Assembly (NCBI RefSeq): GCF_016888005.1
Contig: NZ_JAFDVE010000009.1
Location: 124,001-188,000, forward strand
Reading direction: 5' to 3'
Source: Phycicoccus sp. CSK15P-2
GTDB lineage: Bacteria; Actinomycetota; Actinomycetes; Actinomycetales; Dermatophilaceae
DNA length: 64,000 nucleotides
Below, piece by piece: positions 1 to 64,000 of the stretch. Within the stretch, counting starts at the first letter, position 1. Each line of letters opens with the position of its first letter. The position numbers and the translations under genes were made by a program. Under the pieces are notes generated by a model. That model was not told where the DNA came from, searched no databases, and saw nothing but the letters and a program-made list of their open reading frames with translations.

Positions 1-151
1 CGACGCACGCCCGCGACGCCGGCCTCATCCTCAACCCCGTGGCGCCCGATGCCATCCGCCTCGCCCCGCCGCTCGTCGTCACCACCGAGCAGCTGGACCT
101 CTTCGTCGACGCCCTGCCGGGGCTGCTCGACGCCGCCACCGAGGAGACCCG

Positions 152-155
<4 letters not shown>
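1..155 (+). CDS. argD: ArgD C-terminus (acetylornithine aminotransferase), partial
   Basis: Only the last ~50 codons are present; the reading frame runs from base 3 to a TGA at 153-155. The visible protein contains GLILNPVAPDAIRLAPPLVV, the C-terminal signature of class-III PLP aminotransferases of the acetylornithine type. These enzymes transaminate N-acetylglutamate semialdehyde to N-acetylornithine in arginine synthesis. The stop overlaps the argF ATG (ATGA), as expected for one polycistronic arg operon. The N-terminal part and the PLP lysine lie outside the window, so assignment rests on the tail motif plus the argF-argR-argH context. Confidence 0.85.
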
Positions 156-3041
<2,886 letters not shown>

Positions 3042-3043
3042 CG

Positions 3044-3649
3044 GTGCTGCGCGACCTGCTCGCCGGGGACGTCCTCGAGGTCGCCCCTGCGCTGCTGGGC
3101 GCGCGCCTCAGCCACGGCGGGGTGACGGTCCGGCTCACCGAGGTCGAGGCCTACGCCGGGACGGACGACCCGGGCTCCCACGCGTTCCGCGGCCGGACCC
3201 CACGGACCGAGGTCATGTTCGGCCCGGCCGGGCGCCTGTACGTGTACTTCACCTACGGCATGCACTTCTGCGCCAACGTCGTCACCGGGCCCGAGGGGGA
3301 GGCATCCGCGGTCCTGCTGCGGGCGGGTGAGGTCGTGGACGGCTCCGACTCGGCCCGTCGCGGACGTACGCACCTGGGGGAGCGGGACCTCGCGCGCGGT
3401 CCGGCGCGGCTGGCCGTCGCCCTCGGTCTCGCGCGCGACGAGAACGGGCTGGACCTCCTGGATGCCACGAGCGACGGCGCCCTCACCCTCGCCGACGACC
3501 TCACCATGGCGCAACGCGTCCGCACCGGCCCACGCGTCGGCGTCAGCGGCCCGGGCGGTGACGGCACCGTCTTCCCGTGGCGCTTCTGGCTGGCGGACGA
3601 GCCGACGGTCAGCGTCTACCGCCCCGCGGCCCGCCGGCGCCGGGGCTGA
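3044..3649 (+). CDS. 3-methyladenine DNA glycosylase (AAG/MPG family)
   Basis: 201 aa from the GTG at 3044, two bases after the argH stop; the first residues VLRDLLAGDVLEVAPALLGA match the family start. Conserved AAG features are visible: LTEVEAYAGTDDPGSHAFRG with the catalytic Glu, RTEVMFGPAGRLYVYFTYGM, and a late GPRVGVS. The enzyme flips alkylated purines out of DNA and cuts the N-glycosidic bond, starting base-excision repair. The argH-mpg-tyrS order is also found in mycobacteria. It is probably co-transcribed with argH. Confidence 0.92.
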   Translation: MLRDLLAGDVLEVAPALLGARLSHGGVTVRLTEVEAYAGTDDPGSHAFRGRTPRTEVMFGPAGRLYVYFTYGMHFCANVVTGPEGEASAVLLRAGEVVDGSDSARRGRTHLGERDLARGPARLAVALGLARDENGLDLLDATSDGALTLADDLTMAQRVRTGPRVGVSGPGGDGTVFPWRFWLADEPTVSVYRPAARRRRG

Positions 3650-3792
3650 CGTCGAGCTGAGAGACGCACGACCAGGCCTGGATGTTGCGTGCGGTCTCGG
3701 GGCACGGGTGCCGAGGACAGCGACGACCGTGCGCGTGGCAGGCTAGGCGATGCTCCGCGCGAGCGGGACCTCGACCTGGAAGGACACCGACC

Positions 3793-5067
3793 GTGAGCGA
3801 CATCCTCGACGAGCTGCAGTGGCGAGGGCTGGTGGCACAGACCACCGACGAGCCCGCGCTGCGCCGAGCACTCGCCGACGGGCCGATCACGGCGTACTGC
3901 GGGTTCGACCCCACCGCGCCGTCGCTGCACTTCGGCAACCTCGTCCAGCTCGTCGTCCTGCGCCTGCTCCAGCGGGCCGGACACCGGGTCATCTGTCTGG
4001 TCGGTGGTTCCACCGGGCTCGTCGGCGACCCCAGGCCCACGTCGGAGCGGGTCCTGAAGACGAAGGAGCAGACGGCCGAGTGGGTGGCCCGCATCCAGCA
4101 GCAGGTCCGCCCCTTCCTTGACACGGACGGCGACAACCCGGCGGTCTTCGTCGACAACCTCGACTGGACCGCCGGGATGTCTGCCCTGGACTTCCTCCGC
4201 GACGTGGGCAAGCACTTCCGGGTGAACCAGATGGTCAAGAAGGACGCCGTGGCGGCGAGGCTGAACAGCGACGAGGGCATCTCGTACACGGAGTTCAGCT
4301 ACCAGCTGCTGCAAGGGCTGGACTACCTCGAGCTCTACCGGCAGTACGGCTGCACGCTCCAGACGGGCGGGAGCGACCAGTGGGGCAACCTCGTCGCGGG
4401 CTCGGACCTCATCCATCGGGCGGAGGGTGAGTCGGTCCACCTGCTCACCACGCCCCTGCTCACCGACAGCGCGGGGGAGAAGTTCGGGAAGAGCGCCGGC
4501 AACGCGATCTGGCTCTCTGCCGACATGACGAGCCCGTACGCCTTCTTCCAGTACTGGCTCAACGTCGAGGACGCCTCGGTGGCCCGTCTGCTCAAGGTGT
4601 TCAGCGACCGCAGCCGCGACGAGGTCGCCGACCTCGAGCGCCGAGTGTCGGAGGAGCCCTGGAAGCGGGCCGCGCAGAAGGCGTTGGCCGAGGACGTCAC
4701 GACCCTCGTGCACGGGGAGGCGGCGACGGCCGCGGTCCAGGCGGCCAGCGAGGCCCTCTTCGGCCGCGGTGACCTGCGAGGGCTGGACGGCACGACCCTG
4801 CGGGATGCCACGGCCGAGCTGCCCGGCGGCGAGGTCGCCGTCGGGATGTCGCTCGTCGACGCCCTCGTGGCCGTGGGCCTCGCCGACTCTCGCAACGCTG
4901 CACGTCGGACGCTCGGAGAGGGCGGCGCGTCCGTCAACGGGGACAAGGTCACCGACCCCGAGGCCGAGCTCGGTGCGGACGATGTCCTCGCGGGCGGCGT
5001 GGTGGTGCTGCGTCGAGGGCGCAAGAGCCTGGCAGCGGGCCGGATCCGACCCGACGGCTCCGCCTGA
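3793..5067 (+). CDS. tyrS: Tyrosyl-tRNA synthetase
   Basis: 424 aa from the GTG at 3793. An upstream in-frame start at 3682 would add 37 residues not typical of the family, and SDILDELQWRGL is the usual N-terminus. Class I signatures: SLHFGNL (HIGH-type) near residue 42 and KFGKS (KMSKS-type) near 230, with GGSDQWGN between. The C-terminal S4-like tRNA-binding domain has NAARRTLGEGGASVNGDKV. About 140 non-coding bases precede it and no T-box leader is apparent. The rRNA operon follows on the same strand. Confidence 0.95.
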   Translation: MSDILDELQWRGLVAQTTDEPALRRALADGPITAYCGFDPTAPSLHFGNLVQLVVLRLLQRAGHRVICLVGGSTGLVGDPRPTSERVLKTKEQTAEWVARIQQQVRPFLDTDGDNPAVFVDNLDWTAGMSALDFLRDVGKHFRVNQMVKKDAVAARLNSDEGISYTEFSYQLLQGLDYLELYRQYGCTLQTGGSDQWGNLVAGSDLIHRAEGESVHLLTTPLLTDSAGEKFGKSAGNAIWLSADMTSPYAFFQYWLNVEDASVARLLKVFSDRSRDEVADLERRVSEEPWKRAAQKALAEDVTTLVHGEAATAAVQAASEALFGRGDLRGLDGTTLRDATAELPGGEVAVGMSLVDALVAVGLADSRNAARRTLGEGGASVNGDKVTDPEAELGADDVLAGGVVVLRRGRKSLAAGRIRPDGSA

Positions 5068-5153
5068 GGGCTCCTTCGGTCACGAGACCCGTTGTGGCGC
5101 AACGGGACGACAGCCGTGAACCAGCCGTGGAGAGGGTCCGGGACGAGCCCGAT

Positions 5154-5183
5154 TTGTGTTCCCTGCGTGGACTCATCTAATGT
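5154..5183 (+). promoter_or_regulatory. rRNA operon promoter, distal
   Basis: A -35 box TTGTGT (5154-5159) and a -10 box TAATGT (5178-5183) are separated by 18 bases, in an otherwise GC-rich stretch about 560 bases before mature 16S. The arrangement fits actinobacterial rrn regions with several tandem promoters. Read from sequence only. Confidence 0.55.
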
Positions 5184-5320
5184 TCTCGACGTCAGCCCGA
5201 GAGGGAGGAACGGACACCAAGCGGCAGGGCCGAACAGCCCCGCACCAAGTGGCCGGTCCCGCGAGCCGACACCACTCCCACAGGGTTCACCCGGCCGCCG
5301 AGCGCGGGCGGACGACCAGG

Positions 5321-5350
5321 TGGAGGAAGCCTCCGAGAGGGTGCTAGAGT
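5321..5350 (+). promoter_or_regulatory. Possible second rRNA promoter
   Basis: A good actinobacterial -10 box, TAGAGT (5345-5350), with only a weak -35 candidate TGGAGG (5321-5326) at 18-base spacing. It lies between the two better promoters. Confidence 0.35.
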
Positions 5351-5412
5351 GGTCACCACCGCAGAGATCCAAGCGCGATCGAAGCCGGCCGCTCCAAGAG
5401 CGGGTCACGGAT

Positions 5413-5442
5413 TTGACGCCCAAGCATGGACGCGGGTAAGTT
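5413..5442 (+). promoter_or_regulatory. rRNA operon promoter, proximal (strong)
   Basis: -35 TTGACG (5413-5418), 18-base spacer, -10 TAAGTT (5437-5442): the closest match to the housekeeping-sigma consensus in the window. Expected transcription start is near 5449, upstream of the processing element at 5531, so this transcript would contain the whole 16S processing stem. Confidence 0.65.
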
Positions 5443-5737
5443 TGAACAGTTGCTTCCAGCGACTGGGAGAACACACGGAGTAGCCCCGACGACGAGCTCG
5501 ATGAGCAAGGCGTTGGTGCGCGTCCGAACCTTGAGAACTCAACAGCGTGTCAAAAATCGATGCCAATAACCTCGTCGCATCGCATGCCAACCGGCCATCG
5601 GTCGGGGGTGCATCGTCGATGCAGCGAAATATCCTTTGGTTGACAACGAACAACAGCGAAAGCTAGTTGTTCGTGCTCAGCCAGTGAAACAACCCTCCAA
5701 GGGTAACGATTTCTCGGCTCGCGCCGAGAGTCACACA

Positions 5738-10717
<4,980 letters not shown>

Positions 10718-10794
10718 TCACACTCAAAAGATTGTGTTCGCGTCCACTGTGCAGTTCCCGAGATACGGTCGGGAAGACTGACATCTCCATAGAG

Positions 10795-10912
10795 TTTCGG
10801 CTGTCATAGCGAAGGGGAAACGCCCGGCTCCATTCCGAACCCGGAAGCTAAGCCCTTCAGCGCCGATGGTACTGCACTGGTGACGGTGTGGGAGAGTAGG
10901 ACGCAGCCGGAC
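10795..10912 (+). rRNA. rrf: 5S ribosomal RNA
   Basis: About 118 nt containing CCATTCCGAACCCGGAAGCT and GGGAGAGTAGG, the conserved loop regions of bacterial 5S. The termini (TTTCGGCTGTCATAGCG and CGCAGCCGGACA) can pair as helix I. It lies about 80 bases after 23S, in the standard 16S-23S-5S order. Confidence 0.95.
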
Positions 10913-10924
10913 ATATTATTTACG

Positions 10925-10960
10925 AAAAGGCCCGTCGTTCGCGACGGGCCTTTTCTTTTC
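10925..10960 (+). terminator. rRNA operon terminator
   Basis: Perfect 13-bp stem: AAAAGGCCCGTCG (10925-10937), loop TTCG, CGACGGGCCTTTT (10942-10954), followed by CTTTTC. This is the most convincing intrinsic terminator in the window, 13 bases after 5S. Confidence 0.93.
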
Positions 10961-11024
10961 GTGGTCGCCGTTGAGGGCGTCCGTAGACTGACGCCCGGTG
11001 CAGCCGGCGAAGGAAGGACCGCAC

Positions 11025-12170
11025 GTGTCGGAGGACGAACAGCGACGGGGGCGCGGTCGACGCGCGGATGGTGGCCGACCTCGCGGTGGTCGTCCCGACG
11101 GGCCTCGCCGGTCGGGGGGCGGAGACGGGCGACCAGGTGCCGCGGGTCGAGACCGTCGTGCCGGAGGAGGGGGAACGGGTGGCGGAGGACGGACGGACGG
11201 TCGTGGAACGCCGCGCGGGGGGGAGGCACGACCGGTCGGGGACGAGCGTCGGGGCGGGAGCCGCCTGGCCCCGAAGGGGCCGCGGCTCCCCGAGCCGAAG
11301 GTCCCGGACGAGGTGACCGGCAAGGAGCTCGACCGGGGCGTTCACCAGCAGCTGCGGACCCTGTCGAAGGAGAACGCAGAGGGAGTCGCGAAGCATCTGG
11401 TGATGGTCGCCGCCTATCTCGAGGCCGACGAGCTGAACGCAGCACTGGCCCACGCGGAGACCGCGGTCCGACGTGCAGGCCGGGTACCGGCGGCCCGTGA
11501 GGCGCTCGGCATGGTGGCCTACCGGTCGAGAGACTTCGGGCGCGCGCTCACCGAGTTCCGCACGGTTCGGCGCCTCAGTGGGTCCTCACATCTCCTGCCG
11601 CTCATGGTCGACTGCGAGCGTGGTCTCGGCCGGCACACCCGCGCCCTCGAGCTCGCCGCCTCCCCGGAGGCGTCGGGCCTGGCCGAGGCGGACCGGGTCG
11701 AGCTCGCCATCGTCGTGTCGGGCGTGCGTCGCGACCTGGGGCAGCCGGACGCCGCTCTCCTCGCACTCCAGGTCCCGACCCTGCGCCGAGGGAGGGGGGC
11801 CGGGCTGCACCGCCTGGAGTACGCCTACGCGGACGTCCTGGTCGAGCAGGGCCGGCCCGACGAGGCACGCGAATGGTTCCAGCGAGCCGTCGACCACGAC
11901 GCCGACAACGAGACCGACGCCGTCGAGCGGCTCGAGGAGCTCGACGGCATCGTCGTCACCCAGCTCGCCGACGACGACGCCGAGAGGGTCGGAGCCGAGA
12001 CTCCCGACCGCGAGGGGCCGAGCGCCGAGGCGGAGCCGCCCGGCCGTGAGCCGGCAGGCGCCGAGACCGAGCCGCTCGACCGTGAGGTGGGTGGGACCGA
12101 GGCCGAGCCCACCGAGGCGCAGCCGACGTCGGTGCCCGTCGACCCGTCGGACGACGAGCCGTCGGCGTGA
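11025..12170 (+). CDS. TPR-repeat protein with RG/RGG-rich N-terminus
   Basis: 381 aa. The GTG at 11025 is chosen because AGGAAGGA (11011-11018) sits 6 bases upstream; an earlier in-frame GTG at 10998 lacks this. A -10-like TAGACT lies at 10984-10989. Residues ~5-95 are almost entirely Arg, Gly, Asp and Pro with many RG/RGG steps. Residues ~110-310 form helical TPR-like repeats, for example AYLEADELNAALAHAETAVR and EQGRPDEAREWFQRAVDHD. The last ~70 residues are acidic, Glu/Pro-rich and repetitive. It matches in position the TPR gene next to the HAD phosphatase and tlyA in mycobacteria (Rv1691). Function unknown; the RG-rich tail suggests RNA binding (inference). Confidence 0.8.
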   Translation: MSEDEQRRGRGRRADGGRPRGGRPDGPRRSGGGDGRPGAAGRDRRAGGGGTGGGGRTDGRGTPRGGEARPVGDERRGGSRLAPKGPRLPEPKVPDEVTGKELDRGVHQQLRTLSKENAEGVAKHLVMVAAYLEADELNAALAHAETAVRRAGRVPAAREALGMVAYRSRDFGRALTEFRTVRRLSGSSHLLPLMVDCERGLGRHTRALELAASPEASGLAEADRVELAIVVSGVRRDLGQPDAALLALQVPTLRRGRGAGLHRLEYAYADVLVEQGRPDEAREWFQRAVDHDADNETDAVERLEELDGIVVTQLADDDAERVGAETPDREGPSAEAEPPGREPAGAETEPLDREVGGTEAEPTEAQPTSVPVDPSDDEPSA

Positions 12171-13093
12171 CGAGCCTTGTCGACCGCTACGCGGCGCTGG
12201 CATGCGACCTGGACGGCGTCGTCTACCGAGGGCCGGCTCCGGTCGACCACGCGGTCGAGGCGCTCGACGCCGTCCGTTCCCCCGTGGTCTACGCGACGAA
12301 CAACGCCTCCCGCAGACCCCGTGACGTCGCTGCACACCTCGGTCGTCTCGGGCTGCGCTGTCGTGAGGCGGAGGTCACCACGAGCAGCGAGGCCGCCGCG
12401 TGGCTGCTCGGGCGGACGGACGTGCATGGTGCCGTGCTCGCGGTCGGCGGTCCGGGTGTGGGCACGGCCCTCGCCGAGGCCGGCTTCGAGGTCGTCCTGC
12501 CGGCCGACGCCAGTGACGCCGAGGTCGCGGCCGTCGTCCAGGGCTACGGTCCCGACGTCACCGCGAGCGACCTCGCCGAGGCGGCGTACGCCGTGCAGTC
12601 GGGAGCGCGGTGGGTCGCGACCAACGCCGACGCGACGCTGCCGACCGACCGCGGCGTGGCCCCGGGCAACGGATCGCTCGTCGCCGCGGTCGCGAGGGCC
12701 GTGGGACGTGACCCCGACGACATCGCGGGCAAGCCGCAGCCTCCGCTCTATCTGCTCACGGCAGAGCGCCTCGGGCTGTCGCCGAGCGGCGTCCTCGCGG
12801 TCGGCGACCGCCTGGACACCGACATCGAGGGGGCGGTCGCCGCAGGGCTGGACTCGCTCCTCGTCCTGACCGGCGTGGACGACCTCGACGCCGTCCTCGT
12901 CGCACCACCCGCACGGCGCCCCACCTTCGTGGCGCCCGACCTCCGGTGGCTGCACGCTCCCGGGTCCGCGGTCGAGCGCCTGACGGACGCGGTCCGCGCG
13001 GTCCACGACGCACAGGACCAGGGTCGCGAGGACCAGCTGGAGAGGCTGCGTGCAGCTGCGGGGGACGTGATGTCGCGGGCCCACCCCGGGTAG
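12167..13093 (+). CDS. HAD-superfamily (class IIA, NagD-like) phosphatase
   Basis: 308 aa; the GTG start overlaps the preceding stop (GTGA). Motif I CDLDGVVYRG (Asp14, Asp16) carries the phosphoryl-accepting aspartate; motif II is in VVYATNNAS; the late Lys is in GKPQPPLYLL; motif IV is VGDRLDTDIEGAVAAG. Class IIA caps act on small phosphorylated sugars, nucleotides or glycerol phosphates; the substrate cannot be read from sequence. The gene is the conserved neighbour of tlyA in actinobacteria (Rv1692 position), where a glycerol-3-phosphate phosphatase role has been reported. Confidence 0.88.
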   Translation: MTSLVDRYAALACDLDGVVYRGPAPVDHAVEALDAVRSPVVYATNNASRRPRDVAAHLGRLGLRCREAEVTTSSEAAAWLLGRTDVHGAVLAVGGPGVGTALAEAGFEVVLPADASDAEVAAVVQGYGPDVTASDLAEAAYAVQSGARWVATNADATLPTDRGVAPGNGSLVAAVARAVGRDPDDIAGKPQPPLYLLTAERLGLSPSGVLAVGDRLDTDIEGAVAAGLDSLLVLTGVDDLDAVLVAPPARRPTFVAPDLRWLHAPGSAVERLTDAVRAVHDAQDQGREDQLERLRAAAGDVMSRAHPG

Positions 13094-13135
13094 CGTGTCG
13101 GCCACGGCACCCGCCGGTCAGACCGAGGAGGTCCC

Positions 13136-13837
13136 ATGGTCAAGCGATCCGTCCAGGCCTACGTCGAGCTCGCCTCCGGGCTCGGGGAGATGACGAAGAC
13201 CCGTGCGCTCGAGGCGGCTCAGGAGCTCGTCGCCCTCGCCGGGGTCGAGAAGTCGTCGAAGAAGGTGGCGAAGCAGGTCGGCAAGGTGGCCGAGGACCTT
13301 CTCGCGGCGGCCGAGCACAACCGCGAGCAGGCCGTGCTCCTCGTCCAGCGTGAGGTCGAGACGGCCGTCGGTCGGGTGCTCGGGGACGTCCAGGCACTCG
13401 GGGCGACCGTGGCCGGGCTGAGCGCGCAGGTCGACGAGATCGCCCGCGCGGTGGGTATGCGCTCGGGTCGGGCGTCCGTGCCGGGCATGGCGGACGTCAG
13501 CGAGCCGGTGCTCGCGGACCCGCCGGCCGTGGCCACCGAGGCTCCCGCCGCACCGGTCCGGCGCCGTCCGGCACGTGCCTCGTTCTCCTCGGGGGCCGGC
13601 TCCGCGACGGTGTCCACTGGGGCGAAGAAGACGGCAGCGAGCAAGTCGACGGGGGCGAAGAAGACCGCGGCGAAGAAGTCGACGGCGAAGAAGACGGCAG
13701 CGAGCAAGTCGACCGGGGCGAAGAAGTCCGCGGCGAAGAAGACGGCAGCGAGCAAGTCGACCGGGGCGAAGAAGTCCGCGGCGAAGAAGACGGCAGCGAG
13801 CAGGTCCACGAGCGCCGGCAGGCGGTCGGGCTCGTGA
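13136..13837 (+). CDS. Helical protein with histone-H1-like Lys/Ala/Ser/Thr-rich repeat tail
   Basis: 233 aa, ATG with GAGGAGG just upstream; a -10-like TAGCGT overlaps the HAD stop (13091-13096). Residues 1-110 are a mostly helical, amphipathic, coiled-coil or phasin-like segment (LVALAGVEKSSKKVAKQVGK; EVETAVGRVLGDVQALG). Residues ~110-155 are a Pro/Ala linker. Residues ~160-228 consist of repeated SKSTGAKKSAAKKTAA units, like the basic tails of bacterial H1-type or Lsr2/HupB-type nucleoid proteins. Likely a nucleic-acid- or granule-associated protein; function unknown. The stop overlaps the next GTG. Confidence 0.8.
   Translation: MVKRSVQAYVELASGLGEMTKTRALEAAQELVALAGVEKSSKKVAKQVGKVAEDLLAAAEHNREQAVLLVQREVETAVGRVLGDVQALGATVAGLSAQVDEIARAVGMRSGRASVPGMADVSEPVLADPPAVATEAPAAPVRRRPARASFSSGAGSATVSTGAKKTAASKSTGAKKTAAKKSTAKKTAASKSTGAKKSAAKKTAASKSTGAKKSAAKKTAASRSTSAGRRSGS
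13630..13805 (+). repeat. 48-bp coding tandem repeat in the H1-like tail
   Basis: Units beginning GACGGCAGCGAGCA start at 13630, 13693, 13741 and 13789. The 48-bp copies 13693-13740 and 13741-13788 are identical base for base. The first unit is 63 bp because of an extra 15-bp segment, and the last is partial with AAG changed to AGG. Each 48-bp unit is 16 codons (Lys/Ala/Ser/Thr/Gly), so changes in copy number keep the frame. Confidence 0.95.
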
Positions 13838-14034
13838 CCACGCCCGCCGAACCCACCGAGCCCGTCGAGACCGAGGACGCACTCGAGGCACCGCCCGAGA
13901 CCGGCGACATCGTCGTCGACGCCGCGCTCCGGGACCTCGCCGCGGTACCGGACGACGCGCTCGACGACCAGCTGGAGGCCGGTGAGCACGTCCAGCGCAC
14001 CCTGAGATCCCGGCTCGGCGACCTCGGGAGCTGA
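13834..14034 (+). CDS. Small acidic protein of unknown function
   Basis: 66 aa from a GTG that overlaps the preceding stop (GTGA). Very acidic and proline-rich in the first half (TEPVETEDALEAPPETGD), then a predicted helix (AALRDLAAVPDDALDDQLEA) ending in LGDLGS. It resembles short proteins found just before tlyA in other actinobacteria (Rv1693 position). Tight coupling on both sides, with tlyA beginning one base after its stop, suggests co-translation. The acidic character next to a strongly basic neighbour could allow a complex between them (inference). Confidence 0.7.
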   Translation: MTTPAEPTEPVETEDALEAPPETGDIVVDAALRDLAAVPDDALDDQLEAGEHVQRTLRSRLGDLGS

Positions 14035-14035
14035 C

Positions 14036-14851
14036 ATCGCGCGGCTCGACGCCGAGCTCGTCCGCCGCGGGCTGGCCCGCTCGCGCGGCGAGGCCCGCGA
14101 CCTCGTCGCGGACGGCCTCGTCCGGGTCGGGGGTGCTCCGGCCCGCAAGGCGGCCCAGCCGGTGGAGCAGGAGACTCCGCTCGACGTCGACCCCGCAGCG
14201 CAACGGTGGGTCGGCCGGGCCGCGCACAAGCTGCTCGCCGCGCTCGACACGTGGGGCCCGCAAGGGCTCGTCGTCGCGGGCTGCCGCTGCATCGACGTCG
14301 GGGCCTCCACGGGTGGCTTCACCCAGGTCCTCCTCTCCCGAGGCGCCGGCGAGGTGGTCGCGGTCGATGTCGGGCACGGGCAGCTCGTGGCCGAGCTCGC
14401 CGAGGACCCCCGCGTGGTCGAGCACTCCGGGACGAGCGTGCGGGGCCTCGACGCCACCGACGTCGGCGGGCCCGCCGCGGTCGTCGTCACCGACCTCTCG
14501 TTCATCTCCCTGACGCTCGTCGCCACCGAGCTCGCAGGGCTCCTCGCGCCGGGCGGTGACCTGCTCGCCCTCGTCAAGCCGCAGTTCGAGGTCGGTCGGG
14601 CCCGACTCGGGCGTGGCGGCCTCGTCACTGCCGCCACGGACCGGGAGGATGCGGTGCTCTCGGTGTGCGAGGGCTTCCGGACGGCCGGCCTGCACGTCCG
14701 CGCGCTCGCGCGCAGCCCGATCGCCGGCTCGACCGGCAACGCGGAGTACCTGCTGTGGGCACGGTCGGACCCGTCCGACACAATGACGCGGGACGAGATC
14801 CGGGCTGCTGCCCGCGCCTTGACAGACGACCCCGCAGGAGGCCGACGATGA
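14036..14851 (+). CDS. tlyA: TlyA-type rRNA (cytidine-2'-O)-methyltransferase, apparent ATC start
   Basis: 271 aa if translation starts at ATC 14036, close to the ~268 aa of mycobacterial TlyA. Residues 2-60 form the S4 RNA-binding domain (ARLDAELVRRGLARSRGEAR), followed by a Rossmann methyltransferase domain with DVGASTGGFTQVLL, VVTDLSFISL and LVKPQFEVGR. The enzyme 2'-O-methylates cytidines in 16S and 23S rRNA; its loss gives capreomycin resistance in mycobacteria. No ATG, GTG, TTG or CTG lies in frame between the stop at 14003-14005 and the S4 domain. The first GTG (14162) would delete that domain. GGGAG at 14026-14030 is well placed for ATC. The stop overlaps the nadK ATG. Confidence 0.9.
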   Translation: MARLDAELVRRGLARSRGEARDLVADGLVRVGGAPARKAAQPVEQETPLDVDPAAQRWVGRAAHKLLAALDTWGPQGLVVAGCRCIDVGASTGGFTQVLLSRGAGEVVAVDVGHGQLVAELAEDPRVVEHSGTSVRGLDATDVGGPAAVVVTDLSFISLTLVATELAGLLAPGGDLLALVKPQFEVGRARLGRGGLVTAATDREDAVLSVCEGFRTAGLHVRALARSPIAGSTGNAEYLLWARSDPSDTMTRDEIRAAARALTDDPAGGRR

Positions 14852-15792
14852 CGACGTCGCAGCGCCGCGTCCTCCTCGTCACGCATGCCACCCGGGGCGA
14901 CGCCCAGGAGATCGCCGCCGCCGTGGCCACCAAGCTGCTCGCGTCGGGCATCGGGGTGTGCGCACCCGAGGCCGATCTCGCCGGCACCCCACTCGCGGAG
15001 GTCGACGGGGTCGGGGCCGTCGACGAGGACGACCCCGACATCGGCTGCGAGCTCGTCTGCGTCCTCGGAGGAGACGGAACCATCCTGCGGGGTGCCGAGA
15101 TCTCCCGGGGATCGGGGGCGCCTCTGCTCGGCGTCAACCTCGGCCACGTCGGCTTCCTCGCGGAGGCCGAGCGGGAGGACCTCGACGCCACGGTCGAGCA
15201 CATCTGCGCCCGCTCCTACCACGTCGAGGAGCGGACGACCCTCGCGGTCCGCGCCGTCGAGGACGGCCGTGAGGTCTTCTCGTCCTGGGCGCTCAACGAG
15301 GTCACGGTCGAGAAGGCGGCCAGAGAACGGATGCTCGAGCTCACCGTCGAGATCGACGGCCGTCCGCTGTCGACCTGGGGATGCGACGGAACGGTCGTCG
15401 CGACGCCCACCGGTTCCACTGCGTACGCCTTCAGCGCCGGTGGCCCCGTCGTCTGGCCGGACGTCGAGGCACTCCTGCTCGTCCCGATCAGCGCCCACGC
15501 CCTGTTCTCGCGCCCGGTCGTCGTCGGCCCCCAGTCCCGCCTGGCCATCCAGCTCCTGCCGCACACCGACGCCGCCGCTGTCCTGTGGTGCGACGGGCGG
15601 CGGGCGGTCACGCTGCCCCCGGGGGCCCAGGTCCACGTCGAACGGTCCGACCAGCCCGTACGTCTCGCCCGGCTCTCCCGGGCGGTCTTCACCGACCGTC
15701 TCGTCCGCAAGTTCGACCTGCCGGTGCACGGCTGGCGCGGCGCTGCGCGCGCCAGGAGCACGGGCAGCGACGGGGAGGGCCCGGAGTCGTGA
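14848..15792 (+). CDS. nadK: NAD kinase
   Basis: 314 aa from the ATG overlapping the tlyA stop. It phosphorylates NAD to NADP using ATP or polyphosphate. The diagnostic GGDG is at residues 74-77 (CVLGGDGTILRGAE), followed by GVNLGHVGFLAE and the later TPTGSTAYAFSAGGP. Length and order (tlyA-nadK-recN) match mycobacteria and streptomycetes. Its stop overlaps the recN GTG. Confidence 0.96.
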   Translation: MTTSQRRVLLVTHATRGDAQEIAAAVATKLLASGIGVCAPEADLAGTPLAEVDGVGAVDEDDPDIGCELVCVLGGDGTILRGAEISRGSGAPLLGVNLGHVGFLAEAEREDLDATVEHICARSYHVEERTTLAVRAVEDGREVFSSWALNEVTVEKAARERMLELTVEIDGRPLSTWGCDGTVVATPTGSTAYAFSAGGPVVWPDVEALLLVPISAHALFSRPVVVGPQSRLAIQLLPHTDAAAVLWCDGRRAVTLPPGAQVHVERSDQPVRLARLSRAVFTDRLVRKFDLPVHGWRGAARARSTGSDGEGPES

Positions 15793-17477
15793 TCGAGGAG
15801 ATCCGGATCCGGGACCTCGGGGTCATCGACGAGGCGGTCCTGCCCCTCCACGCCGGGCTCACCGTCCTCACCGGCGAGACCGGCGCGGGGAAGACGATGG
15901 TCGTCACCGCTCTGGGGCTCCTGCTCGGTGGGCGCGGTGACTCGGGGCTGGTGCGCACCGGCGCCTCCCGCACCGTCGTCGAGGGGGTCCTCGACCTGCC
16001 GGTGGGCCACGCCGCGCTGCAGCGGGTCGACGAGGCCGGGGGCGACGTGTCGGACGGCCTCGTCCTCGTGCGCACCGTGCAGGCGGACGGCCGGTCCCGG
16101 GCCCACGTCGGCGGACGCGCCGCCCCCGTCGGGCTCCTCGCAGAGATCGCGGAACATCTCGTCGCGGTGCACGGCCAGGCCGACCAGTGGCGTCTGCGGC
16201 GCTCGGACGAGCACCGGGAGGTGCTCGACGCCTACGGCGGTGCGGCGGTCGGCGGACCCCTCGACGCGTACCGCGTCGCGCACGGCGCCCTGACCACGGC
16301 CGAGGAAGAGCTGGCCGGGCTGCGGACGGCCGCCGCGGAGCGGGCGCGGGAGGCCGAGACCCTGAGGCTCGGCCTCGAGCGGATCGAGGCCCTCGAGCCG
16401 GAGGCGGGGGAGGACGACGTACTGCGGGCCGAGTCCGACCGGCTCGGCCACGCCGAGGAGCTCCGTGCGGCGGCGGGCGCGGCGCACACCGTGCTGAGCG
16501 GCGACGACGACACCCCCGACGCCGCGCCTGGAGTGCTCACCGAGCTGGCGGACGCCTCGGCCCGGGTCGCTGCGGCCTCGGCGAGCGACCCCGCCCTCGC
16601 GGCCCTCGGCACCCGGATCGACGAGGTCCGGTACCTCGCCGCGGACCTCGCTGCCGACCTCGGCTCCTACCTCGCGGACGCCGACGTCGACCCCGCCCGT
16701 CTCGACCACGTCGAGCAGCGGCGAGCCGCCCTGACCGAGCTCACGCGGTTGTACGGACCCACCGTCGACGACGTGCTCGTCTGGGGGGCGGCGGCCGCCA
16801 CCCGGGTCGCCGAGCTGGACGGCACCGGAGACCGCATCGCAGAGCTCGAGGCGCGGGTCGCCGAGCTCACCGGTGCGCGGGAGACGGCCGCGCAGGCCCT
16901 CACCGACGCGCGCTGCCGGGCCGCGGAGACCCTCGGCACCCGGATCACCGACGAGCTCGCGCATCTGGCGATGGGAGCGGCGACCGTGCTGGTCGCCGTC
17001 GAGGACTCCGGCCGCTTCGGTGCCGACGGTCGCGACACCGTCGAGGTCCGCCTCGCCGCCGGACCCGGGACGACACCCAGGTCCGTGACCAAGGCCGCGT
17101 CCGGTGGTGAGCTCTCACGCGTGATGCTCGCCATCGAGGTCGCCACCGCGCAGGAGGTCGCCTCCGTGCCCACCTTCGTCTTCGACGAGGTCGACGCCGG
17201 GGTCGGCGGCCGTGCCGCGGTCGACGTCGGGGCCCGGCTCGCGGCGCTCGCCCGGCACGCGCAGGTCGTCGTCGTCACGCATCTGGCCCAGGTGGCGGCG
17301 CACGCCGACCGGCATCTCGTCGTCGAGAAGTCCGACGACGGCAGCGTCACCCGGAGCATGGTGCACGAGGTCACCGACGACGACCGCGTGACCGAGCTCG
17401 CGCGGATGCTGGGCGGTTCCGGCACCCAGGCGGCTCTCGACCACGCCCGGGACCTGCTGGCCCGGGCCCGTCCCTGA
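15789..17477 (+). CDS. recN: DNA repair protein RecN
   Basis: 562 aa from the GTG overlapping the nadK stop. SMC-like repair ATPase acting on DNA double-strand breaks. Walker A GETGAGKT is at residues 29-36, the ABC signature region is KAASGGELSRVMLAIE, and Walker B is FVFDEVDAGVGG, followed by VTHLAQVAAHA. The middle third is a coiled coil rich in Ala, Glu and Arg. No SOS box can be seen because the gene is embedded in the operon. Confidence 0.95.
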   Translation: MIEEIRIRDLGVIDEAVLPLHAGLTVLTGETGAGKTMVVTALGLLLGGRGDSGLVRTGASRTVVEGVLDLPVGHAALQRVDEAGGDVSDGLVLVRTVQADGRSRAHVGGRAAPVGLLAEIAEHLVAVHGQADQWRLRRSDEHREVLDAYGGAAVGGPLDAYRVAHGALTTAEEELAGLRTAAAERAREAETLRLGLERIEALEPEAGEDDVLRAESDRLGHAEELRAAAGAAHTVLSGDDDTPDAAPGVLTELADASARVAAASASDPALAALGTRIDEVRYLAADLAADLGSYLADADVDPARLDHVEQRRAALTELTRLYGPTVDDVLVWGAAAATRVAELDGTGDRIAELEARVAELTGARETAAQALTDARCRAAETLGTRITDELAHLAMGAATVLVAVEDSGRFGADGRDTVEVRLAAGPGTTPRSVTKAASGGELSRVMLAIEVATAQEVASVPTFVFDEVDAGVGGRAAVDVGARLAALARHAQVVVVTHLAQVAAHADRHLVVEKSDDGSVTRSMVHEVTDDDRVTELARMLGGSGTQAALDHARDLLARARP

Positions 17478-17498
17478 GCGCGTGGGAAGATGGTGCAG

Positions 17499-18677
17499 AT
17501 GTCCATCCGCATGCTCTCCCTCCGCGACCGGGACCCGTCCGGCGAGTCGGCCGGTCCGGCACGTGTCGACCCGCGGACCAAGAACCTCACCAAGCGGCTG
17601 CGGCCGGGCGACATCGCCGTCATCGACCACCTGGACATCGACCGCGTGAGCGCCGAGGCGCTCGTGGCGTGCCGGCCCGCCGCCGTGGTCAACGCCTCCG
17701 CCTCCATCTCCGGTCGGTACCCCAACCTCGGTCCCGAGATCATCGTCGCGGCCGGCATCCCCCTGCTCGACAGCGCCGGTGCCGACGTCATGGCCATCAC
17801 GGAGGGCACCCCGCTGCGGGTCGAGGACGGACGTCTCGTCACGGCCTCCGGCCCCGTGGGCTCGGGCACGCTGCTCACACCGGACGCCGTGCAGGAGGCC
17901 ATGACCCTCGCCCGCGCGGGGCTGTCCGCCGAGATCGAGGCCTTCGCCGAGAACACGATGGACTACCTCCGCAAGGAGCGCGAGCTGCTGTTCGACGGGG
18001 TGGGGGTGCCGGAGGTCCGCACCGACCTCGACGGCAGGCACGTCCTCATCGTCGTCCGCGGCTACCACTACAAGGAGGACCTCGAGATCCTCCGGCCCTA
18101 CATCCGGGAGTTCAAGCCGATCCTCATCGGCGTCGACGGCGGGGCCGACGCGCTCATCGAGGCCCGGCACACCCCCGACCTCATCGTCGGCGACATGGAC
18201 TCCGTCTCCGACGCCGCGCTGCGCTGCGGGGCCGAGATCGTCGTCCACGCCTACCGGGACGGGCGTGCGCCCGGTCTCGACCGGGTCCGTGAGCTCGGGG
18301 TGGACCCCGTGGTGTTCCCCGCGACGGGCACGAGCGAGGACGTCGCGATGCTCCTCGCCGACGACAAGGGGGCGACCCTCATCGTGGCCGTCGGCACGCA
18401 CGTGACCCTCGTCGAGTTCCTCGACAAGGGCCGTTCCGGCATGGCGAGCACATTCCTCACCCGCCTGCGCGTCGGTGGCAAGCTCGTCGACGCCAAGGGC
18501 GTGAGCCGCCTGTACCGCACGCGCATCTCGTCCTTCAGCATCGTCCTCATGCTCGGCGTCGCCGTCTTCGCCCTCGGGGCCGCGCTGTGGTCGACCGCCG
18601 GGGGCCAGGCCCTGCTCGAGGTGGTCGCCGCACGCATCGACGACCTGCTCACCGCCATCGGAGGACTGTTCGGGTGA
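17499..18677 (+). CDS. steA: Cytokinetic-ring protein SteA (thiamin pyrophosphokinase-fold)
   Basis: 392 aa. The ATG at 17499 is preferred over 17490 because GGGAAG (17484-17489) directly abuts the earlier ATG but lies 9 bases from the later one. The N-terminal half has VVNASASISGRYPNLGPEII; the middle resembles the thiamin pyrophosphokinase catalytic domain (GVDGGADALIEA, PDLIVGDMDSVSD). One transmembrane helix lies near residues 340-362 (SIVLMLGVAVFALGAALW). In Corynebacterium glutamicum SteA and SteB localise to the division ring and affect cell separation. Position after recN equals Rv1697. Confidence 0.88.
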   Translation: MSIRMLSLRDRDPSGESAGPARVDPRTKNLTKRLRPGDIAVIDHLDIDRVSAEALVACRPAAVVNASASISGRYPNLGPEIIVAAGIPLLDSAGADVMAITEGTPLRVEDGRLVTASGPVGSGTLLTPDAVQEAMTLARAGLSAEIEAFAENTMDYLRKERELLFDGVGVPEVRTDLDGRHVLIVVRGYHYKEDLEILRPYIREFKPILIGVDGGADALIEARHTPDLIVGDMDSVSDAALRCGAEIVVHAYRDGRAPGLDRVRELGVDPVVFPATGTSEDVAMLLADDKGATLIVAVGTHVTLVEFLDKGRSGMASTFLTRLRVGGKLVDAKGVSRLYRTRISSFSIVLMLGVAVFALGAALWSTAGGQALLEVVAARIDDLLTAIGGLFG

Positions 18678-19633
18678 TCGACTTCCGCTACCACATCGTC
18701 TCCATCGCCTCGATCTTCCTCGCGCTCGCCGTCGGCATCGTCCTCGGCGCGGGGCCGCTCAAGGGCGAGATCGGCTCGACCCTGCAGAGCGAGGTCGCCG
18801 GGCTGCGCGACGACAAGACCCAGCTCAACGACCAGCTCACCGCCGCGCGCGCAGCCGTCGAGCAGCGGGACGCGTACCTCAGCTCGGTGAGCGACCGGGT
18901 CGTGCGGGGCGCCCTCGACACGAGGAGGGTGGCCCTCGTCGTCCTGCCCGGCGCGGACGCCGCGGTCAGCGAGACCGTCCTCGACGCCGTGACCGCCGCC
19001 GGCGGCGAGGTCGTCTCCACCACCTCCGTGGCAGGGGAGTGGGTGACGACCGACGAGGACGCCGCGGCGACGCGCGACGACGCCGTGGCGCAGGTCGCGC
19101 AGACCAGCGGCGTGGACATCTCGGCACCCGGCAGCGCCCAGCCCCGCGACGTCCTGCTCGCCACGCTCCTCGCCCGCTCCGGGGACGTCCAGGACCCGGG
19201 GCCCGGTGACACCGCCTCCCGTAACGGTCTGGACGGGCTCGCCGACGCCGGGTTGATCAGCCTCGACGCCCCCGAGTTCGCCCGCGCCGACCTCGTCGTC
19301 GTCGTCTCGGGTGTGGTCGGCGACGGTGACGAGACGGTGCGCACCGAGACGGCGCGGCGCTGGGTCGACCTCGCGTCCGCGCTCGACTCCGCATCGCGCG
19401 GTGCGGTGGTCGTCACGGACGCCGTGGCGGGGAGCGAGGAGGTGTCCGTGGTCGCCACGCTGCGCGCGGACGCGTCGACCGCCGGCGAGGTCTCGGGTGT
19501 CGACGACGCCGGCGATCCGACCGGGATCACGAGCACCGTGTTCGCCCTCGCGGAGCAGGCCGACGGCGGTGCCGGCCAGTACGGACTCGAGCCCAGCGCC
19601 GACGCACCCTTCGCACCGGCACCCGGCTCGTGA
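18674..19633 (+). CDS. SteB / MctB-family (copper transporter family) membrane protein
   Basis: 319 aa, GTG overlapping the steA stop. Starts MIDFRYHIVSIASIFLALAV, the hallmark N-terminal membrane anchor of the family that includes mycobacterial MctB (Rv1698) and corynebacterial SteB. A coiled-coil stretch follows (residues ~35-75), then an extracytoplasmic alpha/beta domain. Family members have been linked to copper tolerance or channel activity in mycobacteria and to cytokinesis with SteA in corynebacteria. Here coupling to steA favours the division role. No metal-binding motif is obvious. Confidence 0.85.
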   Translation: MIDFRYHIVSIASIFLALAVGIVLGAGPLKGEIGSTLQSEVAGLRDDKTQLNDQLTAARAAVEQRDAYLSSVSDRVVRGALDTRRVALVVLPGADAAVSETVLDAVTAAGGEVVSTTSVAGEWVTTDEDAAATRDDAVAQVAQTSGVDISAPGSAQPRDVLLATLLARSGDVQDPGPGDTASRNGLDGLADAGLISLDAPEFARADLVVVVSGVVGDGDETVRTETARRWVDLASALDSASRGAVVVTDAVAGSEEVSVVATLRADASTAGEVSGVDDAGDPTGITSTVFALAEQADGGAGQYGLEPSADAPFAPAPGS

Positions 19634-20439
19634 GCCCGGCCCGTCCGGTCCTCGCAGGTCTGGCCGGGGCGATGGTCGCCGCCGGCTCCTTCCGGGCGCT
19701 CCGGGCGCGGGTGCGCTCGTCCCGCTGGCAGCGCACCAACCACGCCGGCCGGCCCGTGACCGTCCTCGAGGGGCCCGCCTACGTCGTCGGCGCGGTCGCC
19801 GGTGCCGCGCTCGGTGGCCCTGCAGGCGTCGTCGCGGCAGCGGGCGCCGGTGCGTTCGGCGCGCTCGACGACCTCGCCGGTGACGGCTCGTCCAAGGGGC
19901 TGCGTGGTCACCTCGGTGCGGCGCTGCGTGGCGAGGTGACGACGGGGGCCGTGAAGGTCGTCGGGTTGGGCCTCACCGGGCTGCTCGCGGCCGCCCTCGC
20001 CGACCGCGACCGGGCCGACTGCCGCGTCATCGACACCCTCGTCGCGGGGTCCGTCGTCGCCGGTGCCGCCAACCTCGCGAACCTGCTCGACCTCCGCCCC
20101 GGAAGGGCCCTCAAGGCCACCGTGATCGCCGCGGCGCCGTTGGCCCTCGGCCGTACGGGGCCCGGGCGGACCACCGCGGGCGCTGCTGCCGGCGCCTCGC
20201 TCGGTGTCCTCGCCGAGGACCTCGCGGGCCGGGCGATGCTCGGGGACACCGGCGCCAACGCCGCCGGAGCGCTCGTCGGCGTGGCCCTCGCGCAGCGCAC
20301 GGGTCGCACCGGTCGCCTCGTGGCCCTCGCCGCCCTGACGACCGCGACGCTCGCCTCGGAACGGATCAGCTTCACCGCCGTCATCGAGTCCACCCCGGTG
20401 CTCCGCGAGATCGACGCATGGGGCCGGCCGCACCGATGA
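19630..20439 (+). CDS. Short MraY/WecA-like (PNPT) membrane transferase
   Basis: 269 aa, GTG overlapping the previous stop. Hydrophobic segments alternate with motifs of polyprenyl-phosphate N-acetylhexosamine-1-phosphate transferases: RTNHAGRPVTVLEGPA (35-50), the paired aspartates in GALDDLAGDGSSKGLRGHL (78-96; D80/D81), NLANLLDLRPGRALK (148-162; D154) and GDTGANAAGA (205-214; D206). All three acidic motifs expected for metal and UDP-sugar handling are kept, so it may be active although ~90 residues shorter than MraY. Likely role: starting a lipid-linked glycan (inference from motifs plus the following flippase and glycosyltransferase). Confidence 0.72.
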   Translation: MSPARPVLAGLAGAMVAAGSFRALRARVRSSRWQRTNHAGRPVTVLEGPAYVVGAVAGAALGGPAGVVAAAGAGAFGALDDLAGDGSSKGLRGHLGAALRGEVTTGAVKVVGLGLTGLLAAALADRDRADCRVIDTLVAGSVVAGAANLANLLDLRPGRALKATVIAAAPLALGRTGPGRTTAGAAAGASLGVLAEDLAGRAMLGDTGANAAGALVGVALAQRTGRTGRLVALAALTTATLASERISFTAVIESTPVLREIDAWGRPHR

Positions 20440-22067
20440 CGAGACAGCGGGTCGCGGCGGGTATCGCGGGCGCCGCCGGGCTCATCGCCCTGGTCACGGT
20501 CTTCTCCCGGGCCGCCGGTTTCGCCCGGATCCTCGTCTTCGCCGAGTCCGTCCGGGCGGGAGGGGTCGGCCAGATCTACCAGAGCGTCAACGCGCTGCCG
20601 AACGTCGTGTTCGAGGTCGCGGCCGGAGGCACCCTGGCCGCCGCCGCCGTGCCGCTCGTCGCGCACCGGCTGGGGGAGGGACGCCGCGAGCACGCCGACC
20701 GGCTGGCCTCGGTGCTGCTCACCTGGGCCCTCGCCGTGCTCGTCCCGCTCGGGACCGCGCTGTTCCTCCTCGCCGGCCCGTTGGTCACCCTCCTCGTCAA
20801 CGCGCCGGACGCCGCCGGCCACGCCGTCGGGGTCACCATGCTGCGGGTGTTCTCGCTGCAGGTGCCGCTCTACGGCGTGGGGATCGTGCTCACCGGGGTG
20901 CTGCACGCCCATCGCCGGTTCCTCATGGCCGCCCTCGGACCGCTGCTCTCGTCGGTCGTCGTGCTCGCGAGCTACCTCTGGTACGGCTCGCTCACCGGGG
21001 GCGAGACCGACCCGAACCTGGTCCCGGCGAGCGCCGTCGCCGTGCTCGCGTGGGGCACCACCCTCGGCGTGGCCGTCCTGTCGCTGCCGCTCGTGCTCCC
21101 GGCGTTGCGCACGGGCTGGCGGTGGCAGCCCTCGTTCCGGCTCGAGCCGGAGGACCGGCGGCGCATCGGGCACCTCGCGGGCGCCGGGGTGCTGGCCCTC
21201 GTGGCGCAGCAGAGCGCCGTGCTCGTCACCATGTTCCTCGCCAACCGGGCCTCCGCCGGTGGCGTCTTCGTCGTCTACGGGTACGCCCAGGCGGTCTACC
21301 TGCTCCCGTACGCGGTGCTCGCCGTGCCGGTCGCGCAGAGCGTCTTCCCGGCCCTGGCCCAGGGGCACGCGGCGGGAGCCGACACGGCCCGCACCGTGGC
21401 CCGCTCGATGCGGGCCGTGGTCGTGCTCCAGGGCGTGGCGGCGGGGGTCCTCATGGCCGCCGCGCCGGCGGTCGGGGCGTTCTTCGGGCTGCTCGACGCC
21501 CGCCGCGGTGCCGACGGCGCCAGCCCCGAGGCCATCGCGGCGCTTCCCGGTGCGCTGCTCGCCTTCGCCCCCGGCCTGGTCGGCTTCGGTCTCGTCGCTC
21601 TCCTCACCCGGGCGGTGTACGTCCGCGGGCGTCCGCTCGACGCGGCGCTGGCCGTCGCGGGTGGGTGGGTGCTCGCGGCCGCCCTGCCGGCGGTCCTCGC
21701 GGGGACCGGCGCGTCGCCCGGGACGCTGCTGCGAACCGTGGGCATCGCGTCGACCCTCGGGATGACGGTGGCCGGCCTCGGCCTCGTGGTCCTCGTCCGT
21801 GGCCTGTGGGGGCCGGAGGTCACCACAGGCCTGGGCCGGACGACCGGCGCGGTCGTCGTCGCGATGGCCCTCGCGGTGTTCCTCGGCGACCTCGTGACCC
21901 ACGGCAGGGCCCTCGACGACCTCCCCGAGACGGTGGTCGTCGGCGTGGCGGCGGGCGCGGTGGCACTCCTCGTCGGCACGCTCGCGGTGTTCTACGGTGA
22001 CAGGGCAGTGATGCGCGAGATCCGCGACCGTGGCCGTGCCCGGAGACGGGGAGGAGGCGACCGATGA
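20436..22067 (+). CDS. MurJ/MviN-family lipid flippase
   Basis: 543 aa from the ATG at 20436 overlapping the previous stop (ATGA); an in-frame ATG at 20418 is less likely. A polytopic membrane protein with ~14 hydrophobic segments. Family motifs include FSRAAGFARILVFAESVRAG, QIYQSVNALPNVVFEVAAGG and YLLPYAVLAVPVAQSVFPAL. MurJ flips lipid II; this copy has no C-terminal kinase-like domain such as mycobacterial MviN has. It lies between a PNPT-like gene and a glycosyltransferase rather than at the usual trxB/oriC-proximal murJ locus, so it may be a paralogue for another lipid-linked glycan. Confidence 0.85.
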   Translation: MTRQRVAAGIAGAAGLIALVTVFSRAAGFARILVFAESVRAGGVGQIYQSVNALPNVVFEVAAGGTLAAAAVPLVAHRLGEGRREHADRLASVLLTWALAVLVPLGTALFLLAGPLVTLLVNAPDAAGHAVGVTMLRVFSLQVPLYGVGIVLTGVLHAHRRFLMAALGPLLSSVVVLASYLWYGSLTGGETDPNLVPASAVAVLAWGTTLGVAVLSLPLVLPALRTGWRWQPSFRLEPEDRRRIGHLAGAGVLALVAQQSAVLVTMFLANRASAGGVFVVYGYAQAVYLLPYAVLAVPVAQSVFPALAQGHAAGADTARTVARSMRAVVVLQGVAAGVLMAAAPAVGAFFGLLDARRGADGASPEAIAALPGALLAFAPGLVGFGLVALLTRAVYVRGRPLDAALAVAGGWVLAAALPAVLAGTGASPGTLLRTVGIASTLGMTVAGLGLVVLVRGLWGPEVTTGLGRTTGAVVVAMALAVFLGDLVTHGRALDDLPETVVVGVAAGAVALLVGTLAVFYGDRAVMREIRDRGRARRRGGGDR

Positions 22068-23140
22068 GGGTCCTCCTCGTCATGGGGACGAGCACCGGCG
22101 GGGTCGGGCGGCACGTCCAGGGACTCGCCCGGCTGCTCGCGGGAGCGGGTCACGAGGTCGTGCTCGCCTGCCCCGCGGCAGCGGCCGAGGCCTTCGACCT
22201 CGCCGAGCACGCCGGGGTCACCGTCCTCGACGTCAGCGACCGGCCGCAGCCGGCGCGGGACGCTCGTGCCGTGCGGGTCCTGCGGGGGCTCACCCGCGGT
22301 GCCGACGTCGTGCACGCGCACGGGCTGCGGGTCGGCGCGCTCGCGGCCCTCGCGCTCACCCGCCGCAGCACCCCCCTGGTCACCACGCTCCACAACGCCT
22401 CGCCCGCCGGGAGGGTCACCGGTGCCGTGTACGCCGCCCTCGAACGGGTCGTGGCCCGCGGGTCGGCCGTCGTCCTCGGCGTCTCGGGGGACCTCGTCGA
22501 GCGGATGGACGCCCTGGGCGCCCGGAGCACGGGCCTCGCCGTCGTCCCCGCCCCGACCCGCCGCGCCGCCGCGCGGGACCGCTACGCCGTGCACGCCGGG
22601 CTGGGCATCGACGACCGCACCGCGCTCGCGGTCGTCCTCGCCCGGCTGGCGCCGCAGAAGGGTCTGGACGTCCTCCTGGACGCCCACGGTGACCTCACCG
22701 ACCTCGACCTCCTCACCGTCGTGGCCGGCGACGGCCCCCTCCGGAGCCGCATCCAGGACCGGATCGACGCCGAGTCGCTGCCGGTGCGCCTCCTCGGCCG
22801 CCGTGACGACGTGCCCGACCTCCTCGCCGCCGCCGACGTGGTCGTCTCGAGTGCGGTCTGGGAGGGGCAGCCGGTGGGTCTCCAGGAGGCCCTGCACGCC
22901 GGCGCGGCGATCGTCGCGACCGACGCCGGGGGGACCGCCGCGGTCGTCGGGGACGCCGCGGTGCTCGTCCCCGTCGGTGACCCCGGGTCGCTCGCGCGCG
23001 GCGTCCGGGACGTCCTCGTGCACGGCTCGGTGCGTGACGACCTGCGGTCCAAGGCCATGGAGCGTGCCGCCGAGCTACCCACCGAGGACGACGCGCTGGC
23101 CTCTGCGCTCGAGACCTACCGCGCCGCGGGTGCGCGATGA
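22064..23140 (+). CDS. GT-B glycosyltransferase (family 4 type)
   Basis: 358 aa, ATG overlapping the flippase stop. The N-terminal acceptor domain has the glycine-rich [18 protein letters not shown]. The C-terminal donor domain has [34 protein letters not shown] and [20 protein letters not shown], which carries the E-x7-E motif of retaining GT4 enzymes. No membrane span, so likely cytoplasmic and peripheral. The sugar donor cannot be read. Context suggests it extends the lipid-linked product of the PNPT-like gene before flipping. Confidence 0.85.
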
Positions 23141-23142
23141 CG

Positions 23143-23148
23143 TATCGT
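23143..23148 (+). promoter_or_regulatory. Likely -10 box for a leaderless pyrG transcript
   Basis: TATCGT ends 8 bases before the GTG at 23157. There is no Shine-Dalgarno sequence before either candidate GTG, so the message probably starts at or next to the start codon. No clear -35. Confidence 0.45.
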
Positions 23149-23156
23149 TGAAGCCC

Positions 23157-24869
23157 GTGGTGCCTCAGACGAAACAGATCTTCGTGACCGGAGGCGTCGC
23201 CTCCTCTCTCGGCAAGGGCCTGACCGCCTCGTCCCTCGGGCACCTGCTGCGGGCACGCGGGCTCCGGGTGACGATGCAGAAGCTCGACCCGTACCTCAAC
23301 GTCGACCCGGGCACCATGAACCCGTTCCAGCACGGTGAGGTCTTCGTCACCGACGACGGCGCCGAGACCGACCTCGACATCGGTCACTACGAGCGCTTCC
23401 TCGACGTCAACCTTCGCGGCAGCGCCAACGTCACCACCGGCCAGGTGTACAACCGGGTCATCCAGAGGGAGCGCCGGGGTGAGTACCTCGGCGACACCGT
23501 CCAGGTGATCCCGCACATCACGAACGAGCTCAAGGACCGGATGCGGGCCCAGGCGGCAGGGTCTCCGGGGGTCGAGGACGCGGACGCTCCGGACATCATC
23601 ATCACCGAGATCGGTGGCACCGTCGGCGACATCGAGTCGCTGCCGTTCCTCGAGGCGGCCCGCCAGGTCCGGCACGACCTCGGGCGCGACAACGTCTTCT
23701 TCCTCCACGTCTCGCTCGTGCCCTACCTCGCCCCGAGCGGCGAGCTGAAGACCAAGCCGACCCAGCACTCCGTCGCGGCCCTGCGCCAGGTCGGCATCCA
23801 GCCCGACGCGCTCGTGCTGCGGGCGGACCGCGAGATCCCGGAGTCGATCAAGCGCAAGATCAGCCTCATGTGCGACGTCGACAACGAGGCCTGCGCAGCC
23901 GCGGTCGACGCCCCGAGCATCTACGACATCCCCAAGGTGCTGCACCGCGAGGGTCTGGACGCCTACGTCGTGCGCCGGCTCGGCCTCGTCTTCCGGGACG
24001 TGGACTGGACCGACTGGGACCTCCTCCTCGGGCGGGTGCACAATCCCGAGCACGAGGTCGAGGTCGCGCTGGTCGGCAAGTACATCGACCTCCCCGACGC
24101 GTACCTCTCGGTCACCGAGGCCCTGCGCGCGGGGGGCTTCCACCACGACGCCAAGGTGCGCATCCGCTGGGTCGCCTCGGACGGCTGCGAGACCGAGGCG
24201 GGGGCGCAGAAGGCCCTCGGTGGGGTCGACGCGGTCCTCGTCCCCGGTGGCTTCGGCGTGCGGGGCATCGAGGGCAAGGTCGGTGCGCTGCGCTGGGCCC
24301 GCGAGCGCCGGGTGCCCACGCTCGGCATCTGCCTGGGTCTGCAGTGCATGGTCATCGAGTACGCCCGGACCGTCGCGGGGATCGACGGAGCGAGCTCCAC
24401 CGAGTTCGACCCCGACACGCCCGCCCCGGTCATCGCGACGATGGAGGAGCAGAAGGCGTTCGTCGAGGGGGCGGGCGACCTCGGCGGCACCATGCGGCTC
24501 GGCAGCCAGCGGGCACGGCTCACGGCCGGCTCGGTCGTCGCCGAGGCCTACGGCGCCGAGGTGGCCGACGAGCGGCACCGGCACCGCTACGAGGTCAACG
24601 AGGGCTACCGCGAGCGGCTCGAGGCCGCCGGGCTGGTCATCAGCGGCACCCACCCGGACCTCGGTCTCGTCGAGTTCGTCGAGCTGCCCCGTGCGGACCA
24701 CCCGTACTACGTCGCGACCCAGGCGCACCCGGAGTTCAAGTCCCGCCCCACCCGCGCCCACCCGCTCTTCTCCGGGCTCGTCGGCGCCGCCATCGAGCAG
24801 CAGCGGTCGTCCCGGCTCGTCGAGGTCGAGCGCCCGCGGGTCGCGGAGCCTGCCGACGCCAGTGCCTGA
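23157..24869 (+). CDS. pyrG: CTP synthase
   Basis: 570 aa from GTG 23157 (GTG 23160 is the alternative). Converts UTP, ATP and glutamine to CTP. The N-terminal synthetase domain starts [20 protein letters not shown] and includes [17 protein letters not shown]. The C-terminal glutaminase domain has [13 protein letters not shown] and the nucleophile in [16 protein letters not shown], with the His/Glu pair in [10 protein letters not shown]. The gene sits between the glycosyltransferase and a Nudix gene, as in other actinobacteria (Rv1699). Confidence 0.97.
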
Positions 24870-25500
24870 GCCGCTGCGCGACCGGCTGGAGCGGCGCCCC
24901 GTCGTCGACTCGACCCTGGCCTTCGAAGGGCGGGTGTGGGACGTCCGCAGCGACCGGGTCGACCTCGGTGCGGCCGGCGTCGTGACCCGCGACTACGTCG
25001 ACCACACCGGTGCCGTCGCCGTCCTCGCGCTCGACGAGGACGACCGCGCCGTCGTCATCCAGCAGTACCGCCACCCGGTGGGCGCCTTCGACTGGGAGAT
25101 TCCCGCCGGACTCCTCGACGTCGACGGAGAGGCGGCCCACGTGGCCGCCGCCCGCGAGCTGGCGGAGGAGGCCGACGTCACGGCCCGTCAGTGGTCCACG
25201 CTCGTCGACCACTGGGCCTCGCCGGGCGGGTCGAGCGAGAGCCTGCGGATCTTCCTCGCCCGCGGTCTCGGCGTGGTCCCCGAGGCGGAGCGCCACGAGC
25301 GCGCGCACGAGGAGCTCGGCATGCCCGTGCTCCGGGTCCCGCTGGAGGACCTCGTCGACGGCGTCGTGGCCGGGCGCCTGCACAACCCGACCCTCGTCAT
25401 CGCGGTGCTGGCCGCCGAGGCGTTCCGGGGCCGCGGGTGGGCCGGGCTGAGACCGGCCGACGCGCCCTGGCCGGAGCGCAGCCCGGGCCGGACCCGCTGA
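24862..25500 (+). CDS. Nudix hydrolase, ADP-ribose pyrophosphatase type
   Basis: 212 aa from GTG 24862, overlapping the pyrG end by 8 bases. The Nudix box is [12 protein letters not shown] followed by [11 protein letters not shown], preceded by [17 protein letters not shown] as in ADP-ribose diphosphatases. It would split ADP-ribose to AMP and ribose-5-phosphate. Matches Rv1700 in position and motif. The C-terminal GRTR tail is unremarkable. In mycobacteria xerD follows; here it does not. Confidence 0.9.
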
Positions 25501-25565
25501 GACCCGACGGACCCGGGACCGACGGACGCCACGTGTGGGCCGGGGACGCGTGGGACGATGCAGTC

Positions 25566-26066
25566 GTGGGTGAGACCTTCGGTACCGCCAAGGGGTCGGT
25601 CGCGTGGCTCAAGGCGTCGGGTGCGTCGGTGGAGGCGGTCGACCGCGGGGCCCCGTGTCCGTGCGGGGGAGTACCGCCGGGCAGCAGCCTGGGGGACTGC
25701 TGCGGGCCGCTGGTGGAGGCAGTGCGGCAGGCGGAGACGGCGGAGGCGCTCATGCGCTCCCGGTACACCGCGTACGCGCTGGCCGACGGGGATCACCTCT
25801 ACCGCACCTGGCACCCGCGCACCCGGCCGACGGGCGTCGAACCGGAGCCGTGGGTGGGCTGGGTCGGCCTCGAGGTGCTCGAGGTCGTGGACGGTGGACG
25901 GGACGACGACACCGGCGTCGTCGCCTTCCGGGCCTCCTGGGTGGCGGGCGAGGGCCGGGTGCGCCAGCGCGGGGAGGTGACCGAGCGGAGCCGCTTCGCG
26001 CGCCGTGCCGGACGCTGGTTCTACGTGGGGTCCGAGGAAGGCGGCGGTCCGCTCACTGGTAGCTGA
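25566..26066 (+). CDS. YchJ-like (UPF0225) SEC-C-motif protein
   Basis: 166 aa from GTG 25566; an in-frame GTG at 25533 would add 11 residues. The metal-binding Cys cluster is CPCGG near residue 25 and DCCGP near 37. It is followed by ALMRSRYTAYALADGDHLYRTWHP, the conserved core of YchJ/UPF0225, and an NTF2-like C-terminal fold with VAFRASW and RFARRAGRWFYV. Biochemical function of the family is not established. The 3' end overlaps the convergent lipoprotein gene by 14 bases. Confidence 0.82.
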   Translation: MGETFGTAKGSVAWLKASGASVEAVDRGAPCPCGGVPPGSSLGDCCGPLVEAVRQAETAEALMRSRYTAYALADGDHLYRTWHPRTRPTGVEPEPWVGWVGLEVLEVVDGGRDDDTGVVAFRASWVAGEGRVRQRGEVTERSRFARRAGRWFYVGSEEGGGPLTGS

Positions 26067-27621
26067 CGAACCACGGGGTCGGCGTCACCTGGGCGATGGT
26101 CTGGGTGGGGGAGAGCATCGGGTTGTCCTCGTCCTCGAAGTTCTTCCAGCCGAGCCAGACCCCGTCCGGGAGGTCGCGGCGGATCTCGGCCCACGTGCCC
26201 TGTTTGGCGTTCGGCGTGCCCTGGCCGTCGGCGTGGACGAGCCACTGGATCTCGTCGAGGCCGGTGTCGAGGCGTTCGCGGTGGGTGACCATCGAGGTGC
26301 GGAACTGGTGGATGGTCAGCACCTTCGGGGGGAGGTCGTGCTCGCGGACGAGCCCGGCGAGCCAGCGGCCCACCTCGTTGACCTCCGCGACGTCGACGTG
26401 GCCGATGCGCTGCAGCGGCTTCTCCTTCGGTCCCAGCCGCCACTCCGGGTCGAGTGCGAGGCCGACGTGCGGCAGCTCGAGCAGCGAGGCGTAGTCGCGC
26501 GCCTGGTCGAGGAAGGACGCCCGCCCGGGCTGGAGGTCCAGGACGACGTAGACCCCGGCCTCCTGCGCGACGTCGACCCATCGGCGCAGGGTCTTCACCG
26601 GGGTGTGCTGCGAGTAGGTGCGGTCCTTCCCCGGGCCCCCGGTCGCGACCGTGGCGATGAGCTCGAAGGCGGGCACGACGGGGTCGTCGACGAGGTGCCC
26701 GTACTGCGCCGCCAGCGCGCGGACCCGCTGCACGGCCTGCTGCGCCGACTGCTCGCCGAGCATGCCGAGGGAGGCGGTGTTCGGGTGCCCGTACAGGGCG
26801 ACCATCCGGCGTGCGGGGAAGGGGAGCAGACCACCGCCGGGCAGGCCGGGCGCCCGCTGTGCCGTGCGGACCCTCCGCGCGAAGAGCGGTCCGAAGCCCC
26901 CGATGCCGACGACCGGGAGGTCCGGGTCGGCGCGGAGGCTCTCGACGTCCTCCTCCGAGCGCCGCGGGTCGAGGTCGTGCAGCGTGGCCGACCGCACCCC
27001 GAGGGCGTCGAGAGTCGCGGTGACCGCGGGGTCGGGCGTGACGTCCGGGCCGAGCAGCACGAGCGCCGACCCCTGGACCGTCGCGGGCAGTCCGGGAGCC
27101 GCCGGCGTGCCGGAGGCGTCGAGGTCGACGACCTCGCGGTCGCCGAAGGCGGTGGGAGCCGGGGAGGTGGACCGCCCGTTCGACGCCGAGGGGGAGGGAG
27201 TGCCGGACGTCGACGTCGGCGAGGCCGGCGCCCCCGCGGCTCGGAGCACCGTCCGGGTGCCGAGGCGGTCGAGCTCGGCGAGCAGCTCCGGGCCGTCACG
27301 CAGCACCGGGAGCCGGAGCGGACGCGCGACCTCCGAGGCCGCAGGGAGGTCCTGGTCACCCGCCGCCACGACGACGGCGCTGGCGCTCTCCAGCAGCGTC
27401 CGGGACGCGGCGAGCGAGGCGTCCGGCCCGTCGGGGGCCACCGTCGCGGCCGTCGTCGTCAGGGTGACCGCGTGCGGCTCCGGTTCGGGGGCGGTGGACG
27501 CGTCGGAGGTCCGGTCCGCAGACGGCGGGCGGTCCGCCTCGGTGCAGGCGCTGACGCCGGCCACGGCACCGGCGGCGACGACGGTGCGCAGTGCTGCCCT
27601 GCGCGGCATCCTCGGGACCAT
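26053..27621 (-). CDS. Large lipoprotein with possible cell-wall-binding and TIM-barrel-like domains
   Basis: 522 aa. The ATG at 27621 is chosen for AGGAAGGAGGT just upstream and because it gives a clean signal peptide: PRRAALRTVVAAGAVAGVSAC with lipid Cys26 and an Arg pair compatible with Tat export. Residues ~45-115 (VVVAAGDQDLPAASEVARPL; LLAELDRLGTRTVLRAAG) look like a cell-wall-binding type 2 repeat. A Ser/Thr/Pro-rich linker follows. Residues ~230-520 read as a barrel-like domain with YVVLDLQPGRASF, VGLALDPEWRL and LTIHQFRTSMV. Function unknown; a surface glycan hydrolase or binding role is possible. Arranged divergently from the VOC gene. Confidence 0.75.
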   Translation of the reverse strand: MVPRMPRRAALRTVVAAGAVAGVSACTEADRPPSADRTSDASTAPEPEPHAVTLTTTAATVAPDGPDASLAASRTLLESASAVVVAAGDQDLPAASEVARPLRLPVLRDGPELLAELDRLGTRTVLRAAGAPASPTSTSGTPSPSASNGRSTSPAPTAFGDREVVDLDASGTPAAPGLPATVQGSALVLLGPDVTPDPAVTATLDALGVRSATLHDLDPRRSEEDVESLRADPDLPVVGIGGFGPLFARRVRTAQRAPGLPGGGLLPFPARRMVALYGHPNTASLGMLGEQSAQQAVQRVRALAAQYGHLVDDPVVPAFELIATVATGGPGKDRTYSQHTPVKTLRRWVDVAQEAGVYVVLDLQPGRASFLDQARDYASLLELPHVGLALDPEWRLGPKEKPLQRIGHVDVAEVNEVGRWLAGLVREHDLPPKVLTIHQFRTSMVTHRERLDTGLDEIQWLVHADGQGTPNAKQGTWAEIRRDLPDGVWLGWKNFEDEDNPMLSPTQTIAQVTPTPWFVSYQ

Positions 27622-27731
27622 CCGGACCTCCTTCCTCGGTCGCGCGGGTAGGGGAGCGCGCTCTACCGTCGCACGTCCCCGGGCCTCCACGCACCGGCCG
27701 GTGTGTCGGTCGTTCCTGGTAGGACGGGTGC

Positions 27732-28454
27732 ATGTACCTGGAGAACGTCGTGCTCGACGCCCTGGACCCGGAGCGTCTCGGACCCTTCTGGGAGGGGCTG
27801 CTGGGAGCCCGCAGCCTCACCGTGTCACCGGACGCCGTCGAGATGCGGCTCGACCTGCCCGGTGGTCACTACCTCGACCTGTGCATCGTGAAGGTGCCCG
27901 AGCCCGCAGGTCCGTCGCCGCGCCTGCACCTCGACCTGCGCGGCGGCGACGAGCAGGACGCGGTCGTCCGACGGGCGCTGGCGCTCGGTGGCCGGTACCT
28001 GGACATCGGCCAGCTGGACGTCCCCTGGGTCGTCCTCGCCGACCCGGAGGGAACGCCGTTCTGCGTCATGGAGGACCGGGAGAGCTACCGCCGCACGGGC
28101 CCCGTGGCGGCGTTGCCCCTCGACTCGGCCGACCCCGCGGCCGACGCCGCGATCTGGGCGCTGACCAGTGGATGGCAGCGACGCGACGCGGACGGGTTCG
28201 TCGAGCTCCGGCACCCGAGCGGCACCGGGCCGGTCCTCGAGCTGCTCCCGCAGGGGGCCGCCAAGGAACCCGGCGCCAAGAACCGCCTACACCTCGACGC
28301 GCGCCTGGAGCCGGGGGAGGACGCGGACACGGTCGTCGAGCAGGTGACGGCCCTCGGGGGTCGCGAGGTCGACTTCGGGTGGGGGGACCTGCCCTGGCGC
28401 ACCCTCCAGGACGCGTCCGGCAACGAGCTCTGTCTCCTGCCCGCCCGGGGCTGA
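27732..28454 (+). CDS. Two-domain VOC (glyoxalase-like) protein
   Basis: 240 aa, ATG at 27732. Two similar halves (residues ~1-115 and ~120-238), each ending in a strand pattern typical of VOC domains: PWVVLADPEGTPFCVMED and PWRTLQDASGNELCLLPA. The equivalent RLHLDLR and RLHLDAR motifs occur in both. Members of this glyoxalase-like group have mostly unknown substrates. A -10-like TAGGAC at 27720-27725 lies 6 bases from the ATG with no Shine-Dalgarno, suggesting a leaderless message. Confidence 0.8.
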   Translation: MYLENVVLDALDPERLGPFWEGLLGARSLTVSPDAVEMRLDLPGGHYLDLCIVKVPEPAGPSPRLHLDLRGGDEQDAVVRRALALGGRYLDIGQLDVPWVVLADPEGTPFCVMEDRESYRRTGPVAALPLDSADPAADAAIWALTSGWQRRDADGFVELRHPSGTGPVLELLPQGAAKEPGAKNRLHLDARLEPGEDADTVVEQVTALGGREVDFGWGDLPWRTLQDASGNELCLLPARG

Positions 28455-28473
28455 CCCGCCCCGCCACCCGGGG

Positions 28474-30009
28474 TCAGCCGCCCCGGAGCCGCCGCAACAG
28501 CCCGCCGAGCCGGTCCTGCGGCGCGGGCGACGCCTCGGCCCGTCCCGTCGCCGCGGGCCGCGGGCCGGGGAGGTCCCCCGGATGGCGGGCCGGCCGGCGG
28601 ACCACGCGGGCACGGTCGACCGCGGCGTCGATGTCGGCCACGAGGCCGGCGTCCACGGCGTGCAGGGTCGGCTCGACGTGCACCTCGATGCCGTCGGTGC
28701 CGATGAGCCACCGGCCACCGTCGGTGAAGGCGAGCATGCACGCGACGTCGCGGAAGACCACAGTGGTGACACTGCTCCGCGTGCGGCGCGTGACGGCCTC
28801 CGCACCGACGACCAGGACGTCCGAGAGGGACGGGTCGTGCGGCTGGATCACCCGCCCGGTCGCCGCGTGTGCCGACTGGACCGGAGCGGGGTGCCAGCCC
28901 GCCCACTCGAGGTCGCCGGCGGGGAGCTGGGCCAGGGCCTGCCCCCAGTAGGTCTCCGCCAGCACGCGGACGTCGTCGGGGCTCACCGGCTCGTCGACGA
29001 GCTCAAGAGCGCCGGTCACGGCACCCGGCACCCCGAGCAGGAGGTCGCGGGCGACGTCCGCCAGCCCCGCCGGCACCCGGAGCAGGTCGGCGGTCTCGGT
29101 CCGGACGTCCGCGGCGGCGGCACCGACGAGGTCCGCGTCGGGTGGCCCCCATCGCAGCTCGGCGAGGAGGTCGAGGATCTCTCCGGCGACCGCGGCGGCG
29201 CGCTCCGGCCTGGCCTCGGCGCGCAGCACGACGGTCGCGGACGTGGCGTCTCGGACGGCGTACTGGGCCCCGGCCTGGTAGCAGTACCCGAGGTCGTCGC
29301 GTAGCCGGCGCGTGGCCAGCCGGTCGAGCACCTCGGCGAACACCCGGGCACCGCGGGAACGGGGGACGATGCCGGTGACGAGCACGGCGGCGGAGTCCGG
29401 AGCCAGGTACCACGCCGGGGTGTCGGTCAACGAGGTCGTCTCCGGGGGCGGCTGGCGCCGTCCCTCCCCGAGGGCGAGGTCGAGGGTCGCGGGCAGCTCG
29501 GGGCCGGAGAACCAGGCGACCGCGTTGCCGCGCGTGAAGGCCTCCTGGACCCACAGCGACGCGAGGTCGGGGGTCAGGTCGGCCACCCCGAGCTCCGGGT
29601 AGGAGGAGAGGCCGTAGCCGGCGGCCCCGTAGCGCACCCGTTGGAGGCTCCCGCCGCCTCCGTACATGGTGCGCGACTCGGCGGCGAGGACGGCCTTCTC
29701 TCCCTCGACCCGGTCGTGAGGGAGGTCGCGCAGCAGCCCGCAGACGTCGGAGAGCACCTGGACGACGTGTTCCGCGGTGCCCCGCGTGCGGAACACGGTG
29801 TGCGCCGCATGTGTCTCGAGGTGGTGGTGGAGCTCGGTCGGGTTCAGCAGGCTGAGCGCCAGGTGCCCGACGAGGTGGGTGAGCCCGCGCACGGCGAGGG
29901 TCTCGTCCGCCCACCCGACACGGAACGCGATGCCCCCGGTGCAGTCGTCACCGTCGTCCGGCAGGAACAGCAGCGGGATCCCGTCGGCCTCGAGCTGGCT
30001 GATGCTCAT
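28474..30009 (-). CDS. M16-like metallopeptidase homologue, zinc motif altered (probable pseudo-enzyme)
   Basis: 511 aa, ATG overlapping the stop of the upstream TPR gene. The fold pattern follows half of an M16/insulinase protein: GIAFRVGWADE then RGLTHLVGHLALS where HxxEH is expected, and the second-domain pattern TRRLRDDLGYCYQAGAQYAV, as in ELREKxGxxYx of M16 peptidases. The motif reads H45-L-V-G-H49, so the catalytic Glu is Gly (codon GGG, one base from GAG). The distal EGEKAVLAAES is retained. A ~100-aa C-terminal extension is not M16-like. Probably non-catalytic, or a peptidase damaged by one substitution. Confidence 0.72.
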   Translation of the reverse strand: MSISQLEADGIPLLFLPDDGDDCTGGIAFRVGWADETLAVRGLTHLVGHLALSLLNPTELHHHLETHAAHTVFRTRGTAEHVVQVLSDVCGLLRDLPHDRVEGEKAVLAAESRTMYGGGGSLQRVRYGAAGYGLSSYPELGVADLTPDLASLWVQEAFTRGNAVAWFSGPELPATLDLALGEGRRQPPPETTSLTDTPAWYLAPDSAAVLVTGIVPRSRGARVFAEVLDRLATRRLRDDLGYCYQAGAQYAVRDATSATVVLRAEARPERAAAVAGEILDLLAELRWGPPDADLVGAAAADVRTETADLLRVPAGLADVARDLLLGVPGAVTGALELVDEPVSPDDVRVLAETYWGQALAQLPAGDLEWAGWHPAPVQSAHAATGRVIQPHDPSLSDVLVVGAEAVTRRTRSSVTTVVFRDVACMLAFTDGGRWLIGTDGIEVHVEPTLHAVDAGLVADIDAAVDRARVVRRPARHPGDLPGPRPAATGRAEASPAPQDRLGGLLRRLRGG

Positions 30010-30896
30010 GCGGGGCCGCCGCTCGCGAGGGCCTCGTCCCGAAGGGTCGTCAACCGCTCGTGATGGCGGACGGCGGCCTCCCACGGCCCGCGCGCCAGGG
30101 CGGCACCCAGAGCGCGGAAGTGTGCGACCGCGCGCCCGGGACGCCCCGCGAGGCCGAAGTACACGGCGAGCTCGGTGTGGGCGACGACCCCCGCGTACGC
30201 GGAGGTGCACGGCGCCGCGAGGAAGCGGTCCGCGGCGGCCTCGACCTGGGCGACGAGCTCGGGGCCGCAGAGGTCGTCGGTGGACCTGCCGTCGGTGAGG
30301 TCGTGCCACCGTCCGAGATGGGCGGCGGCGAGCAGCGAGTGCTCGGGGCTGCCGTCGGCCGCGTCGGCGGCCACGCGGGTCGCGAGGGTGATGCCGTCGT
30401 GCCAGGAGCCGCCCGCCGCCGGGCGGAGGCAGTGCAGGAGTGCGCGCTGCGCGGCGAAGTGGTGCAGCTCCACCCGGGACAGGCGCTCGTAGCGGCGGAA
30501 CGCCTCCTGCGCGGGGACACGGCGCTCGTCGGCGGTGAGGATGCGCAGGTACCACGGCGTCGCGTCGTGCGGGTCCTCGGCGCACATCTGCACCAGGGCC
30601 TGGTCGACCGCGGGGTAGGCGTCGGGGTCCAGGACGGCACGGTGCAGCCGCAGCAGCCGGGCCTCGAGGTCCCTGGGTGCCCGGCGAAGGTGCGTCTCGA
30701 GGGCGTCGTCCAGACCGGGGACGCGGGCCAGCACGCCCAGCGCGATGGCGTGGTCGGTCTCACTGCGCCGACGCTGCATCGCGACGGTCTGCAGCGCCCC
30801 GGTGACGTCTCCCTCCTGCGCGCGCGCACGCGCACGCTTCAGGTCGGGGAAGATGTCGGCCGGGTCGTAGAGCGCCGACGTCGTGCTGGGCTCCAC
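30006..30896 (-). CDS. TPR-like helical protein, partner of the M16-like gene
   Basis: 296 aa from GTG 30896. The start is chosen from a -10 box (TAGCAT) 8 bases upstream, implying a leaderless message; longer in-frame starts run into the divergent aspS promoter. The sequence is Ala/Leu/Arg-rich and helical throughout, with repeat-like segments ([40 protein letters not shown]). It has many His and Arg and no catalytic motif. Stop overlaps the M16-like ATG, so the two are translated together. Function unknown. Confidence 0.7.
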
Positions 30897-30904
30897 AGGC
30901 TCGA

Positions 30905-30910
30905 ATGCTA
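30905..30910 (-). promoter_or_regulatory. -10 box of the TPR/M16-like operon
   Basis: On the minus strand this reads TAGCAT and ends 8 bases before the GTG at 30896, the spacing expected for a leaderless transcript. The -35 is weak. It lies back-to-back with the aspS promoter. Confidence 0.5.
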
Positions 30911-30965
30911 GGTGGTCGTGGCCGATCGCACACACCGTTCGGCGCCGAGCGGCCGCAGAACTCGG

Positions 30966-30995
30966 TTCGGGCTCGGGCATCCTCGTCCGTAGGAT
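30966..30995 (+). promoter_or_regulatory. aspS promoter
   Basis: -10 TAGGAT (30990-30995) with a weak -35 TTCGGG (30966-30971) at 18-base spacing, giving a leader of ~55 bases before the aspS GTG. Confidence 0.5.
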
Positions 30996-31057
30996 GGGGC
31001 GTCGTCCGACGCCCGTGCGCGGACAGCCCATCTTCCCGAGACGAAGGACCCCCACCC

Positions 31058-32881
31058 GTGCTCCGCACCCATGAGGCCGGCACCCTGAGCGCCGGCCACA
31101 CCGGCCAGACCGTCACGCTCACCGGCTGGGTGGCGAAGCGGCGCGATCACGGGGGCGTGGCGTTCGTCGACCTCCGGGACGCGAGCGGGGTCGTCCAGGT
31201 CGTCGCCCGGGACGAGGTGCTCACCGGTGCGGCGCACGACCTGCGCAGCGAGTACGTCGTCCGGGTGACCGGAGAGGTGACGGCGCGCGAGGTGCACAAC
31301 GTCAACCCGGAGCTCCCGACCGGTGAGGTCGAGGTCGTGGCGTCCGAGATCGAGGTCCTCAACCCGAGTGCTCCGCTGCCGTTCCAGGTGGACGAGCGGG
31401 TCACCGTGGGGGAGGAGGCGCGCCTCAGGCACCGCTACCTCGACCTGCGCCGGCCGGGCACGCACTCTGCCGGGCACGCCATCCGGCTGCGCTCGAAGGT
31501 CAGCCAGGCAGCCCGCCGGGTCCTGGGTGAGCGCGACTTCGTCGAGATCGAGACCCCGACCCTCACCCGCTCGACGCCCGAGGGCGCGCGGGACTTCCTC
31601 GTGCCGGCCCGGCTAGCTCCCGGCTCCTGGTACGCCCTCCCGCAGAGCCCGCAGCTGTTCAAGCAGCTGCTCATGGTCTCCGGGATGGAGCGGTACTACC
31701 AGATCGCCCGCTGCTACCGGGACGAGGACTTCCGCGCGGACCGCCAGCCCGAGTTCACCCAGCTCGACATCGAGATGTCGTTCGTCGAGCAGGACGACGT
31801 CATGGAGCTCGGCGAGGCACTCGTCCGGGAGATCTGGCAGCTCGTCGGGGTGGAGCTCGAGAGCCCGTTCGAGCGGATGACGTACGCCGACGCGATGCGC
31901 CGGTTCGGCACCGACAAGCCCGACCTGCGCTTCGGCCAGGAGCTCGTCGAGTGCACCGAGTACTTCGCCGAGACGTCCTTCCGGGTGTTCCAGGCCGACT
32001 ACGTCGGCGCTGTCGTGATGCCCGGCGGGGCGAACCAGCCGCGCAAGCAGCTCGACGCCTGGCAGGAGTGGGCCAAGCAGCGCGGTGCGCGCGGGCTCGC
32101 CTACGTGCTCGTCCAGGAGGACGGCTCGCTCGGCGGTCCCGTCGCGAAGAACCTGTCGGAGACCGAGGCCGCCGGCCTCGCCCAGCACGTGGGTGCCCAG
32201 CCGGGTGACTGCATCTTCTTCGCCGCGGGCGCCCCGAAGGCGTCCCGGGCCCTGCTCGGCGCTGCCCGGCTCGAGATCGGCCGGCGCTGCGGGCTCGTCG
32301 ACGAGGACGCCTGGAGCTTCCTCTGGGTGCTCGACGCCCCGCTGTTCGAGCCGGCCGACGAGGCCGTCGCCGCCGGCGACGTGGCCGTGGGTGCCGGCGC
32401 GTGGACCGCGGTCCACCACGCCTTCACCTCACCCAAGGCCGAGTTCCTCGACACCTTCGACACCGACCCCGGCCCGGCGCTCGCGTACGCCTACGACCTG
32501 GTGTGCAACGGCAACGAGGTCGGCGGCGGCTCCATCCGTATCCATCGGCGGGACGTCCAGGAGAGGGTCTTCAGGGTCATGGGGCTGTCGGAGGAGGAGG
32601 CGCAGGAGAAGTTCGGTTTCCTCCTCGACGCCTTCCAGTACGGTGCCCCGCCGCACGGCGGCATCGCGTTCGGCTGGGACCGGATCGTCATGCTGCTCGG
32701 GGGCTTCGACAGCATCCGCGACGTCATCGCCTTCCCGAAGTCCGGCGGCGGTTACGACCCGCTCACCGACGCCCCGGCACCCATCACGCCGCAGCAGCGC
32801 AAGGAGGCCGGCATCGACGCGAAGCCCCAGAGCGCGGTGGCACCGCAGGGCGCGCCGGAGGTCAACCCGACGCAGAGCTGA
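31058..32881 (+). CDS. aspS: Aspartyl-tRNA synthetase
   Basis: 607 aa from GTG 31058, with GAAGGA upstream. N-terminal OB-fold anticodon domain ([20 protein letters not shown]), class II motif 2 [20 protein letters not shown], a bacterial GAD insertion domain (middle), [15 protein letters not shown] and motif 3 [15 protein letters not shown]. Bacterial-type AspRS of full length; whether it also charges tRNA-Asn (with GatCAB) cannot be read. Short unstructured C-terminal tail. Confidence 0.97.
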
Positions 32882-33041
32882 CTCCGGCGTCCGCCACGAC
32901 CCGGCCGGTGGGTCGACGAACCTGCCCGTGCACATGCGGGCCCTGTTGGGGCGATGACACTCGGCCGGGACGGAGGTCCGAGGCTCGGCGGCAGGGACCC
33001 GCCGATGGGTCAAGCGCAGGCAAAGGTTTGGTCAAAGAGGT

Positions 33042-33057
33042 GTGTGTTCGGAAACAC
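33042..33057. promoter_or_regulatory. Imperfect 16-bp palindrome upstream of doxX-like gene
   Basis: GTGTGTTCGGAAACAC: the outer four pairs match and one inner pair does not. It lies 63 bases before the DoxX start in a 238-base gap after aspS. Possible repressor operator; no family assigned. Confidence 0.35.
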
Positions 33058-33119
33058 CCTGTGTCCCAGGTCCGTTGGCGGTCGCGTTGAACCCTCGACA
33101 ACCTCAGGAGTGATCTGCC

Positions 33120-33554
33120 GTGAACCATCTGACCCGCCTCCCCAGCAGCGTGCGCGACGTGGTGCTGCTCGTCGCCCGCCTCGTGCTCGGCGTGGTCTTC
33201 GTCGTCCACGGGTGGCAGAAGGTCGTCCAGAACGGCCTTGGCGCCACCGGTGACGCGTTCGCGGGGATGGGTGTTCCCGCTCCCGAGGTGTCCGCGGTCG
33301 TCGCGGGAGTCGTCGAGCTCGTCGGGGGTGCCGCTCTGCTCGCGGGCGTGGCCACTGCCGTCGCCGGGGTGGCCCTGTTCCTCGTCATGCTCGGAGCGGC
33401 GCTGTTCGTGCACGTGTCCAATGGTGTGCTGGTGGACGGGGGCGGTTGGGAGCTGGTCGGTGCGCTCGGCGTCGGTGCGCTCGCGCTCGCAGCCGTCGGC
33501 CCGGGCCGCTACGCCGTCGACGGCATCGCCGGGTCGCGGCGCCGCCCGTCCTGA
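33120..33554 (+). CDS. DoxX-family membrane protein
   Basis: 144 aa from GTG 33120, with AGGAG 9 bases upstream. Four hydrophobic segments; family features are LLVARLVLGVVFVVHGWQKV, GVVELVGGAALLAGVATAVA and ALFVHVSNGVLVDGGGWEL. DoxX proteins have been linked to redox or thiol-stress functions in mycobacteria together with SseA/SodA, but neither neighbour is present. The upstream palindrome may mark its own regulation. Confidence 0.85.
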   Translation: MNHLTRLPSSVRDVVLLVARLVLGVVFVVHGWQKVVQNGLGATGDAFAGMGVPAPEVSAVVAGVVELVGGAALLAGVATAVAGVALFLVMLGAALFVHVSNGVLVDGGGWELVGALGVGALALAAVGPGRYAVDGIAGSRRRPS

Positions 33555-33646
33555 GCCCGACATGGAGCCTCCCGTGGGTGTGCGGACGCTGCGACGGCAG
33601 ACACGTCGGACGTCCTGGTGGGCGGCCGAGACGGGAGGATCGCAGG

Positions 33647-34456
33647 TCAGGCGGAGTTCCGTGGCGGCGTGGAGGAAGGCAGCCAGCGGCTGCGCCACTC
33701 CATGGCAGTCGTGAAGCCCAGCCGGTGGTAGATGCGTCGGGCAGCGTCGTTGTCGGCGAACATCCCGAGGGCGCAGGCGCCCACCTCGTCCACGGCGCGG
33801 CGGGTCAGGGCCGCCGTGAGCGCCGCGCCGAGGCCGGTGCGGCGCCGACCGGTGTCGACGGCGATACCGGCGAGGGTGGGCGTGCCCGCCTCGGACGGCT
33901 CGCTGGCGCCGCAGGCCAGCAGCCCGCCGTCGTCGTCCCGCACCCCGGCCCAGAGCTGGCCGGGGCGCGCGAACGGCTGGCCGTGCGTGCGCGGGCTGTG
34001 CTCGGCCAGGAAGGCGGTCAGCTCCTCCCGGTCGGACGGCTCGAGCACGACCACGCGCTCCTCGCCGGGAACGTGGGGCGGTGCCGTCCGGGTCCACATC
34101 CAGTCCCAGTCGCCGCCGCGCTCGCCGAGGTCGAGGTACCGGGCCACGACCGGCTGGTGCTCACGCGGTGCGCTGAGGTGCTGGAAGGGACCGTCGAGGA
34201 ACCACGAGCGGACCTCCGGCGACGACCACAGCGCGTCGAGGTGGGCCGCGTCGCCCAGCGTGGCCGCACCGCGGATGCCGTGGTCGGACCGGCGCGGAAC
34301 GACGACGGCACGACCGGCGGCGCTCTCGGCGGCCCATCCGTCCCCGGTGAACCCACGGCCGATGTCGAGTTCGACGACGGGGTGGCGGTCGGTCAGCCCG
34401 CTCAGGTCCTCCAGGGTGCGGACCCGGCGGACGGTGACCCCACCTGCGGTGCTCAT
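33647..34456 (-). CDS. GNAT-family acetyltransferase
   Basis: 269 aa with ATG at 34456. The C-terminal half is a GNAT domain: LAGIAVDTGRRRTGLGAAL is the acetyl-CoA pyrophosphate loop and MFADNDAARRIYHRLGF the usual end. The N-terminal half (VPRRSDHGIRGAATLG, SWFLDGPF) may be a degenerate second GNAT or a substrate domain. Substrate unknown. Its start lies almost on top of the truncated DinB/DUF664 remnant read from the opposite strand. Confidence 0.85.
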   Translation of the reverse strand: MSTAGGVTVRRVRTLEDLSGLTDRHPVVELDIGRGFTGDGWAAESAAGRAVVVPRRSDHGIRGAATLGDAAHLDALWSSPEVRSWFLDGPFQHLSAPREHQPVVARYLDLGERGGDWDWMWTRTAPPHVPGEERVVVLEPSDREELTAFLAEHSPRTHGQPFARPGQLWAGVRDDDGGLLACGASEPSEAGTPTLAGIAVDTGRRRTGLGAALTAALTRRAVDEVGACALGMFADNDAARRIYHRLGFTTAMEWRSRWLPSSTPPRNSA

Positions 34457-34497
34457 GGCGCCAGCCTCGCACGCACCGCCGCCGCACCGGACACGGG

Positions 34498-34854
34498 TCC
34501 GCCCTGTCCTCGGGTCACCTCGCCTGCGTCGAGGACCTGTGGTTCCGCGAGGTCCTGCTCGGCGAGTACGGGGACCTCCCGGGGCTCGGACCCGACGCCG
34601 GCGAGGACGACGAGTTCCGGGTCGACGGCGTGCCGCTGGCCGAGCTGCTCGACCGGTACGAGGCGGCGTGCGCGCGCTCCGACGCCGCGATCGCCACGCG
34701 GGACCTGGACGACACCGGCAGCACCGCCATCCACTCCGTCGGGGACGCGACGCTGCGCTGGATGGTGCACCACATGCTCGAGGAGACCGCCCGGCACGCC
34801 GGCCATCTCGACCTCGTGCGCGAGCTCCTCGACGGCGAGACCGGCTACTTCTGA
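34498..34854 (+). pseudogene. 5'-truncated DinB/DUF664-family gene remnant
   Basis: The open frame reads HLACVEDLWFREVLLGEY, then VPLAELLDRYEAACARSDAA and HHMLEETARHAGHLDLVREL, the C-terminal two thirds of a DUF664/DinB four-helix protein with its metal His residues (HL-VE and H-AGH). The family's first ~40 residues are missing. No start codon precedes the conserved part in this frame, and the 5' edge abuts the GNAT gene on the other strand. A late ATG/GTG inside it would give only ~75 aa. Most likely a leftover cut by a rearrangement. Confidence 0.65.
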
Positions 34855-34889
34855 CGACCGCGCGCAGCGGGTCCGCATGGTCCGAGGCG

Positions 34890-35771
34890 TCAGCAGTCGC
34901 GGCGCACGTACCCCGGCCGGCCGGCCGGGACGAGGTCGCGGTCGCGCAGGACCGGGCGGAGCTCGGCCCACCCGTCGCAGGCGGCGTCGAACCCGTCCTC
35001 GCTGTACTCGACGAGAAGGACGTGGTCGTCGTACGCGTCAGCGAACTCGCCGCACTCGTCCCACTCGCCGCACTCCTCGACGACGGCGAAGTCGGTCACA
35101 TTCCCCGCCAGGCGCGAGATGATCTCGGCGGCGTTCTTCTGGCCGATCGCCAGGCCTGCGCCGTGGGCCACCCGTGCGAGCGCGGTGAGCGTCTCGACGG
35201 CGTCGTCCTCGGTGAGCAGCCCGTCCGAGCGCGTCCAGGAGTCGAGGTTGTCGATCTCCACGGCGTCGTACCCGTCCTCGGCGCATCCGCGGACCCACGG
35301 ACCCACGATGCCGAGCACTCCGTCGCGGGTGTCGTCGCGCACGTCGAGCAGCAGCTCGCCCCAGTCGCCGTCCTCGACCGGCTCACCGTCGTCGTCGCGC
35401 AGGACGAGCTCGGGGTGGTCGCGTAGCCAGTCGTCGTTCTCGTCGGGCTGGGTCTGGAAGCCGTTGACATAGCAGACCGCGTAGTCACCGGCCGGAGGGG
35501 CGGTGCGGTCCCGGACGACGACGCCGACGTCGTCGGGCACCGGCGACGCGCCGCCCAGCTGGTAGTCGAGCCCGGCCCCGACCGGTGGGAGCGTGACCTG
35601 CGTGGGACCGTCCGAGGAGGCGGCGTCCTCCGGGGCCGCGGCGGCGGGCGAGACGGACGGTGCCGCCGGGGAGGTGCCCCCGGCGTCGTAGGCCGAGGCG
35701 CCACCGGCACATCCGGCGAGCAGCGGCAGAGCCACGACGATGGTCAGCAGGCGTCGGGGACGGGGTCGCAT
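34890..35771 (-). CDS. GH114-like (endo-alpha-1,4-polygalactosaminidase-type) lipoprotein
   Basis: 293 aa from ATG 35771. Signal peptide MRPRPRRLLTIVVALPLLAG with lipobox LAGC (Cys21). After a Ser/Pro/Ala linker (25-60) comes a barrel domain with DYQLGG, CYVNGFQTQPDENDD, DGYDAVEIDNLDSW (acidic pair expected at the active site) and IGQKNAAEI then FAVVEECGEW (the second Glu). These match the GH114/TM1410 pattern. Enzymes of the family degrade galactosaminoglycan biofilm matrix; substrate here is inferred. Confidence 0.82.
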   Translation of the reverse strand: MRPRPRRLLTIVVALPLLAGCAGGASAYDAGGTSPAAPSVSPAAAAPEDAASSDGPTQVTLPPVGAGLDYQLGGASPVPDDVGVVVRDRTAPPAGDYAVCYVNGFQTQPDENDDWLRDHPELVLRDDDGEPVEDGDWGELLLDVRDDTRDGVLGIVGPWVRGCAEDGYDAVEIDNLDSWTRSDGLLTEDDAVETLTALARVAHGAGLAIGQKNAAEIISRLAGNVTDFAVVEECGEWDECGEFADAYDDHVLLVEYSEDGFDAACDGWAELRPVLRDRDLVPAGRPGYVRRDC

Positions 35772-35860
35772 CGCCCCAGTCCACCGTGCCGGGCCGTCCA
35801 ACGCAACCGTGCGTCGCCGCGTGGACCGGCTGCCGGCGCGGGCGTGTCGTGACGGGTGGA

Positions 35861-35866
35861 TAGCCT
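35861..35866 (+). promoter_or_regulatory. -10 box of leaderless rarA
   Basis: TAGCCT ends 6 bases before the GTG at 35873, and the intervening bases are CGGGGG. No room for a ribosome-binding site if transcription starts at the usual distance. Confidence 0.5.
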
Positions 35867-35872
35867 CGGGGG

Positions 35873-37294
35873 GTGGACCAGGACGGGACCGACCTCTTCG
35901 GCGCGGCATGGGGCGGCGAGACCGTACCGGCGGCGTCCTCCGGGGTGGTGCCGCCGCTCGCGGTCCGGATGCGGCCGCGCGGTCTCCAAGAGGTCCGCGG
36001 CCAGGCCGAGGTGCTCCGCCCGGGCAGCCCGTTGCGGCGGCTCGTCGAGGGCAGCGGAGGAGCGGCCGGTCCCCTCTCGGCCATCCTCTGGGGGCCACCG
36101 GGTACCGGCAAGACGACTCTGGCGCACCTCGTCGCGACCGCCGAGGACCGCGAGTTCGTCGAGCTCTCGGCCGTCACCGCCGGTGTCAAGGACGTCCGGT
36201 CGGTCATGGACGGCGCCGCGCGCACCCGGGACCTCTATGGCCGGCAGACCGTCCTCTTCCTCGACGAGATCCACCGCTTCACCAAGGCCCAGCAGGACGC
36301 GCTGCTCCCGGGGGTCGAGAACCGGCAGGTCGTGCTCGTCGCCGCCACCACGGAGAACCCGTCGTTCTCCGTCATCGCGCCTCTGCTCTCGCGCTCGATG
36401 CTCGTCACCCTCGTCCCCCTGACCGACACCGAGGTCGCCGACGTCCTCACGAGCGCGGTGGTCGACGAGCGCGGCCTCGCCGGCCGTTACGTGCTCGCCG
36501 AGGACGCCCGCGACCACCTCGTCCGGCTCGCGGGGGGAGACGCCCGGCGAGCCCTGACGTACCTCGAGGCGGCGGCCGGGGTGGCCGAGGACGCCCTCGC
36601 CGCGGGTGCGCCGCGGCCCGACGCCGTCGAGGTCACCCTCGCGCAGACCGAGCAGGCCGTCGCGCACGCCGCGGTCCGCTACGACCGCACGGGCGACCAG
36701 CACTACGACGTCGCGTCGGCCCTCATCAAGGCGATGCGCGGCTCGGACGTCGACGCGGCACTCCACTACCTCGCCCGGATGCTCGAGGCGGGGGAGGACC
36801 CGCGGTTCATCGCGCGCCGCATCGTCATCGCCGCCTCCGAGGACGTCGGGATGGGCGACCCCACGGCGCTGCAGACGGCGGTCGCCGCGATGCACGCCGT
36901 CGCACAGATCGGGATGCCGGAGGCCCGGATCATCCTCGCCCAGGCGGTGGTGCACAACGCGCTCGCCCCGAAGTCCAACGCGGCCTACACGGGAATCAAC
37001 GAGGCGATCGCCGACGTCCGTTCGGGCCGGGGCGGCCCGGTACCGCTGCACCTGCGGGGCAGCGGTAACGGCGGTTCGGGGCGGATCGCCGAGGCGTCGG
37101 CCGCGGCCGTGGGCAAGGACCGCGCGCCTGCCTACGTCTACGCGCACGACGAGCCGGACGCCGTGGCGGCCCAGCAGTACCTCCCGGACGACCTCCACGG
37201 CCGGACCGACTACTACCGCCCCACCGACCGCGGCTTCGAGGCGCGCCTGCAGGAGCGCTGGCGCTGGCTCAGGGAACGACTCGGTCGCGACTGA
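35873..37294 (+). CDS. rarA: Replication-associated recombination protein A (RarA/MgsA)
   Basis: 473 aa, GTG start. AAA+ ATPase acting at stalled forks. Walker [10 protein letters not shown] at 74-82, Walker [10 protein letters not shown] near 129, sensor-1 AATTENPSF near 160, and the conserved C-terminal [12 protein letters not shown] and [15 protein letters not shown]. Position before alaS matches Mycobacterium. Confidence 0.95.
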
Positions 37295-37368
37295 CCGATC
37301 TCCCGGTTCCGCGCTCGGGACCGACCGGGACCCGGGTATCCGGGGTGAGGGCGCACCATCCGGGCTTG

Positions 37369-37374
37369 TAGGGT
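37369..37374 (+). promoter_or_regulatory. -10 box before the DUF948 gene
   Basis: TAGGGT ends 7 bases before the ATG at 37382 with no Shine-Dalgarno sequence; another leaderless-type arrangement. Confidence 0.45.
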
Positions 37375-37381
37375 CGGCGCC

Positions 37382-37747
37382 ATGGAGGTCACGCTCGGCG
37401 GCATCGCGGGTCTCGTCGCCGCCCTTGCCTTCGCGTACCTCGCGATCCGGGTCGCGGGTCTGCTCGGCAAGGCCGGACGGGTGCTCGACGAGACGCGGGA
37501 GAGCCTGCGCACGACCACCGACAACGTCCAGCCCACGTTGAGGTCGCTGACCGACACCGTCGGTCTGACCAACGACCAGCTCACCCGGGTCGACGCCATC
37601 ACGTCCTCGGTCTCGACCGCCGCCACCAACGCGTCCGCCCTGACCTCGGTGTTCGCCGCGACCGTCGGCTCACCCCTCATCAAGGTCGCGGCCTACAGCT
37701 ACGGCGTGCGGGTCGCGGTGTCCAACCTGCGTAAGGCGACCCGATGA
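37382..37747 (+). CDS. DUF948-family membrane-anchored protein
   Basis: 121 aa. One N-terminal membrane helix (GGIAGLVAALAFAYLAIRVA) then an amphipathic helical or coiled-coil region (VLDETRESLRTTTDNVQPTL; TDTVGLTNDQLTRVDAITSS), the DUF948 pattern. Conserved before alaS in actinobacteria; function unknown. ATGA overlap with the next gene. Confidence 0.82.
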   Translation: MEVTLGGIAGLVAALAFAYLAIRVAGLLGKAGRVLDETRESLRTTTDNVQPTLRSLTDTVGLTNDQLTRVDAITSSVSTAATNASALTSVFAATVGSPLIKVAAYSYGVRVAVSNLRKATR

Positions 37748-38115
37748 CCCCGCGCGCGGTGGCCGTCGGCGTGGCCGCGCTCGGCGCGGGGTACGCGCTG
37801 TGGCGCCTTCCGGCCACCCGCCGCTTCGTGGCCACGGTGGGCGAGGCGGCGCGACAGCGCGAGGCCGACCTGCGCGAGGCGGTCGAGGTGGCGGTCCGTG
37901 CCGACGCCACGACCCGGGCGCCCCGGCACGCGGCCGGCTCCACGGTCCCCGACCTCGAGGTCGACGCCGGCTGGGACGGCGACCGCGGTGAGCCCCGCGG
38001 CGCCGCCACGGCTCTCACCGACGCCGACCCCGGCCGCTCCCTGACGCCGCAGGAGGCGCACGACCTCCTCCTCGACCCCTCCGGTGAGGGCCGCGCCGGT
38101 GGACGAGCTCGGTAG
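37744..38115 (+). CDS. Small conserved protein upstream of alaS
   Basis: 123 aa, ATG overlapping the DUF948 stop. Short hydrophobic N-terminus (AVAVGVAALGAGYALWRLPA), then a charged helix (VGEAARQREADLREAVEVAV) and a disordered acidic C-terminus. Similar small genes lie between the DUF948 gene and alaS in other actinobacteria; no function known. Likely forms a membrane pair with the DUF948 protein (inference). Confidence 0.7.
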   Translation: MTPRAVAVGVAALGAGYALWRLPATRRFVATVGEAARQREADLREAVEVAVRADATTRAPRHAAGSTVPDLEVDAGWDGDRGEPRGAATALTDADPGRSLTPQEAHDLLLDPSGEGRAGGRAR

Positions 38116-38168
38116 GGGCACCTGCCCCCGCCTCCGCCCGCCACCGCGATCCCCCGTGCCGCACGGCA

Positions 38169-38174
38169 TACGAT
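38169..38174 (+). promoter_or_regulatory. -10 box of alaS
   Basis: TACGAT, about 40 bases before the alaS ATG. -35 not clear. Confidence 0.4.
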
Positions 38175-38215
38175 GACCGCTGCCCGTCGCACGGACGACC
38201 CCAGGACTGACACAC

Positions 38216-40911
<2,696 letters not shown>

Positions 40912-40912
<1 letters not shown>

Positions 40913-41448
40913 TGACCGGCGTCCCGCAGGCGCTCGGCCGGGGCCCCCGGCTGGGCGTCGACGTCGGGACCGTCCGGGTCGGGGTCGCGGTGAGCGACCC
41001 CGACGGGGTCCTCGCGACCCCGGTGGAGACCGTCGCGCGGACGTCCGTGGAGGACCCCGTCCCGGGGGACTCCGACGTCGAGCGCATCGCCGCGCTGGTC
41101 GCCGAGTACGGGGCTCTGCGGGTGGTCGTGGGCCTGCCGCGGTCCCTCTCGGGGGACGAGGGCCCTTCCGCTCAGCGGGCACGCACGTATGCTCGGGTCC
41201 TGGCGGAGCGTGTCGCCCCGACGGAGGTACGGCTCGTGGACGAGCGGCTGACGACGGTCGACGCGCACCGCTCGCTCCGCGACAGCGGGGTCGCCGGGAG
41301 GCGGCAGCGCGCGGTGGTCGACCAGGCGGCCGCGGTGCTCATCCTCCAGGCTGCCCTCGACGCCGAGCGGGTCACCGGGTCCCCGGCAGGGGACCCGGTG
41401 GGGCAACGACGGCGGCGTACGCGACGGACGAAGGGCACGTGGACGTGA
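40912..41448 (+). CDS. ruvX: Putative pre-16S rRNA nuclease YqgF/RuvX
   Basis: 178 aa from the ATG at 40912. RNase H-like fold: LGVDVGTVRVGVAVSDPDG carries the first Asp; VVVGLPRSLSGDEG and LVDERLTTVDAHRSL follow. Proposed to trim the 16S 5' end or resolve junctions. alaS-ruvX-mltG-aroE order is conserved. Arg/Thr-rich C-terminal tail. Confidence 0.92.
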
Positions 41449-42620
41449 GTCACGACATCTCCGACACGATCTTCGGTGAGGAGACGCCCCGCCGGCGTCC
41501 CAAGACCCGGCGCGAGCTGCACGGGAGCCGACGCCGTCGGCAGCGGCGCCGTGGCCCGCGGCTCGTCGTCATCGTCATCGCCGTCGCCCTCGTGGGCGCG
41601 GCCGGGTACGGCGCCACCCAGGTGCTCGGACCGACCGTCAGCGGGCTCTTCGGCGGATCCGCCTCGGGCGAGGTCGACTTCGCCGGCCCCGGCGAGGGTG
41701 AGGTCGAGGTCAAGGTCGAGCCGGGCAACACCGGCGAGGACATCGCGACGACCCTGCGCGACGCCGGCGTCACCAAGACCCGGACCGCCTACCTCGAGGC
41801 TGCTGCCGCGGACCCCGCCTCGGCTGCGAAGATCCAGCCCGGGACGTACCTCCTGCGCAAGGGGATGCGGGGGCTCGACGCGTTCGAGCTGCTCACCGAC
41901 CCCGCGAACCGGGCCGCGGACCGGGTGACCATCCGCGAGGGCCTCTGGGTCGCCGAGACGTTCCAGGCGCTGTCGGACAACACCGGGATCCCGGTGGAGG
42001 AGTACGAGAAGGCGGCGGAGGACACCAAGGCGATCGGGCTCCCGGCCGCGGCGGACGGCAACGTCGAGGGATGGCTGTTCCCGTCGAGCTACGAGTTCGG
42101 TGACGCGTCGACGGCCACGGAGCAGCTCGAGCAGATGGTCGCCCTGACGAAGAAGACCCTCGACGACGTGGGTGTCGGGGACGACGACGCCCAGCGCATC
42201 CTCACGATCGCGTCGATCGTCGAGGGCGAGGTGAGCGGCGATGCCGACCGCGGAAAGGTCGCGCGCGTCGTGCTCAACCGGCTCGAGGGCGGCCCACCGA
42301 GCTACGGCCTGCTCCAGATGGACTCCACCGTGCACTACCTCGCGCAGCAGCGTGGCAAGGCCGGCACCACCGACGAGCAGCGGAGCTCGGACAGCCCGTA
42401 CAACACGTACAAGGTGCAGGGCCTGCCTCCCGGCCCGATCGGCAACCCGGGCAAGGCCTCGATCGAGGCCGCGGCCGACCCGGACTCGGGCGACTGGGTC
42501 TTCTTCGTGACGGTCGACCCCAGCACGGGCGAGACGAAGTTCGCCTCGACGACCGCCGAGCACCAGCAGAACGTCGCCCAGTTCCAGCAGTGGTGCCGGG
42601 ACAACCCCGGCCAGTGTTGA
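41445..42620 (+). CDS. mltG: Endolytic murein transglycosylase MltG
   Basis: 391 aa from GTG 41445, overlapping the ruvX stop (GTGA); GTG 41439 is the alternative. A basic cytoplasmic N-terminus is followed by one membrane helix (RLVVIVIAVALVGAAGYGAT). A LysM-like part precedes the YceG domain, with TIREGLWVAETFQALSD, the catalytic Glu in ILTIASIVEGEV, and VARVVLNRL. MltG cleaves nascent peptidoglycan strands at the membrane. C-terminal NPGQC ends in an unusual Cys. Confidence 0.93.
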   Translation: MSHDISDTIFGEETPRRRPKTRRELHGSRRRRQRRRGPRLVVIVIAVALVGAAGYGATQVLGPTVSGLFGGSASGEVDFAGPGEGEVEVKVEPGNTGEDIATTLRDAGVTKTRTAYLEAAAADPASAAKIQPGTYLLRKGMRGLDAFELLTDPANRAADRVTIREGLWVAETFQALSDNTGIPVEEYEKAAEDTKAIGLPAAADGNVEGWLFPSSYEFGDASTATEQLEQMVALTKKTLDDVGVGDDDAQRILTIASIVEGEVSGDADRGKVARVVLNRLEGGPPSYGLLQMDSTVHYLAQQRGKAGTTDEQRSSDSPYNTYKVQGLPPGPIGNPGKASIEAAADPDSGDWVFFVTVDPSTGETKFASTTAEHQQNVAQFQQWCRDNPGQC

Positions 42621-43438
42621 GAGCCGCCGTTCTCGGGTCGCCGGTCTCCCACTCGCTGTCCCCGGTCCTGCACCGGGCCGGGTACAGGGAGCTCGGGCTC
42701 ACCGAGTGGGAGTACGGCCGGCACGAGGTCGACGCCGCGGGGCTCGCGGGGTTCGTCGAAGGGCTCGACGACACCTGGCGTGGGCTGTCGCTGACGATGC
42801 CGCTCAAGGACGCCGGCCTGAGCGTCGCGGTGGACGCCACGGAGGTCGCCCGCCGGGCCGGCGCCGCGAACACGCTCGTCCGACGTGACGACGGAGGCTG
42901 GGACGCCGACAACACCGATGTCGCAGGGGTCCTCGAGGCGCTGGCGGGACATCTCCCCGACAGGCCGGAGCGGGCCCTCGTCCTCGGCGCCGGAGCGACC
43001 GCGCGCTCGTGCGTGCTCGCGCTCGCCCGGCTGGGCGTGCGGACCCTCACCGTGCGGGCCCGGGACACCTCGCGTGCGGCCGACCTGCTCGCGTGGTCGA
43101 TGGACGCCGCCGGGATGCGCAACGGGTCGGTCGCCACGCTGGACCCGTGGGTCACCACGACGGACGACGTCGTCGTCTCGACCGTGCCGCCCGCCGGTGC
43201 CGAGGACGTCGCGGCCACCGTCCCGGCGACGCATCGTGGCGTGTTCCTCGACGTCGTCTACGCGGACTGGCCCACACTGCCCGCCCGTGCGGCGGCCGCC
43301 GCCGGGATGACCGTGGTCTCCGGGACCGAGATGCTCGTCCACCAGGCCGCGGCACAGTTCCGGCTCTTCACCGGGCTGGCGGCGCCGGTCGCGCAGATGC
43401 GCTCGGCCGGGCTGCGCGCGCTCGGCGGTGAGCCGTGA
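42614..43438 (+). CDS. aroE: Shikimate dehydrogenase
   Basis: 274 aa from GTG 42614; TTG 42617 in the same frame would overlap the mltG stop as TTGA. NADP-dependent reduction of 3-dehydroshikimate. N-terminal substrate domain GSPVSHSLSPVLHR and LTMPLKDA (catalytic Lys); Asp in NTDVAGVLEAL; the nucleotide loop is VLGAGATARSCVLALARLG. Forms an aro block with aroC/K/B downstream. Confidence 0.93.
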   Translation: MLRAAVLGSPVSHSLSPVLHRAGYRELGLTEWEYGRHEVDAAGLAGFVEGLDDTWRGLSLTMPLKDAGLSVAVDATEVARRAGAANTLVRRDDGGWDADNTDVAGVLEALAGHLPDRPERALVLGAGATARSCVLALARLGVRTLTVRARDTSRAADLLAWSMDAAGMRNGSVATLDPWVTTTDDVVVSTVPPAGAEDVAATVPATHRGVFLDVVYADWPTLPARAAAAAGMTVVSGTEMLVHQAAAQFRLFTGLAAPVAQMRSAGLRALGGEP

Positions 43439-44118
43439 CGGTCGTCTGGGTCGCCGTGGCGGCGGCCCTCGTCATGGGCGTGGTGGGCCACCTGACCGGG
43501 GTCCGGCTGGCGACCGGTGGGTACCGGATCGACGAGGAGCAGCTGGCCGACCCGCCCGGCCACCCGTGGTGGACCGGCCCGGCCACCGGCGGTCTCGCCG
43601 CCCTCGCGACCCTCGTCGTCCGGGACCTCGGGGACTGGGCCGCGCTGCCGCCCTATCTGCTGTTCGCGTGGCTCACCGTCGCCCTCGTGTGGATCGACCT
43701 CGACGTCCACCGGCTCCCGGTCGGCCTCGTCGTGCCGGCCGGCGCCGCGATCGTCGTTCTCCTCGCCGTCGCGACGCTCGCCACCGGTGAGCCGCGGTGG
43801 CGCGGCGCGCTCATCGGGGCCGTCGTCATGGGCGGGTTCTACCTGTTCCTCGGCGCACTCCCGGGCGGCGGGGTCGGGGGCGGGGACATCCGGCTGGCCC
43901 CGGTCATCGGGGCGCTGCTGGGCTGGCTCAGCACCGCGCACGTCGTCGTCGGCATGGGGATGGGCTTCCTCATCGGCGGCGTCACCGCCGTCGTGCTCCT
44001 CCTGGGCCGGCGGGTCGGGATGAAGTCGTTCATCGCCTACGGGCCGGCGATGTGCCTCGGTGCATGGGCGGGGATCGCGCTCACCGCCCGGATCCTGACC
44101 GGCCTGCTCGTGGTCTGA
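43435..44118 (+). CDS. Prepilin peptidase-like (A24 family) membrane aspartic protease
   Basis: 227 aa, GTG overlapping the aroE stop. About seven hydrophobic segments. The two catalytic Asp motifs are [10 protein letters not shown] (D88) and GVGGGDIRL (D151), the GxGD-type pair of prepilin peptidases. The N-terminal Cys-rich methylase domain is absent, so it looks like a peptidase-only form. No pilin, ATPase or tad gene is nearby, so substrates must be elsewhere. The gene is regularly found between aroE and aroC in actinobacteria (Rv2551c). Confidence 0.87.
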
Positions 44119-44141
44119 GGGCCCGTGCGAAGATCGGGCGC

Positions 44142-45371
44142 ATGCTGCGCTGGCTGACCGCCGGGGAGTCCCACGGCCCCGCTCTCGTCGCGACCGTCGA
44201 GGGCGTGCCGGCGGGGGTCAGGGTCACCACGGCGGACGTGGCCGCCGCGCTGGCCCGCCGTCGCCTCGGCTACGGCCGGGGTGCGCGACAGAAGTTCGAG
44301 CAGGACGAGGTCGAGATCCTCGGTGGCGTGCGCCTCGGGTCGACCCTGGGCTCACCCGTGGCGATCCGGATCGGCAACACCGAGTGGCCCAAGTGGCGCA
44401 CCGTGATGAGCCCCGACCCGGTGAGCGACGCCGAGTACGCCGCATCGGACGACGTCAACGCCGAGAAGGAGGTCGCGCGCAACCGTCCGCTCACGCGGCC
44501 GCGGCCCGGTCACGCGGACCTCGTCGGGATGCAGAAGTACGGCTTCGAGGACGCCCGGCCGGTGCTGGAACGCGCCTCCGCACGGGAGACGGCGGCGCGG
44601 GTGGCCCTCGGGGCCGTGGCGGCCGCCCTCCTCGAGCAGGCTTACGGCATCCGCCTCGTCTCCCACACCGTCGCCATCGGCACCGCGGGTGTGGCCGACG
44701 ACGCCCCGCTGCCGGGCCCGGGTGACGTGGAGGCGCTGGACGCCGACCCCGTGCGCGCCTTCGACGCCGAGGGGTCGGCGGCGATGGTCGCCGAGGTCGA
44801 CGCCGCCCGTAAGGACGGTGACACGCTCGGCGGGGTCGTCGAGGTCGTGGCGGTCGGCGTACCCCCGGGGCTCGGCTCGCACGTGCACTGGGACCGCCGG
44901 CTGGACGCACGGCTCGCGGCCGCGCTCATGGGCATCCAGGCCATCAAGGGTGTCGAGGTCGGCGACGGCTTCCGCACCGCGGCCCGCCGCGGCTCGGCCG
45001 CGCACGACGAGATGGACCGCGGCGACGACGGCGTCATCCGCCGGGCCACCGGTCGGGCCGGCGGGACCGAGGGCGGGATGTCGGTCGGAGGAGTGCTGCG
45101 GGTCCGCGCGGCGATGAAGCCCATCTCCACCGTGCCCCGCGCGCTGCGCACGGTCGACACCGCGTCCGACGAGCCCGCGACGGCCATCCACCAGCGCTCG
45201 GACGTCTGCGCGGTCCCGGCCGCCGGGGTCGTCGCGGAGGCGATGGTCGCGCTCGTCCTCGCCGAGGCCTGCCTCGAGAAGTTCGGCGGCGACTCGGTGG
45301 CGGAGACCGCGCGCAACCACCGCGCCTACCTTGAATCCGTCCCTGCCTCGATGCGCACCTGGGAGGGCTGA
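44142..45371 (+). CDS. aroC: Chorismate synthase
   Basis: 409 aa from ATG 44142 ([15 protein letters not shown]). Converts EPSP to chorismate with reduced FMN. Signatures: [39 protein letters not shown], and the late [20 protein letters not shown]. Full length. The stop shares a base with the aroK ATG. Confidence 0.97.
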
Positions 45372-45877
45372 TGGCTCCCCGCGTGGTCCTCGTCGGGCCG
45401 CCGGGCTGCGGCAAGACCACGGTCGGCGCAGCCGTCGCGGCGCGCCTCGGCGCGGACGTCCACGACACCGACGCCGCCGTCGAGGCGGCGCAGGGCCGTT
45501 CGATCGGCGACATCTTCGTCGAGGACGGCGAGCCGGCGTTCCGCGCGCTCGAGCGGGCCGAGGTGGCACGGGCCCTTGCGGAGGAGGCCGGCGTCCTCGC
45601 CCTGGGCGGGGGCGCACCGGTCGAGGAGAGCACCCAGCGGCTGCTCGCCGGGCACACCGTGGTGTTCCTCGACGTCGGGATCGCCGACGCCGCGAAGCGG
45701 GTCGGGTTCGACCGCAGCCGTCCGCTGCTGGCCGTGAACCCGCGGGCGTCCTGGGTCCGGCTGATGAACGAGCGCAGGCCGATCTACGAGCGGCTCGCCT
45801 CGCATGTCGTCGACACCGCCGGCCGGTCGGCCGAGGAGGTCGCCGACGAGGTCGTCCGGCTCCTGGTGGCACCGTGA
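45371..45877 (+). CDS. aroK: Shikimate kinase
   Basis: 168 aa, ATG on the last base of the aroC stop. P-loop GPPGCGKTTVG at residues 9-19, DTDAAVEAAQGRSIGDIF with the shikimate-binding Asp, LALGGGAPV, and RSRPLLAVNP-type lid (DRSRPLLAVNPRASW). Stop overlaps the aroB GTG. Confidence 0.95.
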   Translation: MAPRVVLVGPPGCGKTTVGAAVAARLGADVHDTDAAVEAAQGRSIGDIFVEDGEPAFRALERAEVARALAEEAGVLALGGGAPVEESTQRLLAGHTVVFLDVGIADAAKRVGFDRSRPLLAVNPRASWVRLMNERRPIYERLASHVVDTAGRSAEEVADEVVRLLVAP

Positions 45878-46947
45878 GCGGGCCGGTGACGGTGCACGTC
45901 GGGGAGCTCCACGACGTCGTCGTGGGCCGGGGGGTGCTCGACCGAGCGGTCGAGATGCTGCCGGACGGGGTCCGCCAGGTGCTGCTCGTCCGGCCCGAGG
46001 GGTTCGACCGGTACGCCGCCGCCGTCGCCGGGGCGCTGGAGGAGGCCGGGCTCGTCGTCCTGGACGCACCGGTCCCTGACGCCGAGGCCGCCAAGACCGC
46101 CGCGGTCGCGGCCGGGCTGTGGTCGGCGATGGGGGAGCGGGCCTTCACGCGGACCGACGCCGTGGTGGCCGTCGGTGGTGGGACGGTCACCGACCTCGCA
46201 GGCTTCGTCGCCGCCACGTGGCTGCGCGGGGTGCCGGTCGTCCACGTCCCGACGACGGTGCTCGCGATGGTCGACGCCGCGGTCGGCGGGAAGACCGGCA
46301 TCAACACCCCCGAGGGCAAGAACCTCGTCGGGGCCTTCCACACCCCGGCCGGTGTCGTCTGCGACCTCGACGTCCTCGCGACGCTGCCGCGGGCCGACCT
46401 CGTCGCCGGGCTCGCGGAGGTGGTCAAGGGTGGCTTCATCGCCGACCCGACGATCCTCGACCTCGTCGAGGCCGACCCCACGGCGGCCACGGCGTGGGAC
46501 TCGCCCGTGCTGGCCGAGCTGGTCGTCCGCAAGATCCGGGTCAAGGCCGAGGTGGTGGCCGCCGACCTGCGTGAGGCCTTCCGCCGCGAGATCCTCAACT
46601 ACGGGCACACCCTCGGCCACGCCGTCGAGCAGGTCGAGGGGTACCGGCGTCGGCACGGCGAGGCCGTCGCGATCGGGATGGTCTTCGCCGCCGAGCTCGG
46701 GCACCGCACCGGGACGGTGGACGCCGCCCTGCTGGCCCGGCACCGGTCCGTCCTCGGGTCGGTCGGGCTGCCCACGACCTACGAGGGCGCGTCCTTCGAG
46801 GACCTGCTCGCGGTCATGGCTCGTGACAAGAAGTCACGGGGCGGCACGCTGCGCCTCGTCGTCCTCGACGGCCTGGCGAACCCCGTCCGTCTCGAGGGCC
46901 CCGACGAGAAGGTCCTGCGCGCGGCCCACGCCGCCCTCGCCTCCTGA
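45874..46947 (+). CDS. aroB: 3-dehydroquinate synthase
   Basis: 357 aa from GTG 45874. Second step of the shikimate pathway. NAD-binding GGGTVTDLAGFVAATW, then VPTTVLAMVDAAVGGKTGIN, GLAEVVKGGFI and the metal His residues in ILNYGHTLGHAVE. Last gene of the aro run before efp. Confidence 0.96.
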   Translation: MSGPVTVHVGELHDVVVGRGVLDRAVEMLPDGVRQVLLVRPEGFDRYAAAVAGALEEAGLVVLDAPVPDAEAAKTAAVAAGLWSAMGERAFTRTDAVVAVGGGTVTDLAGFVAATWLRGVPVVHVPTTVLAMVDAAVGGKTGINTPEGKNLVGAFHTPAGVVCDLDVLATLPRADLVAGLAEVVKGGFIADPTILDLVEADPTAATAWDSPVLAELVVRKIRVKAEVVAADLREAFRREILNYGHTLGHAVEQVEGYRRRHGEAVAIGMVFAAELGHRTGTVDAALLARHRSVLGSVGLPTTYEGASFEDLLAVMARDKKSRGGTLRLVVLDGLANPVRLEGPDEKVLRAAHAALAS

Positions 46948-47001
46948 TCCGCACCGAGCACGGCACCAGGCGACCCGTCCGGTCGCGTCGGCGCGGAGCG
47001 G

Positions 47002-47007
47002 TACGAT
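47002..47007 (+). promoter_or_regulatory. -10 box of efp
   Basis: TACGAT about 90 bases before the efp GTG, in the 149-base gap after aroB; weak -35. Confidence 0.4.
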
Positions 47008-47096
47008 GGACGGCGATCCCAGACCCCTCACCGGGGTGACGCGCGCCCGCACCCGGCAGCGCGACCCGTCCCCGACGCAGAAAGCGACCGACACCC

Positions 47097-47657
47097 GTGG
47101 CATCGACCAACGACCTGAAGAACGGCCTCGTCCTCAACCTCGAGGGCCAGCTGTGGTCCGTCGTGGAGTTCCAGCACGTCAAGCCCGGCAAGGGCCCCGC
47201 CTTCGTGCGGACCAAGCTGAAGAACGTGCTCTCGGGCAAGGTCGTCGACAAGACGTTCAACGCGGGCGTCAAGGTCGAGACCGCGAACGTCGACAAGCGG
47301 ACGATGCAGTACCTCTACAACGACGGCACCGACTACATCTTCATGGACCCGGACACCTACGACCAGCTGCCCGTGAGCCCCGAGGTCGTCGGCGACGCCG
47401 CGAAGTTCATGATGGAGAACCAGGACGCCGTCGTCGCCCGTCACGACGGCAACGTCCTCTACATCGAGCTCCCCGCGTCGGTCGTCCTCGAGATCACGTA
47501 CACCGAGCCGGGCCTCCAGGGTGACCGTTCCACGGGCGGTACCAAGCCCGCGACCCTCGAGACCGGCGCCGAGATCGCCGTCCCGTTGTTCCTCGAGCAG
47601 GGCACGAAGATCAAGGTCGACACTCGCGATGGCTCCTACCTCGGCCGGGTCAGCTGA
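47097..47657 (+). CDS. efp: Elongation factor P
   Basis: 186 aa, GTG start. Three beta-barrel domains; relieves ribosome stalling at polyproline. The loop that reaches the peptidyl site is KPGKGPAF with Lys32, the PGKGP type known from actinobacteria and reported to work without modification of the lysine. No EpmA/EarP-type modification genes are nearby. Domain III ends [20 protein letters not shown]. nusB follows after 3 bases. Confidence 0.96.
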
Positions 47658-47660
47658 CGG

Positions 47661-48074
47661 ATGGCCGCCCGCACCAAGGCCCGCAAGCGCGCCCTCGACC
47701 TGCTGTTCGAGGCCGAGCAGCGGGGCGTCGACGCCGCGGAGCTCCTGCGCGAGCGGCTCGCGAAGCCGGTCACCGAGCATCCGCTCGCCGAGCTGACGGC
47801 CGACCTCGTCACCGGGGTGTCCGACCGTCGTGACCAGCTCGACGAGCTCATCACGACGTACTCGCAGGGGTGGACGCTCCAGCGGATGCCCGCGGTCGAC
47901 CGCGCCGTGCTGCGGCTCGGTGCCTGGGAGGTGCTCTTCTCCGAGGACGTGCCCGAGGCCGTCGCGATCAGCGAGTGGGTCGCCCTGGCCACCGAGCTCT
48001 CCACCGACGACAGCCCACGCTTCGTCAACGGGCTACTGGCCCGGCTCGCCGAGGTCAAGCCGACCCTGGCGTGA
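47661..48074 (+). CDS. nusB: Transcription antitermination factor NusB
   Basis: 137 aa. All-helical RNA-binding protein that acts with NusE/S10 at rRNA boxA. Starts AARTKARKRALDLLFEAEQRG; conserved MPAVDRAVLRLGAWEVLF and SPRFVNGLLARL. The efp-nusB pair is the common actinobacterial order. Confidence 0.94.
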   Translation: MAARTKARKRALDLLFEAEQRGVDAAELLRERLAKPVTEHPLAELTADLVTGVSDRRDQLDELITTYSQGWTLQRMPAVDRAVLRLGAWEVLFSEDVPEAVAISEWVALATELSTDDSPRFVNGLLARLAEVKPTLA

Positions 48075-48091
48075 CCGTGCCGCGTGCCGGA

Positions 48092-48134
48092 TCGAGGTGA
48101 GACCCGACCTCGAGACGGTCGCGGATCACCTCGA
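48092..48134. repeat. 9-bp inverted repeat after nusB
   Basis: TCGAGGTGA (48092-48100) and TCACCTCGA (48126-48134) are exact complements with a 25-base spacer. A shorter hairpin (TCGAGGT/ACCTCGA) uses the same left arm. No T-run follows, so terminator function is uncertain. Confidence 0.45.
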
Positions 48135-48156
48135 CCCGCGCGTGCCAGACTGGGCC

Positions 48157-48678
48157 ATGCCGTCCGTTCGCCCCGCTCGCCGGGAGGACCTGTCCGGCCT
48201 CGCGGCGATCGAGGAGGAGGGCGACAGGCAGTTCGCCCAGCGGTTCGGCGGCGTGGACTGGCCGCCGCCGGTCTCCGGTGCGGACCGCGCGGCCGAGCCC
48301 GGGTTCCTGCTCGTCGTCGGCGACCCGGTCGTCGGGTTCGCGCACGTTCTCGACCTCGGCGACGGTTGTTGGCACCTCGAGCAGCTTGCGGTCGCCCCCG
48401 CGCATCAGCGCCAGGGGGTCGGATCAGCGCTGCTCGACGCCGTCCACGCCGAGGTCGAGGCGCGCGGTGGCAGCGAGGTGACCCTGTTGACGTACGCCGA
48501 CGTCCCATGGAACGCACCGTGGTATGCGCGGCACGGGTACGCGCGGGTCGACCCGGCGAGCAGGCTCGCCCCGATGCTCGAGGTGGAGCGGCGTCTCGGG
48601 CTGGAGCGTCACGGCCCGCGGGTCGCGATGTGCCGGCCCGTGGGCGGGCTCACTCCTCCATCCGGAAGCCGATCTTGA
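48157..48678 (+). CDS. GNAT-family acetyltransferase
   Basis: 173 aa from ATG 48157. Classic N-acetyltransferase: PSVRPARREDLSGLAAIEEE, WHLEQLAVAPAHQRQGVGSA (acetyl-CoA loop RQGVGS) and NAPWYARHGYARVD. Substrate unknown. Its last 29 bases overlap the convergent dodecin gene. Confidence 0.87.
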   Translation: MPSVRPARREDLSGLAAIEEEGDRQFAQRFGGVDWPPPVSGADRAAEPGFLLVVGDPVVGFAHVLDLGDGCWHLEQLAVAPAHQRQGVGSALLDAVHAEVEARGGSEVTLLTYADVPWNAPWYARHGYARVDPASRLAPMLEVERRLGLERHGPRVAMCRPVGGLTPPSGSRS

Positions 48679-48856
48679 GCCCAACCTGGTAGTGCGCGAC
48701 CGCGCCGTCCTCGAGGTGGCCGCGGATCTCGGTCACCTCGAACCAGTCGAGGCCTCGGACCGTCGAGCTCGCGCGGGTCACCGCCGTGGTGACCGCGTCG
48801 TCGATCGAGGTGGTCGAGGTGCCGACGACCTCGCTGATGCCGTACGTGTGCGCCAT
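48650..48856 (-). CDS. Dodecin
   Basis: 68 aa, exact family length. Sequence begins MAHTYGISEVVGTSTTSIDD and contains WFEVTEIRGHLEDGAVAHYQ, with the flavin-stacking Trp and the Gln of dodecin. Forms a dodecameric flavin or CoA storage shell. GGAAGGG lies 8 bases upstream. Confidence 0.94.
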   Translation of the reverse strand: MAHTYGISEVVGTSTTSIDDAVTTAVTRASSTVRGLDWFEVTEIRGHLEDGAVAHYQVGLKIGFRMEE

Positions 48857-48978
48857 GGCCGGACCCTTCCGTCGTGGCCACCAGTGGCGGCCGGTACCCC
48901 CGATCCTCGCTGGCCCGGCAACGCCGCGCCAGCGTGAGGGCTCTAGGGCCGCAGCGACCGCTCCGTGGCGGGACCGGG

Positions 48979-49158
48979 TCAGCGGGCGAGTGCGGACGCG
49001 AAGACGACCTCGGGCCACGGTGACTCGGCGAGCCAGCGGCGGTGGGTCTCCGGGTCGGCGTCCCGCGGCGGGAACAGCGAGGTGACGACCGGCGCCGGGG
49101 GCTGAGGCTGCGCGCACATGACATCGCCGGTCGGGGTGGGGCGGTCGCTCTCGGACAT
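48979..49158 (-). CDS. Small proline-rich protein of unknown function
   Basis: 59 aa from ATG 49158, chosen because GAAGGAGG lies 7 bases upstream; an ATG at 49203 without it would add 15 residues. It contains VMCAQPQPPAPVVTSLFPPR, then RRWLAESPWPEVVFASALAR. One Cys, no membrane segment. It is preceded by an unusually AT-rich stretch. No known family recognised. Confidence 0.55.
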   Translation of the reverse strand: MSESDRPTPTGDVMCAQPQPPAPVVTSLFPPRDADPETHRRWLAESPWPEVVFASALAR

Positions 49159-49190
49159 CGCGGAGCCTCCTTCGCAGTCGAGTGACGCCC

Positions 49191-49245
49191 CATGATGCAT
49201 CACTCAGTGTTTACTTGACCATAGGTAAGCGTTATGCATCTCGCC
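49191..49245. promoter_or_regulatory. AT-rich regulatory island with palindrome and ATGCATC repeats
   Basis: A ~50-base AT-rich patch in GC-rich DNA between two minus-strand genes. Contains the perfect 10-bp palindrome TGATGCATCA (49193-49202), a second ATGCATC at 49234-49240 in direct orientation 39 bases on, and TTAC/GTAA half sites at 49211-49214 and 49225-49228. Probably promoter and operator of the 59-aa gene. Confidence 0.5.
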
Positions 49246-49264
49246 CCCTGGGACAGCTGACCGG

Positions 49265-50017
49265 TCACCGGCCGTCACGCGGCCCGAAGACCGTGAGGGC
49301 CACGGCGTCCGAGTGCTCCCCGCGGACGTACTCGTCGACCCAGGCCCGCGCGTCGGGGTAGGTCGACTCGGCGACGACCCGCTCGCACACGGCGTCCACG
49401 TCGATGTCCGTGTGTCGCAGCGACACCTGGCCGTCCCGCAGCAGCGCCCACGCGCCGCCGACCCGGCCGTACGGCATCCCGACGCTCCCGGGGTTGACGA
49501 CGAGCCGACGGTCGACGAGCCGGACGAACGGCATGTGGGTGTGTCCGCAGCACACCGTGCGGACGGCGTCCGGGACGTCCGCGAACACCTCGGCCCAGCG
49601 GTCCAGCCGGGTGTCGACGAGGACGACCTCGTCGTCGTCCCGCTGACTGCCGTGGCAGAACAGGACGTCACCGAAGCCGTCGAGCGACCTGACCACCGGA
49701 TGGGGGAGCGAGGCGAGCAGGTCGAGCTGGTCGGGCCGCAGCGAGCGGGCCGCGAAAGCCGACTCCGCACGGGGCGACTCGCCGCCCCGGGACACCTCGA
49801 CGACCTCGCGGTCGGCGTTCCCGCGGACGAGGAGCACCTGATCACCGAGCGCGGTAAGGGTGTCGAGGGTCTCCACGGGCATGGGTCCGGACACGAGATC
49901 CCCCGTGACGACCACGAGGTCGGCGGCCCGCACCTCCGGCTCTGTGAGGACGGCCTCGAGCACCGGAAGCACGCCATGCGTGTCGGACAGCAGGGCGACG
50001 GTCACCGGCGTGGTCAT
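49265..50017 (-). CDS. YfcE-like metallophosphoesterase
   Basis: 250 aa from ATG 50017 (TTPVTVALLSDTHG). Calcineurin-like motifs in order: SDTHG, VVTGDLVSG, LVRGNADRE, LFCHGSQ, CGHTHMPF and VNPGSVGMPYG. Two-metal phosphodiesterase, cytoplasmic; substrate unknown. Divergent from the pyr operon, sharing a ~130-base gap. Confidence 0.88.
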   Translation of the reverse strand: MTTPVTVALLSDTHGVLPVLEAVLTEPEVRAADLVVVTGDLVSGPMPVETLDTLTALGDQVLLVRGNADREVVEVSRGGESPRAESAFAARSLRPDQLDLLASLPHPVVRSLDGFGDVLFCHGSQRDDDEVVLVDTRLDRWAEVFADVPDAVRTVCCGHTHMPFVRLVDRRLVVNPGSVGMPYGRVGGAWALLRDGQVSLRHTDIDVDAVCERVVAESTYPDARAWVDEYVRGEHSDAVALTVFGPRDGR

Positions 50018-50081
50018 CCCGGCACCGTAGGGCGACACGGTCCACGGGGCGGCCGGTGGCGGGCGGGTTACGCGCAGGGCG

Positions 50082-50087
50082 TACAGT
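50082..50087 (+). promoter_or_regulatory. -10 box of the pyr operon
   Basis: TACAGT; transcription would start near 50094, giving a leader of ~57 bases that contains the PyrR hairpin. -35 weak. Confidence 0.5.
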
Positions 50088-50095
50088 GGCGCCCA

Positions 50096-51720
<1,625 letters not shown>

Positions 51721-51724
<4 letters not shown>

Positions 51725-53028
51725 GCGACCTCCTGCTCACCGGGGTCACCTACCTGGCCGCAGATGGCACCGAGCAGCGCGGAGACGTCGCCCTGCGCGA
51801 GGGGCTCGTCACCGAGGTCGGGCGCGTCGAGGACACCGAGGGCCTCACCACCCTCGACGCCGACGGCCTCGTCGCCCTCCCCGGCTTCGTCGACCTCCAC
51901 ACCCACCTGCGCGAGCCGGGCCGAGAGGACGCCGAGACGGTCGCGACCGGCTCCCGGGCGGCGGCCGCCGGTGGATACACCGCGGTCCTCGCGATGGCGA
52001 ACACCACGCCGGTCACCGACACCGCAGAGGCCGCCGAGCACGTCCTCGACCTCGGGCGGGCGTGCGGTCTCGTCGACGTCGTCCCGGTCGGTGCGGTCAC
52101 CAAGGGTCTCGAGGGCCACGAGCTCGCCGAGCTCGGCCTCATGCACCGCAGCCGCGCCCGCGTCCGGGTGTTCTCCGACGACGGCCGCTGCGTCGCCGAC
52201 GGCCGGGTCATGCGGCGGGCGCTGGAGTACGTCCGTGCCTTCGACGGCGTCGTGAGCCAGCACAGCCAGGACCCCACGCTCGCCGGCCCGCAGGCCTGCT
52301 GCCACGAGGGCGAGCTCTCCGGCCGGCTCGGCCTCCCGGGATGGCCGCCCGTCGCCGAGGCGAGCGTCATCGCCCGCGACGCGATGCTCGCCGAGCACAC
52401 CGGCAGTCGGGTGCACGTCGCCCACGTGAGCACCGCCGAGGGCCTCGACGTCGTCCGCTGGGCCAAGGCACGGCGCATCCGGATGACCGCCGAGGTCACG
52501 CCGCACCACCTGACCCTCGGCACCGAGCTCCTCGCCGGCTACGACCCCGTCTACAAGGTCAACCCGCCGCTGCGCCCCACCGAGGACCAGCAGGCCCTGC
52601 GCGACGGCCTCCTCGACGGCACGATCGACGCCGTCGCCACCGACCACGCGCCGCACGCCCGGCACGACAAGGAGCACGCGTTCGTCGACGCAGCCTTCGG
52701 GATGCTCGGCCTCGAGACCGCCTTCGCGGTCGTCCACGACCTCCTCGTCGCCGGTGGGGGGATGACCCTCGCCGACCTCGCCGGGGTGATGTCCACGGCC
52801 CCGGCGCGGATCGCCGGGCTGGCCGGTCACGGCCGGCCCGTCGCTCCCGGCGAGCCCGCCAACCTGGTCCTCGTCGACCCCACCGCCTCGGTCACCGTCG
52901 ACCGAGCCCTGTCCCACTCCCTGTCCCGCAACACACCGTGGCACGGCCGCACCCTCACCGGGGCCGTCCACACGACGCTCCTGCGCGGCGACGTCACCGC
53001 GCGGGAAGGAGAGCCCGCCGCATGCTGA
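51721..53028 (+). CDS. pyrC: Dihydroorotase
   Basis: 435 aa, class I. Metal motif [24 protein letters not shown], later [14 protein letters not shown] and the catalytic Asp in [14 protein letters not shown]. The usual small membrane-protein gene between pyrC and carA of mycobacteria (Rv1382) is missing. carA starts inside its last seven bases. Confidence 0.96.
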
Positions 53029-54184
53029 CCACTCGCGAGCCCGCCGTCCTCGTCCTCGAGGACGGGCGCACCTTCAGCGGCCGGGCCTACGGCCACCGGG
53101 GCACGACGGTCGGCGAGGCCGTGTTCTCCACCGGGATGACCGGCTACCAGGAGACGCTCACCGACCCCAGCTACCACCGCCAGGTCGTCGTTATGACCGC
53201 CCCGCACGTCGGCAACACCGGGTGGAACGACGAGGACGACGAGTCCGGCCGGATCTGGGTCGCCGGCTACGTCGTCCGCGACCCCGCCATCCGGCCGTCC
53301 AGCTGGCGCTCGCGGCGCACGCTCGAGGACGAGCTCGACGCCCAGGGCGTCGTCGGCATCTGCGACATCGACACCCGGGCCCTCACCCGCCACCTGCGCG
53401 AGCGCGGCGCCATGCGGGTCGGCATCTTCTCTGGCGCCGATGCCGAGCTGCCGCGCCCCGAGCTGCTGCACCGTGTCCAGGACGCGCCGGAGATGGCGGG
53501 CTCGGCACTCGCCGCGGAGGTCGCCACGAAGGACGCGTACGTCGTCCCGGCCGTGGGGGAGAGGCGGTTCACCGTCGCGGCGGTCGACCTCGGCATCAAG
53601 TCGATGACACCGGCGATGATGGCCGAGCGGGGCATCGAGGTCCACGTCCTCCCGGCCACGACCACCCTCGAGGAGGTCCGAGGCGTGGCGCCCGACGGCG
53701 TCTTCTTCTCCAACGGACCGGGCGACCCCGCGACGGCCGAGCTCCAGGCCGAGCTGCTGCGCGGCGTGCTGCGGGCCGGAATCCCGTACTTCGGCATCTG
53801 CTTCGGCAACCAGATCCTCGGCAAGGCACTCGGCTTCGGCACCTACAAGCTCAAGTACGGGCACCGCGGTATCAACCAGCCGGTCATGGACCGCACGACC
53901 GGCAAGGTCGAGGTCACGGCGCACAACCACGGCTTCGCCGTCGACGCCCCGCTCGACCGCCCCACCGACACCGAGTTCGGCAGCGCGACCGTCAGCCACG
54001 TGTGCCTCAACGACGACGTCGTCGAGGGGCTCGAGGTACGCCGCGGCGGCAACGGCGGGAAGGGTCGTCTCGTCGCCTTCTCGGTGCAGTACCACCCGGA
54101 GGCCGCGGCCGGCCCGCACGACGCCGCCTACCTCTTCGACCGCTTCACCGACCTGATGCTCGAGTTCTCGGAGGTCCCTGTCTG

Positions 54185-54185
<1 letters not shown>
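53022..54185 (+). CDS. carA: Carbamoyl-phosphate synthase small (glutaminase) subunit
   Basis: 387 aa from ATG 53022. N-terminal domain [20 protein letters not shown]; class I amidotransferase with nucleophile Cys in [17 protein letters not shown] and the His/Glu in [10 protein letters not shown]. Supplies ammonia to CarB. TGATG junction with carB. Confidence 0.96.
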
Positions 54186-57492
<3,307 letters not shown>

Positions 57493-57496
<4 letters not shown>

Positions 57497-58368
57497 GCAG
57501 CGGCGTCGTCCAGGTCGCCGGAGAGGTCGTCGCCAACCGGCGGGTCGGTGCGTACCAGCAGCTGACGCTCCTCGCGCCGGGCGTCGCCGGTCTCGCGCGG
57601 CCGGGCCAGTTCGTCGCCCTCGCCGTCGGCGGCCCGACCTCGGCCAACCTCCTGCGTCGCTGCTTCTCCATCCACCGGGTCGAGGAGGCCGGCTCCGACG
57701 GCGGGACGGTCGACGTCGTCGTCGCCGCGCACGGCCCCGGCACCCGATGGCTCACGGCCCTCGGCCCGCACGACGCGGTCGACGTCGTCGCCCCGCTCGG
57801 GCAGCCCTTCCCGCTCCCGGCCGAGCCCGTCGCGTGCGTGCTCGTCGGCGGCGGCTACGGCTCCGCGCCGCTGTTCTGGCTCGCGGAGGCCCTCCGCGAG
57901 CGCGGCTGCCACGTCGAGATGGTCCTCGGCGCGGCCTCCGCGGACCGGCTCTACGGCGTCGCCCACGCCCGGGACGTCGCCGACGGCGTCTCGGTGACCA
58001 CCGACGACGGGTCGGCCGGGACCAGGGGCCGGGTCTCCGACGTCCTCGGCGAGGTCGTCGAGCGCACCTCGTCCGTGGTTGTCTACGCCTGCGGCCCGAT
58101 GGCGATGCTCCGCGCCGTCACCGAGGTGTCCGCGGCGTACGGCGCCGTGGCGCACGTGGCGGTCGAGGAGTCCATGGCCTGCGGCATCGGGGTCTGCATG
58201 ACCTGTGTCATGCCCGTCACCGGCGACGACGGCGTCACGAGGATGGTGCGCTCCTGTGTCGAGGGCCCGGTCTTCCGGGGGGACCGGGTGCGCTGGGACG
58301 CGTTCGACGGCGGCGTCTGCCGGGTCCCGGACGACGCCGTGGGCGCCCCACGGGCGGGGGGCCACTGA
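57493..58368 (+). CDS. pyrK: Dihydroorotate dehydrogenase electron-transfer subunit (PyrK-like)
   Basis: 291 aa, GTG overlapping the carB stop. FAD domain ([29 protein letters not shown]), NAD domain ([19 protein letters not shown]) and the 2Fe-2S cysteines in [13 protein letters not shown] plus RSCVEGPVF. Passes electrons from PyrD to NAD+. Its presence with pyrD marks a class 1B system. Confidence 0.93.
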
Positions 58369-59327
58369 TGGCGGACATGTCGACCACCCTCGCCGGGGCA
58401 GCGCTGCCCAACCCGGTGATGACCGCGTCCGGCTGTGCGGCGAACGGGCAGGAGCTGCACCGTTTCCTCCCGGTCTCCGAGCTCGGTGCGTTCGTCACGA
58501 AGACCGTGATGCGCGACCCGCGCTCCGGACGCCCCACCCCGCGGATGGCCGAGACCGCGTCGGGGATGCTCAACTCGATCGGGCTGCAGGGGCCGGGCAT
58601 CGACGCCTTCTGCGCGAAGGACCTGCCGTGGCTCGCCGAGCAGGGTGCCCGCGTCCTCGTGTCGGTCGCCGGCACCACTGCCGAGGAGTTCGGCGAGGTC
58701 GTCCAGCGGCTCGTCGCGTCCCCGGCCTGGGAGTGCGTCATCGGCGTCGAGGCCAACATCTCCTGCCCGAACGTCGCCAACCGTGGGCTCGTCTTCGCGT
58801 GCGACCCCGGGTCGTCCGAGCGCGTCGTGCAGATCGTCCGCACCCGGGTGCCCGAGGGCGTCCCGGTGTTCGCCAAGCTCACCCCGGATGTCACCGACAT
58901 CGTCGCGATCGCGGACGCGGCGCTCGGGGCCGGGGCGGACGGGCTGACGATGATCAACACCCTCCTCGGCATCGTCATCGACACCGATCTCCTGCGCCCC
59001 CAGCTCGCGGGCGTCACCGGCGGCCTCTCGGGGCCGGCCGTGCGCCCCGTGGCCGTGCGCGCGATCTGGCAGGTCGTCGCGGCGATGCGGGCCGGGACGC
59101 TCCCCGTCGCCCCGGTCATCGGCGTCGGGGGAGTGCGCACCGGCGCCGACGCGCTCGAGCTCGTCGCGGCGGGGGCGTCGGCGGTGCAGGTGGGCACCGC
59201 CACGTTCAACGACCCCGACGCGCCGCGCCGGGTGCTCACCGAGCTCGAGGCCGAGCTCGACCGGCACGGCCTCGCCCGCTTCGCCGACGCGGTCGGCATC
59301 GCCCACGAGAGGATGGTCCGCCTGTGA
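58368..59327 (+). CDS. pyrD: Dihydroorotate dehydrogenase, class 1B catalytic subunit
   Basis: 319 aa from ATG on the last base of the pyrK stop. Cytoplasmic, no membrane anchor. FMN-barrel motifs NPVMTASGCAANGQEL, MLNSIGLQGPG, active-site Cys in VEANISCPNV, and IGVGGVRTGADALE. Partner of PyrK. Confidence 0.95.
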   Translation: MADMSTTLAGAALPNPVMTASGCAANGQELHRFLPVSELGAFVTKTVMRDPRSGRPTPRMAETASGMLNSIGLQGPGIDAFCAKDLPWLAEQGARVLVSVAGTTAEEFGEVVQRLVASPAWECVIGVEANISCPNVANRGLVFACDPGSSERVVQIVRTRVPEGVPVFAKLTPDVTDIVAIADAALGAGADGLTMINTLLGIVIDTDLLRPQLAGVTGGLSGPAVRPVAVRAIWQVVAAMRAGTLPVAPVIGVGGVRTGADALELVAAGASAVQVGTATFNDPDAPRRVLTELEAELDRHGLARFADAVGIAHERMVRL

Positions 59328-60190
59328 CCCCCACGCCCTTCGGCTCCCGGCTGCGCGCCGCGATGGACGCCCACGGCCCGTTCTGTCCCGGGATCGACCC
59401 GCACCGCGAGCTCGTGGAGTCGTGGGGCCTCACCTACGACCTCGCCGGCGTCGAGCGGTTCGCGATGACCTGCGTCGAGGCCTTCGGCGGGCACGTCGCC
59501 GCGGTCAAGCCGCAGTCGGCGTTCTTCGAGGCCTTCGGATCCCGGGGCGTCGCCGTCCTCGAGCGGGTCCTCGCCGGGCTGCGCGACGCCGGCACGCTGA
59601 GCGTCCTCGACGCCAAGCGCGGTGACATCGGCACGACGATGGCCGGCTACGCGTCGGCGTACCTCTCGGACGAGTCGCCGATGCGGGCCGACGCGCTCAC
59701 CGTGAGCCCCTACCTCGGGTACGGGTCGCTGCGGCCCGCGGTCGAGGTCGCGCGGTCCACGGGCCGGGGCCTCTTCGTCCTGGCGTTGACGTCCAACCCC
59801 GAGGGGCCGGCCGTCCAGCACGCCACCCGGGAGGGGCACAGCGTCGCGGCCACCATCCTGCGGGGTGTCGCGGACGACAACGCCGACGCCCTGGCCACAG
59901 GCACGCTCGGCAGCGTCGGGGTCGTCGTCGGCGCGACCGTCGGGCCCGCCCTCGCCGAGCTCGGCATCGACCTCGCCGCGACGGCGGCACCGGTGCTCGC
60001 GCCGGGGCTCGGGGCCCAGGGTGGGACGCCGGAAGGGCTGCGGCAGGTGTTCGGCACGGCCGTCGGCCAGGTGCTCGGCAACAGCTCGCGGGAGGTGCTC
60101 GGAGAAGGCCCCGACGTCGCTGCGCTTCGGGCCTCGGCCCGCCGGGCCGCCGACCAGCTGGCGGCGGTGTCGGAAACGACGGCCCCCTGA
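59324..60190 (+). CDS. pyrF: Orotidine-5'-phosphate decarboxylase (long form)
   Basis: 288 aa, GTG overlapping the pyrD stop. Makes UMP. Type 2 OMP decarboxylase: FCPGIDPHRELVESWGL near the start, the catalytic LDAKRGDIGTTMAGY, and LAPGLGAQGGTPEGL. Ends the pyr operon. Confidence 0.95.
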   Translation: MTPTPFGSRLRAAMDAHGPFCPGIDPHRELVESWGLTYDLAGVERFAMTCVEAFGGHVAAVKPQSAFFEAFGSRGVAVLERVLAGLRDAGTLSVLDAKRGDIGTTMAGYASAYLSDESPMRADALTVSPYLGYGSLRPAVEVARSTGRGLFVLALTSNPEGPAVQHATREGHSVAATILRGVADDNADALATGTLGSVGVVVGATVGPALAELGIDLAATAAPVLAPGLGAQGGTPEGLRQVFGTAVGQVLGNSSREVLGEGPDVAALRASARRAADQLAAVSETTAP

Positions 60191-60213
60191 GCACATCGCG
60201 ATGGCGGGGGCGC

Positions 60214-60219
60214 TAGAGT
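60214..60219 (+). promoter_or_regulatory. -10 box of mihF
   Basis: TAGAGT, ~60 bases before the mihF GTG, with a weak -35. It follows a possible GCCCCC/GGGGGC stem after pyrF. Confidence 0.45.
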
Positions 60220-60280
60220 CGCAAACGTACAGCCGGGTGTTGAGAAGCCAGCGCTCGCATATCAGACCGAGGATCGTCTT

Positions 60281-60598
60281 GTGGCACTCCCTCCGCTCAC
60301 CCAAGAACAGCGCGCTGCTGCCCTCGAGAAGGCGGCTGCGTCCCGACGCCAGCGCGCTGAGGTGAAGAACCGGCTCAAGCACTCGGGGGCCTCGCTCCAG
60401 GCGGTCATCGCCGAGGGCAAGACCGACGACGTCATCGGCAAGATGCGCGTCTCGGCCCTCCTCGAGTCGCTGCCGGGCGTCGGCCGCGTCCGTGCGCGCC
60501 AGATCATGGAGGAGATCGGCATCTCGGAGAGCCGGCGGGTGCGCGGCCTCGGCCAGAACCAGGTGTCGGCCCTCCTGGACCGCTTCGGGCGGCAGTGA
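60281..60598 (+). CDS. mihF: Actinobacterial integration host factor (mIHF)
   Basis: 105 aa, GTG with GAGG ~8 bases upstream. Basic helical N-terminus ([20 protein letters not shown]) and helix-two-turn-helix-like core [20 protein letters not shown], the nucleoid protein found before gmk in actinobacteria. Bends and compacts DNA; essential in mycobacteria. GTGA overlap with gmk. Confidence 0.95.
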
Positions 60599-61176
60599 CG
60601 GCCCGCTCCCGCCTCACCGTCCTCGCCGGTCCGACCGCCGTCGGCAAGGGGACCGTCGCGGCCTACGTGCGGGAGCACCATCCCGAGGTTTGGCTGTCGG
60701 TGTCGGTGACGACCCGGCGTCCCCGTCCGGGCGAGGTCGACGGAGTGCACTACCACTTCGTCGACGACGCCACCTTCGACGTCATGGCCGCCCGCGGAGA
60801 CCTGCTCGAGTGGGCCGTCGTCCACGGCCGTGCCAAGTACGGCACCCCGCGGGCCCCCGTCGAGGAGATCCTCGACGCGGGCCGGCCCGCGCTCCTCGAG
60901 ATCGACCTCCAGGGTGCCCGTCAGGTGCGCCGCACGATGCCCGAGGCCCTGTTCGTCTTCCTGTCTCCTCCCGGGTGGGACGAGCTCGTCCGCCGGCTCG
61001 TCGGCCGGGGCACCGAGGACGAGGAGGAACGGGCCGCCCGGCTCGAGACCGCACGGGTCGAGCTGGCCGCCGCGGAGGAGTTCGACGTCACCGTCGTCAA
61101 CGACGACGTTCGGCGTGCGGCGGAGGAGCTCGTATCATGGATGGGAACCCCCGTCCCCGCACCGAAACGAGACTGA
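60595..61176 (+). CDS. gmk: Guanylate kinase
   Basis: 193 aa. P-loop GPTAVGKGT (usually GPSGVGKGT), [19 protein letters not shown] for GMP, and [13 protein letters not shown]. Converts GMP to GDP. Contains an internal promoter for rpoZ near its end. Confidence 0.95.
61109..61138 (+). promoter_or_regulatory. Promoter for rpoZ inside gmk
   Basis: -35 TTCGGC (61109-61114), 18-base spacer, -10 TATCAT (61133-61138), about 40 bases before the rpoZ GTG. Confidence 0.45.
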
Positions 61177-61179
61177 CGC

Positions 61180-61473
61180 GTGTCCGGAACCATCGCGAAC
61201 CCCATCGGCATCACCAACCCGCCGATCGACGAGCTGCTCGAGCGCGCCGACTCCAAGTACGCCCTCGTGCTCTACTCGGCCAAGCGCGCCCGGCAGATCA
61301 ACGCGTACTACGCCCAGCTGCAGGAAGGGCTGCTCGAGTACGTCGGCCCGCTCGTCGACTCCGAGGTCCACGAGAAGCCGCTGTCGATCGCGCTCCGTGA
61401 GATCAACGAAGGCCTCCTGACCTCCGAGCCCACCGGCGAGGCGTCCGTCGAGCAGCCGCCCGCCGAGGCCTGA
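61180..61473 (+). CDS. rpoZ: RNA polymerase omega subunit
   Basis: 97 aa, GTG start. [20 protein letters not shown] and [15 protein letters not shown] are the conserved core, with [10 protein letters not shown] near the end. Helps fold and assemble beta'. Five bases separate it from coaBC. Confidence 0.95.
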
Positions 61474-61478
61474 CCGAC

Positions 61479-62735
61479 GTGAAGGTCGTCCTCGGGGTCG
61501 CCGGGGGCATCGCGGCGTACAAGGCCTGCACGCTGCTGCGCCTGCTCACCGAGGCCGGCCACGACGTCACCGTCGTCCCGACCGCGTCCGCCCTCCGCTT
61601 CGTCGGAGAGGCGACGTGGGCGGCACTCTCCGGCAGGCCGGTCCACACCGACGTGTGGTCCGACATCACCGAGGTCCCGCACGTCCGGATCGGCCAGGAG
61701 GCCGACCTCGTCGTGGTGGCGCCGGCGACCGCCGACCTGCTGGCCCGGGCTGCCACCGGGCAGGCGGACGACCTGCTCACCACCGTCCTGCTCACGGCCC
61801 GCTGCCCGGTCGTCATGGCCCCCGCCATGCACACCGAGATGTACGAGCACCCGGCGACTCAGGCGAACATCTCCACGCTCACCGAACGCGGCGTGCACGT
61901 CGTGCCGCCGGCCTCGGGCAGGCTGACCGGCAAGGACTCGGGCCCCGGACGTCTGCCCGAGCCACAGGAGCTCTTCGAGGTCTGCCGCCGCGAGCTCGAG
62001 CGTGGTGCCGCTCCCGCCCACACCGACCGTCCCGCTGCCGCCCGGCCCCTCGCCGGTCGACGCGTCGTGGTGACGGCCGGAGGTACCCGTGAGCCGCTGG
62101 ACCCGGTGCGCTACCTCGGCAACCGCTCCTCCGGGAAGCAGGGACACGCCCTCGCGGCCGTTGCCGCGGCCCGTGGCGCGCAGGTCGTGCTCGTGACGAC
62201 GGTCGAGCTCGCCGCGTCGGCAGGCGTCGAGGTCGTGTCCGTCGAGACGGCGCTCGAGATGGAGCACGCCGTGCTCCAGGCGGCGCAGGACGCCGACGTC
62301 GTCGTCATGGCGGCCGCGGTGGCCGACTTCCGCCCGGCGGAGGTCGCCGCGCACAAGATCAAGAAGACCCACGGGAGCGGCACGGACGGGGCCCCCGACA
62401 CCTCGGCGCCGGACGTGAGCCTCGTGCGAAACCCCGACATCCTCGCCGGTCTCGTCGCTGCCCGGGGGGAGGACAGCGCCCCCGTCGTCGTCGGCTTCGC
62501 CGCCGAGACCGGCGACGACTCCGGGACGGTCCTGGACCACGGTCGCGCCAAGCTCGCCCGCAAGGGGTGCGATGTCCTCGTCGTCAACGAGGTCGGCTCC
62601 GGCCGGGCCTTCGGTACCGACGACAACACCGTCCACGTGCTGCGGCAGGGGAGCGAGGACACCCTCGAGGTCGGCCCCGCCACGAAGACGGAGGTCTCCG
62701 AGGCGGTCTGGGACGTGGTCGCCGACCTGCTCTGA
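61479..62735 (+). CDS. coaBC: Phosphopantothenoylcysteine decarboxylase/synthetase
   Basis: 418 aa, GTG start. N-terminal flavoprotein CoaC (GVAGGIAAYKACTLLRLLTE, VMAPAMHTEMYEHPATQ) and C-terminal CoaB (VVVTAGGTREPLDPVRYLGN, then SSGKQGHALA, and the HKIKK loop). Two steps of CoA synthesis from 4'-phosphopantothenate and Cys. metK, which follows in mycobacteria, is absent here. Confidence 0.95.
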   Translation: MKVVLGVAGGIAAYKACTLLRLLTEAGHDVTVVPTASALRFVGEATWAALSGRPVHTDVWSDITEVPHVRIGQEADLVVVAPATADLLARAATGQADDLLTTVLLTARCPVVMAPAMHTEMYEHPATQANISTLTERGVHVVPPASGRLTGKDSGPGRLPEPQELFEVCRRELERGAAPAHTDRPAAARPLAGRRVVVTAGGTREPLDPVRYLGNRSSGKQGHALAAVAAARGAQVVLVTTVELAASAGVEVVSVETALEMEHAVLQAAQDADVVVMAAAVADFRPAEVAAHKIKKTHGSGTDGAPDTSAPDVSLVRNPDILAGLVAARGEDSAPVVVGFAAETGDDSGTVLDHGRAKLARKGCDVLVVNEVGSGRAFGTDDNTVHVLRQGSEDTLEVGPATKTEVSEAVWDVVADLL

Positions 62736-62763
62736 CGCCCGGCGGCCGCTGCGGGGGGACGGA

Positions 62764-62798
62764 GGACGCCGCGTGCGCAGCAGCGCACGCGGCGTCCT
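62764..62798. terminator. Bidirectional hairpin terminator
   Basis: Perfect 15-bp stem GGACGCCGCGTGCGC (62764-62778), with loop 62779-62782, and GCGCACGCGGCGTCC (62783-62797). Only a short T-run follows. It sits between coaBC and a convergent gene, so it could serve both. Confidence 0.75.
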
Positions 62799-62840
62799 TC
62801 CACGGCTCGGGCGTCGGCCCCGGGCGGGGTGGTGGTCCGG

Positions 62841-64000
62841 TCAGCGGTGGTGGGCGGGTTCCCGGTCGTCGGCCTGTGCCTCGTCGTCTGCTTCGTCGAC
62901 CTCGCCCGTCTCGGCGTCGGTGCCGTCGTCGGCGGGGGCGTCGTCGGCCTCGACGTCCTCGACGTCCTCGATGTCGCTGCCGGCCTCGAGGTCGACCTCG
63001 GCGTCCTCGCCCTCGATGTTCTCCTCGGTGCGCTCGTCCTGGGAGTCGTCCTCGTCGGAGTCGTCCTCGACGTCCTGCACGTCGTCGAGCTCCGGCTCGT
63101 CGGTACCGGCGGCCTGGTCGGTCCCGGTCTCGGCGTCACCGACGGCCTGGTGGTCCTCGTCCACGACCGGCTCGTCGGTCTCCGCCGGCGGCTCGTCGGC
63201 GGTCGCGAGCGCCTCGGCCGCGGCCGGGCCGCCGAGGGTGGCGAGCATGTTCCGCACGTTCGAGAGCTGGGCGGTGATGCTGTCGCGGCGGGCGGTGGCG
63301 GCGGCCAGCTCCCGCTCGGAGTCGCGGCGGACCCGCTCGGCCTGGTCACGGGCCGAGCGGACGATGGACTCGGCCTCGATGCGTGCTGCCTCGAGGGCCC
63401 GGCTGGCCTCTCCCGCCCTCGTGCGATGGTCCTCCTCGGCCTCGCGCACGAGGTGGTCGGCCCGCTCCTGGGCGGACCGCAGCGCCTCGTCCTGGACCGC
63501 CATCTGCTCGTTGAACTCGGCGGCCGACTGCTCGCGGCGCTCACCGAGGGTGCGCTCGAAGTCGGCGGCCTGGGCGGCCGCGGTCGCGCGCTGCTTCTCG
63601 AAGTAGGCCTCGGCCTCCTCGCGGCGTGCCGCCGCGTCACGCGCCGCGTCGTCGACGATCGAGTCCGCCTCCGCGCGGGCCCGGGAGAGCACCTCGGCCG
63701 AGTCGGTGTCGGCCCTGTTGCGAACCTCCTCGGCGTACCGGTCGGCCTCGGCCCGGACCAGCTGGGACTCGTCGGACGCCGCGCGACGCGTCTCGTCCGC
63801 CTCCGCCGACGCACCGTCACGGATCGACGTGGCCTCCTCGTCGGCGAGGCCGAGCATCCTGCCGATGCGCTCGCCGAGGTCGGCGAAGGTCGGGTTGGAG
63901 ACCTGGCGGGCCTCGTCCTCGAGGGACGCGACGCGCCGGCGCTGGCTGTCGAGCTCGGCGGCGGCCGAGGCGTGGTCCTGCTCGGTCTTGGTCAGGCGGA
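62841..64000 (-). CDS. Partial DivIVA/Scy-like coiled-coil protein with acidic tail
   Basis: C-terminal 386 residues; the frame continues past the window edge, as RLTKTEQDHASAAAELDSQR and NPTFADLGERIGRML are read before the ATG at 63857. The first ~270 residues are continuous Ala/Glu/Arg coiled coil (ADRYAEEVRNRADTDSAEVL; ARIEAESIVRSARDQAERVR), like actinobacterial DivIVA-related cytoskeletal proteins (Scy, FilP, Wag31-like). The last ~120 residues are Asp/Glu-rich and low-complexity, ending DREPAHHR. Probably a polar or septal scaffold (inference). Confidence 0.72.
   Translation of the reverse strand, partial: RLTKTEQDHASAAAELDSQRRRVASLEDEARQVSNPTFADLGERIGRMLGLADEEATSIRDGASAEADETRRAASDESQLVRAEADRYAEEVRNRADTDSAEVLSRARAEADSIVDDAARDAAARREEAEAYFEKQRATAAAQAADFERTLGERREQSAAEFNEQMAVQDEALRSAQERADHLVREAEEDHRTRAGEASRALEAARIEAESIVRSARDQAERVRRDSERELAAATARRDSITAQLSNVRNMLATLGGPAAAEALATADEPPAETDEPVVDEDHQAVGDAETGTDQAAGTDEPELDDVQDVEDDSDEDDSQDERTEENIEGEDAEVDLEAGSDIEDVEDVEADDAPADDGTDAETGEVDEADDEAQADDREPAHHR

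Follow-up and report, generated by a model that had tools for sequence, protein, structure and literature searches.

A gene block uniting steA and steB with a predicted lipid-linked glycan pathway: co-inheritance, recurrence and a possible link to cell separation

Here we describe a block of five genes in Phycicoccus sp. CSK15P-2 in which steA and steB, known for their part in the control of cell separation, run on into genes for a short PNPT-type transferase, a MurJ-like protein and a GT4 glycosyltransferase. In the window, that is, the whole 64-kb stretch of DNA that was analyzed, these forward genes occupy positions 17490-23140 (Table 1). The block comes and goes whole in the family to which the window belongs, and it is not special to the window but constitutes a widespread unit whose glycosyltransferase and flippase parts are variable. 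We propose, with about even confidence, that its genes function together, as a small pathway for a lipid-linked glycan that is coupled to the SteA-SteB cell-separation switch. Each part is of a known kind; what appears to be new is their combination, the depth to which it reaches and the PNPT subfamily, and no paper on the block was found among the matches listed from the open-licence literature.

Table 1. Genes of the block and its two neighbors, in window coordinates
Feature	Position	Strand	Remarks
recN, 5′ neighbor (context)	15780..17477	+	SMC_N; same upstream neighbor in most loci read
steA	17490..18677	+	Start ATG 17490 or 17499; TPK-like soluble domain and SteA C-terminal domain
steB / mctB homologue	18674..19633	+	GTG start; overlaps steA by 4 bases; PF11382
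Short PNPT-type sugar-1-phosphate transferase, separate subfamily (predicted)	19630..20439	+	D80/D81, N151/D154, G205/D206
murJ2, MurJ-like flippase (predicted)	20436..22067	+	ATG 20436; PF03023; paralogue of canonical MurJ elsewhere in the genome
GT4 glycosyltransferase (predicted)	22064..23140	+	Overlaps murJ2 by 4 bases; PF00534, PF13579, PF13692
pyrG, 3′ neighbor (context)	23130..24869	+	CTP_synth_N, E 6e-120; start GTG 23130 or TTG 23148

The first-pass annotation had reported five genes joined by 4-base overlaps, and this is indeed the arrangement at all four successive junctions; recN and steA are separated by 21 bases, or by 12 when ATG 17490 instead of 17499 is taken as the steA start, and the GT4-pyrG junction, unlike those within the block, is not a 4-base overlap. 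The identities proposed for the first two products are borne out by curated cut-offs, since SteA reaches 499.4 bits against NF040608 (cut-off 150) and SteB 232.8 bits against PF11382, MctB (cut-off 25.6; E 1e-68). SteA also matches PF12555, falls just below the cut-off of PF04263 and has the solved SteA 9hmy_A as a phmmer match (E 6.8e-89), and it stays under the thiamine pyrophosphokinase (TPK) equivalog TIGR01378 (38.9 vs 76.4 bits). A recent import of the block is rejected, its GC content (0.72-0.77) being like that of the surroundings and its gene order recurring widely.

The block adds a PNPT subfamily whose member in the window, of 269 aa, has no match in Pfam or NCBIfam. This protein, earlier described as keeping three Asp motifs (D80/D81, D154, D206), does carry them, in alignment with those of the MraY from its own genome, and it adopts the PNPT fold of the MraY/WecA/DPAGT1 type, against which the first-pass annotation had suggested that it be checked. 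Furthermore, D80/D81, N151/D154, K162 and G205/D206 are invariant in 31 aligned rows, namely the window protein and 30 relatives from Actinomycetota and Bacillota. A resemblance through chance motifs only is ruled out by fold and profile. The actinomycete PNPT profile does not match the genome's own MraY or WecA, and a broader profile gives further matches in other genomes at only about 19-46 bits. Searching PDB sequences with this kind of profile gave no match, nor did tblastn against plasmid records.

The fourth product passes PF03023 (124 bits) but misses the NCBIfam MurJ equivalog TIGR01695 (131.1 bits, cut-off 235.55), and because of this it is, as judged from these scores, a divergent MurJ relative, here called MurJ2; the flippase family first assigned to it stands in that qualified form. 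That the locus murJ might be the only copy is ruled out by another MurJ in the same genome (C34:105461-106801, 218 bits) and by the presence of a canonical MurJ elsewhere, in addition to the locus copy, in all 18 block-bearing genomes tested. In a midpoint-rooted quick tree, the canonical MurJ copies, 30 in number, group in a single clade (support 0.996) that excludes every locus copy. A role other than lipid II flipping is likely for MurJ2. Extra MurJ relatives also occur in several of 14 genomes without the full block, an observation that counts against the proposed unit. As for the fifth product, its designation as GT4 agrees with matches to GT4-domain Pfam models (PF00534, PF13579 and others); the nearest solved relative is PimA (E 9e-13), a GDP-mannose enzyme, and every NCBIfam match lies far below its cut-off.

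Within the window's family, the PNPT gene and SteA are each present in 33 of 59 genomes, together in 32, and both are absent in 25. The two mismatches fall at contig ends: in G030, with SteA only, the contig ends in or after SteB, and in G050, with PNPT only, it starts in SteB and continues through PNPT, MurJ2 and GT4. SteB-PNPT-MurJ2 was found in all 24 family loci read around PNPT, with SteA in reach in 23, and PNPT-MurJ2-GT4-pyrG stand in order in all 20 genomes read downstream. Among the 25 genomes that lack both genes, 20 with a usable recN were read; in every one of these the next reference gene after recN is pyrG, at no more than about 0.7 kb, and the block genes are absent from the recN stretch (8 kb read; 3.8 kb in one). 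On a quick RecN tree, from which G030 and G050 were dropped, both traits then carrying identical labels, there are 10 gains or losses of the block, at least seven of them forced by starred branches; the sign test (p 0.0156) merely restates that the seven supported changes are joint. It is from these counts of both and neither, the intact order, the recN-pyrG arrangement of SteA-less genomes and the RecN tree that the block is concluded to be gained and lost whole. Regarding free separation of the added genes from steA and steB in relatives, which the first-pass annotation held to be damaging to its own reading, the family is all-or-none save the two contig-end genomes, but across the class there are real exceptions.

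Among 197 genomes of the class, PNPT is present in 81 and SteA in 115, of which 112 are over the cut-off; leaving out the three weak SteA matches (G062, G090, G107), 73 genomes have both, 39 SteA only, 8 PNPT only and 77 neither. PNPT lies downstream of steA on the same strand, at 129-2483 bases (about 1 kb), in 70 of the 73, and on another contig in three. Eighteen block-bearing loci, one per family, contain MurJ2 in all cases, a detectable SteB in 17 and GT4 in 14, the contig ending in or shortly after MurJ2 in the four where GT4 was not seen. A chance arrangement is excluded, because the same order recurs in these 18 loci of 18 other families.

SteA-only loci read recN-steA-(steB)-pyrG in 13 of 15 cases (pyrG is 5 kb away in L090 and was not reached in L091), and in the 39 genomes that are SteA-only or partial no PNPT of the block subfamily scores above 31 bits. 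Five f7 genomes, presumably Mycobacteriales, have recN-steA-steB-pyrG (SteB undetected in one), an order that fits the earlier statement that mycobacterial SteA and MctB lead to pyrG. Two f20 genomes hold SteA-SteB-GT4 without MurJ2, and PNPT is nowhere above 31 bits in them. Five f22 loci, which we take to be from Streptomyces, read recN-PNPT-GT4 without SteA, SteB or MurJ2, so that the switch is not required for these enzymes to work. The earlier idea of a lipid-glycan unit with SteAB is sustained in part, by its wide occurrence, the PNPT fold and the second MurJ, and has to be loosened as to the glycosyltransferase and flippase parts, which vary, and the exceptions that exist; that the pathway is septum-specific and makes a glycan is inferred.

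Outside the class, scanning named genomes for a SteA motif yielded at least 119 stretches, with SteA by HMM in at least 96 (the Phycicoccus stretch L170, where SteA is present, stands outside this count) and a same-strand PNPT inside the stretch in at least 52; among the matches listed, PNPT is found in 26 of 31 stretches with at least 4.5 kb downstream. Bacillota among these matches show the order steA-(steB)-GT2-PNPT, for instance in Syntrophomonas, Romboutsia (in one case with an extra gene interposed), Terrisporobacter and Clostridioides mangenotii, and spo0A lies upstream where the stretch reaches, as in Syntrophomonas and Intestinibacter. Among the matches listed, three Paenibacillus loci as well as several Clostridia have stretches in which steB was undetected, and no MurJ2 was seen in the Bacillota stretches, the latter counting against the proposed unit. 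Acidimicrobiia among the same matches present other gene orders, with GT2 or MurJ2, and a Solirubrobacteraceae locus reads steA-steB-PNPT-pyrG.

When 28 SteA-bearing genomes among the scan matches listed were checked whole, PNPT scored at least 170 bits in 26, appeared as a 70-bit fragment in one and was not found in one (G259, L203); the PNPT profile itself includes three of the 28 (L106, L115, L170) among its rows. As controls, none of 11 motif matches with a non-SteA protein exceeds 40 bits for PNPT. Of the five SteA loci that show no PNPT in the stretch, four (L104, L139, L174, L187; 8 kb each) come from genomes that do contain it and are among the 26, which also counts against the unit.

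It has been described that the conserved pocket of SteA maps to the nucleotide site of TPK, with carbohydrate binding predicted, that it can be likened to TPK and to the sialyltransferase CstII, and that C. glutamicum SteA is stabilized by GDP or UDP, the ligand being stated as unknown (PMC12977500). In the window SteA, seven residues picked by motif and conservation are intact: D216, G217 and S238 (the TPK-type motif), H253, Y255, S282 and K313 (395-aa numbering); D216-S238 is the stretch matched by TPK models, and the other residues are assigned to the pocket by sequence only. Of the 39 block-bearing rows, 38 keep all seven and the remaining one is a fragment, while SteA-only rows keep 0-3 of them in 34 of 35 cases and five in one, with frequencies of 0.49 for D216, 0.11 for G217, 0.06 for S238, 0.11 for H253, 0.03 for Y255, 0.11 for S282 and 0.00 for K313. 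L090, a SteA-only row nested among block-bearing rows, keeps three. Both partial f20 rows (SteB and GT4, without PNPT) keep 7/7, and these two genomes count against the unit.

Columns at least 95% conserved in the 39 block-bearing rows were then compared in the 35 SteA-only rows. Mean conservation there is 0.80 (median 0.93) in residues 1-170 (36 columns), 0.56 in the 171-207 linker (10 columns), 0.63 in 208-300 (37 columns) and 0.68 in 301-395 (26 columns). Loss also reaches outside the nucleotide-binding region, as seen at K31 (0.06), M157 (0.00) and G337 (0.00), and together with the losses in the linker and in 301-395 this counts against an erosion specific to the ligand site. In the comparison by group, which left out 36 of 173 SteA rows, the seven residues are near-invariant throughout 45 rows from Bacillota, 8 Coriobacteria-like rows and 10 Acidimicrobiia-like rows among the matches listed, save for His at Y255 in 4 of the 10 last; D216, G217 and S238 belonged to the search pattern, and H253, Y255, S282 and K313 did not. 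The nucleotide-binding-domain residues are retained where the block is present and eroded in SteA-only actinomycetes, an association of few independent events that is not statistically established, as a quick SteA tree has only 3-4 changes of the block label and the independent-pairs test (p 1), with three pairs only, is powerless.

In the functional unit that we propose, PNPT would transfer, by its family and fold, a sugar phosphate from a UDP-sugar to polyprenyl phosphate; on the same grounds, GT4 would add a further sugar and MurJ2 would flip the product. SteA, on the cytoplasmic side of the septal membrane, would read a nucleotide, nucleotide-sugar or intermediate of the pathway through its TPK-like domain, and SteB would relay this state outward to a cell-wall hydrolase, in such a way that cells would separate only once the glycan is made at the septum. 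Lineages that lost the pathway but retained SteA-SteB would no longer need the ligand site, leading to its erosion. Of this picture, the unit, its joint inheritance, the fold of PNPT and the pattern of SteA residues are shown by the data, and catalysis, substrates, place of action and sensing are inferred. The simplest link between SteA and the pathway would be the reading of a nucleotide or nucleotide-sugar; the stabilization by GDP or UDP (PMC12977500) fits a PNPT/GT4 pair, PimA being the nearest solved GT4, and is suggestive only.

The same residues admit another interpretation, namely that SteA does not sense the pathway but belongs to it as an enzyme, a sugar or diphosphate transferase whose pocket is TPK/GT42-like; in lineages that lost the pathway it would have been left as a pseudoenzyme scaffold. 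We consider this main rival unlikely, at about one chance in four. The residues of the TPK-like domain are as strict as an active site across phyla and are lost in SteA-only genomes, the published pocket likeness to TPK and CstII points the same way (PMC12977500), and PF04263 is above its cut-off in a Syntrophomonas SteA. Nevertheless, no SteA activity is known, its published role is to partner SteB and to regulate a hydrolase, the score of the window SteA stays below the thiamine diphosphokinase cut-off, and the f22 genomes retain PNPT and GT4 without SteA.

Less probable still would be a usual cell-wall glycopolymer pathway with which SteAB merely shares an operon, in a conserved neighborhood without functional coupling. 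The very stable recN-pyrG surroundings, and the capacity of SteAB and of PNPT-GT4 to persist each alone, are what such a situation would look like; but the association is also present near spo0A in Bacillota, persists under different gene orders in Acidimicrobiia and is found with a second type of glycosyltransferase, the change is all-or-none in at least seven events in the window's family, and the SteA residues are eroded without the block. Finally, MraY proper has an HHH motif near the C-terminus, and it is not kept in the block PNPT, where LREID aligns with qHHFE of the genome's own MraY and no conserved His occurs there in the 31 rows, which counts against the unit. Together with the short length, this speaks for a protein that is catalytically dead, a partner or polyprenyl-phosphate sink regulating SteAB, a reading that is very improbable given the invariant DD, N151/D154, K162 and G205/D206 and the glycosyltransferase usually kept beside it.

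Returning to the coupled unit, a wider hypothesis may be advanced, to which we give rather less than an even chance: an ancient, so far undescribed glycan checkpoint for cell separation, in which a PNPT of the new subfamily, together with a GT2 or GT4, would make a dedicated lipid-linked saccharide at the septum, and SteA would sense its nucleotide by-product or precursor and license wall cutting via SteB. It would have originated before, or spread between, Bacillota and Actinomycetota, and the Mycobacteriales-type SteA studied to date would be a stripped remnant that lost both pathway and ligand site. SteA-SteB has been studied as a RipA switch; the block hints at the kind of ligand, namely nucleotide sugars or what a PNPT/GT pair produces, and at block-bearing organisms as the places to look for it, and it warns that the model SteA proteins may be derived. 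Moreover, cell separation may be under the control of an unstudied sugar pathway.

Of the systems already known, the SteA-SteB (TapA-MctB) pair from Corynebacterium and Mycobacterium is homologous to SteA and SteB of the window block, whereas the steAB of f7, taken for Mycobacteriales, leads to pyrG without PNPT, MurJ2 or GT4 and has the block-type SteA residues eroded. In those two genera steA and steB are described in one operon (PMC6705760; PMC12977500), septal localization and hydrolase control have been reported (PMC6705760; PMC12977500; PMC12338722), SteAB being a septal hydrolase control (PMC6705760; PMC12977500) that recruits RipA (PMC12977500). Mycobacterial SteA (TapA) has also been reported to act on MtrB without SteB (PMC12338722), which counts against the unit. 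With MraY, WecA and DPAGT1 the block PNPT shares the fold and the DD, N..D and GD motifs, and it differs by its 269 aa, the missing MraY His motif and its own signatures GH, NLLDLRPGR and LD..GR. MurJ2 has PF03023 in common with the lipid II flippase MurJ, but it is under the equivalog cut-off, coexists with the canonical MurJ and stands on a separate side of the tree. In turn, the block GT4 has the GT4 domains of PimA, TuaC and PglH/PglJ and lies far under the cut-off of every NCBIfam model that it matches, so that donor and acceptor are not assignable from these. In Clostridia, the steA-steB pair downstream of spo0A was noted in a survey whose section 10 does not mention PNPT or GT, and whose main text does not contain the words "glycosyltransferase" and "pyrG" (PMC12977500). 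These spo0A-linked loci differ from the window block in having GT2 instead of GT4 and in that MurJ2 was not seen in their stretches; the genes are the same as those of the survey, and here they are seen to run on into GT2 and the same PNPT subfamily.

The pair formed by the short sugar-1-phosphate transferase-type protein (PNPT) and the GT4 glycosyltransferase can outlive the SteA-SteB daughter-cell separation switch, as five loci of family f22 indicate (L073, L074, L100, L101 and L102), where recN is followed by PNPT and GT4, and SteA, SteB and the divergent MurJ-like flippase MurJ2 are all missing from the stretch read. At a further locus, L098, a 21-bit PNPT scrap lies between SteB and GT4 (~7818-7925; G155:C50:48817-48924) in a genome, G155, that has no PNPT gene; it may be a decayed PNPT copy.

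SteA, in turn, may function without SteB in six Bacillota loci (L131, L143, L168, L195, L199 and L208), since the order there is SteA, a GT2 glycosyltransferase, then PNPT, and no SteB was detected in these loci. In three Coriobacteriia-titled loci (L156, L174 and L185), the opposite strand beside SteA-SteB carries GT2 and a MurJ relative.

Other features of the window
Feature	Position	Remark
Protein with C-terminal KKTAASKSTGAKK-type lysine/alanine repeats	13136-13837	Histone H1-like by eye
Full-length 16S-23S-5S rRNA operon (judged by model)	5738-10912	Upstream of the HAD-TlyA-NADK-recN stretch
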